36,114 bases of DNA from Candidatus Heimdallarchaeota archaeon (GTDB taxonomy: Archaea; Asgardarchaeota; Heimdallarchaeia; Heimdallarchaeales; Heimdallarchaeaceae). The notes under the pieces were generated by a model. That model saw only the letters and a list, made by a program, of their open reading frames with translations, was not told where the DNA came from and did no database searches. The position numbers and the translations under genes were made by a program. Positions 1 through 36,114 of the stretch are shown here, in pieces. The number at the start of each line of letters is the position of its first letter. The stretch's first letter is position 1. The stretch spans positions 1 through 36,114 of the forward strand of contig JAEOTE010000065.1 in the NCBI GenBank assembly GCA_016839945.1. The letters run 5' to 3'.

Positions 1-133
1 TATGAGCATCAACTCCATAAATTTCTTTCTTAAGCATATATTTTATGTGAAAAGGTAATCCTAGAAATGTAAGAAATAATGGAACAAAAAAAGCGATTAA
101 GTAAATAACTATAGGTGGAATTACAATGGCCAT
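1..133 (-). CDS. Start of a membrane protein, possibly GlcNAc-1-phosphate transferase family (partial)
   Basis: This is an open reading frame that runs off the left edge, leaving the first 44 residues. It begins MAIVIPPIVIYLIAFF, a strongly hydrophobic segment that would be the first membrane helix. It then reads HIKYMLKKEIYGVDAHK, with the last residue split by the edge. A first helix followed by a basic stretch and a G-(K/V)-D-(V/A)-H/N-K element is how archaeal and eukaryotic Alg7/DPAGT-type polyprenyl-phosphate GlcNAc-1-phosphate transferases begin. Those enzymes start N-glycan lipid carrier assembly at the membrane. The family call is inference from a short stretch; the open frame and the helix are seen directly. 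The gene shares its orientation with the block to its right. Confidence 0.45.
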   Translation of the reverse strand, partial: MAIVIPPIVIYLIAFFVPLFLTFLGLPFHIKYMLKKEIYGVDAH

Positions 134-181
134 TAAGCAAATCTTTGTAAACTATATTTGAAAGTTACTGTAAGCTACTTT

Positions 182-1027
182 TTATAAATCTTCAAGTTTC
201 TTTAGTGCTTTTAGCAATTCCGCTTTATCACCACTTACTGCTTCACCAAATAATTCTGCTGATTTTCCTTCTTCAGGAGCTGAAGGATCAATTTCTTCTT
301 TTGGAGCGATTGGTTGAACTTGTTGTGGAGTTGGAGGTTCTGCTTGTTTAGGTGGCATAGGTATTGTTCCTGAAACTTCCTTTGAAATTGGACTAACTTC
401 TCTCTCAACAGTTTCTGAAACTTGTGTAGCTGGTGTTGCTGCTGGAGGTGCTGTTGGAATTTCAGTTGGTGATGCAGTTGGAGCTACAGGAGGGGTTGGA
501 ATTTCAGTTTTAGCTTCTGGAAGTAGTTTTACATCTGGTTCAATAGGTACAGATTCTACTGGTTCTTCAACTGGAACTGGTTCTGGAGTAGGTTCTACAG
601 GCAATTTTAGTTCTGCTTCTGGTATTGGAGCTGGGGTTGGAGGGGCTTCTAATACTGTGGTTGGTTCTACTTTCATTTCCTTTTCTGCTATATCTTTTAT
701 TGCTTCAACATCTGTTGGAGCAGCAATAGCTTCTCCATGAACGCTTTTTGTTGCTTCAATTAAAAGAAGTCTCTCATTTAGACTATCAATTCTTTTTACT
801 AATTGATCTATTTTTGATGAAAATGCACTCATGTCAGGAGATGCAACACCTGTAACATCTCCTCCTGATGTCTGTGTTTCTAATCTTTCTAATCGTTCTT
901 TTAAGGTTACTACAACATTATCATAATCTTTGAATCGGTCTTGAACAGCTGCTACTATGCTTTCAACCATATTCCTAACCATATTTATGGAGTTAACTAA
1001 AGATTTGACTTCATCTTTCTTTGACAT
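182..1027 (-). CDS. Coiled-coil, proline/glutamate-rich protein of unknown function
   Basis: I do not recognise the family of this 281-residue protein. Residues 1-50 and 70-95 are heptad-like helices rich in Lys, Glu, Leu and Val and are likely to form a coiled coil. Residues 115-250 are a low-complexity stretch dominated by Pro, Glu, Val, Thr and Ala, which should be disordered. The last 30 residues (ELFGEAVSGDKAELLKALKK) look like a short amphipathic helix that could be a binding motif. There is no signal peptide or membrane helix, so it should be cytosolic. An AT-rich TATA-like stretch lies about 25-40 nt before the ATG, near 1053-1068, so it probably has its own promoter. It could be a scaffold or a DNA- or membrane-associated adaptor; nothing in the sequence decides this. 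Confidence 0.7.
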   Translation of the reverse strand: MSKKDEVKSLVNSINMVRNMVESIVAAVQDRFKDYDNVVVTLKERLERLETQTSGGDVTGVASPDMSAFSSKIDQLVKRIDSLNERLLLIEATKSVHGEAIAAPTDVEAIKDIAEKEMKVEPTTVLEAPPTPAPIPEAELKLPVEPTPEPVPVEEPVESVPIEPDVKLLPEAKTEIPTPPVAPTASPTEIPTAPPAATPATQVSETVEREVSPISKEVSGTIPMPPKQAEPPTPQQVQPIAPKEEIDPSAPEEGKSAELFGEAVSGDKAELLKALKKLEDL

Positions 1028-1164
1028 CTTAAATCTACATTCAACTATTATTTTTATGCATATAAAATAATTGCTAAAGGCTAGTAATGGTAAACAAAAG
1101 TTTTCTATCCTTATGAAGTAAAAGAAGAGAAAAAAAGAATTTTATTATGATGCTACTACTGATG

Positions 1165-3156
1165 TCAGAAATAAATTAAATCAATTTTTTCCGCAAAATC
1201 AAGAAAATCAAATATGCTTTTCCAATCGGGAATCTTCCAATTAACTAAGCTCATATATGATATTATGTCATATATTGTTTTTTCATTGTTGATTAGATTA
1301 AACAACTCAAGGATATTTCCACTATAGCTTTGCATTGACGCTTTAACAAAATTCTTCATCCTTCCAAGTTTCTCTTCAGAAAATTGTAGATCTTCTTCGA
1401 ATTTCTTATCCTCACTCATTAATTTGAAGATATCTTGTGTGTTGAGTGGCCCTCTCAACTTTCTTCTTGGTATCTTATCTAATATCTCCTTGGTTTTTTC
1501 ACTTAATTCCTGTTTTTCAATAGGTGGAAGTATCGATTCTAAAGTTTCTTTAGTTGACGTTACATCGTTTTCAAGTATTTTCAGTGTTTTGTTGTCTAAT
1601 TCTTGGAACGTATTAATTATTGAATCCAATATTTGATTCTCAAATTGAATAAAACATTTTATGGAATTGTGTATTAGCATGTTTTTTATTACTTTATTTT
1701 CTGTTTCTAATTTTTCTTGAATGTCTTTCTCTTTCTTAATCATCTGTATTAGTTTTCCTTTTCTTTTATGATATCCCATGATGTAATCATTAAGAATCTG
1801 TGTAGAATACTGATTTTCGTATGCTGCAGTAATAGTTGTCATTGTTGTTGTAACTCCCACTCTTTTCATTGTAGTTGGATCTACTTTCTCTATTGTGTCT
1901 AAATTGGTATGATGGAAGGTGTCAGGATGTCCAAACATCACTGAGGGGATTCTTACAGGATCATCATTAAACAAAATATGGTCAGATCCTCCTGAGAATG
2001 GATTTATCCTATAGTTCCAAGCAAATTGCCACCCTCCTTGTTCTATAGCTTGATTGTTATCCTTTACATTATCAATAACCATAGATATAATATCATTAAG
2101 GTACGAAGGTGTTGAAATACTGGATTGACTAAAAGTGAATGGGTGTCCAACAAGAGCAGGATGCTCGCCACACATATCTAAGTTGATACAGAATAAAGGT
2201 TTGAATGTTTCTTCTTTCATTCTTTCCATTATCCAAGGGATAGTACCATGAAATTCAGGAACCCAAAGGAATCTAATTGTACGCTCAGGTGGAAGTATCT
2301 TTTTCTTCTCAATGAGTATTTTTATGGTTCTATATACTTCAAATAAAAGAGCACTTCCAGATGCATTGTCATTAGCTGAAGGAGCTGGATGACATATATG
2401 AGCTATTAAGATAATCTCTTCAGAGGATTTCTTTGTACCTTGAATTTTAGTAGATAAGACATGCATTTTTCCTTCATAAATATCCGCATCTATTTTTCCA
2501 TGAACCATTACTTTTTTTCCATCTTTCATGAAATTGAGTAATTCTAGAGCTTGTTTTCTAGATATTGAAAAACCGAAAGTTGATTTCTTTAGATTCTCTG
2601 CATTGGGCCACAAACCTACATATTGAATCATTTGTAAATATCCTTGGGCTCTCTGTTCTGATGGATAAGCTATTATTCCTGCAACATTGAATTCCGCTAA
2701 TCTTTCAAAAATTTCACGTGGCTTTCCTGAGGTTAAAACTATTTTTCCATCAAGATTTTTTCCCTTAATATCTTCCAATTTCCCCTTTCCTATATGAATA
2801 ACTTCAGTTTCTATATCAACTGATTTTGAGTGTGTACAAATACTCTCCGGAACTTCAGAATATTGGCATAAAATTTTCTGTGAAGGTTCAAGTAAAATTA
2901 GTTCTCCGTCCTTAATATCCCAAGATAATGGGGCATTCCATTCATAGTACCTTTTAGTCCCATCAGCAATATATTCATGAATTTCTGAATCTTTATCCCC
3001 TATTTTTTTCAATTCTTCATTGATAACTTCAACAGATGTAAGAAACTCTTTGCTTGCTTGAATTCTATGATATTGAGATAAGATACCAGTTAAACGTTTT
3101 GCACGTTCTCCTGACAATTCTCTAACGATTTCTAAAAGAAGGTTTTCAGTGCTCAT
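1165..3156 (-). CDS. M28-like zinc aminopeptidase with PA-like insert and C-terminal coiled coil (DUF4910-type)
   Basis: This 663-residue protein resembles the M28/DUF4910 aminopeptidase-like family. The di-zinc ligands appear in order: His253 or His256 (AHICHP), Asp263 (SANDNASGSA), Glu301 (WVPEFHG), Asp327 (INLDMCGE) and His416 (FHHTNLDTIEKVD). Residues about 110-215 form the PA-like insert typical of the group, with the phrase AGIIAYPS. Residues 450-600 are a long charged helical region, probably a coiled coil, beyond the catalytic domain. No signal peptide is visible, so it is likely cytosolic and may trim peptides or a modified amino sugar. The exact substrate is unknown. Orientation matches mutM, but a 50-nt gap with a T-rich stretch separates them. 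Confidence 0.85.
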   Translation of the reverse strand: MSTENLLLEIVRELSGERAKRLTGILSQYHRIQASKEFLTSVEVINEELKKIGDKDSEIHEYIADGTKRYYEWNAPLSWDIKDGELILLEPSQKILCQYSEVPESICTHSKSVDIETEVIHIGKGKLEDIKGKNLDGKIVLTSGKPREIFERLAEFNVAGIIAYPSEQRAQGYLQMIQYVGLWPNAENLKKSTFGFSISRKQALELLNFMKDGKKVMVHGKIDADIYEGKMHVLSTKIQGTKKSSEEIILIAHICHPAPSANDNASGSALLFEVYRTIKILIEKKKILPPERTIRFLWVPEFHGTIPWIMERMKEETFKPLFCINLDMCGEHPALVGHPFTFSQSSISTPSYLNDIISMVIDNVKDNNQAIEQGGWQFAWNYRINPFSGGSDHILFNDDPVRIPSVMFGHPDTFHHTNLDTIEKVDPTTMKRVGVTTTMTTITAAYENQYSTQILNDYIMGYHKRKGKLIQMIKKEKDIQEKLETENKVIKNMLIHNSIKCFIQFENQILDSIINTFQELDNKTLKILENDVTSTKETLESILPPIEKQELSEKTKEILDKIPRRKLRGPLNTQDIFKLMSEDKKFEEDLQFSEEKLGRMKNFVKASMQSYSGNILELFNLINNEKTIYDIISYMSLVNWKIPDWKSIFDFLDFAEKIDLIYF

Positions 3157-3208
3157 AAAAGTAATATAAATTCAATCATTTTATCTTTTTTGCATACTAC
3201 TTTTTTGT

Positions 3209-4057
3209 TTATTTTTGGCATTTTGGACAGAAAAAGATTCTTCTTCCTTTATTCTTAATAGCTACTATCTCAGTTTCACATACCTGACATAGTTGATCTT
3301 GTTTCCCATAAACCTTGTGCCATTGTTGAGCAGAACCCTCCTCTCTAAATGGTGTTTGAAAAGGTTGAATGTTGAAAGAACTACCTTGACTCTCTAAAGC
3401 TCTATGTAGAGTGTCTGAAATTGCATGTCCTAGTTTTTTCCTTTCGTTGGGACTTAGGTTTTCAACTAATTTTGTAGGATTAATTTTAGCTTGAAAAAGA
3501 GCTTCTGATCGATAAATATTACCAATTCCAGCTACAAGCTTCTGATCTAACAAAATATCTCCTATCTCCCTGTTAATGTAATTTGATCTCTTTAGTTCTG
3601 TTAAGAAAGTATCAATAGGAAAAGGTAAAGCAAGACCATCTATACCTATTTTTCTAATCGGATCATGTCTTAGAATAGTTTCATATGATTCAAAAACTCT
3701 AAATTGACCAAAATTTCTGACATCATCAAAAACCACTTTTTGTTTCAATTCATGAAACTTAATTATAACTTTAGCATGAGATGGGTTTTCTTCATTTTCT
3801 TCCACGAAAATCCATTTGCCAGACATTCCTAAATGGTTTAATATAACTTTCTCGAAATTGAAAATCCACATCAAGAATTTTCCTTTTCTCTCAATAGTTT
3901 TGATTTTTTTGTCTTCAAAAATATCTAGTTCTTTTTGTTTAAAACGGTATTTTTTATATTTTTGAGATAAATTAGTAAATTGTATTTGTTTTATCTTTTT
4001 ATTAAAAATAGCCTGCAATGAAAGCCTTGTACATTCTACTTCGGGTCCTTCAGGCAT
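3209..4057 (-). CDS. mutM: Formamidopyrimidine-DNA glycosylase (Fpg/MutM family)
   Basis: This enzyme removes oxidised purines such as 8-oxoguanine from DNA and cuts the abasic strand. The start is fixed by the obligatory N-terminus MPEGPEVE, where Pro2 is the nucleophile and Glu3 the catalytic acid. A Lys in ERKGKFLMW (Lys60) matches the conserved damage-contacting lysine. IGNIYRSEALF is the helix-two-turn-helix signature. The C-terminus has the canonical C-x2-C-x16-C-x2-C zinc finger with the RR pair. All catalytic parts are intact and the 282-residue length is usual. Its ATG lies inside the end of the upstream NTPase gene (8-nt overlap), so the two should be cotranscribed. This family is mainly bacterial, so transfer from bacteria is likely, though the base composition matches its neighbours. 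Confidence 0.95.
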   Translation of the reverse strand: MPEGPEVECTRLSLQAIFNKKIKQIQFTNLSQKYKKYRFKQKELDIFEDKKIKTIERKGKFLMWIFNFEKVILNHLGMSGKWIFVEENEENPSHAKVIIKFHELKQKVVFDDVRNFGQFRVFESYETILRHDPIRKIGIDGLALPFPIDTFLTELKRSNYINREIGDILLDQKLVAGIGNIYRSEALFQAKINPTKLVENLSPNERKKLGHAISDTLHRALESQGSSFNIQPFQTPFREEGSAQQWHKVYGKQDQLCQVCETEIVAIKNKGRRIFFCPKCQK

Positions 4058-4571
4058 ATTGTTTTACCAACTCCACTATCCCCTTTTTTACACTTTCTCT
4101 ATTCTCTTTTGTTAGGTTAAACACTAGTGTGTCTTCTCTATTTTTTATGTTTCTTGTGAATTCGTTATCCCGTAACATAATAGTTCCTAGGACCTTTTTT
4201 GTATCTAAACTTTTTAGCACGAATGTTTTGAAATTCGATGAAAAAAGCTCCATCTTGCCAATTTCATCGATTATGATGAAATCATGTTTTTGTTTTACTG
4301 ATTTTACAGTAAGTTCTTCAACTACTAAATCTACATTTTCTATATACACACCATAACTAGCAACTCTAAATTTGCTTTTATTATATTTCTTCGAAGCTAA
4401 TATCTTATTTAATCCTGAAAACGTTTCAATAGAAAACCCCTCCCTTATGTTATTTACACGTATTTCTTTTGTAACGAATCCCATAACCTCTTTTTTCATC
4501 CTTTTAACAATATCTAAAATCAATGTTGTTTTGCCCGTTCGTGGTAATCCTGTTATTAGTATGTTCTTCAT
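4050..4571 (-). CDS. THEP1-type nucleoside-triphosphatase (NTPase_1 / DUF265 family)
   Basis: This is a 173-residue P-loop NTPase. Starting at MKNILITG puts the Walker A motif (GLPRTGKTT) close to the N-terminus, as usual in this family. A longer open frame reaches 4628, but its extra 19 residues are not family-like. The start at 4571 is preceded by AAGGTTACG and by a TATA-like box near 4605-4616. KKEVMGFVTKEIR and REGFSIETFSG are family-typical, and the Walker B is IIIDEIGKMEL. THEP1 proteins hydrolyse NTPs in vitro and their cellular role is unsettled. The stop codon overlaps the start of mutM by 8 nt. That pairing hints at a link with nucleotide or DNA damage, but this is inference. Confidence 0.85.
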   Translation of the reverse strand: MKNILITGLPRTGKTTLILDIVKRMKKEVMGFVTKEIRVNNIREGFSIETFSGLNKILASKKYNKSKFRVASYGVYIENVDLVVEELTVKSVKQKHDFIIIDEIGKMELFSSNFKTFVLKSLDTKKVLGTIMLRDNEFTRNIKNREDTLVFNLTKENRESVKKGIVELVKQYA

Positions 4572-4640
4572 AAACGTAACCTTGGTTGAATAATATACGG
4601 ATTTTCTATTATTTATGATTATTCTCAATCTTGAAAACTC

Positions 4641-4648
4641 TTATAAAT
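4641..4648 (+). promoter_or_regulatory. TATA box of the SBDS-exosome operon
   Basis: TTATAAAT is followed 50-60 nt later by the SBDS start. Transcription would begin near 4670, giving a leader of about 30 nt. No comparable box is seen before rrp4, rrp41, rrp42 or the L37Ae gene, so these probably share this promoter. Confidence 0.55.
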
Positions 4649-4699
4649 CTGGCATATAACTTGTTCAAAAATTAAACGACATTACTTTGATGCTCGAGT

Positions 4700-5452
4700 G
4701 TGAATGAAATGAGCAAAGATTTCAGAGGTGTAACAATAGATAGACGAATTGATTTACGTGGAAAGTCTATTGTTCGATATGAAAAACATGGGAGGCGTTT
4801 TGAGATGTTAGTTAACCCTGAACCTGCGTGGCTATATTTGCAGGGAGATGAAGTAGAAATAGATGATATTTTCGAAGTGTATGATGTTTATGAAAACATA
4901 TCAAGGGGTTCAAAAGCAACGAAAGATGATTTAGAAGCTGTTTTTGAAAATATGACTGACAGAGAAATAGCTGTAAGAATACTTGAAGAAGGTAAACTTC
5001 AATTAACAGCTGATCAAAGAAATGAAATATTAAAAGAAAAGAGGGAGGAAATCGTTGATTTTATTCACATTCATTGTATAAATCCAAGAGAAAATGCACC
5101 CATTCCCAAGGATAGAATTGAAAAAGCAATATTAGATCTGGGTGTAAACATATCATATAAAGAAGAAGCGAAAAATCAAGCTTTGGAAATAATCGATCTT
5201 CTTAAACCTATCATGCCTATAAGACTAGAATCTGTTAAACTTGCAGTTAAGATACCCCCAAGTTTTACTGGTCCTCTCCGAGGATACATTATATCATCTG
5301 GAAACGTAATGCAAGAAGAATGGTTAACTGATGGTAGTTTAGCTGTTTTAATCCAAATTCCATCGGGAACTCAAGCAGATTTCTTAGATCAATTGACATC
5401 TAGAACTAAAGGCAAAGCACAGGTTAAAGTATTAGAACGATTATCAGAATGA
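4700..5452 (+). CDS. sdo1: Ribosome maturation protein SDO1/SBDS
   Basis: SBDS family proteins act in the last steps of large ribosomal subunit maturation, with elongation-factor-like GTPases. The N-terminal domain shows KSIVRYEKHGRRFEMLVNPE, then the SRGSKATKDDL element at about residues 67-80. A helical middle domain (REEIVDFIHIHCINPR, residues about 113-130) and a C-terminal ferredoxin-like domain (PIMPIRLESVKLAVKIP to the GKAQVKV end) follow. The length of about 250 residues is usual. The start may be at 4700 or at 4709 (MSKDFRG); neither has a clear ribosome site. It is first in a tight string with rrp4, rrp41, rrp42 and L37Ae, a gene order long known in archaea. Confidence 0.95.
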   Translation: MNEMSKDFRGVTIDRRIDLRGKSIVRYEKHGRRFEMLVNPEPAWLYLQGDEVEIDDIFEVYDVYENISRGSKATKDDLEAVFENMTDREIAVRILEEGKLQLTADQRNEILKEKREEIVDFIHIHCINPRENAPIPKDRIEKAILDLGVNISYKEEAKNQALEIIDLLKPIMPIRLESVKLAVKIPPSFTGPLRGYIISSGNVMQEEWLTDGSLAVLIQIPSGTQADFLDQLTSRTKGKAQVKVLERLSE

Positions 5453-5473
5453 AATATAAAACAGTGAAAATTT

Positions 5474-6181
5474 ATGTCTGAAATTAAAGTTGAAAATCAC
5501 GAAATAGTTATCCCTGGTGATTTATTGGCTGAAGGGGAATTTAGATGTGGTGATGGAGTAGTAAAAAGAGGAAATTCTTACTATTCGACACTAATCGGTC
5601 TTTTTCAAGATAAAGGTGATTTTATACAAGTCAAATCTTTAAAAGGAAAATATTTTCCTCGTCCAGGGGATTTAGCAATCGGAAAAATAATTGAAGTTGG
5701 ATTAACCAGCTGGATAGTAGACATAGGCTCCCCTTATTTTGCTATTTTAAGTGGAAATAATGCTACTGAGAAACGATTTGATCCCGTAAAAGATGATGCA
5801 CGTAAGATATTCGACATTGGAGATATTATTTTAACCAAAATAATCAGTTTTGATAGAACAAAGGATCCAACAATAATTACTAATGAAAGAGGTCTAGGAA
5901 AACTACGTGGTGGGAGAATCATTGAAATTGAAGCAGCTCACATTCCTCGAGTAATCGGTAAAAAAGGTACAATGATAAATATGGTGAAACGATTAACAAG
6001 AACACAAATAATTACTGGTCAAAATGGACGTATTTGGGTTCAAGGAAAGAAAATAGATGATGAGCTCAAAGCAATTGAATCAATTAAGAAAATAGAACTG
6101 GAAGCACATACTCAGGGATTGACAGATAGAATTAGGGCAATGTTATCAGACAATCAACAGACAACATTAGGTGATGAATAA
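5474..6181 (+). CDS. rrp4: Exosome RNA-binding subunit Rrp4
   Basis: Rrp4 is part of the RNA-binding cap of the archaeal exosome, which degrades and trims RNA from the 3' end. The N-terminal beta domain starts NHEIVIPGDLLAEG. An S1 domain at about residues 60-130 contains PRPGDLAIGKIIEVG and the FDIGDIILTKI strand. A KH domain follows, with IPRVIGKKGTMINMVKRLT, whose G-x-x-G loop reads GKKG. The protein is 235 residues, the normal size. Its TAA stop shares one base with the ATG of rrp41 (TAATG), which argues for translational coupling. Confidence 0.96.
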   Translation: MSEIKVENHEIVIPGDLLAEGEFRCGDGVVKRGNSYYSTLIGLFQDKGDFIQVKSLKGKYFPRPGDLAIGKIIEVGLTSWIVDIGSPYFAILSGNNATEKRFDPVKDDARKIFDIGDIILTKIISFDRTKDPTIITNERGLGKLRGGRIIEIEAAHIPRVIGKKGTMINMVKRLTRTQIITGQNGRIWVQGKKIDDELKAIESIKKIELEAHTQGLTDRIRAMLSDNQQTTLGDE

Positions 6182-7161
6182 TGGCTGGAGATGGAACTAC
6201 ACAATTAATAGATGAAAAAGGAAAACGATTAGATGGACGTAAACTCGATGAATTACGTCCCATAGAAATTAAAATTGGTGTCTTAAAAAACGCTGATGGT
6301 TCTGCAGAAATACGTATGGGAAAGAATATTATTTTGGCTGCAGTTTATGGACCAAGAGAATTACATCCAAAACATAGAGCTCTCCCAAATAGAGCTTTAA
6401 TCCAATGTTTTTATAGGATGTCAACATTTTCAGTAAATGATAGAAAAAGTCCTGCTCCCTCTAGAAGAGAGAAGGAAATATCAATGATTCTAAGTAATGC
6501 ACTTACATCAGTAATATTAACTGAAAAATACCCTCGAACCACAATTGATGTTTATTTACAAGTTTTACAAGCAGACGGTGGAACAAGATGTGCAGGTTTA
6601 ACTGCTGCATCAGTAGCACTTGCAGATGCTGGTATTCCAATGAAAGGTTTAATTTCTTCCGTTGCTGTTGGTTTAGCGAATGATAAAGTGGTTCTTGATC
6701 TTTTTGATATTGAAGATCAGAAAGGTTCTGGTGACCTACCTCTAGGGTATTCTCCAATATTAGATGAAGTATCATTAATCCAATTAGATGGTGTTTTTAC
6801 TCTAGAACAATTCGAGGAAGCTTTACATCTAGGAATTAAAGGTGCTAAGGAAATTTATGAAATCCAGAAACTAGCATTAAAAGAGAAATATTCTGCAATA
6901 AGAAACGAAGTAGCAGATGAAATAAAACCTTCCAAGAAAGAAGTGAAAGAAGTTCCTAAAGAAGAGGTTAAAGAAGCTCCCAAGAAAGAAGTGAAAGAAG
7001 TTCCTAAAGAAGAGGTTAAAGAAGCTCCCAAGAAAGAAGTGAAAGAACCTCCTAAAGAAGAGGTTAAAGAAGCTCCCAAGAAAGAAGTGAAAGAACCTCC
7101 TAAAGAAGAGGTTAAAGAAGCTCCCAAAGTGAAGGAGAAAGAAGAAAAGGAGGATGAATAA
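6181..7161 (+). CDS. rrp41: Exosome catalytic subunit Rrp41 with repeat-expanded C-terminal tail
   Basis: Rrp41 carries the phosphorolytic active site of the hexameric RNase PH ring. Residues 1-240 are a full RNase PH domain. They show RLDGRKLDELRPI, the RNA-binding RxxxP-type stretch near KSPAPSRREKE, ADGGTRCAGLTAASVAL, and the catalytic Asp region DLFDIEDQKGSGDLPLGYSP. The last 75 residues are an added tail made almost only of Lys, Glu, Pro, Val and Ala. It is built from four 16-residue repeats and ends KVKEKEEKEDE. Typical archaeal Rrp41 ends near residue 245-250, so the tail is extra. It should be disordered or helical and outside the ring. The start overlaps the rrp4 stop by 1 nt. Confidence 0.96.
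   Translation: MAGDGTTQLIDEKGKRLDGRKLDELRPIEIKIGVLKNADGSAEIRMGKNIILAAVYGPRELHPKHRALPNRALIQCFYRMSTFSVNDRKSPAPSRREKEISMILSNALTSVILTEKYPRTTIDVYLQVLQADGGTRCAGLTAASVALADAGIPMKGLISSVAVGLANDKVVLDLFDIEDQKGSGDLPLGYSPILDEVSLIQLDGVFTLEQFEEALHLGIKGAKEIYEIQKLALKEKYSAIRNEVADEIKPSKKEVKEVPKEEVKEAPKKEVKEVPKEEVKEAPKKEVKEPPKEEVKEAPKKEVKEPPKEEVKEAPKVKEKEEKEDE
6931..7122 (+). repeat. Four 48-bp tandem repeats inside the rrp41 tail
   Basis: The unit encodes (S/P)KKEVKE(V/P)PKEEVKEA and occurs four times in frame. The copies are nearly identical at nucleotide level, differing mainly in the codon gtt or cct after the first half and in the first base (t or c). Such identity points to recent expansion by slippage or unequal recombination. 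A partial fifth unit (cccaaagtgaag) follows. Confidence 0.95.
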
Positions 7162-7162
7162 A

Positions 7163-7972
7163 ATGGCAGACAATTACGTAATAAGTGAAATTGAAAAGGA
7201 CTACATCCTTGCTCTGTTAGATCAGAAAAAGAGAACTGATGGTAGAGAATTTAATCAGCATAGAGAAATAAAAATCGAAACAGATTTAGTTCAAAAAGCA
7301 GAAGGTTCAGCTATCGTCAGTATTGGAAACTCTAAAATCATTGTTGGTATAAAAGCAACTCTTGGTTCTCCGTTTCCTGACACTCCTGATAGTGGTGTAA
7401 TTACTACAAGTGCTGAGCTTTCTCCTATGGCATCTCCGTTCTTTGAAAGTGGTCCTCCCTCTGAAGCTGCAATTGAATTAGCTAGAGTAACTGATAGGGC
7501 AATTCGAGAGTCTCATTGCATCGATTTATCCAAACTCTGTATTATCCCAAGAAAATCTGTCTGGATATTATTCATAGATTTCTATATTCTCAATCATGAT
7601 GGCAATTTATTTGACGCCGCAACATTGGGAGCCATGGCAGCCTTATCTAAAACAAAAATCCCCAAAGTTAAAATCTTAGAAGATGAAGAAGTTGAAATTC
7701 TTGAGGAAACTGAATCTCTTAAAATAAATCATTATCCTGTTTCAGTAACAACCTACAAAATTGGTAAAAACAATGTAGTTGATGCAAATCTGAAAGAAGA
7801 AAGAGTAAGTGATGCTAGAATAACTGTAGGATTTGATGAGGAAGATCACATAGTTTCATTACAGAAAGGCAATTATGGTGTATACAAACCTGATGAGGTT
7901 TTACAAATCATAAAAGAAAGTTTGAATGTATCGAAAAACTTAAGGAAAGAGCTTATGAAAGCGATTTCGTAG
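7163..7972 (+). CDS. rrp42: Exosome ring subunit Rrp42
   Basis: Rrp42 is the non-catalytic RNase PH-like partner of Rrp41 in the exosome ring. The sequence shows the RTDGREFNQHREIKIETD start, GNSKIIVGIKATLGSPFPDTPD, PPSEAAIELARVTDRAIRES and DFYILNHDGNLFDAATLGAMAAL, all typical of Rrp42. The length is about 269 residues. I chose ATG 7163 (MADNYVIS) because GGAGG lies 9 nt before it. An upstream in-frame ATG at 7154 sits inside the rrp41 end and has no such site. The gene begins directly after the rrp41 stop. Confidence 0.96.
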   Translation: MADNYVISEIEKDYILALLDQKKRTDGREFNQHREIKIETDLVQKAEGSAIVSIGNSKIIVGIKATLGSPFPDTPDSGVITTSAELSPMASPFFESGPPSEAAIELARVTDRAIRESHCIDLSKLCIIPRKSVWILFIDFYILNHDGNLFDAATLGAMAALSKTKIPKVKILEDEEVEILEETESLKINHYPVSVTTYKIGKNNVVDANLKEERVSDARITVGFDEEDHIVSLQKGNYGVYKPDEVLQIIKESLNVSKNLRKELMKAIS

Positions 7973-7987
7973 AAAAAGGTGTAAACA

Positions 7988-8269
7988 ATGGGAAAGACAA
8001 AAAAAGTTGGTTCCACAGGACGTTTCGGTGCTCGATATGGTAGCACAATTAGAAAAAGAGTAAGGCAAGTAGAACAAAAAAGTAAAGCTGTCTACAAATG
8101 TCCAGTTTGTAGTATGAAAACTTTAAAAAGGGCTGGACTTGGTATCTGGCAATGCACAAAATGTGGAGAAAAACTTGCTGGGGGAGCTTGGGAACCCAAT
8201 ACTAGTGCTGGTCGCAGTATTACTAGAAGGGTTACAAGAATTGCTGAAGGATTAAAAGAAGAAGCTTAA
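7988..8269 (+). CDS. rpl37ae: Large-subunit ribosomal protein L37Ae (eL43)
   Basis: This is a 93-residue basic ribosomal protein. The N-terminus TKKVGSTGRFGARYGSTIRK is diagnostic for eL43. The zinc ribbon reads YKCPVCSMK and WQCTKCGEKLAGGAWEP, with both CxxC pairs intact. It is the last gene of the SBDS-exosome string, 15 nt after rrp42. In many archaea a tiny RpoP (Rpb12) gene comes next. None is present here: only 77 nt separate this gene from the Brix gene, and these hold a T-rich stretch near 8281-8296 and a new promoter. Confidence 0.97.
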   Translation: MGKTKKVGSTGRFGARYGSTIRKRVRQVEQKSKAVYKCPVCSMKTLKRAGLGIWQCTKCGEKLAGGAWEPNTSAGRSITRRVTRIAEGLKEEA

Positions 8270-8346
8270 CAGAATTCTTCATTTCTCTTTTTCTTAAAAT
8301 GTTCCCTATCCTTAAATTTTAATTATAGTACTGTTTTTTTGTTTTA

Positions 8347-8892
8347 ATGAATAAGATTGGTTTTACTACCTCCCGTTCACCTGCAAAGAAGACACGATCA
8401 TTTGTTTTTGATATTATTCAGGTGGTTCCCAAATCTTTCAGAGTTGTTAGGGGTTCTTTAAACATAGAAAACAGCTTGAACTCAATGAAAAATCAATCTT
8501 TTAGTACAGTAGTCATAATAAATTCAGTTAAGGGAAATCCAAATTTCATAAGAATATTTGATTTATCAGATAACATAAAAGAAATACCTTTTGCCATTAA
8601 ACTGAGGGGGTTGACTCTTTCGAGAGAATATCAGAACAAAAAAAGAAAAAACAAACCTATTTATTCATTTTTAATATCTTCATTAAATAATATAGATGAG
8701 GAATCCGTGATAAAAAAATTTCTTGGAATAACAAATAAGAAAATAGATGAAATTGAAGAAAAGGAATATGTAACTGCTTATGCTGATTATATTGATAAAG
8801 ACGAAGGTTTGATTTTCATTGAGTTTCTAGACAAACGAAATAGACAAGTAGGACCAAGAATGAAAATGAAAATAATAACTAGACAGGTATAA
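8347..8892 (+). CDS. Brix-domain ribosome biogenesis protein (Imp4-like)
   Basis: This 181-residue single-domain Brix protein belongs to the archaeal group related to eukaryotic Imp4, Rpf1 and Brx1, which act in rRNA processing and subunit assembly. It begins with the TTSRSPAKKTRSFVFDI signature, followed by IDSL-like strands (FSTVVIINSVKGNPNFIRIF) and KLRGLTLSREYQNKK. An AT-rich TATA-like box near 8312-8325 lies about 25-30 nt before the ATG, so this gene probably starts a new, leaderless transcript with pcc1 rather than continuing the exosome operon. Confidence 0.9.
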   Translation: MNKIGFTTSRSPAKKTRSFVFDIIQVVPKSFRVVRGSLNIENSLNSMKNQSFSTVVIINSVKGNPNFIRIFDLSDNIKEIPFAIKLRGLTLSREYQNKKRKNKPIYSFLISSLNNIDEESVIKKFLGITNKKIDEIEEKEYVTAYADYIDKDEGLIFIEFLDKRNRQVGPRMKMKIITRQV

Positions 8893-8923
8893 TTTTGCTA
8901 TACGTTTTGTATGAGGAGAAAAA

Positions 8924-9220
8924 ATGAAAAAGGAAATCATTAGTAAGATTGAAATGACAATTGAGTTATCATTCGATGATCAAAAAACAACTAAACTAGT
9001 TTTTGATGCACTTCTGTTAGAATCTGACTATAATCCAAATGAAAGAGCACAAGCTAATTTAGAGAATAAAGAAAAGAGTATTATTCTAACAATAAATGCT
9101 AGCGATACAGCTTCTGCCAGAGCTGCAATAAATTCATTCTTAAAATGGATAAATTTGTCAATAGAACTCATTTCATTAGCAGAAAATAAGAATATTGCAT
9201 TTGACACTAAAGTTATGTAA
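8924..9220 (+). CDS. pcc1: KEOPS complex subunit Pcc1
   Basis: Pcc1 is the dimerising subunit of KEOPS, which makes the t6A modification at position 37 of ANN-decoding tRNAs. The 98-residue protein shows the family pattern: a first strand (KIEMTIELSFDD), helix LVFDALLLESDYNPNERAQANL, a second strand (SIILTINASDTASARAAINSFLKWINLSIEL) and a C-terminal helix. A strong GAGGAG lies 5 nt before the ATG. It follows the Brix gene by 31 nt, a familiar archaeal order. Its 3' end overlaps the convergent isomerase-like gene by 8 nt. Confidence 0.88.
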   Translation: MKKEIISKIEMTIELSFDDQKTTKLVFDALLLESDYNPNERAQANLENKEKSIILTINASDTASARAAINSFLKWINLSIELISLAENKNIAFDTKVM

Positions 9221-10040
9221 TATTTGCCTTTTTTAATTTTCTTTGAATTATAGGTTTCATTAAGAACATTCGTGTTGCAATCTTAGCATATAATCTCTTA
9301 TTGAAATATTTAGCAACCTCTTTATACGAGTTTATAGCACTCCATACGCTTGGATATGCATAAGTTTCATTAACTATTATCTTATTAAAACCTCTTCTTT
9401 TAATGTCGTTAAGAATACTTTTGATTGGTAAAACACCTGCTCCGAAAGAATAATGAGAATCCTCTTTTTCAGTACAATCCGATAAGTGAATTTCCTCTAA
9501 TTCATCAAAAGGTAATTTATCAAGAAGTTTCATATAATCATTTGGTCCATTTCTTAAATAAGAGTGAGCAACATCAAACAACCAACCAATTAACTGATCA
9601 CCCAAATCATCCTTAAATTGTTGATAAACATCAATAAACTGTTCATCTGAGTATAACTGTATGTTTTCAACTACCAGTTTAATATCAAGTTGTTGAAGAT
9701 TTTCAACAAGAGTTTTGTGATTTCCATGAGTTTCAGCTGGGTGGAACACTGCAAGAATCATGTTCATATCTTCCCCTTTAGTGTTCAAGAGCTTAATTAT
9801 ATCTTGAATATCTTTCCCTCTTTCTGGGTATGCAAAATCAAAACCATCGATACCTTCTACAGGTAAATGAAATGTTGCTTTCATATCACCAATCGCACTA
9901 ATAATCTTATCTACATTCTTCAGTGAAACACCTTGTGGATTAATCTCACATGATTCAATACCCATTGTCTTGGCAAATTGTATAAGATGCTCACAACCTA
10001 AACCTTTGTATGCTTGAATTGTTTGACCGATTAGAACCAT
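9213..10040 (-). CDS. Xylose isomerase-like TIM-barrel protein (sugar phosphate isomerase/epimerase type)
   Basis: This 275-residue protein has the AP-endonuclease-2/xylose-isomerase barrel pattern. MILAVFHPAETHG carries a metal-site His, KLVVENIQL a metal Glu, GWLFDVAHSYLR an Asp and His, LEEIHLSDC a strand-end His, and KIIVNETYAY a final Glu. All the ligands expected for a divalent metal are present. The true substrate cannot be read from sequence; members act on sugars, inositols or abasic DNA. Its start lies about 25 nt from the TATA-like AATATTTAAA at 10061-10070, which reads both ways, so a leaderless transcript divergent from the dimethylargininase gene is likely. Confidence 0.8.
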   Translation of the reverse strand: MVLIGQTIQAYKGLGCEHLIQFAKTMGIESCEINPQGVSLKNVDKIISAIGDMKATFHLPVEGIDGFDFAYPERGKDIQDIIKLLNTKGEDMNMILAVFHPAETHGNHKTLVENLQQLDIKLVVENIQLYSDEQFIDVYQQFKDDLGDQLIGWLFDVAHSYLRNGPNDYMKLLDKLPFDELEEIHLSDCTEKEDSHYSFGAGVLPIKSILNDIKRRGFNKIIVNETYAYPSVWSAINSYKEVAKYFNKRLYAKIATRMFLMKPIIQRKLKKANIT

Positions 10041-10099
10041 ATTTTTTCATCCACGAACAAAATATTTAAACTATAGCATTAAATCAGTGTTTAGTTAAA

Positions 10100-10855
10100 A
10101 TGGAAGCAAGAAGAGCTATAGTTAGAGAACCTGGTTTAAGTTATAAAGAATGTATTTCGACTCATCCTTTACATCATTCCTTGAATTTAGAACTAGCTAA
10201 AGAACAGCATAGAATTTATTGTCAAACTTTAGAAGACTTGGGTTTAGAATTAATCAAATTACCTGCAAAAGATGATTATCCTGATTCTTGTTTCGTAGAA
10301 GATAATGCTATTGTTTCTGGAGATAAAGCATTTGTAACTCGAATGGCAGTAGAAAGTAGGAGAGGAGAAGAAGAAGATGTAGAAGAGGTTCTAGAGAGAT
10401 ATTTTAAAGCAAAAAAAGCAAAAGAACCAGCAACAATTGAAGGTGGGGATGTAGTGCATTTGCCTAACAAATTAATTTGTGGAATAACACAAAGAACCAA
10501 TAAAGAAGGAGTTAGACAAATGAGAGAATGGCTTGATATACAAATAGATACTATATCCAATCCTAATATTGTTCACTTGAAAAGTTACATGAAATATCTA
10601 GGAAATAAAATTATGATTACAACAGAAGAATATTCTAATCATCCTCTTGTAAAAGAACTTGAACTGCTTATTGTTCCTAAAGAAGAATACTATTCTGTGA
10701 ATTGCTTAGCAATTAGAAATAGCGTTGTTATGTCAAATAAATTCTCTTATGCAAGTAAGATCGTAAGGGAAGCAGGATTTGAAGTAATAAATTTAGAAAT
10801 GAGTGAATTTGAGAAATGCCAAGCATCTTTAACGTGCTTATCAATTCTATTCTAG
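10100..10855 (+). CDS. ddaH: Dimethylarginine dimethylaminohydrolase (DDAH)-type amidinotransferase-fold enzyme
   Basis: This 251-residue protein is of the DDAH/arginine deiminase fold. The catalytic set is complete. Asp62 lies in YPDSCFVEDN, Glu114 in IEGGDVVHLPN, His159 in VHLKSYMKYLGN, and Cys246 in the C-terminal SLTCLSILF. Known family members release citrulline from methylated or free arginine, or from related guanidino compounds. The region before the Cys (EKCQASLTCLS) differs from the usual GGLTCLS, so substrate preference may differ. A TATA-like box at 10061-10070 and a short leader precede the start. The gene is monocistronic; no arginine-pathway gene lies beside it. Confidence 0.85.
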   Translation: MEARRAIVREPGLSYKECISTHPLHHSLNLELAKEQHRIYCQTLEDLGLELIKLPAKDDYPDSCFVEDNAIVSGDKAFVTRMAVESRRGEEEDVEEVLERYFKAKKAKEPATIEGGDVVHLPNKLICGITQRTNKEGVRQMREWLDIQIDTISNPNIVHLKSYMKYLGNKIMITTEEYSNHPLVKELELLIVPKEEYYSVNCLAIRNSVVMSNKFSYASKIVREAGFEVINLEMSEFEKCQASLTCLSILF

Positions 10856-11030
10856 ATTCTACTTAATATTATGTTTCTTTAACCACTTTAAAAAATTCTA
10901 AAACATTTTTTACGCCGTAATGCAAACATGTATGAGTAGAAGATTATTTCTTCTTCCATTTGTACTCTTCTAATTACACTTTTATTGTCAAAATCCATAA
11001 ATTAGAGAGATGTAAGACAACTACAATTTC
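10856..11030. other. Intergenic stretch without recognised gene
   Basis: This AT-rich stretch follows the DDAH-type gene. A T-rich run near 10903-10911 could end its transcript. I see no open frame with a ribosome site and no stable long stem. The motif GTAAGAC at 11012-11018 is the reverse complement of GTCTTAC within the palindrome at 11095-11107 and may be part of the control region described next. Confidence 0.4.
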
Positions 11031-11060
11031 CGACAAAAATGCTTTTAGGGATTTTTGTCG
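11031..11060. promoter_or_regulatory. Perfect 10-bp inverted repeat upstream of the nuclease promoter
   Basis: CGACAAAAAT is repeated inverted as ATTTTTGTCG after a 10-nt spacer. It ends 22 bp before the TATA-like box, where a regulator dimer could bind. As RNA it could also form a stem, so a terminator role for the upstream gene is possible, though no U-run follows it closely. Confidence 0.5.
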
Positions 11061-11082
11061 ATTTTAGCAACGTTTGGAGTAA

Positions 11083-11107
11083 TATATTTAAAATAGTAAG
11101 TCTTACT
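11083..11107 (+). promoter_or_regulatory. TATA box and overlapping palindromic operator for the secreted nuclease
   Basis: TATATTTAAAAT (11083-11094) is directly followed by the palindrome AGTAAG-T-CTTACT (11095-11107). Transcription would start near 11112-11115. A repressor bound on the palindrome would sit between the box and the start site. Confidence 0.5.
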
Positions 11108-11112
11108 TAATG

Positions 11113-11196
11113 CGTCTCTATAGAATGCTTATCTTCGTTCAAAAATAATAGCAAGCCTATTAGAATTGAAACGTCCTTGATACGATTTAAGAGACG
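11113..11196 (+). ncRNA. Possible structured leader or small RNA before the nuclease gene
   Basis: The predicted start site falls at CGTCTCT (11113-11119), which pairs exactly with AGAGACG (11190-11196) and would close an 84-nt element. Inside, AATAG-CAAGC-CTATT (about 11146-11160) forms a small hairpin. A second palindrome, CTTTAAATTTAAAG (11199-11212), follows and could be another TATA element. Whether this is a 5' leader of the nuclease mRNA or a separate RNA is undecided. Confidence 0.3.
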
Positions 11197-11226
11197 ATCT
11201 TTAAATTTAAAGAAGTGAAAAGCAAA

Positions 11227-12891
11227 ATGAAAAAAATCAATAAGCAATTGTCTATTATATGGACTTCTTTTGCTATCTTAGTACTACTATTTGGTTTTAC
11301 TCCAGTTTTTGCATACGATAATCCAGTAGTTACTATAGCAGAAATTCAAGGAGATTCATGGTATACTCCATATGCTTGGGATTATGTTGAAACATGGGGT
11401 ATTGTGACAGCAGATTACCAATGGGAAGGTAAACGTGGATTCTTCCTTCAAGACCCAATCGAAGATGGAAATCCTGCAACTTCTGAAGGGATTTTTGTTT
11501 ATGAAAGATATGATTTCGATGTCAATGTTGGAGATGAGATTAAAATCGTGGCTAGAGCTAGAGAGTATTACAGTTTAACTCAACTTGATAGAGTACAAAG
11601 TGTAGAAATACTTTCTACAGGTAATGTTCTTCCTGCACCAGTTGAACTTAATCCTCCATTTGATGACGATGAATCTGATGTTTACTACGAAAAATTAGAA
11701 GGTATGCTAGTTTCTGTTGAGAAACTAAGAGCTATATCTGGTACTAATGTCTATGGTGAATTTGCTGGTGTTGTAGCTAACTTAGGCATTCATCGTGTCT
11801 TTGAATCTGATGAAGACAAAGGTATGATAATCTTTGGCGATGAAGGCGGTGGATGTTGGGTTAATGTTAAGAGTGGTTATCTAGTTAAGAACTTGGTTGG
11901 TCCTCTTGACTATACATATGATGAATACAAAATCTTACCTTCTGCAGATAATCCCCCAACTGTATGTCCTGATTTGTTCTGGGATGACTATCTCGGATGG
12001 GGATCAATGTTTAGAGGTTTAACAGTTGCTACATACAATATGTTCAATCTCTTCGATGACTATGATCTTGAAGATGAATTAGCTAAACATGCATTAGCTA
12101 TCCATGATTACTTAAGAGAACCTGATCTTATTGCAGTGCAAGAAGTTGAGAAAATTGAATTACTTGAACAATTAGCACTTACTGCACCTATTGAAACTAA
12201 CTATGGCGCTGTCTTAATAGAAGGATACGACGCTCGAGGAATAGATATTGGTTTACTTTACAATATGGATAGAGTGGAAATCTTATCAGCTGAAATAAGA
12301 CAAACAACCACTGATCTTGATGATGGATATGGACCAGGAGATGATATGCTCTTCTCAAGACCTCCATTAGTGATCCATATGAATATTCTTTGGAAAGGAG
12401 AAGCGTATACTGATATGTGGGTGATTGTAAACCACTTTAAATCAAAGAGTGTATATGCTCCTTACTATGCTGATACAACTCCACGTCGTATCGAACAAGC
12501 TGAATGGGTTAGTGAACTGGTTGATGAAATTCAAGTAGAAGATGAAGATGCATACGTTATAGTGCTTGGAGATCTTAACGATTTCGAGTATAGTGAACCT
12601 ATACAAGTACTTACAGATGGTGGACTCATTAATCTCATGAATAAAATCCATAAGAGAACCAGATATACTTACATATATCGAGGATATTCACAAGTCTTAG
12701 ATCATATACTAATTACTCCATCTCTTGCAAAATTATTCCGTAAAATCAGGATAGTTCACTCTAGTATTGATTGGCCATTCCCATTATTTGGTGATGATAC
12801 AACAACAGGCTTGTGCAGTTCAGATCATGACATAGTTTTAGCTAGCTTTAGAATTTTTCCATATAAAATGAAGTGGAGATGGTTCTGTTAA
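11227..12891 (+). CDS. Secreted endonuclease/exonuclease/phosphatase-family nuclease with OB-like domain
   Basis: The protein starts with a signal peptide (KINKQLSIIWTSFAIL to VFAYD), so it should act outside the membrane. I chose ATG 11227; a GTG at 11215 would add four residues. Residues about 25-170 resemble the OB-fold region of extracellular nucleases (EIQGDSWYTPY, GFFLQDP, VNVGDEIKIVARAREY). Residues 265-550 are an EEP nuclease domain: VATYNMFNLFDD, DLIAVQEVE (metal Glu), GIDIGLLYN, VNHFKSKS (catalytic His), VIVLGDLNDFE (Asp and Asn), LDHILIT and SSDHDIVLA (final Asp-His). All catalytic residues are present. It probably digests extracellular DNA or RNA, giving phosphate and nucleosides. 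There is no clear C-terminal anchor. Confidence 0.9.
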   Translation: MKKINKQLSIIWTSFAILVLLFGFTPVFAYDNPVVTIAEIQGDSWYTPYAWDYVETWGIVTADYQWEGKRGFFLQDPIEDGNPATSEGIFVYERYDFDVNVGDEIKIVARAREYYSLTQLDRVQSVEILSTGNVLPAPVELNPPFDDDESDVYYEKLEGMLVSVEKLRAISGTNVYGEFAGVVANLGIHRVFESDEDKGMIIFGDEGGGCWVNVKSGYLVKNLVGPLDYTYDEYKILPSADNPPTVCPDLFWDDYLGWGSMFRGLTVATYNMFNLFDDYDLEDELAKHALAIHDYLREPDLIAVQEVEKIELLEQLALTAPIETNYGAVLIEGYDARGIDIGLLYNMDRVEILSAEIRQTTTDLDDGYGPGDDMLFSRPPLVIHMNILWKGEAYTDMWVIVNHFKSKSVYAPYYADTTPRRIEQAEWVSELVDEIQVEDEDAYVIVLGDLNDFEYSEPIQVLTDGGLINLMNKIHKRTRYTYIYRGYSQVLDHILITPSLAKLFRKIRIVHSSIDWPFPLFGDDTTTGLCSSDHDIVLASFRIFPYKMKWRWFC

Positions 12892-12901
12892 AACAGATCA
12901 T

Positions 12902-12943
12902 AAGGATAGTTCATCCTTCTCTTCTCTTCCCTTTTTTTATTTT
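12902..12943 (+). terminator. Hairpin plus T-run after the nuclease gene
   Basis: AAGGAT-agttc-ATCCTT forms a 6-bp hairpin starting 11 nt after the stop. It is followed by a pyrimidine run ending in seven T and then TTTT. This is a good candidate for transcription termination. Confidence 0.6.
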
Positions 12944-13027
12944 GAGTAGTTATTAAAAACGTAGAACCTGAGCTAAAATCAAATACAAAAGTCTAAATAG
13001 TAAAATAGCCAAATTTATTTGAGTTAA

Positions 13028-13627
13028 ATGTTCTTCAGACGTATTATAAAATCAATAATAGGTTTTATTACATGTACTATTGTTGTTGTAATGTTAATAC
13101 TTCTTATCTGGCCAACAATAGATTTCCAAGCCCTAATTGATTTAAATACTGATATGGCAACTAACCATGGAGCTGGAGGACACTTCTGGGTCACACTTCT
13201 AATGCTGTTAGTCGTGAATATGTTTTTACCAATAAATATCCCTAACCCTATTCCTTTAACTGATGAGCTCATTTCAAACTCATTTGGAAGTGGAGGTTTG
13301 TATGCATTAGTTTTAGGTATCTGGCTAATCGGAGCGTTTGCTGGTGGATTAGCTTCAAGAGGTGGATTGAGGTCTGGAGCATGGTCAGCAATTCTGTCAT
13401 TTCTATTCTTAGATTTTATTTTTGCAGCAATGACTGCTTCAATGAATCTTTCTATAGCTGGATTACATGGTTTCACGCTTTTTATTGTTACATTCTTATT
13501 TACAATAGTTATAGGTTCTTTTATCTTTGTACCAATTATAGGGCTAGTAGGAGGCATTGTAGGGGGAATTTTAGGTAAAATGCTTTTTACTAAAGATAAA
13601 AAGAAAGATGAAACCAAAGAAGAATAA
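13028..13627 (+). CDS. Five-helix membrane protein of unknown function
   Basis: I do not recognise this 199-residue protein. Hydrophobic helices lie at about residues 8-28, 52-69, 90-108, 118-138 and 145-187. The last region may be two helices joined by the glycine-rich LVGGIVGGILGKM, a helix-packing pattern. The C-terminus is a charged tail (KDKKKDETKEE) that should be cytosolic. A long open frame exists on the opposite strand of the same segment. The plus frame is preferred because it gives coherent helices with a basic cytosolic tail. It sits alone between the nuclease and the clamp loader gene. Confidence 0.75.
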   Translation: MFFRRIIKSIIGFITCTIVVVMLILLIWPTIDFQALIDLNTDMATNHGAGGHFWVTLLMLLVVNMFLPINIPNPIPLTDELISNSFGSGGLYALVLGIWLIGAFAGGLASRGGLRSGAWSAILSFLFLDFIFAAMTASMNLSIAGLHGFTLFIVTFLFTIVIGSFIFVPIIGLVGGIVGGILGKMLFTKDKKKDETKEE

Positions 13628-13707
13628 TCTTTATTTGCATTACATTCAATTCATAGTACCTTGTAATCAATGCATACAGTTTTTATACTAAAATACTAAT
13701 GCTCTAA

Positions 13708-15156
13708 ATGACAATAATAGGTGTTCAAAGCTTGAATGATTCTGTTCCTTGGGTTGAAAAATACCGTCCAGAAACCTTTGACGAATTTGTTGGTAACAGA
13801 GATGAAGTTACTCGATTAGAGAATTGGTTGAAAACATGGAACCAACAAAGAAAAAAAGTTGTTCTTTTAGCAGGACCTGCTGGTGTGGGGAAGACAAGTG
13901 TAGTTTACTACTTAATCAAGAAATATGATTATGAATTTATTGAAGTTAATGCAAGTGATAAAAGAAATAAGAAAGCTGTTGAAAACCTTGTAGGAAAATC
14001 TTCTACTGAAGGAACTGTGCTTCAAGGAGCAATAGTTCGTAAATTAGTACTAGTTGATGAAGCAGATGGTCTTTTTGGTAATCAAGATAGAGGAGGAGGG
14101 CAAGCTCTTGCAAGAGCCATAGATACAGCACGAATCCCTATAATCTGCACAGCAAACGATCCTTCTGCATCTGCCTTGAAATCAGCAAAGAGAAAGATGT
14201 TAGTAATAGAATTCAAAAGGTTAAATGAACAAGAAATTCTTTTGTTACTCCAAAATATCTTAAAGAAAGAGAAAATAAAAGTTAATGAAAAAATACTTCT
14301 TGATATTGTGAAGAATTGTGGAGGTGATGCTCGATCAGCAATAAATGATCTAGAAAGCATAGCATTTGTTAGTGATTTAACAGATATCACCTTCAGTTCA
14401 AGAAACCAACAACAGAATTTGGATGATGCTTTAATCAAAATCTTTCAAGCAAAGGATTTCAATTCAGCTAGAAGAGCAACAGACAATTTAGATGTTGAAT
14501 ACCGAGAGTTACTAATGTATGTTTTTGAACACGCATATAAACAAGCAAACAATAGTAACGAGCTTTCAAAAATGTATGAAATTATAGCGGAAGCTGATTT
14601 GTATCTTTCTTATTGTTATAAGACACAAAATTGGATTTTTCTCAAATATTTCTTTATGTTTATTTCTTCAGTTGGTTTGGTAAAAGAATCACCATTTAAG
14701 TATACTAAATTTGGATTTCCTGGATATTGGGCGTTAATGGGTCGATTAAGAGGTAAGAAAGCAAAATTAAAATCTCTTGCTTCAAAGAGTTCAAAAAAAC
14801 TTCATTGCTCAGAGAATTTTTTCGGTAAAGAGATTTTCCCCTATATTCGAATCATATTCAATACAGATCCTAAAATGGCTGCAGGTATTGCAGCGTGGTT
14901 AGAATATAGTGAAGAAGATATAGCTTACTTAACGAATGATTCAAAGAAATTAACAAATAAAATCTCACAGTTGGCAGAAGAAGCATACATACAAATGGCT
15001 GATGAATGGATAAGTGCAGCAAAAGTTAAACAAAAATCAACATTATTTGATTACACAAAACCCAAAGAAAAAGAAGTGAAAAAGAAGCAAGACTCAACGT
15101 CTAAAAAGAAATCCAAAAGCTCTCAAGCTTCTCTTGAGAAGTTTATAGAAAAATAA
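13708..15156 (+). CDS. rfcL: Replication factor C large subunit (clamp loader)
   Basis: RfcL is part of the ATPase that loads the PCNA ring on primed DNA. The sequence opens with VPWVEKYRPETFDEFVGN, followed by Walker A GPAGVGKTS and Walker B LVDEADG. The sensor-1 region is IICTANDPSA and the sensor-2 region GGDARSAINDLE. The collar domain follows, then a lysine-rich tail. Two PCNA-binding-like motifs are visible near the end: KSTLFDY (443-449) and QASLEKF (473-479). Most archaeal RfcL proteins end with one. A TATA-like TTTTATACTA at 13681-13690 lies about 25 nt before the ATG, suggesting a leaderless mRNA. The small RFC subunit is not in the window. Confidence 0.96.
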   Translation: MTIIGVQSLNDSVPWVEKYRPETFDEFVGNRDEVTRLENWLKTWNQQRKKVVLLAGPAGVGKTSVVYYLIKKYDYEFIEVNASDKRNKKAVENLVGKSSTEGTVLQGAIVRKLVLVDEADGLFGNQDRGGGQALARAIDTARIPIICTANDPSASALKSAKRKMLVIEFKRLNEQEILLLLQNILKKEKIKVNEKILLDIVKNCGGDARSAINDLESIAFVSDLTDITFSSRNQQQNLDDALIKIFQAKDFNSARRATDNLDVEYRELLMYVFEHAYKQANNSNELSKMYEIIAEADLYLSYCYKTQNWIFLKYFFMFISSVGLVKESPFKYTKFGFPGYWALMGRLRGKKAKLKSLASKSSKKLHCSENFFGKEIFPYIRIIFNTDPKMAAGIAAWLEYSEEDIAYLTNDSKKLTNKISQLAEEAYIQMADEWISAAKVKQKSTLFDYTKPKEKEVKKKQDSTSKKKSKSSQASLEKFIEK

Positions 15157-15165
15157 AAATGCTTC

Positions 15166-15486
15166 TTATTGTTCATCTTTAGTTTTAGAAATTTGTTCAC
15201 TTAGAGGAAAAATCATTCCAGAAGATAGAAGGAATTGTAACATCTTCTTGAAATTTGATACTCTATAAATGTCAGAATTTACCTTCTTTCGTACCATCCT
15301 ATTTTGTATCAAATAATCTAGGCTCTTTATTGCATCTTGTTCTTTAATTCCAGTTACTTCCATTAACTCCTCCAGACTCATCCCTTCTTCATATAAACTC
15401 AAAGAAGTTGCAATAACACCGATATTCACTCGATCTATTACATCTTTCGGTAATTCATCATCAAATTCTGATTTATCTTTATTCAT
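15166..15486 (-). CDS. Small helical protein, possible winged-helix DNA-binding protein
   Basis: This protein is about 106 residues long and I cannot name its family. It has a helix-turn-helix-like order: VIATSLSLYEEGMSLEEL, then MEVTGIKEQDAIKSLDYLIQNRMVRK and DIYRVSNFKKM. This resembles a winged helix in which a short recognition helix is followed by a wing. I chose the ATG at 15486, which overlaps the end of the phosphoribosyltransferase gene by 8 nt and has GAGGATGA just before it. Two further ATGs at 15492 and 15498 are in frame. The overlap indicates cotranscription, so it may control or accompany purine salvage. Confidence 0.7.
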   Translation of the reverse strand: MNKDKSEFDDELPKDVIDRVNIGVIATSLSLYEEGMSLEELMEVTGIKEQDAIKSLDYLIQNRMVRKKVNSDIYRVSNFKKMLQFLLSSGMIFPLSEQISKTKDEQ

Positions 15487-16090
15487 CTTCATCCTCATTT
15501 TTTATTTCTTCTTGTTTGAGAATTAGAGAGAAATATGCTTCTATTAGATGGGAAGGAATACCTATATCTTTCAGCTCTTTGCTAATCTCATTAACTGGTT
15601 TTTTATCACGTTGTTTACTATATTCAAAGGCAACAAACTCTCCATACTCCCATGGATAAACTATCCAAGATTGTGTTTCCTTAATGTAATAATCTGGTTT
15701 TATGATACTGTGTCTTTTAAAATAAAGAGTAGCAGTTCTTAGTTCCTTTGGCCCCATCTGTTTTATATGTTCTACAGCTGCTTTGAGGCTTTTTCCTGAA
15801 TCAGCAACATCATCCACTACCAACACTATTTTATCCTTCACGTTTTCTGAGATTTCTTGAGTAATAATAGGTTCTTCTGTTGCTCTTGAAGTGTTGTCAT
15901 AAAATTCTATTTTGATATTGGCGGTTCTTCTATTTCCATAAAAATCAGCTAGTAGACGAGCTGGTATCCAACCGCCTCTAGCTATCCCTACTATAACTTC
16001 TGGGTAAAATCCATCATTTGTTATTTTTTCAAATAAATAGAATGTCATATGGTAGCTTTGATCCCAAGAAACTATTTCGTAGTCAACCAT
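15479..16090 (-). CDS. Purine-type phosphoribosyltransferase (type I PRT fold)
   Basis: This 203-residue protein has the complete PRT core. VIVGIARGGWIPARLLADF is the diphosphate loop and IVLVVDDVADSGKSLKAAV is the PRPP-binding motif with the DD pair and D-S-G-K-S loop. KPDYYIKETQSWIVYPWE is the C-terminal base-binding part seen in archaeal and bacterial xanthine-guanine or hypoxanthine PRTs. It should salvage a purine base using PRPP. The exact base cannot be told. The start lies about 25 nt from the TATA-like GTATAATATAC at 16109-16119, so the transcript is probably leaderless. Confidence 0.88.
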   Translation of the reverse strand: MVDYEIVSWDQSYHMTFYLFEKITNDGFYPEVIVGIARGGWIPARLLADFYGNRRTANIKIEFYDNTSRATEEPIITQEISENVKDKIVLVVDDVADSGKSLKAAVEHIKQMGPKELRTATLYFKRHSIIKPDYYIKETQSWIVYPWEYGEFVAFEYSKQRDKKPVNEISKELKDIGIPSHLIEAYFSLILKQEEIKNEDEDE

Positions 16091-16108
16091 ATCAGTATCA
16101 CAAATGTT

Positions 16109-16184
16109 GTATAATATACAGTGTTAAAAAAGATTATCAAACTTGCTATCAGTAAAAACCTTTTTTAGAAAAGTTAATAACACT
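16109..16184. promoter_or_regulatory. Divergent promoter region with 7-bp inverted sites AGTGTTA / TAACACT
   Basis: AGTGTTA (16120-16126) and TAACACT (16178-16184) are exact reverse complements. The first touches the upstream side of the TATA-like box of the leftward phosphoribosyltransferase gene (16109-16119). The second lies just before the AT-rich stretch (about 16187-16200) that would serve the rightward TrmB-like gene. Both sites occupy the same relative place, next to the expected TFB contact. Confidence 0.4.
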
Positions 16185-16224
16185 AAGTCAAAAATAAAAA
16201 ATTGAAATCTAATAGGTGAAACAA

Positions 16225-18459
16225 ATGTCATTTATAGAACGTTTACAATTAACACCCGAGGAGAAACAAATTTATCAACTTCTCCTTGGCAGCGGACAAC
16301 TAACAGCTTCTGAAGTAGCTCAATTCAGTAACTTACATTATTCTAATGTTAAAACAGCATTGGATTCTTTAATCAATAAAGGCGCAGTGGGTGCATCTGA
16401 GGGATACATCAATAAGTTCTACGTAAAAATCCCACTTGGATATTTAGCTACTACTAGCGATAAATTGAATGAAGATATCAATCAAAACATAAGTGAGACA
16501 AAATCCTTTATTGAAAACAAAAAGAATACTTTTGAAAATCTTAGAGGATCATTAACCTCACAATTATCAGAATCTGTTGGTAGGAAAAAAGCAGAAATAG
16601 ATCAGAAGTTAAATCAAACTTCATCACAATTTCAGACTTCAGCACAGCAAAAGAAAGAAAACCTTTCGCAAAAGTCATCTGAACTAGCTTCTAAATGGTC
16701 TTCTATTAATAACAACCAAAAAACGTCCATACAATCCTCTGTAAAAGAGGTTTTAGGCTCTAATGTAGAAAACCTCAATCAAGCTAAAACCTCCATTAAT
16801 ACCATCGTAGAAAATGTAAAGCAGAAAAACATTGAATCAATTGCTAATTCTAATGCTGAAATTGAACAAAGTGTAGCTCAATCTATTGAAAAAATCCAAA
16901 CTACTGCTCAAGCTTTAGGTCCTAAAGTAGATGAGCTTCGACAATCTTTGACAACTGATTTAGAAGGAATAGTTGAAACATTCAAACAAAGCACAGATAC
17001 AACAAAATTAGATGTTCGAGCATTTAATAGAACTCAGGCAGATAAGTATCTTGGTTATTCGGAAGAAACCACAAGGAAAACAGGAGAAGCAATAGATGGA
17101 ATTTCTGAATCAGCGACAAGTTCACTATCAGAACTAAATAGTTCTCTCGAATTAGTTTTAGATAGAAAAGTAGAAGATTTATCCCTTCAAGTACAAGAAG
17201 CATTATCTGCTTTGAATGAAAAAGTAACTGGTATCAAAGAGAGTTTGAAAGAAGAATTATTACAACAAAAGAATGTAACAATTTCTAATACAATATCACA
17301 GATTAAAGAATCTATGGCTCTTAAATATACAGACCTTCAAAATAATGAACAAACTCAAAGGAACAATATGATTAGTGAAAGAGATATTTTCACACAAAAA
17401 TTGGAAGCTCATTATACTGAAACTTTGGATAATTACAATCAGAATATTAATACAATTAATGAGAATACTAAAACAAGATTAAATACTTTTGCAGAAGGTT
17501 TAGCCACTCAATTCAATGAATTATCTGCTAATACAGAAAACAACTTGAATTTACATTTACAAGCCTTCAAGGATCTATCGCAGCAACTAAATACAACTAC
17601 AGGTGAAGAATTGGCTATTGGTTCAGATAGATTGAAAGAGAAATGGACTGATTTAATAGAAAAAGCAGAAACTTTGATACAAGAAAGTGAAGCAAAAATC
17701 AATCAAAATTATCAAGAAGTAAATAATCTTATTCAAACAACTAAAGATACGATATCTGAAGAATTAGATAATTACTTGCAACAAACATTGGATTCAACAA
17801 TAGCAGTAACAAATGAAGTTCTTAATGTGTCCAAAACAGGTATTGATGAAGGAAAGGAGTTACTATCTGGAAACTTAAACAATGAAATTGATGAATCAGT
17901 AAAATACTTCGAAGATACAGGAAGGAAATTTAACGATACTGCAAACTATCTAATTAGCGCTACTATGAAGCTAAAAAATGATTTTAGAGATTTAGAAGCT
18001 ACATCAAAAGAAATTCAACTTCCACCAATCCAAACTACTTCAATAGTAGGACTTGATGCTGTTTTGGATCACATGGCAAGAATAATAGGCAGTACAAAAA
18101 GCAATGTAACTATCCTTTCGCCAAAACATGAATATATACCTCTTGAAGCTGTAAAAGGTTTACAAAGAGCTAATATTACACTGGTAACTACATTAGATGA
18201 AGAAATTAACAAAGATTGGATAGATAATGCGGCTTCTACAGCTGTAGATGTAAACGTAGAAATAAGGAAACTTAAGGGAGTAGATATACCTCAATTTATT
18301 GGAGTAGAGAGAGATCAAGAAGAGGTTTTAATAGCTGCTCAAGATGAAGCAACAGGAGAAGTAGTTGGAATTTTGAGTCAATCTACATATTTTGCAAAGC
18401 TAGCATCTTTTGTTATTATATCCCATCATGCTAAAGGTAATTCAACAAAAATCAGGTAA
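16225..18459 (+). CDS. TrmB-like DNA-binding protein with about 500-residue coiled coil
   Basis: This protein of about 744 residues has three parts. Residues 1-75 are a TrmB-type winged helix (LTPEEKQIYQLLLGSGQ, ASEVAQFSNLHYSNVKTALD, KGAVGASEGYINKFYV). Residues about 80-590 are nearly pure helix, rich in Gln, Asn, Ser, Glu and Lys, with long heptad runs and almost no Pro; this is a very long coiled coil. Residues 600-740 resemble the sensor part of TrmB regulators (VGLDAVLDHMARIIGSTKSN, VTILSPKHEYIPL). Normal TrmB proteins are 250-350 residues with a short coiled coil. The start at ATG 16225 has GGTGA 5 nt before it; GTG 16216 is less likely. It could be a regulator or a chromosome-bridging protein. 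Confidence 0.85.
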   Translation: MSFIERLQLTPEEKQIYQLLLGSGQLTASEVAQFSNLHYSNVKTALDSLINKGAVGASEGYINKFYVKIPLGYLATTSDKLNEDINQNISETKSFIENKKNTFENLRGSLTSQLSESVGRKKAEIDQKLNQTSSQFQTSAQQKKENLSQKSSELASKWSSINNNQKTSIQSSVKEVLGSNVENLNQAKTSINTIVENVKQKNIESIANSNAEIEQSVAQSIEKIQTTAQALGPKVDELRQSLTTDLEGIVETFKQSTDTTKLDVRAFNRTQADKYLGYSEETTRKTGEAIDGISESATSSLSELNSSLELVLDRKVEDLSLQVQEALSALNEKVTGIKESLKEELLQQKNVTISNTISQIKESMALKYTDLQNNEQTQRNNMISERDIFTQKLEAHYTETLDNYNQNINTINENTKTRLNTFAEGLATQFNELSANTENNLNLHLQAFKDLSQQLNTTTGEELAIGSDRLKEKWTDLIEKAETLIQESEAKINQNYQEVNNLIQTTKDTISEELDNYLQQTLDSTIAVTNEVLNVSKTGIDEGKELLSGNLNNEIDESVKYFEDTGRKFNDTANYLISATMKLKNDFRDLEATSKEIQLPPIQTTSIVGLDAVLDHMARIIGSTKSNVTILSPKHEYIPLEAVKGLQRANITLVTTLDEEINKDWIDNAASTAVDVNVEIRKLKGVDIPQFIGVERDQEEVLIAAQDEATGEVVGILSQSTYFAKLASFVIISHHAKGNSTKIR

Positions 18460-18508
18460 TCTCAATAATTATCTTTAGTTCTTTTTTTTCTTATAACTAA
18501 AATCATAT

Positions 18509-18760
18509 ATGATAAACATAGTTGTTGAGAAGACTTTAAAAAGAGATGTTCTCGGTAAACGTAAAAAATACAAGGTGTATAGAAAAATGCCAACTGTTAT
18601 AGATGCTGATTGTTGTATTGCTTGTGGAGCTTGTGTTGACATTTGTCCTGAAAATGTATATGATCTGGGTGATGTTGCAATTGTTGCAAGAAAAGAAGAC
18701 TGTACAGATTGTGGTCTTTGCATAGACGAATGTCCAAATGAATGTATTGATTTCGAATAA
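18509..18760 (+). CDS. 2[4Fe-4S] ferredoxin
   Basis: Two cluster motifs are complete: CIACGACVDICP and CTDCGLCIDECP, each C-x2-C-x2-C-x3-C-P. This small electron carrier would serve soluble oxidoreductases. The first ATG gives 83 residues with a basic leader (KTLKRDVLGKRKKYKVYRK). An internal ATG at 18590 (MPTVIDADCC) would give a usual 56-residue ferredoxin. A TATA-like TTATAAC at 18489-18495 places the transcript start near 18515-18520, after the first ATG, which favours the shorter form. No partner enzyme is adjacent. Confidence 0.88.
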   Translation: MINIVVEKTLKRDVLGKRKKYKVYRKMPTVIDADCCIACGACVDICPENVYDLGDVAIVARKEDCTDCGLCIDECPNECIDFE

Positions 18761-18892
18761 TACTTTCATTTATTTTTCTTCTTTTTCTCAGTTTCTTTCC
18801 CTCAGTTAATATTTTCAATATATTTTCAGAAATTAAGTAGTCTTTCGGAAGTAACCTACATGTTTATTTACTGAATTTTTATTTTAGAGATA

Positions 18893-21829
18893 ATGGAAGT
18901 ATTAACTTGCGTTTATCTAAAAACTCTTTCACAAGTTGATGGTGAGAATCCTCGCTCAACTCTTCTAATTGATGTAGATGGACAAAACTACAACTTAAAC
19001 CTCTGGAATCCTTGGAACGAAATAGTTGACTATCTTCAACCATATACAACTCTAAAATTATATAGTGTAAAAAAAATCTCTGGAAAAGATTCAACATATT
19101 TCTCAACAGACTCAAACACAATCGTTGTTGCGGATCCTGATATTCTTATAAATGCGACAGCAATTAATAATGTTTCATACTGCTCCCGAAGTTATTATTT
19201 GAGTGAAATGATTGGTGAATCTATTTCTCCTTATATTGCAGTAAGAGGTTCTATTATTCACGATTGTTTAAGTTATGCCATCATGAACAATACAAAACCT
19301 TCAGAGAATTTATCGCAAGTTTTAGATATTTTTTCTCTTCAGTATGAGAATTTTGGTTACTCCAAAGAAGATGTGCATCAAGAATTAAGAGAAATGGCAG
19401 AATGTCTTGATCCTTTTGTAGAAAACCTATCAGGTGACTCTCTTCCAGAAACACTATTTTTGTCACCTGATTTTGGAATAAGAGGAAGAATTGATCTTTT
19501 GAATAATGGTCACATCTTTGAATTGAAAACAGGTAAAATCTCTGAAAATAATGACGCACGACCTTCAGATATAAGGCAAGTTGCATTATACCGGTATGGT
19601 CTAGGAGATTATACTGCAGATAAGGATCCTGAAAAAGGTTCTATCCTCTATGTAGGTACTAACAAGGTTGTAAGAAAAATAGTAGAACCAAACTGGAAGA
19701 TGCTAAAATATGCTATGGGCAAAAGGAACATCGCATATATGGTTTCATATCAAGGTTATATTCCTCTGATACTTCCAGAATCTGCAAGGAGAAAATGCCA
19801 GAAATGTTCAATAAAGCATTTCTGTTATATTGTGTGCGCAGGTTTAAATCAACAACGAAACTGTTCAGAATGCCCACATAATGAACTCTGTAAACAGCAA
19901 GCTCTTCCAGAATCATATCGAGAATATTTCAACCGTTTTTCAAGATGGATAAGAGAAGAGAAAAATGAATCAAGAAGAAATTTCTCTGATTTATGGAATT
20001 TGAATGTTGATCAAAGGGTCGCAAAAGGAAAAACGATTCAAAATATGATTCTTGAAAATGAACAAAGTGAAAATGGAAACACTAAATTACTTTTCTCTTG
20101 CGATAACAAATCAGAACTTCGCGAAGGAGATATTGTTGTTTTAAGTGATGGCAAGGTTCTTCACGGACCTATAGCTACAGGTGTAGTTTCATCTGTATCA
20201 AATACATCAATTGAAGTAGACACTAGAGCAATTGGAGACAAAATGTCTGTGTTAGACTTGTATTCAATAGATGTAGGTTTTCGAAGACAACAGAGAGGTT
20301 TGTTTAATCTTGTTTTCAAGAAGAAGGATTTTAGAGACATTATTGTTGAAGAAAAACCTTCTCTTATTGATGAAGTTGAGGGAGATTTTATTCAAAACAA
20401 CCAAACTCAAAACAAATCTATAGAGAAAATATTAGGCACCCAAAATTATTGTCTCATTCAAGGACCTGCTGGAACAGGTAAAACTCACGTTATTGCAAAA
20501 GTAGCCATTATACTAGCTGAAAAAGGGGAAAAAGTTTTACTAACAGCATTTACTAATCGAGCAGTTGATAATATCTGTTTATATCTATTAAGAAACAATT
20601 ATCACAAATTCATTAGATTAGGATCTTCTCATTCTATTCTCAGAGAAATAAGAGATTATACACTTAGTGAATATAAAGAAAGAAACGAAGAAAAATCCAC
20701 ACAAAGTATTTTAGAGGATTTTCCAATAATTGTAGCTACTACTTCGACAATTTCAAATCCTGTATTCGAGAAAATAGGAACTCAAACAATTATAATTGAT
20801 GAAGCAAGTCAAATGACAGAACCAACAGTATTATCAGCTCTAATTGAAGGTGATAGGTTTATACTAGTTGGTGATCACAAGCAACTTCCACCAGTAGTGC
20901 AAAGTTCTAAGGTATCCGAAGAAGGGATGAGTCTCTCTCTCTTTGAGAGATTAGCAAAAGCTAATTCTAGTAACGTTCATCTCTTACAACAACAATTTAG
21001 AATGAATGAAAAACTAATAGATTACTCAAACAAACAATTTTATGATAAAAAACTAAGCTCCTTCAATGATGAAATAAGAAAACAAAATCTATCTAAATTA
21101 TCTAATTATATTGGAGATTATAATGAGATTCAACACAGTAGTATTTATGATCCAGACTATCCTTTGATTTTTGTACCTGTGAAAGGTAATTTTCAACATA
21201 AGAAAAAGATTAACGAAGAGGAAGCTAAAATTGTTGGTCAAATTGTCTCAAACTTTCTTAAATTAGGATTGAATATCGAACAATTAGGAGTTATTTGCCC
21301 CTATAGAGGTCAAGTCAGTGAAATTAGACGCTTAGTACATCCTACAGTAACTGTTGATACTGTTGATCGTTTTCAAGGAAGTGATCGTGAAGTCATTATA
21401 CTTTCTTTAGTCGAATCTCAAATTCATGGAAGTAAAGGTTTTGCTGATGAACGTAGACTTAATGTTGCTTTAACTCGAGCTAAGAAAAAACTAATTGTTG
21501 TTGGAGATCCTCAAGGAAAACAAGACGTATTAGAAAATTATATCAAATATCTAAATGAAAATGCTAAACAGATTGATGCTATAGAACCAAAATCCCCAAC
21601 TTCAATTGAACAAGATTTGATAATTGTAGCAGATAATATTAATAAAACTGCAAGGATACTAAAAGATGCTACTGCCAAGTGCTTAATCTGTTTTGAGCAA
21701 ATTCAAGATGATGCAATTGAATGTCCTAACTGTAAATCTCTATTTCATATTGATCATATCATTAAATGGATTAAAAATTATGATCGTTGCCCATATTGTA
21801 AAACTAAACTGTCGGCATTTCTTAAATAG
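18893..21829 (+). CDS. Dna2-like nuclease-helicase with C-terminal RING-type zinc finger
   Basis: This 978-residue protein joins three parts. Residues 90-335 are a RecB/Cas4-type nuclease: His123 (GSIIHD), Asp201 (GRIDLL), Glu210 and Lys212 (FELKTGK) and Gln229 (QVALYRYG). Cys97 and C-x2-C-x5-C at 302-311 match the Dna2 iron-sulfur cluster, and another Cys group (CSECPHNELC, 324-333) follows. Residues 500-890 are a superfamily 1 Upf1/Dna2 helicase: GPAGTGKT (524-531), DEAS (636-639), VGDHKQLPP, QQFRMN, VDRFQGSDREV and NVALTRAKKKL. Residues 930-969 are a RING-like finger, C-x2-C-x10-C-x2-C-x4-H-x2-H-x10-C-x2-C with the typical WIKxxxxCPYC ending. Dna2 processes flaps and broken ends. The RING is an unusual addition. 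Confidence 0.93.
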   Translation: MEVLTCVYLKTLSQVDGENPRSTLLIDVDGQNYNLNLWNPWNEIVDYLQPYTTLKLYSVKKISGKDSTYFSTDSNTIVVADPDILINATAINNVSYCSRSYYLSEMIGESISPYIAVRGSIIHDCLSYAIMNNTKPSENLSQVLDIFSLQYENFGYSKEDVHQELREMAECLDPFVENLSGDSLPETLFLSPDFGIRGRIDLLNNGHIFELKTGKISENNDARPSDIRQVALYRYGLGDYTADKDPEKGSILYVGTNKVVRKIVEPNWKMLKYAMGKRNIAYMVSYQGYIPLILPESARRKCQKCSIKHFCYIVCAGLNQQRNCSECPHNELCKQQALPESYREYFNRFSRWIREEKNESRRNFSDLWNLNVDQRVAKGKTIQNMILENEQSENGNTKLLFSCDNKSELREGDIVVLSDGKVLHGPIATGVVSSVSNTSIEVDTRAIGDKMSVLDLYSIDVGFRRQQRGLFNLVFKKKDFRDIIVEEKPSLIDEVEGDFIQNNQTQNKSIEKILGTQNYCLIQGPAGTGKTHVIAKVAIILAEKGEKVLLTAFTNRAVDNICLYLLRNNYHKFIRLGSSHSILREIRDYTLSEYKERNEEKSTQSILEDFPIIVATTSTISNPVFEKIGTQTIIIDEASQMTEPTVLSALIEGDRFILVGDHKQLPPVVQSSKVSEEGMSLSLFERLAKANSSNVHLLQQQFRMNEKLIDYSNKQFYDKKLSSFNDEIRKQNLSKLSNYIGDYNEIQHSSIYDPDYPLIFVPVKGNFQHKKKINEEEAKIVGQIVSNFLKLGLNIEQLGVICPYRGQVSEIRRLVHPTVTVDTVDRFQGSDREVIILSLVESQIHGSKGFADERRLNVALTRAKKKLIVVGDPQGKQDVLENYIKYLNENAKQIDAIEPKSPTSIEQDLIIVADNINKTARILKDATAKCLICFEQIQDDAIECPNCKSLFHIDHIIKWIKNYDRCPYCKTKLSAFLK

Positions 21830-21897
21830 GGCTTTCTCTTCTTCTATCCTTTAGTTCGGAAAAATGAAAAAAGAAAAAAAAAAGGAAAAAATTTGGT

Positions 21898-23730
21898 TTA
21901 TTTTCTGAATCTTCTGAATGCTAGTATAGATGCTAGTCCAAGGAATGATAGGAATATTAATCCAGCTATTCCTGTTTCTGTTGCAGTTACACGTACTGTG
22001 AAACCTGCAGCTTCAACATAATCAATAGCTAAATCAAGATCAAATGCATATGGAACTAATTCATCATTAAATCCTACTAGAACATTTGGGAATGGACAGG
22101 TTGCGGCAGAGCCAAGACCTTCAAGAATTTCATCAACGATGGTTTGACGTGGGCATGAGTGACTAATAGCTTTACGGATGAATTTAGCAGCTTCAGGGGT
22201 TCCTAGAGGTGTTAATTCACCAGTACCTAAGATTGGGTGTTTCATGTTGATTGACATTTCTTGATGAGATGGATCTCCAATTAATACACCTTCAATTAAA
22301 GTCTCACCTTCAAAGTCTGATAAGACTGGGTAGTATTGTGCATCCATGATGTCATAGTTTCCTAGTTTCAATTCTGAAATAGCGTTATCCTTACCCATTA
22401 CATGGGTTATGTAAAGATCAGTTAGGAAGGGTTGAACACCACCAGAAATAATGGTATCATCCCAGTATGGGTTTGGTACCATGTGAACTGTGCTGCTTAC
22501 TGAATCAAAACTGCTTAACATAAATGCACCAGGAGATTTGACTAGGTTGAAACCAATAGTTGGGTCTCCTGGGGGTAATCCAAAGATGTCATAACCATGG
22601 GTTGCAATTAATTCTTCTACACCAGTACCGTCGCCTTTATGTTTGTCAAGAATATAATAAGCTAGAAGACTTAATGGGAAGTTATACATAGTAACTAAAC
22701 GGTAAACCAATTGACCACCAGCACCAGGAATGGTTATTTCTATAGAATCATTAGTTCCAAGGAATCTAACTAGATTACCATATTCGCTTGAAGCCATTAC
22801 TGGAGACATAAATAATTCCATTGTGTATTTAATATCTTCTGGAAGTACAGGTTCACCATCATTGAATTTAGCATCTGGGTCAAGATTAACAGTTATGTTA
22901 ATTGGGTGAGTTGCACCTACGATGGGTCCATCAATTGTCCAGTTCTTAGCGATAACAGCTCCCCATTCACGTGTAACTTGTTCTCTTTGAACTAGTTGTG
23001 CATGGATCATTTGCATCCATTGAAAGTCGTAAAATGAGGCTCCTTCATAAATGTTGTATTCTCTAAGATCTGCTGGGATACAGTATTTGATGATATTATC
23101 ATCAGGGTCATCCCAGAGCCATGGACGTTGATTACCGCTAGCAAATAACATATCATCTATTCCAGTAAGACCAACTTTGTATCCAAAGAGTGATTGTGGA
23201 TAAATGATGGCAATTGCAGGAAGATCGTCGAAAATAATTTCTTGTATGTCAAATGCTAGTTCAATTCTTGCAACTGGATCTAATTCAGCAAGATAATCAT
23301 CTAGCATATCATCGTATACTGGATTGGAATATTGATAATGGTTGTCACCTGCTGGATGGATACTCAATGTGTCAAAAAGACCAGTGAGATCTAGATCCAA
23401 ATCCCATGACCATCCGACAAAGAGAAGGTCGTATCCTCCATCTTCATATACTGGAATATAATTATAATCCAATAATGGATGTGCCCATGTTCTTGGACCT
23501 ATATTACCCCATCCTGTAGATTCATGGAATGATATTCCAATACCTGCTTTTGGTAGCAATTGCTCCATTAGTAATGACCATTGGTTACGGGCTGGACTTG
23601 TGTTTGGCGATAGTATGTTAATCGAAAAGGCTGTTTGAATTGTAACGTCTTGTGCTAGTACATTACCAGCAACCATGGAAAAACCAAATAAAACAATTAG
23701 GCTTATGCCTAACAATGCTTTTTTATTCAT
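21898..23730 (-). CDS. Family 5 (oligopeptide-type) solute-binding protein, apparently circularly permuted, membrane anchored
   Basis: The 610-residue protein has a signal peptide (1-27, ending VLAQ) and a C-terminal membrane helix with basic tail (about 587-610, ending FRRFRK), so it should stand on the outer face of the membrane. Parts typical of the end of family 5 proteins come first: GGYDLLFVGWSWDLD (98-112), the YQYSNPVYDDML stretch and DIQEIIFDDLPAIAIIYP (161-178). Parts typical of the beginning follow: DLREYNIYEGASFYDFQW (221-238), IAKNWTI and FNDGEPVLPEDIKYT (289-303). The AIDYVEAAGF element comes last, just before the anchor. ATG 23730 is chosen because AAGGTGA lies just before it. 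No permease genes of the oligopeptide type are near. Confidence 0.88.
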   Translation of the reverse strand: MNKKALLGISLIVLFGFSMVAGNVLAQDVTIQTAFSINILSPNTSPARNQWSLLMEQLLPKAGIGISFHESTGWGNIGPRTWAHPLLDYNYIPVYEDGGYDLLFVGWSWDLDLDLTGLFDTLSIHPAGDNHYQYSNPVYDDMLDDYLAELDPVARIELAFDIQEIIFDDLPAIAIIYPQSLFGYKVGLTGIDDMLFASGNQRPWLWDDPDDNIIKYCIPADLREYNIYEGASFYDFQWMQMIHAQLVQREQVTREWGAVIAKNWTIDGPIVGATHPINITVNLDPDAKFNDGEPVLPEDIKYTMELFMSPVMASSEYGNLVRFLGTNDSIEITIPGAGGQLVYRLVTMYNFPLSLLAYYILDKHKGDGTGVEELIATHGYDIFGLPPGDPTIGFNLVKSPGAFMLSSFDSVSSTVHMVPNPYWDDTIISGGVQPFLTDLYITHVMGKDNAISELKLGNYDIMDAQYYPVLSDFEGETLIEGVLIGDPSHQEMSINMKHPILGTGELTPLGTPEAAKFIRKAISHSCPRQTIVDEILEGLGSAATCPFPNVLVGFNDELVPYAFDLDLAIDYVEAAGFTVRVTATETGIAGLIFLSFLGLASILAFRRFRK

Positions 23731-23786
23731 ATTTTTATTCACCTTTTTATATTCCACCAAAAACATTTCTTATAGGTGGAACTAGT

Positions 23787-23818
23787 GAAATCTTGATTTC
23801 CATCTATATATATTTTTT
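23787..23818 (-). promoter_or_regulatory. Promoter and inverted repeat of the binding-protein gene
   Basis: On the minus strand a TATA-like run AAAAAATATATATAG (23804-23818) precedes the binding-protein gene. Transcription would begin near 23785, leaving a leader of about 55 nt. Between box and start lies the inverted repeat GAAATC-tt-GATTTC (23787-23800), a possible operator. A further palindrome, ATTCTA-a-TAGAAT, lies upstream at 23858-23870. Confidence 0.45.
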
Positions 23819-23998
23819 GGGTTTTTATTTTAATAATTGGATTATTAGAGAATTTTCATTCTAATAGAATAATTTCATTTTTTTGTCAATTCCGATTAAG
23901 AATAAGAACCCTTTTTACGCCATTTACAACTTTTCATTCCAATTGTTGGAATAAAAAAAACACTCTAGTAGAACCTCTTATCTAATGGTTAGATTATT

Positions 23999-24472
23999 TT
24001 ATGAGACATTGACCATTAATTTCATAACTTGCCATAATATCAATGCAAGAAGAACTAGGAAACCTCCCCCAAAATAATACGTGAAAGAGTTGAAAGTTGC
24101 TTCCTTAAAGCTTTCTTTACTTATAGGATCTGATCCAAATATTTTTTGTTTAATACCTGATATAAACGCTGATTGACCAATATTACCAAGACATGCACCG
24201 ATAATAATTACCAAAGCTACCTCACCATAAATAATATATTGCATAAAATCCAAAATAAAAATTAATTCATTGTCGAAGCCATAAAGAAATATCAATATTA
24301 TTATTAAGTCGATAATAGAAAAAACGAATGCAGTAATAAATCCAAGAAATGCAATTCTGGGCCAATTTATTTTAACTCTGTCTCCCTTTTCTTCTTTTTC
24401 TTCTGTCTCTTTCTTTTCGACTTCTATATCTTCGACTTCTTTACTTTGCCATTTCTTCTTTTTTTCACTCAT
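23999..24472 (-). CDS. Three-helix membrane protein with charged N-terminus, partner of the ABC ATPase
   Basis: This 157-residue protein is not of a family I recognise. Residues 1-36 are almost all Lys, Glu and Asp and should be cytosolic. Hydrophobic helices lie at about 40-63, 80-98 and 132-152, with a conserved-looking GACLGNIGQSAFISG loop between. The start ATG at 24472 overlaps the stop of the ATPase gene by 8 nt, so the two are cotranscribed and probably made in a fixed ratio. A longer frame to 24529 has no support. It is likely a membrane subunit of, or accessory to, the ATPase; this is inference from overlap. Confidence 0.75.
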   Translation of the reverse strand: MSEKKKKWQSKEVEDIEVEKKETEEKEEKGDRVKINWPRIAFLGFITAFVFSIIDLIIILIFLYGFDNELIFILDFMQYIIYGEVALVIIIGACLGNIGQSAFISGIKQKIFGSDPISKESFKEATFNSFTYYFGGGFLVLLALILWQVMKLMVNVS

Positions 24473-25493
24473 TCTTTTCACTTCGAGCTGTAATAGCAGA
24501 ACCGCAGTAATTACAGAATTTTGAATCATCAGTTACCATATTACCACACATTGAACAGGTTATTATTTGATTATTGTTCTTAAAACTGCTTGGTTCAAAT
24601 ATGGGTTCTAAGATTATTTTTCCTTTTTGTGCAATTATTGAAAAATGTTTGGGATTGTTTAGATTTTGAATTATATTGGTAGGAATGGCTAATCGATTTT
24701 GTCTGTCTATTTCCAACAATCGACTCTTTTCCAACTTACGAAGTTGAATTTCACTACTATGTTGCCCTACAATTATTCCATCTCTTAATTCCAAAATTCT
24801 ATCTGCTCTGGAAGCAACTTGTTGAGAATGAGTGACTATACAAATTGCAATACCCAATTCCTCATTAATCCTGTCAAAAAGATCAAGTATATTTTCTGAA
24901 GTTAGAGCATCCAAATCTCCTGTTGGTTCATCTCCAATTAAGATTTTGGGATTTGTGATAAGTGTTGTAGCAATTGCAGCTCTCTTTTTTTCCCCACCTG
25001 AGAGTGTGTTTTCTTTTTTATTTCTTTTCTCCCAAATACCTAAAAATCTTAGTAGAAATTCTGTTTGTTCTTTAACTACGCTAGGTTTGATTTTCGCGTA
25101 ATATCCAGCTAGTTCAATATTTTCTTTGACTGTTAAATGAAGCAACAATTTGCTATCCTGAAAAATCACACCTGCAAATCTTCTTCTTGCTTTTATAATC
25201 TCTTCTAAGGATGATCGTGTAATGTCTTTTGTAAGATATTTCCAAAAAACTTTCCCAGAAGTGGGTTTTGTTATTCCAGAAATTATGCTTACTAAAGTTG
25301 TTTTACCTGAACCACTGGGTCCAATTAGAAATAATTTCTCTTTAGGATAAACCTTGAAAGAAACTCCTCTCAATGCTTGAGTTTCAATTTTACCTGTTTT
25401 GTATATTTTTATTATATCTTCTGCTACTAGTAGTGGTAAATTATTATTTTCATCTACCGTATGTCGCGAAGTAGAGAGCTCTGCGTTAGTCAT
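24465..25493 (-). CDS. ABC transporter ATPase (MacB/LolD-like) with C-terminal zinc ribbon
   Basis: This 342-residue protein has an ATPase domain of the MacB/LolD type: GPSGSGKTT (Walker A), FQDSKLLLHLTVKENIELA (Q-loop), TLSGGEKKRAAIATTL (signature), ILIGDEPTGDLD (Walker B and D-loop) and IVTHSQQVA (H-loop). After about residue 240 there is an extra part ending in a zinc ribbon, CSMCGN and CNYCGS. I chose ATG 25493 (MTNAELSTS) because AAAAGGAGAAAA precedes it and a TATA-like TTTATACTTAA lies at 25541-25551. ATPases of this type normally work with FtsX-fold permeases. No such permease is adjacent, only two unfamiliar membrane proteins. Confidence 0.92.
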   Translation of the reverse strand: MTNAELSTSRHTVDENNNLPLLVAEDIIKIYKTGKIETQALRGVSFKVYPKEKLFLIGPSGSGKTTLVSIISGITKPTSGKVFWKYLTKDITRSSLEEIIKARRRFAGVIFQDSKLLLHLTVKENIELAGYYAKIKPSVVKEQTEFLLRFLGIWEKRNKKENTLSGGEKKRAAIATTLITNPKILIGDEPTGDLDALTSENILDLFDRINEELGIAICIVTHSQQVASRADRILELRDGIIVGQHSSEIQLRKLEKSRLLEIDRQNRLAIPTNIIQNLNNPKHFSIIAQKGKIILEPIFEPSSFKNNNQIITCSMCGNMVTDDSKFCNYCGSAITARSEKNE

Positions 25494-25602
25494 AATCTCT
25501 GTTTTCTCCTTTTCATGCAAAATGCAATTTCGATAAGAAGTTAAGTATAAACATCTATGAAGTTTACTGTTTTTGATAGAATCACAATGACTGTGGCTAA
25601 TA

Positions 25603-25632
25603 GGAAAAATCGAAAGACCTCTTAATCTTTCG
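25603..25632 (-). terminator. Hairpin plus T-run after the 338-residue membrane protein gene
   Basis: On the minus strand CGAAAGA-(8 nt)-TCTTTCG (25611-25632) is followed by ATTTTTCC. It starts 24 nt after the stop of the membrane protein gene at 25656. With the new TATA-like box at 25541-25551, this separates that gene from the ATPase gene as a transcription unit. Confidence 0.55.
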
Positions 25633-25655
25633 TTCAAACTTCTTTATTTATGAGT

Positions 25656-26672
25656 CTAAGCCTTTTCATCGAAATCCATATCTGGAGTTCTACGTGCGTC
25701 TATAGCACCAGTGATTTTACGATAGAAATAGTCTTTATTTCTCCATATAGTGTCCAGATTTCCAATTAAAAGGAAAATACCATAAACTAGAAGAAACGGA
25801 ATCATATACAATAACCAAGCTGTAAAACTAACACCTATCGGATGGTATTGTCCTTGTTCACCACAACACTCTTGAAATTCGAAACCATAAACTAGAAAAG
25901 TGTTGGATCTTCTATCTACGAAAAGTGAATAGAAGAATTCTCTGAAATCCAGTGATATGTTGCCTGTCATTAGAGCTACTGAAACTCCAACAACTAAACT
26001 TGCCAAAAACATAATGACTAAGAATGTTCTTGTTTTTGGAAGGAATTTGGGTCTTTTTTGAACTATTTTAAATACTATGAAATTGTAAGTTCCTGCAACA
26101 ACAGCCCCTAGAACAATAGGCATTATAACGATCAAAAAATATGCTAACGTATATTTAGGATTATTTGGAAACGCTAATTCGCCTGATTTATTTAAAGGTA
26201 AGTTAGATCCCCAAATGTTTTCCAAACTGTAAAATCTGTGATTTTGAGCAAAATTCTGTTCTGCAACTAAATCATAACCATTTCTGAAGTAACCACTATC
26301 TCCTAGCATGAACAAACAAAAACCTAATATTAAAACCACCATTGGGGCGAAAAACCATACTAATACTGGTTTAGCTATTATACGTGAGCTTGGATCTTGT
26401 CCCGAATTTAATCCAAATGTAAGAAATACTGAAACCCAGTAATATGGACCTTCTAGAAAACTTTCTCCTCTCAAAGTATTTGTAATGCCCATTATTGTTA
26501 CACTTATCAACCAAGTTGCAAATAGGTAAATACCCATCGGAGAGTGAAACCTTTTCCAAATGTATTTTAGAGCTGCTAAAATCCAATCTCTCCAAACACC
26601 AAAAAAGGTTCTTGGGCCTAATTCTGTAGAGCTTAAAGATTTTTCTTCAGATTTTACATTATCGGTGCTCAT
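25656..26672 (-). CDS. Multi-helix membrane protein of unknown function beside the ABC ATPase
   Basis: This 338-residue protein is not recognised. Likely membrane helices lie at about 45-67, 100-125, 172-197, 214-237 and 284-308. A loop of roughly 45 residues (about 127-172) and another of 45 residues with a Cys-Cys pair (FQECCGEQGQYHP, about 266-278) probably face one side. The C-terminal 35 residues are charged. It lacks the FtsX large loop or the EAA loop of classical permeases. It lies just upstream of the ATPase gene on the same strand but has its own terminator, and it is divergent from eutA. It may be the translocating subunit of a new ABC-type system; this is inference from position. 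Confidence 0.75.
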   Translation of the reverse strand: MSTDNVKSEEKSLSSTELGPRTFFGVWRDWILAALKYIWKRFHSPMGIYLFATWLISVTIMGITNTLRGESFLEGPYYWVSVFLTFGLNSGQDPSSRIIAKPVLVWFFAPMVVLILGFCLFMLGDSGYFRNGYDLVAEQNFAQNHRFYSLENIWGSNLPLNKSGELAFPNNPKYTLAYFLIVIMPIVLGAVVAGTYNFIVFKIVQKRPKFLPKTRTFLVIMFLASLVVGVSVALMTGNISLDFREFFYSLFVDRRSNTFLVYGFEFQECCGEQGQYHPIGVSFTAWLLYMIPFLLVYGIFLLIGNLDTIWRNKDYFYRKITGAIDARRTPDMDFDEKA

Positions 26673-26698
26673 AATAATAACACGATTTATTTTACAAT

Positions 26699-26766
26699 AA
26701 GCATTTTAAATCTTTTCTGTCCAAATAAGTTTCGTATATTTAAAAAATACTTCAACCAAAATGCTT
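26699..26766. promoter_or_regulatory. Divergent eutA/membrane-protein promoter region with 9-bp inverted sites
   Basis: AAGCATTTT (26699-26707) and AAAATGCTT (26758-26766) are exact reverse complements. The first overlaps the leftward TATA-like GATTTAAAAT. The second lies at the expected start of the eutA transcript, 25-30 nt after TATATTTAAA (26736-26745). A dimeric regulator bound at both would silence both genes. Confidence 0.45.
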
Positions 26767-26811
26767 TAAGTGTGTGGTATTTGAAGGTTTTAACGTATTG
26801 AGGCTCAAAAT

Positions 26812-28251
26812 ATGAGTAGTAACGAAGAATACACTTTAGCTTTGACCAGCTGCGGAATAGACGTTGGTACAACAACATCACACCTGATCTTTTCTAAACT
26901 CAAATTAGAAAAAATCTATACTCCTAGAGGAGTAAAATTTGAGGTTACAGAGAGAGAAATATTGTATAAGGGTCAGATTATCTTAACTCCTTTGATAGAC
27001 GGTCAGAATATAGATTACTTAAAACTCGTAGAATTTCTTAAGGAGGAATATATACTAGCTAAGATGTCAATTGATGATATCGACACTGGTGCAGTTATTA
27101 TAACAGGTGAAAGTGCAAAAAAAGAAAATGCAGAAGAATTGGTTAAATCATTAGCTCATAAGGCAGGTAAATTTGTTTGTGCAGCAGCAGGACCGAATTT
27201 TGAATCAGTTATTGCAGCGATGGGTTCTGGAGCCGTTCAATATTCAAAAAAATCACAAAAAAAAGTAATCAATATTGATATTGGTGGTGGCACTTCAAAT
27301 ATAGCAATTATAGAAAATGGAGAAATAATTGAAGCTGCTTGTGTTAATGTTGGAGGAAGGTTGTTAGCTTTTGATAAAAATAACAAAATTGTAAGAATCG
27401 AATATCCAATCAGATATTTAGAAGAAAAGTTAGGAATAAATTTCCAATATGGATTAGAAATCACAGAGAATCAAAAAAAGGAAATTGCAAAAATCCTAGC
27501 GGAAAGCTTATTTGAAGTCTTAGATCAGAAAATTGTTTCAGAAATTGCAAAAAAACTCTTGATGACAAATGAAATAGACCACAAAGAAGCAATAGATGAA
27601 TATATCTTTTCGGGAGGAGTCGCTGAATATATTTACAACAAAACTAAACAAGAATATGGTGATTTAGGTAAACATCTTGGCGAAGAAATTAGAAGAATAA
27701 TAAATAAAAAGAAACTCATAATACAAGAGCCCAAGGAATTAATACGTGCAACTGTAATTGGTGCAGGTCAATACACTCTCCAAGTTTCAGGAGTAACAAC
27801 TCATATCTCTGATGAAGATGTGTTGCCTATCTATAACATCCCTGTTCTAGAACCAAAAATCAACAATAGAGAAATAACAGAAGAAAACATTAAGCGAGCA
27901 ATAATCAAAAGTTTTAGTCTTTTTGACATTGATGAAGGCGAAGCTATTGTTGCTCTTTCATTCAAAGGAGCAATTGGTGGTTCTTATGCGGGATTAACAA
28001 CGTTTGCTAAAGGAGTGGTCGGCGCAATACCCAACACAATTAAAAAAGAAAAACCAATCATAATGGTTTTTGATAGAGATGTGGGTAATTCAGTAGGAAA
28101 TGTAATGAAAAGAGAAACCGATGCAACCAAGAATATCATATCTATAGATGAAATAATTGTTGAAGAAGGAGACTTCATAGATATAGATGTACCTAAAGCA
28201 GGAGGACAAGTTGTTCCTGTAGTTGTTAAATCATTAGTTTTTTCGAATTAG
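26812..28251 (+). CDS. eutA: Ethanolamine ammonia-lyase reactivating factor EutA
   Basis: EutA is an ASKHA-fold ATPase that frees damaged cobalamin from ethanolamine ammonia-lyase so that the enzyme can bind fresh cofactor. The 479-residue protein has the family pattern. GIDVGTTTSHLIFS is the phosphate-1 motif near residue 15, TGAVIITGESAKKENA follows, FVCAAAGPNFESVIAAMGSG is EutA-specific, and VINIDIGGGTSNIAI is phosphate-2. IFSGGVAEYIY and ATVIGAGQYTLQVSG are further family elements. It looks complete. The lyase subunits EutB and EutC are not within this window, so its client must be encoded elsewhere. The neighbours do not form a eut operon or microcompartment cluster. Confidence 0.93.
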   Translation: MSSNEEYTLALTSCGIDVGTTTSHLIFSKLKLEKIYTPRGVKFEVTEREILYKGQIILTPLIDGQNIDYLKLVEFLKEEYILAKMSIDDIDTGAVIITGESAKKENAEELVKSLAHKAGKFVCAAAGPNFESVIAAMGSGAVQYSKKSQKKVINIDIGGGTSNIAIIENGEIIEAACVNVGGRLLAFDKNNKIVRIEYPIRYLEEKLGINFQYGLEITENQKKEIAKILAESLFEVLDQKIVSEIAKKLLMTNEIDHKEAIDEYIFSGGVAEYIYNKTKQEYGDLGKHLGEEIRRIINKKKLIIQEPKELIRATVIGAGQYTLQVSGVTTHISDEDVLPIYNIPVLEPKINNREITEENIKRAIIKSFSLFDIDEGEAIVALSFKGAIGGSYAGLTTFAKGVVGAIPNTIKKEKPIIMVFDRDVGNSVGNVMKRETDATKNIISIDEIIVEEGDFIDIDVPKAGGQVVPVVVKSLVFSN

Positions 28252-28269
28252 ATTCTGGTTCGCAGAGAA

Positions 28270-29883
28270 TTACCATCCTATTACTACCCCATCAGCTCGA
28301 GGACTTGTTCCTCCACAAAGAACACCATTTTCAGGATTTCGAGTAATAATCTGACCTCGACCAAATCTAGATCTTGCTAGACCAGATGTAGGAATTATTG
28401 TGTGCCCCATTTGACTCAAGGCTTTCATAACTGAATCTTCTATTCCTTCTTCCAAAGCCACATCACCTCCGCTTGTCCCATCAAGAATACAGAATCGAGG
28501 TCTATTCAATGCTTCTTGGGGATTCATATCAAAATCAATCATATTCAGCAAAACTTGCATATGTCCTTGAGGTTGATTAAAACCACCCATTACTCCAAAA
28601 CTAGCATAAAGCTCTTTATTTTTTGTTGCTATACCTGGTATGATTGTATGATACGGTCTTTTATTAGGTGCTAAGCAATTAGGATGATCAAGATCTAGCG
28701 AAAAGTTTGCCCCTCTATTCTGAAGAGTAAAACCACATCCTTCTGGTATTAACCCTGTTCCAAATCCCATATAGTTTGAATTAATAAAACTACAGGCATT
28801 ACCTTCGCCATCTGCGACTGAGAAATAAACTGTGCCAGAGCTCGATGTAGGAGAACCTTTTTGCACATCTATTGTAGCTTTTGTTGGATCAATTAGTTTT
28901 CTGCGTTTAGTTGCATATTTTTTTGAAATCAATTCTTCAATTGGAACATGAACTACATCTGGATCTGCCACATACCAACGAGTGTCTGCAAAAGCTATTC
29001 TCATAGTTTCAATCATTGTGTGAAGGTGATTTGCAGAAGAATGTTCCATATTTTCAATATCAAATTCTTCAAGAATATTCAATGCAATCAATGCGGTTAT
29101 TCCTTGACCATTGGGTGGAATTTCATAGACATCAATTCCTCGATAATTAACAGAAATGGGTTTATCAAATGTGTTGTAATGATTCTTGAGATCATCAAGA
29201 GTCATATAACCCCCCATTGATTGTATTAAATTAATAATTGATTCAGCTATTCTTCCCTCATAAAAACCAGCTTTTCCATGATCTACTAATTCTTTGAATG
29301 TCTTCGCTAAATTGGGAATTTTCATTATCTCGCCCTCTTTGGGTGCCTCTCCATTTAGAAGCATTTCATTGGAATGTGGTCCTAACTTTAATTGTCTAAC
29401 TCCTCTATTCCATGCAAGAGCTGTTATTGGTGCAACAGGGAATCCTCCTTCTGCAAGCTCAATTGCTGGCGTAAGAATCTCACCTAGAGTCATTGTACCA
29501 AATTTTTCAATTGTGTCTACCCAACCAGCTGCAGCACCTGGAACAGTGACTGTATGCACACTCAATGAAGGAAGTTCCTTAGTGATACCTAATTCTGCTA
29601 ATTTCTCCGTATTTATGTCTGCAGGAGCACGACCACTTCCATTAATCCCTGAGACGATTTTTGTTTTATTATCGAAATATAGACAGAAACAATCTCCACC
29701 AATCCCAGTTGAACAAGGTTCAGTAACATTTAATGCAGCTGCAGTTGCTACTGCTACATCAGCTGCGTTTCCTCCCTGTTGCAGAATTCTCATCCCTGCT
29801 TCGGAAGCTAAAGGTTGACTAGATGCTACCATACCTCTACTCCCATAAACTGGAGCTCGGTATGAATCAAAACGAAAACTCAT
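28270..29883 (-). CDS. ggt: Gamma-glutamyltransferase family protein
   Basis: This protein of about 537 residues is of the GGT N-terminal nucleophile family, close to the YwrD-like branch. It shows MVASSQPLASEAGMRILQQG, GGNAADVAVATAAALNV and GIGGDCFCLYFD. At the processing site, SSSGTVYFSVADGEGN, the Thr of GTVYF would become the new N-terminus after self-cleavage. FGVMGGFNQPQGHMQ and RPRFCILDG follow. It should move gamma-glutamyl groups or cleave glutathione-like compounds. No signal peptide is visible from ATG 29883 (MSFRFDSYRAP), which I prefer over the longer frame to 29955. An AT-rich element at about 29903-29915 fits a leaderless transcript. The inverted repeat CCTCA-N6-TGAGG (29925-29940) lies just upstream. 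Confidence 0.9.
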   Translation of the reverse strand: MSFRFDSYRAPVYGSRGMVASSQPLASEAGMRILQQGGNAADVAVATAAALNVTEPCSTGIGGDCFCLYFDNKTKIVSGINGSGRAPADINTEKLAELGITKELPSLSVHTVTVPGAAAGWVDTIEKFGTMTLGEILTPAIELAEGGFPVAPITALAWNRGVRQLKLGPHSNEMLLNGEAPKEGEIMKIPNLAKTFKELVDHGKAGFYEGRIAESIINLIQSMGGYMTLDDLKNHYNTFDKPISVNYRGIDVYEIPPNGQGITALIALNILEEFDIENMEHSSANHLHTMIETMRIAFADTRWYVADPDVVHVPIEELISKKYATKRRKLIDPTKATIDVQKGSPTSSSGTVYFSVADGEGNACSFINSNYMGFGTGLIPEGCGFTLQNRGANFSLDLDHPNCLAPNKRPYHTIIPGIATKNKELYASFGVMGGFNQPQGHMQVLLNMIDFDMNPQEALNRPRFCILDGTSGGDVALEEGIEDSVMKALSQMGHTIIPTSGLARSRFGRGQIITRNPENGVLCGGTSPRADGVVIGW

Positions 29884-29924
29884 ATGATAAAATAATGCTT
29901 GAAAAAATAAATCTAATGGTCGAT

Positions 29925-29940
29925 CCTCAAAAAAATGAGG
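29925..29940. promoter_or_regulatory. Short inverted repeat between ggt and the anchored surface protein gene
   Basis: CCTCA is repeated inverted as TGAGG across six A. It lies upstream of the GGT promoter and of the divergent gene at 30023. It could be a shared operator, but 5-bp arms are weak evidence. Confidence 0.25.
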
Positions 29941-30022
29941 GTTTTTGTATTTCATTCATATCTAAACAATATTTATATGCCATGTCTAGTATTCAGAGTT
30001 ATAATTTGAACAAGGTGAATTG

Positions 30023-31030
30023 ATGAAATATTGGTTTATGATTTTATTAATAGTATCTTCAGCTTTTACCCCAAATGCTTCAATAAAGTATAATGAACTC
30101 TCAACATCCTTTGCTTCAGAATTTGCAACTCATCTCTCTCCGCAAGAGGATACTGGAAAGAATTATGAACCAGAATCTGGAACTGAATACTCACCATTTT
30201 TCCTCCTTAATCAATCAATACCAGTAGATTATTCTCCTATAGTCTTGATTCCTGATTATGATTGGTATGTAAACAATAGTTTGAATTACTATTCGGATAC
30301 ATATCTTGCGGGGATAAAAATCAATGAAACATCAATAGATCTAAGTACCTATACTCATGAAGATTTGGTCGCTGTTGGTGTGGATTGGCATGTTTCAGGT
30401 TATGGTTTGCATAGTTGTCACAATCTTAGTTATTCTGTTTATTCTGATACTTATGCACTATTAGCTAACGATACTATTGAAATAGAGATTCAATTAGATG
30501 AGCAACCTCAAATTGATTATGCAAACTCAAAGATAGAAATAGGTATTCAGGAATATCATCATATTGATTTTCCCAATGATTTCAAGTATACAATTTATCC
30601 AGATGGTTTGGTTCTATACTCCTTATACCTAACTGATGAAACCGTTACTTATGAAGGATGGATAAAAGATGAAAAATATATTGAACTGCTAGATTTGATT
30701 TGGTCATATGGCTTCTTTTATTTCAAAGACTATTATTTTGGTCCTGATGACAATTTGTTGTTAGACACAAACTATTACACAATGGTAACAATTGGAAATG
30801 AGAGTTATTACAAATTCTTCACAGGATTAACTACACCTGTAGTTGCTGGAGAATTATGGGATCTTATAGCATCTGAAGTTGCAGATCTCAACTATATTCC
30901 TAGAACTGGGATAAGACTCTTCGGTCGTTCTGGATTTTGGGGACTTACTTGGGGCTGGTGGTTTGGTATATTTGGTGGCACTGCAGTATTGGGTGTTGCA
31001 GCTTTCATAGGAAGCAGATTCAGAAGATGA
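30023..31030 (+). CDS. Secreted, C-terminally membrane-anchored protein of unknown function
   Basis: This 335-residue protein begins with a signal peptide (MKYWFMILLIVSSAFTPNAS) and ends with a glycine- and tryptophan-rich membrane helix (GWWFGIFGGTAVLGVAAFIG) followed by SRFRR. The region between should be outside the cell. It is rich in Tyr, Asp and Asn and looks like beta structure, with many short strands (SYSVYSDTYALLANDTIEIEIQ). Several N-x-S/T sites could be glycosylated. No known domain is recognised. ATG 30023 is favoured over a TTG at 30020 because GGTGA lies 4 nt before it. Its anchor resembles that of the solute-binding protein at 21898-23730 (RRFRK against SRFRR). Confidence 0.75.
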   Translation: MKYWFMILLIVSSAFTPNASIKYNELSTSFASEFATHLSPQEDTGKNYEPESGTEYSPFFLLNQSIPVDYSPIVLIPDYDWYVNNSLNYYSDTYLAGIKINETSIDLSTYTHEDLVAVGVDWHVSGYGLHSCHNLSYSVYSDTYALLANDTIEIEIQLDEQPQIDYANSKIEIGIQEYHHIDFPNDFKYTIYPDGLVLYSLYLTDETVTYEGWIKDEKYIELLDLIWSYGFFYFKDYYFGPDDNLLLDTNYYTMVTIGNESYYKFFTGLTTPVVAGELWDLIASEVADLNYIPRTGIRLFGRSGFWGLTWGWWFGIFGGTAVLGVAAFIGSRFRR

Positions 31031-31215
31031 TTCTAATAGGAGTTAATAGTGAAATTTTGGCTTATTTGAACTGATAATGATTGAAGAAGCAATTTCAAGG
31101 TTTCAGTGCAATTTTTTAAATGACAAGAAACTCAAGAAGAAAATTAAGAAAAAGAATCAAATAGCACTCTTCTAAAATGGAGATCTTTACAAGAAGGTAG
31201 CATATTAGAAAGCAA

Positions 31216-31542
31216 CTAGTTTTGTGCCAAAGAAATACTGGTATAATATGACAAAATCTTCTCATAAAACTCTAAAACAATTTTGTTTATTTTAATCCAA
31301 TTTGTAGTATTAATGCCTTCATTAAGCAGAAAAGAAAGAATTTCTACTTCTCTGTTTATATTTATAGAACAGTATAATTCCATTTCACCAGAAAAGACTT
31401 GTAATAGATTTCTAACTGAACAAGTATATGACTCTAATCCTTCTTTGATTTTAGTTAATTCATAAAATATCTCATTAACTTGCTTCAACTTAAACTTAGT
31501 TTGAAGAATGTTTAGCTCTTTATCATTGTTGCTATGTTCCAT
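31216..31542 (-). CDS. Small helical protein divergent from TetR regulator
   Basis: This 108-residue protein is unknown to me. It is almost entirely helical (LKQVNEIFYELTKIKEGLES, REVEILSFLLNEGIN, WIKINKIVLEFYEKILSYYT), with two Cys and no membrane helix. I take ATG 31542 (MEHSNNDKEL). The longer frame to 31575 lacks a ribosome site. Support that it is real comes from its promoter: a TATA-like box at 31619-31626 reads leftward and an operator matching that of the TetR gene lies at its expected start site. It is therefore probably the main target of that regulator. Confidence 0.6.
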   Translation of the reverse strand: MEHSNNDKELNILQTKFKLKQVNEIFYELTKIKEGLESYTCSVRNLLQVFSGEMELYCSININREVEILSFLLNEGINTTNWIKINKIVLEFYEKILSYYTSISLAQN

Positions 31543-31588
31543 TATGTCTCGCCAGCCGGTAATAATGATCGACACCCCTTGCCTTAAA

Positions 31589-31649
31589 TGAACGTTGTTA
31601 ATTTACAAATCTCATGTGTTTATAAATCTTATTAAATGAACAACGTTCA
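31589..31649. promoter_or_regulatory. Paired TetR operators on a divergent promoter
   Basis: TGAACGTTGTT (31589-31599) and AACAACGTTCA (31639-31649) form a perfect 11-bp inverted repeat. The second is itself a dyad, TGAAC-aac-GTTCA (31637-31649). A TATA-like TTTATAAAT near 31619-31627 lies halfway and can be read both ways. Each operator falls about 25 nt from it, on the expected start site of one gene. Confidence 0.65.
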
Positions 31650-31688
31650 CTAAAAAGACTTAATAATAGTATAAGATTACTAAAAACC

Positions 31689-32336
31689 ATGAAACAAACT
31701 CGAGCTCGTTCCGAGGAAGCAAAAACTGAACAAATAGAACGAATTATAGAAACCAGTAGAGAGATTTTTCTAAAAGAAGGTTTCAAGGGATTTAGCATGC
31801 GTTCATTAGCTAATCGTTTAGGGATGTCACAAAGTAACTTATACAACTATTGGTCAAGTAAAAGAGAAATTTGGTTCGATATTATTAAAAATGATTTTAA
31901 GGAATTCGAAGAAGATCTAGTTAAAATTGCAGTTAAACATCAAGAAAATGTAGTTGAACTTTTAGAAAGTATTGCAGAATATTATTTTGCTTTTGCTAAA
32001 AATAATCCAAAGAGATATCAAATGATGTTCGTGCTTCCTCCTCCTCCTTCTGATAGCAAAGGACCAACTGAGCTTGAATTTGAACCACAAACAATTCAAT
32101 TTTTGGTTAATATTCTAAAACAAGCAGCTGATGCTGGTCTGTTGAAAGGAGTAGATGTTGAAAAACTTGCTTTGTATTTGTGGGCATTAGTTCATGGGAC
32201 AACATATGTTTCCCAATCTATAGTTTTTCATCCTGATGCTAAAATTGCAAAATTTGGATCAGCTGAAGAATTTCAAAAATATGTCATCAAATTAGTAAAA
32301 CAACAATTTAGTGCTTTCATCTCTTCGAATGGATGA
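31689..32336 (+). CDS. TetR/AcrR-family transcriptional regulator
   Basis: This 215-residue protein has the TetR helix-turn-helix at residues about 15-62: IIETSREIFLKEGFKGFSMR, LANRLGMSQSNLYNYWSSK and REIWFDIIKNDF. The C-terminal ligand domain contains FVLPPPPSDSKGP and LYLWALVHGTTYVSQS, which is like the WHG-type TetR C-terminal domain. It should bind as a dimer and release DNA when a small molecule binds. The operators at 31589-31649 indicate that it controls itself and the divergent small gene. The ligand is unknown. TetR regulators are mainly bacterial but occur in many archaea. Confidence 0.92.
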   Translation: MKQTRARSEEAKTEQIERIIETSREIFLKEGFKGFSMRSLANRLGMSQSNLYNYWSSKREIWFDIIKNDFKEFEEDLVKIAVKHQENVVELLESIAEYYFAFAKNNPKRYQMMFVLPPPPSDSKGPTELEFEPQTIQFLVNILKQAADAGLLKGVDVEKLALYLWALVHGTTYVSQSIVFHPDAKIAKFGSAEEFQKYVIKLVKQQFSAFISSNG

Positions 32337-32440
32337 TTTGTGTCAATTCTTTCAAAAAGATGTGCAATCTTAAAAATTCACTAGAATCTCTAAAAGTAAG
32401 TTCTAGTTTTTCACGCTAATTTCATTCCAAAGATTAGAAC

Positions 32441-32450
32441 AATATATAAG
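32441..32450 (+). promoter_or_regulatory. TATA box of the putative small RNA
   Basis: AATATATAAG lies about 26 nt before the expected transcript start near 32471. No coding start follows for 250 nt, so the product is more likely an RNA. Confidence 0.5.
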
Positions 32451-32470
32451 TGTTTGAACTAGGGATAGCT

Positions 32471-32560
32471 TAAAGAGGTACTGTGAGGAATATTAAAATT
32501 AGTCCGTCCATTTATTGCTTGAATAAATTTTTAATTTAAATGAGCCTCTAGTACCTCTCT
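32471..32560 (+). ncRNA. Putative structured small RNA of unknown class
   Basis: AGAGGTACT (32474-32482) pairs perfectly with AGTACCTCT (32550-32558), and GAGG (32485-32488) with CCTC (32545-32548). This gives a 13-bp closing stem around a 2x1 internal loop. Further in, ATTAAAA pairs with TTTTAAT, and TTTATT-GCTTG-AATAAA forms an apical hairpin. The segment TTAGTCCGTCCA stays single-stranded and is relatively GC-rich, so it could be a guide or binding site. The stem begins where the upstream TATA box predicts the transcript start, and a T-rich run (32558-32568) follows. I see no C/D boxes and no ACA at the usual place. Confidence 0.45.
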
Positions 32561-32702
32561 ATTTCTTATCTAAAATACAAGAATAAATTATTTTTGATTT
32601 ATACGGTATTGCATTAATATTACAAAGTATTAATAAAGAAAATAGAAGAAGTTCCATAGTAAATTGAAAACTGCGTACTAGACAAAAGAAATTGGTGACA
32701 AG

Positions 32703-32882
32703 ATGAAAGAAATAGAGAAAGAGGATTTACTCAAAAGCTTAAAAGAGAATTCTGAAACATTAACACAAATCGATATGGATGCAGTTGATTTTGTACTATT
32801 GAAATTGAATGAGCTCAGATATGAGGTCAGTTTGAAATTACAAGAGAGGGAAGATAAAAAAATCAAGAAGAGTGTTTCTTAG
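32703..32882 (+). CDS. Small 59-residue charged helical protein
   Basis: A short open frame starts at ATG 32703 with GGTGA 4 nt before it. It encodes MKEIEKEDLLKSLKENSETL and continues as a mostly helical, Lys/Glu/Leu-rich chain ending KKIKKSVS. The heptad-like spacing of Leu and Ile suggests a short coiled coil. No family is recognised. The ribosome site and amphipathic composition make it likely to be real, but there is no independent support. It lies between the putative small RNA and the membrane peptidase gene. Confidence 0.5.
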   Translation: MKEIEKEDLLKSLKENSETLTQIDMDAVDFVLLKLNELRYEVSLKLQEREDKKIKKSVS

Positions 32883-32970
32883 GAACTTCTCTTTAAATTA
32901 TTCTCTTTTTTTATCAGATTTAAGAAGTAGAATTATTAACATTTAAATAAAACTCCTTTCAGTCGATTCT

Positions 32971-34188
32971 GTGAAATCTTTACTTGAACCTATAGAATAT
33001 ATCAGTACTAATTTCGGACCTAGAATTGCTGGATCAGATGCTGATTATAAAACAATAGATTATATAGAAAAACAATTTCTCTCATTTACACCAAATGTAA
33101 TGACAGAAGAATTCAATGTTGTTGGTAGGTCTCTTCAGTTTCTGATTCAATTTCTTGTTTGGGGATATTTTGTATCTACGTTATGCTATTTCTTTTATGC
33201 ACCTCTGGTACCAGTTCTAACCATCATAAAGCTTCTAATTTTTTATTTAGCAAGATTTAAAGATCGCAATCTTGTTAATTTGTTTGTAAAAAAGGCAAAA
33301 ACAAAGAACATAATAGCTATATTTGAGCCTACAGTTGAAAAAAAGAAATTAGTTATATTCTCTGCACATCATGATTCTGCATTCTACATGCCATTATTTG
33401 AGAAGAAAGTAAAAGAAGTAACAATAATTCAGAATAGCGCAATTGGCGGTATGATACTACTCTTAATATCTGGAATTTGGAAAGCTATTTCTTATTTTGT
33501 CCCTGCTGCTGGTATTTTAAGACTTTTTGATTATTCTTTGGGTACTCTAACAGTATCATGGTTCCTTCTACCTGATATTCTTTTTCTTATTTCTCTCGGT
33601 GGTTTAGGATTCGCTTTTTATTTTCTAAAGAATATGGTAACAAAAACCCCTGTGGTTGGAGCAAATGATAATTTGTCCTCAATAGCTGTATTATTTTCTC
33701 TAGGAGAATATTTGAAGGAAAATCCTCCTCAAAATCTAGAGATACGTTTAATCTCATTTGGTGGAGAAGAACCTGGAATGGTAGGAAGTACTTTCTATGT
33801 TAAGAATAATTTAGGAGAACTCAAAGAAGCTATAAACATAAACTTTGAAAATCTGGGGAGTGGAAAATTAGGCGTTATTGAGAAAGAGAAAGATAACAAT
33901 ATCAAACATGATATAGAACTAGTTAGATTTTTACAGAATATAGCAAATAAGAACGGTTTTGAGCTTCCATCTAAAAAAATTCACTATGGCAATACAGATG
34001 CAGGAAGTTTCTCAAAAAAGAATATTATTGCAACAACAGTTTTTTGTTATAACAAAGAGGATATTTTTGATTTATGGCATTCAACAGATGATATAGTAGA
34101 CAATATAGATGAAAATATTCTAGGAGATGCTTTTGAATTTTCATTAAAAATTATTGAGGAAATCGAAAAAGAGAACTTAAAGAAGTAA
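32971..34188 (+). CDS. Membrane-embedded M28-family zinc peptidase
   Basis: This 405-residue protein has the M28 di-zinc site: His133 and Asp135 (SAHHDS), Asp233 (GANDNLSS), Glu266-Glu267 (GGEEPG) and His370 (WHSTDD). The ligand that is normally Asp in N-L-D-M-x-G is Glu293 (INFENLG), a conservative change. Hydrophobic helices lie at about 55-75, 77-95, 152-175 and 193-220. The last two interrupt the peptidase domain between the first and second ligands, so the domain is threaded through the membrane. The start is GTG 32971. A TATA-like TTTAAATA (32942-32949) lies 26 nt before it, so the mRNA is probably leaderless. Confidence 0.85.
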   Translation: MKSLLEPIEYISTNFGPRIAGSDADYKTIDYIEKQFLSFTPNVMTEEFNVVGRSLQFLIQFLVWGYFVSTLCYFFYAPLVPVLTIIKLLIFYLARFKDRNLVNLFVKKAKTKNIIAIFEPTVEKKKLVIFSAHHDSAFYMPLFEKKVKEVTIIQNSAIGGMILLLISGIWKAISYFVPAAGILRLFDYSLGTLTVSWFLLPDILFLISLGGLGFAFYFLKNMVTKTPVVGANDNLSSIAVLFSLGEYLKENPPQNLEIRLISFGGEEPGMVGSTFYVKNNLGELKEAININFENLGSGKLGVIEKEKDNNIKHDIELVRFLQNIANKNGFELPSKKIHYGNTDAGSFSKKNIIATTVFCYNKEDIFDLWHSTDDIVDNIDENILGDAFEFSLKIIEEIEKENLKK

Positions 34189-34199
34189 TAGATATTTCG

Positions 34200-34206
34200 A
34201 AAAAAA
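34200..34206 (-). terminator. T-run after the initiator tRNA
   Basis: On the minus strand seven T follow the encoded CCA within 4-10 nt, a simple archaeal-type stop for the tRNA transcript. Confidence 0.5.
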
Positions 34207-34209
34207 TAA

Positions 34210-34320
34210 TGGTAGCGCCTGGTGGACTTGAACCACCGATCTTCGGGTTATGAGCCCGACGGGTTTTCCATGCTTAGGGATCATGTGGAGAACCATCCAC
34301 ATAATTTACCCCAAGGCGCT
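34210..34320 (-). tRNA. Initiator tRNA-Met (CAU) with about 33-nt insertion in the D-loop
   Basis: The gene reads AGCGCCT/AGGCGCT for the acceptor stem, with GGGT/ACCC for the D stem. The anticodon arm is TCGGG-CTCATAA-CCCGA and the T arm GGTGG-TTCAAGT-CCACC, followed by discriminator A and an encoded CCA. The A1-U72 pair and the three G-C pairs next to the anticodon loop are archaeal initiator marks. The D-loop is 43 nt instead of about 10. Removing about 33 nt (roughly 34274-34306) leaves a normal loop AGCATGGAAA. The extra piece contains a 7-bp hairpin, ATGTGGA-TGGTTC-TCCACAT, and its flanks can pair (GGGGT with ATCCC), as expected for a substrate of the archaeal splicing endonuclease. A TATA-like TTTAAAAG lies at about 34350-34358. 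Confidence 0.92.
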
Positions 34321-34491
34321 AATCACTCATTCCCTTTACACATTCTTAATCTTTTAAACCTTTGTTTCTGTCATACGTTTTTTGCGGTGAAAGTTCTTCT
34401 AGTTTTATAAGAATGCAATAAAGCAAATTTAGAATGTCAAAAACAGTTTTATGGAAAACTTCATAACTTTTTCCACAAACTCTAGTAATAA

Positions 34492-35304
34492 ATGTTTCAA
34501 TCAACTGATGAATCAAGGTTTGTTCAGAAAGAAAGGATAAGGATATACACAATATTTGTCCTTCTGTTGATTGATGCAATAGTCTATTATGTTCCTTATC
34601 GTAACAATGTTTTGATTGGAAATCTTTTTGGTATTAGTCTATGGTTTTATTTCGGGATTTTGAATGCATTGCTAATTATTCTTGTTTACATGTTTGTCAA
34701 AGGCGAAGTAATTCTTGATTTTACTTCTCAAGAATTGATTTTTAATGAATTCAAAAGAAGTAAGAAATGGTCATTTTCAAAACTATTAGGTGTTTATCTT
34801 TTAGCTTATGAAGGTGAGTATCTTATCCGAATAAGGCAACAAAGATTACAAACACTTGATATCAGAGTAAAATTTGAGCAAGCATATTTATTAGTGGATA
34901 AATTTGAGGAACTGGGATATAGTTTTGTTACTGTACGACTAGATAAACCAAAACGATTATCCTACACATTCCCAATTCTTCTTTCTAAATATGAAAAAAA
35001 ACCTAATGGTTTCAATCCTGAAATTCCAGAGTGGTATAGAGGAATTACTCTACGAACAAAATTACTATCTATAACCTTATCTCCTTTAATGTATATCATA
35101 AGTGCTACATTGATTGTAAGAATTCCATACCTCCTTGAAGGATTATCTTTTACTAAAGGAATAGTTACATTCATCTATGCTCTTACAGCTTTTATTCTAT
35201 TTGATGGAGGTTTATATTTCCTATTTGGAATATCATTCTTGGTATTTATAGCAAAAAGCATAAGCAAAATCACATCACGATTACACTCAAGCGACAATCC
35301 CTAA
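34492..35304 (+). CDS. Membrane protein with a cytosolic-type middle domain, unknown function
   Basis: This 270-residue protein is unrecognised. Two helices near the N-terminus (about 16-34 and 40-68) are followed by a soluble region at about 70-170. That region consists of short strands (VILDFTSQELIFNEF, WSFSKLLGVYLLAYEGEYLI, QRLQTLDIRVKF) and could be a PH-like fold. Two or three helices follow at about 185-208 and 218-260. A bacterial PH-like domain between helix pairs is a known layout in envelope proteins, so this is a reasonable but weak guess. No partner gene is evident. Confidence 0.7.
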   Translation: MFQSTDESRFVQKERIRIYTIFVLLLIDAIVYYVPYRNNVLIGNLFGISLWFYFGILNALLIILVYMFVKGEVILDFTSQELIFNEFKRSKKWSFSKLLGVYLLAYEGEYLIRIRQQRLQTLDIRVKFEQAYLLVDKFEELGYSFVTVRLDKPKRLSYTFPILLSKYEKKPNGFNPEIPEWYRGITLRTKLLSITLSPLMYIISATLIVRIPYLLEGLSFTKGIVTFIYALTAFILFDGGLYFLFGISFLVFIAKSISKITSRLHSSDNP

Positions 35305-35352
35305 AAAATAAGTAGAGAAAAATTAATGTGCCCCTCTTCTTTTATAATGATA

Positions 35353-35907
35353 ATGAAAGAATTTTCAGGTATACTAATTTCAAGTGCAAGAACCTTGGAA
35401 CGAAATTCCTCAAGTGAAATGTTCTACTTGCTATCAGAGATACTAGATTATGAAAACGTCGATGTAAAACCTGTTATAGATATCTCTGGATTATCTATAG
35501 CAATTTTCTCTGAAAATCCAATTTTAACATTAGAGAAGATTAAAGCTGAAATTGAGAAAGATAATTCGGTTTTACAGTACTCACTTAAACTTGTACCTAT
35601 TCAATATAGAACAAACTCTTCAATTGAAGAGATGGAAGAAGTCATGGTAATTTTTAATGAACAAATAGGAGAGGACGATACTTGGAGAATCACCCTCCGA
35701 AGAAGACATTCTCAATTATCTAGGGATGAGATAATTCACTCTTTAGCTGCAATTATGACAAATGGTAGTGTAAGGCTAGAAGATCCTGATTATTACATAA
35801 TTGTTGAAATCTTGGGAAAATGGTCCTATTTATCCCTTTCTCCAATATCAGAGATATCTGTTTCACATTACATTTCTGATCAAAAAAAAGATGAGTTTAC
35901 TTTTTGA
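35353..35907 (+). CDS. THUMP-domain protein (Tan1-like, probable tRNA acetylation factor)
   Basis: The protein is about 184 residues. The C-terminal half fits the THUMP RNA-binding domain: WRITLRRRHSQLSRDEIIHS, then LEDPDYYIIVEILGKWSYLSL. The N-terminal half (GILISSARTLERNSSSEMF) fits the ferredoxin-like part that precedes THUMP. There is no methyltransferase or thiolation domain, so it resembles Tan1/THUMPD1, which presents tRNA to the enzyme that makes N4-acetylcytidine. I prefer ATG 35353 (MKEFSG); ATGs at 35347 and 35326 are in frame. The role is inferred from domain architecture. Confidence 0.75.
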   Translation: MKEFSGILISSARTLERNSSSEMFYLLSEILDYENVDVKPVIDISGLSIAIFSENPILTLEKIKAEIEKDNSVLQYSLKLVPIQYRTNSSIEEMEEVMVIFNEQIGEDDTWRITLRRRHSQLSRDEIIHSLAAIMTNGSVRLEDPDYYIIVEILGKWSYLSLSPISEISVSHYISDQKKDEFTF

Positions 35908-35986
35908 ATCAGTTATTGAAATATAATTAAAAAAAATAAAGAAGAAAGATTTTAACTTTCCATTTTACTTAGAGGTCTCTGATTTT

Positions 35987-36114
35987 TTAAAGGTCTCTTG
36001 CGGAAACGGTTTTTCTTCCGTTAGCTTTAGCTCTTCCAGCTGCTATTTTAACCATTTTAGCAATCTTTTCGTCTAAAGCTTTTAGGAGGTCTCCACCAAC
36101 CTTATAATCACCGA
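35987..36114 (-). CDS. C-terminal end of a histone-fold-like small protein (partial)
   Basis: The last 41 residues of a gene entering from the right edge are visible: GDYKVGGDLLKALDEKIAKM and then AGRAKANGRKTVSARDL before the stop. A central helix, a short basic loop and the (R/K)xxGRKTVxxxDL ending match archaeal small histone-fold proteins of the DUF1931 type and are close to true archaeal histones. It probably binds DNA. The N-terminal part lies outside the window, so true histone and DUF1931 cannot be told apart. Confidence 0.6.
   Translation of the reverse strand, partial: GDYKVGGDLLKALDEKIAKMVKIAAGRAKANGRKTVSARDL

Follow-up and report, generated by a model that had tools for sequence, protein, structure and literature searches.

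DppA, OppA and NikA represent family 5 of the solute-binding proteins (SBPs; cluster C, PF00496), with which the protein described here shares its sequence family, its predicted fold and a signal peptide. It is encoded in the window, by which we mean the whole 36,114-nucleotide stretch of Asgard archaeal DNA that was analysed. Unlike DppA, OppA and NikA, however, the window protein has a rotated chain, with both of its ends predicted to lie in the other lobe, and a predicted C-terminal membrane anchor. Permuted SBPs as such are already known. According to the accessible parts of its description, TpMglB-2 (Tp0684) of Treponema pallidum is a natural, circularly permuted, 'Type Ic' glucose-binding protein with a solved structure and demonstrated ligand binding, which was judged to be fully functional in vitro; it is tethered, and its authors raise a possible link between topology and tethering (PMC4990184). 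As far as the same text goes, TpMglB-2 is a bacterial Type I sugar SBP with a fourth hinge crossing (PMC4990184), whereas the Asgard proteins belong to family 5, are archaeal, have been cut at four sites, keep their hinge crossings and carry a C-terminal anchor. For saposin/swaposin and DNA methyltransferases, among other examples, permutation by duplication has been proposed to proceed via tandem copies (PMC3320104).

A permuted family 5 SBP was not found in the literature searched, which comprised one open library. The searched text of a paper on Asgard transporters makes no mention of permutation, solute- or substrate-binding, oligopeptides or dipeptides (PMC7997004), and that of a paper on non-sequential alignments contains no permuted SBP, its one periplasmic sugar-binding protein being aligned in reverse to a kinase that is unrelated to it (PMC2213659). 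The features that set the present case apart from TpMglB-2 are the occurrence of permutation in family 5 and in archaea, its status as the majority form in three genomes, the four cut sites, the existence of unpermuted sisters and a separate case in a DppA. A classic receptor thus seems to have been re-wired repeatedly in nature. Comparative sequence analysis establishes the rotated order, the joining of the old ends and the family-wide occurrence of this arrangement, and we consider it probable that the window protein is a permuted family 5 SBP of the usual two-lobed fold that delivers a likely peptide-like ligand to a shared Dpp-type importer.

An intact gene with a rotated chain order

The gene and its parts are arranged as follows:

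21898..23730, minus strand: circularly permuted family 5 SBP, 610 aa (Pfam, phmmer, HHalign, relatives, model)
23766, minus strand: upstream in-frame ATG of the SBP, giving 622 aa (ORF 21898-23766)
23650..23730, minus strand: predicted signal peptide, residues 1-27 (model helix 3-24 at low confidence)
23110..23649, minus strand: residues 28-207, the closing segment of ordinary family 5 proteins (phmmer, HHalign)
23092..23112, minus strand: residues 207-213, loop joining the old C-terminus to the old N-terminus (alignment columns)
22000..23109, minus strand: residues 208-577, the opening segment of ordinary family 5 proteins, up to AG[FY] (model, HHalign)
21904..21969, minus strand: residues 588-609, predicted C-terminal membrane anchor with basic tail (model)

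The start at 23730 agrees with the lengths of the relatives, and the ORF is open. In domain terms, we take residues 28-207 to be the second part of domain III and the return to domain I.

The window protein passes the score cut-off of PF00496 (SBP_bac_5; 86.9 bits, cut-off 32.4), with residues 291-591 of the 622-aa form covering positions 19-280 of the 368-position profile, and the Pfam scan found no later match to the end of the profile; the permutation explains why such a scan recognises merely part of each protein as a family 5 SBP. A preliminary description had proposed a circularly permuted domain order, in which residues 28-200 would match the end of the profile and residues 205-580 its beginning, and together with the Pfam result three further comparisons bear it out. 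In phmmer searches against solved chains, query residues 515-577 and 73-177 matched residues 306-368 and 399-505 of 5f1q_A, respectively, and residues 518-577 and 100-207 matched residues 264-322 and 383-490 of 8efz_A, so that both parts of the query align with one and the same chain in swapped order. When the unpermuted relative P0113 was divided, its C-terminal piece fell on residues 47-212 of the 622-aa form (111 bits) and its N-terminal piece on residues 222-589 (152 bits). HHalign, finally, placed residues 28-207 of the window group on positions 398-578 of the unpermuted profile (E 7e-74) and residues 208-577 on positions 33-386 (E 3e-117); neither a colinear alignment nor an unrelated first domain, the two outcomes that the preliminary description had named as speaking against it, was observed. 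All segments of the two-lobed SBP_bac_5 fold are found in the window protein, but their order is not colinear, being rotated in the HMMER, HHalign and structure tests, and the protein is best filed as a member of a circularly permuted subgroup of PF00496 rather than as an ordinary one.

The structure predictions agree with this assignment. When the window protein and an unpermuted relative were modelled with AlphaFold (pLDDT 91 for both), the same elements appeared in rotated order; residues 212-580 of the former superpose on residues 1-343 of DppA (1dpp), and the latter fits DppA across its full length. Because sequential aligners cannot superpose a whole permuted model, the full-length fit consists of two parts plus this control model. 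A low TM score is expected of such an aligner, and the Foldseek result for the window model (query TM 0.28-0.44 over mixed segments among the 50 matches listed) was therefore not used for the order; all 50 are of the family 5 type by title, and the absence of a Type I match among them excludes nothing. The chain would thus run from the signal peptide through the closing and opening segments to the membrane anchor, within a predicted fold that is the usual one of two-lobed Dpp/Opp-type binding proteins. It had been suggested that a permuted protein would keep its fold and move its hinge and both termini. The fold is indeed predicted to be kept and the termini have moved, but a move of the hinge is not supported: both hinge crossings are retained in the alignments, and it is the chain ends that move, in the model from the lobe of domains I and II to the other lobe (domain III).

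The new junction has 7 residues between the W206 and I214 columns in 72 of the 83 aligned rows. Both termini appear intact, as had been supposed: the N-terminus is signal-like, with a hydrophobic N-terminus in 101 of the 105 full-length permuted relatives tested, and a hydrophobic stretch lies at the C-terminus of every one of the 83 permuted proteins in the alignment. The anchor follows the AG[FY] motif after a median of 12 residues in permuted proteins and the last core Trp after a median of 28.5 residues in unpermuted ones, the reference points differing between the two groups. The short link is predicted to hold the domain III lobe near the membrane, and the C-terminal helix may thus provide the fixed anchoring that was initially envisaged. 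Compared with its homolog L031, the gene shows a pN of 0.076 and a pS of 0.285 over 606 codons (0.051 and 0.240 for the first 200 codons, 0.089 and 0.307 for the remaining ones) and is under purifying selection. Judged from its sequence, it is confirmed to be intact, with a permuted chain order.

Cut sites and evolutionary history

ORFs were read with a general profile (S5) made from 35 unpermuted family 5 proteins and comprising 558 positions, which distinguished four cut sites:

Site I (window type): S5 start about 365-402, end about 343-396
Site II: S5 about 300 and 296 (L193, L150/L204, L198; L194/L195 in pieces)
Site III: S5 429 and 429 (L151 alone)
Site IV: S5 about 232, mostly 225-229, with two rows at 248-253 (eight genes of genome G175, L185-L190, and L196)

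By our reading of the alignments via the DppA-like protein L181, sites I-IV lie near DppA residues 340-345, 273-280, 394 and 205-209, respectively. Sites II and IV are independently visible in the Pfam profile, whose positions 197-354 precede positions 3-178 in a protein of genome G142, for example, and positions 143-339 precede positions 2-141 in one of G175. The permuted rows shown for sites II-IV have a hydrophobic N-terminus wherever the start is complete, and a C-terminal anchor is visible except where the end lies outside the bases that could be read or the ORF is partial. In one site IV protein (L190, 2728-4662), the chain closes with a Heimdall-CTERM sorting domain (28.3 bits against a cut-off of 24), which suggests that anchors may in some cases be processed; no Heimdall-CTERM match is seen in the window protein.

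Trees were built on sequences re-rotated into the ordinary order. In a quick tree of 97 rows, site IV forms one group (100), L198 (site II, genome G181) stands with the ordinary L192 (100) and apart from the remaining rows of site II, and the site I protein L203 (genome G018) is separate from the main group; L198 and L203 possibly represent additional, separate cuts, the former at site II and the latter at site I. A careful tree comprised 65 of these rows, 32 having been dropped as near copies, as long branches or for size, including L198, L192 and L203; L171, also dropped, is a 420-aa partial ORF and not an unpermuted row. Here, the ordinary P0113 group is nested in permuted lineages, its sister being the permuted protein P0190 (96/85), and the rows of sites II and III fall into a single group (100/99) beside site I proteins. 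Forcing all main permuted rows into one clade made the tree 95.6 log units worse (AU p 4e-14), and forcing the DppA-like pair into the main group made it 29.9 units worse (AU p 0.0013), with both constraint groups named only after the first tree had been seen. The rejection of a single clade of permuted proteins means that the ordinary order was regained or that permutation recurred. These trees, taken as they are, imply two or more origins of site I, together with either a single return to the ordinary order or many additional cuts at site I. Some branches were flagged as long (L001 with site IV), so that any origin of site IV read from the trees would be tentative.

We see roughly an even chance that the Asgard family 5 SBPs are serial permutants, in which an early cut in domain III was followed by later shifts, independent cuts of other lines at these sites (including that of a true DppA), another line cut in domain I and one return to the ordinary order, with signal peptide and anchor kept and the place of the anchor selected. 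A somewhat less probable history is that the order of the P0113 group is the retained ancestral one and that site I was cut many times independently, without any return. Independent site I events do seem to occur, as the separate position of the DppA-like pair indicates, but the P0113 group lies inside permuted lineages, and six or more separate cuts in the main group, as read from the tree, would be needed instead of one cut and one return.

Permutations could have arisen through tandem duplication and the subsequent loss of the outer parts, with tandem SBP arrays as the material, and may have been kept because they re-sited the anchor. Nineteen of the 78 related loci hold two or three SBP ORFs in tandem (one locus includes a fragment, and ORFs were counted whatever their segment order), and such common tandem neighbours would suit permutation by duplication, the tandem-copy route proposed for saposin/swaposin (PMC3320104); no fused tandem intermediate was met among the sequences read. 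With four sites and unpermuted sisters, one can test whether selection in membrane-tethered receptors acts on where the chain ends and the anchor lie rather than on the fold.

Genomic context and the putative importer

Upstream of the SBP gene lies a conserved cluster:

23999..24529, minus strand: MEM176, membrane protein, 176 aa; no Pfam match
24465..25637, minus strand: ABC ATPase with C-terminal zinc ribbon, LolD/FtsE-like, below those cut-offs
25656..26672, minus strand: MEM338, membrane protein, 338 aa

We propose that a peptide-like ligand is likely caught between the lobes and likely handed to a Dpp-type ABC importer used by several such receptors, a reading that bears on how Asgard archaea may import peptides. 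Likely partners would be the DppB/C/D/F operons of the window's genome that have no binding-protein gene. Dpp operons without an adjacent family 5 SBP gene are found there on contigs C133 and C62, both free of PF00496 matches, and also in the complete relative G050. In P. aeruginosa, DppBCDF is reportedly served by several family 5 SBPs, DppA1-A5, which presumably have the ordinary chain order, unlike the window protein.

The notion that permuted SBPs can serve importers is best supported, at the level of sequence and gene order, by loci L181 (G175) and L191 (G142). The L181 protein aligns with E. coli DppA (E 1.4e-91) through residues 27-182 on 373-526 and 194-550 on 27-368 and is permuted at the window's site. 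Its gene stands between dppB-dppC and dppD-dppF on the opposite strand, and L191 is arranged alike; a Dpp permease and ATPase alongside the SBP gene were found for these two and for none of the 78 window-group loci. The dipeptide-binding Arg and Asp of DppA are R383 and D436 (PMC12136057), and L181 keeps the equivalents of both. The counterpart of D436 in the window protein is D110, in a column that is mostly Gly in the family (G 43, D 18 of 83), and R383 lies outside the alignment. Both proteins score below the cut-off of 1005 of the DppA equivalog NF043070 (window 25.8 bits, permuted L181 320.7 bits), and the window protein reaches no NCBIfam SBP cut-off. The permuted DppA inside a Dpp locus forms a natural comparison pair with E. 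coli DppA. In the L190 stretch, a DppB-like ORF that scores 184 bits against DppB of C65 is located 1.2 kb upstream of the SBP gene, which is of the site IV type, and no Dpp permease was found around L185, L186 and L189 (site IV), L193 (site II) or L180 (site I).

There is a small but appreciable chance that the window protein, permuted and folded likewise, acts as a surface receptor or scavenger without delivery to a Dpp importer, or serves the LolD-like ATPase and the two membrane proteins. The MEM338-ATPase-MEM176-SBP genes occur together in 11 of the 78 related loci (CP084167.1 among them; contig ends truncate L043 and L047), and a Dpp permease occurs in none of the 78, with flanks of up to 10 kb that were often ended by contig ends. 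However, the glutamyltranspeptidase, EutA, helicase and TrmB genes are also syntenic with the SBP gene, so the linkage of the cluster proves little. Moreover, a complete Dpp operon of G037, whose SBP is unpermuted, includes a MEM338 homolog (blastp 4e-16, profile 9e-27), and the permuted DppA proteins of L181 and L191 stand in Dpp loci, which also speaks for delivery to a Dpp-type importer.

Among the neighbours, the gene at 16216-18459 (+) encodes a 747-aa protein with a TrmB-type HTH at its start, syntenic with the SBP gene in several loci, whose middle matches an apolipoprotein profile below the cut-off, suggesting a long coiled coil. The gene at 18893-21829 (+) encodes an SF1 helicase that includes a Dna2/PD-(D/E)XK nuclease part; at its C-terminus, a RING-like match stays under the cut-off (21.5 vs 27.3 bits). 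An EutA-like gene (ethanolamine utilisation; 26812-28251, +) lies between the cluster and a gamma-glutamyltranspeptidase gene, and these two genes are syntenic in Heimdall genomes.

Distribution of the permuted form

Homologs sharing the permuted order were sought, as initially advised, and found. A search with the window protein gave 118 hits, of which profiles sorted 107 as permuted and 9 as ordinary, leaving 2 undecided. A search with P0113 yielded 122 matches, and the best 120 were taken; sorting with its residues 1-386 and 404-630, applied to 211 proteins and 13 ORFs of the window's genome, gave 118 permuted and 72 ordinary proteins, 27 with the first piece only and 7 with neither. The initial observation was right, and the phenomenon proves to be larger than first described.

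The window's genome, an 88% complete draft of 186 contigs, has PF00496 in 13 ORFs (16 matches), and 10 of its 11 full-length family 5 genes are permuted, L001 being the ordinary one. L012 is a piece at a contig end whose order is unreadable. A shortened permuted SBP of 411 aa (L013, 1105-2340) is without most of domains I and II and has an extra region ahead of its C-terminal hydrophobic stretch. G050 matches PF00496 at 13 places, comprising 11 full-length proteins, all permuted, and two fragments. Of the 14 family 5 ORFs read in G175, a genome on a single contig, 12 are permuted, 4 at site I and 8 at site IV, and 2 are ordinary; one additional weak match, located in a short, stop-containing frame, is outside this count. 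The permuted form is thus the majority in the three genomes read.

A second subfamily, B, was represented by the best 120 of 164 hits to L004. HHalign aligns it colinearly with the window group (3e-44, 112 sequences), whereas against the ordinary profile it is rotated. The window-group and unpermuted-group profiles are too weak for this subfamily, both recognising only the N-terminal part in at least 103 of the 120 listed matches; the S5 profile identified all 11 sampled B proteins as permuted. Matches to the window group at 1e-20 were obtained in 53 of 195 genomes sampled from the phylum of the window, with both orders counted. Full-span, and hence permuted, matches occur in the window's family, in another family of its class and in other classes, and the best matches in three families of the window's own order are in the ordinary order.

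Two explanations of the chain order can be set aside. That the first 200 residues are an unrelated domain ahead of a C-terminally truncated binding protein might be read from Pfam alone, whose only match lies in the second half of the chain, but it is extremely improbable, since residues 28-207 are confidently modelled, align with the final portion of those solved chains that the remainder of the protein also matches, and share homology with the C-terminal segment of unpermuted relatives. An assembly error, gene rearrangement or pseudogene, conceivable in a draft genome, has a negligible probability given the order common to 107 of 118 homologs, the permuted genes in two single-contig genomes and the purifying selection on the gene, and the gene is not broken, as had been stated at the outset.

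G037 (L199 and L200), which belongs to the window's order, has permuted SBPs that group with subfamily B in addition to the ordinary SBP in its Dpp operon. One permuted SBP (P0187) is recorded under candidate division Zixibacteria and reflects either gene transfer or a binning error.
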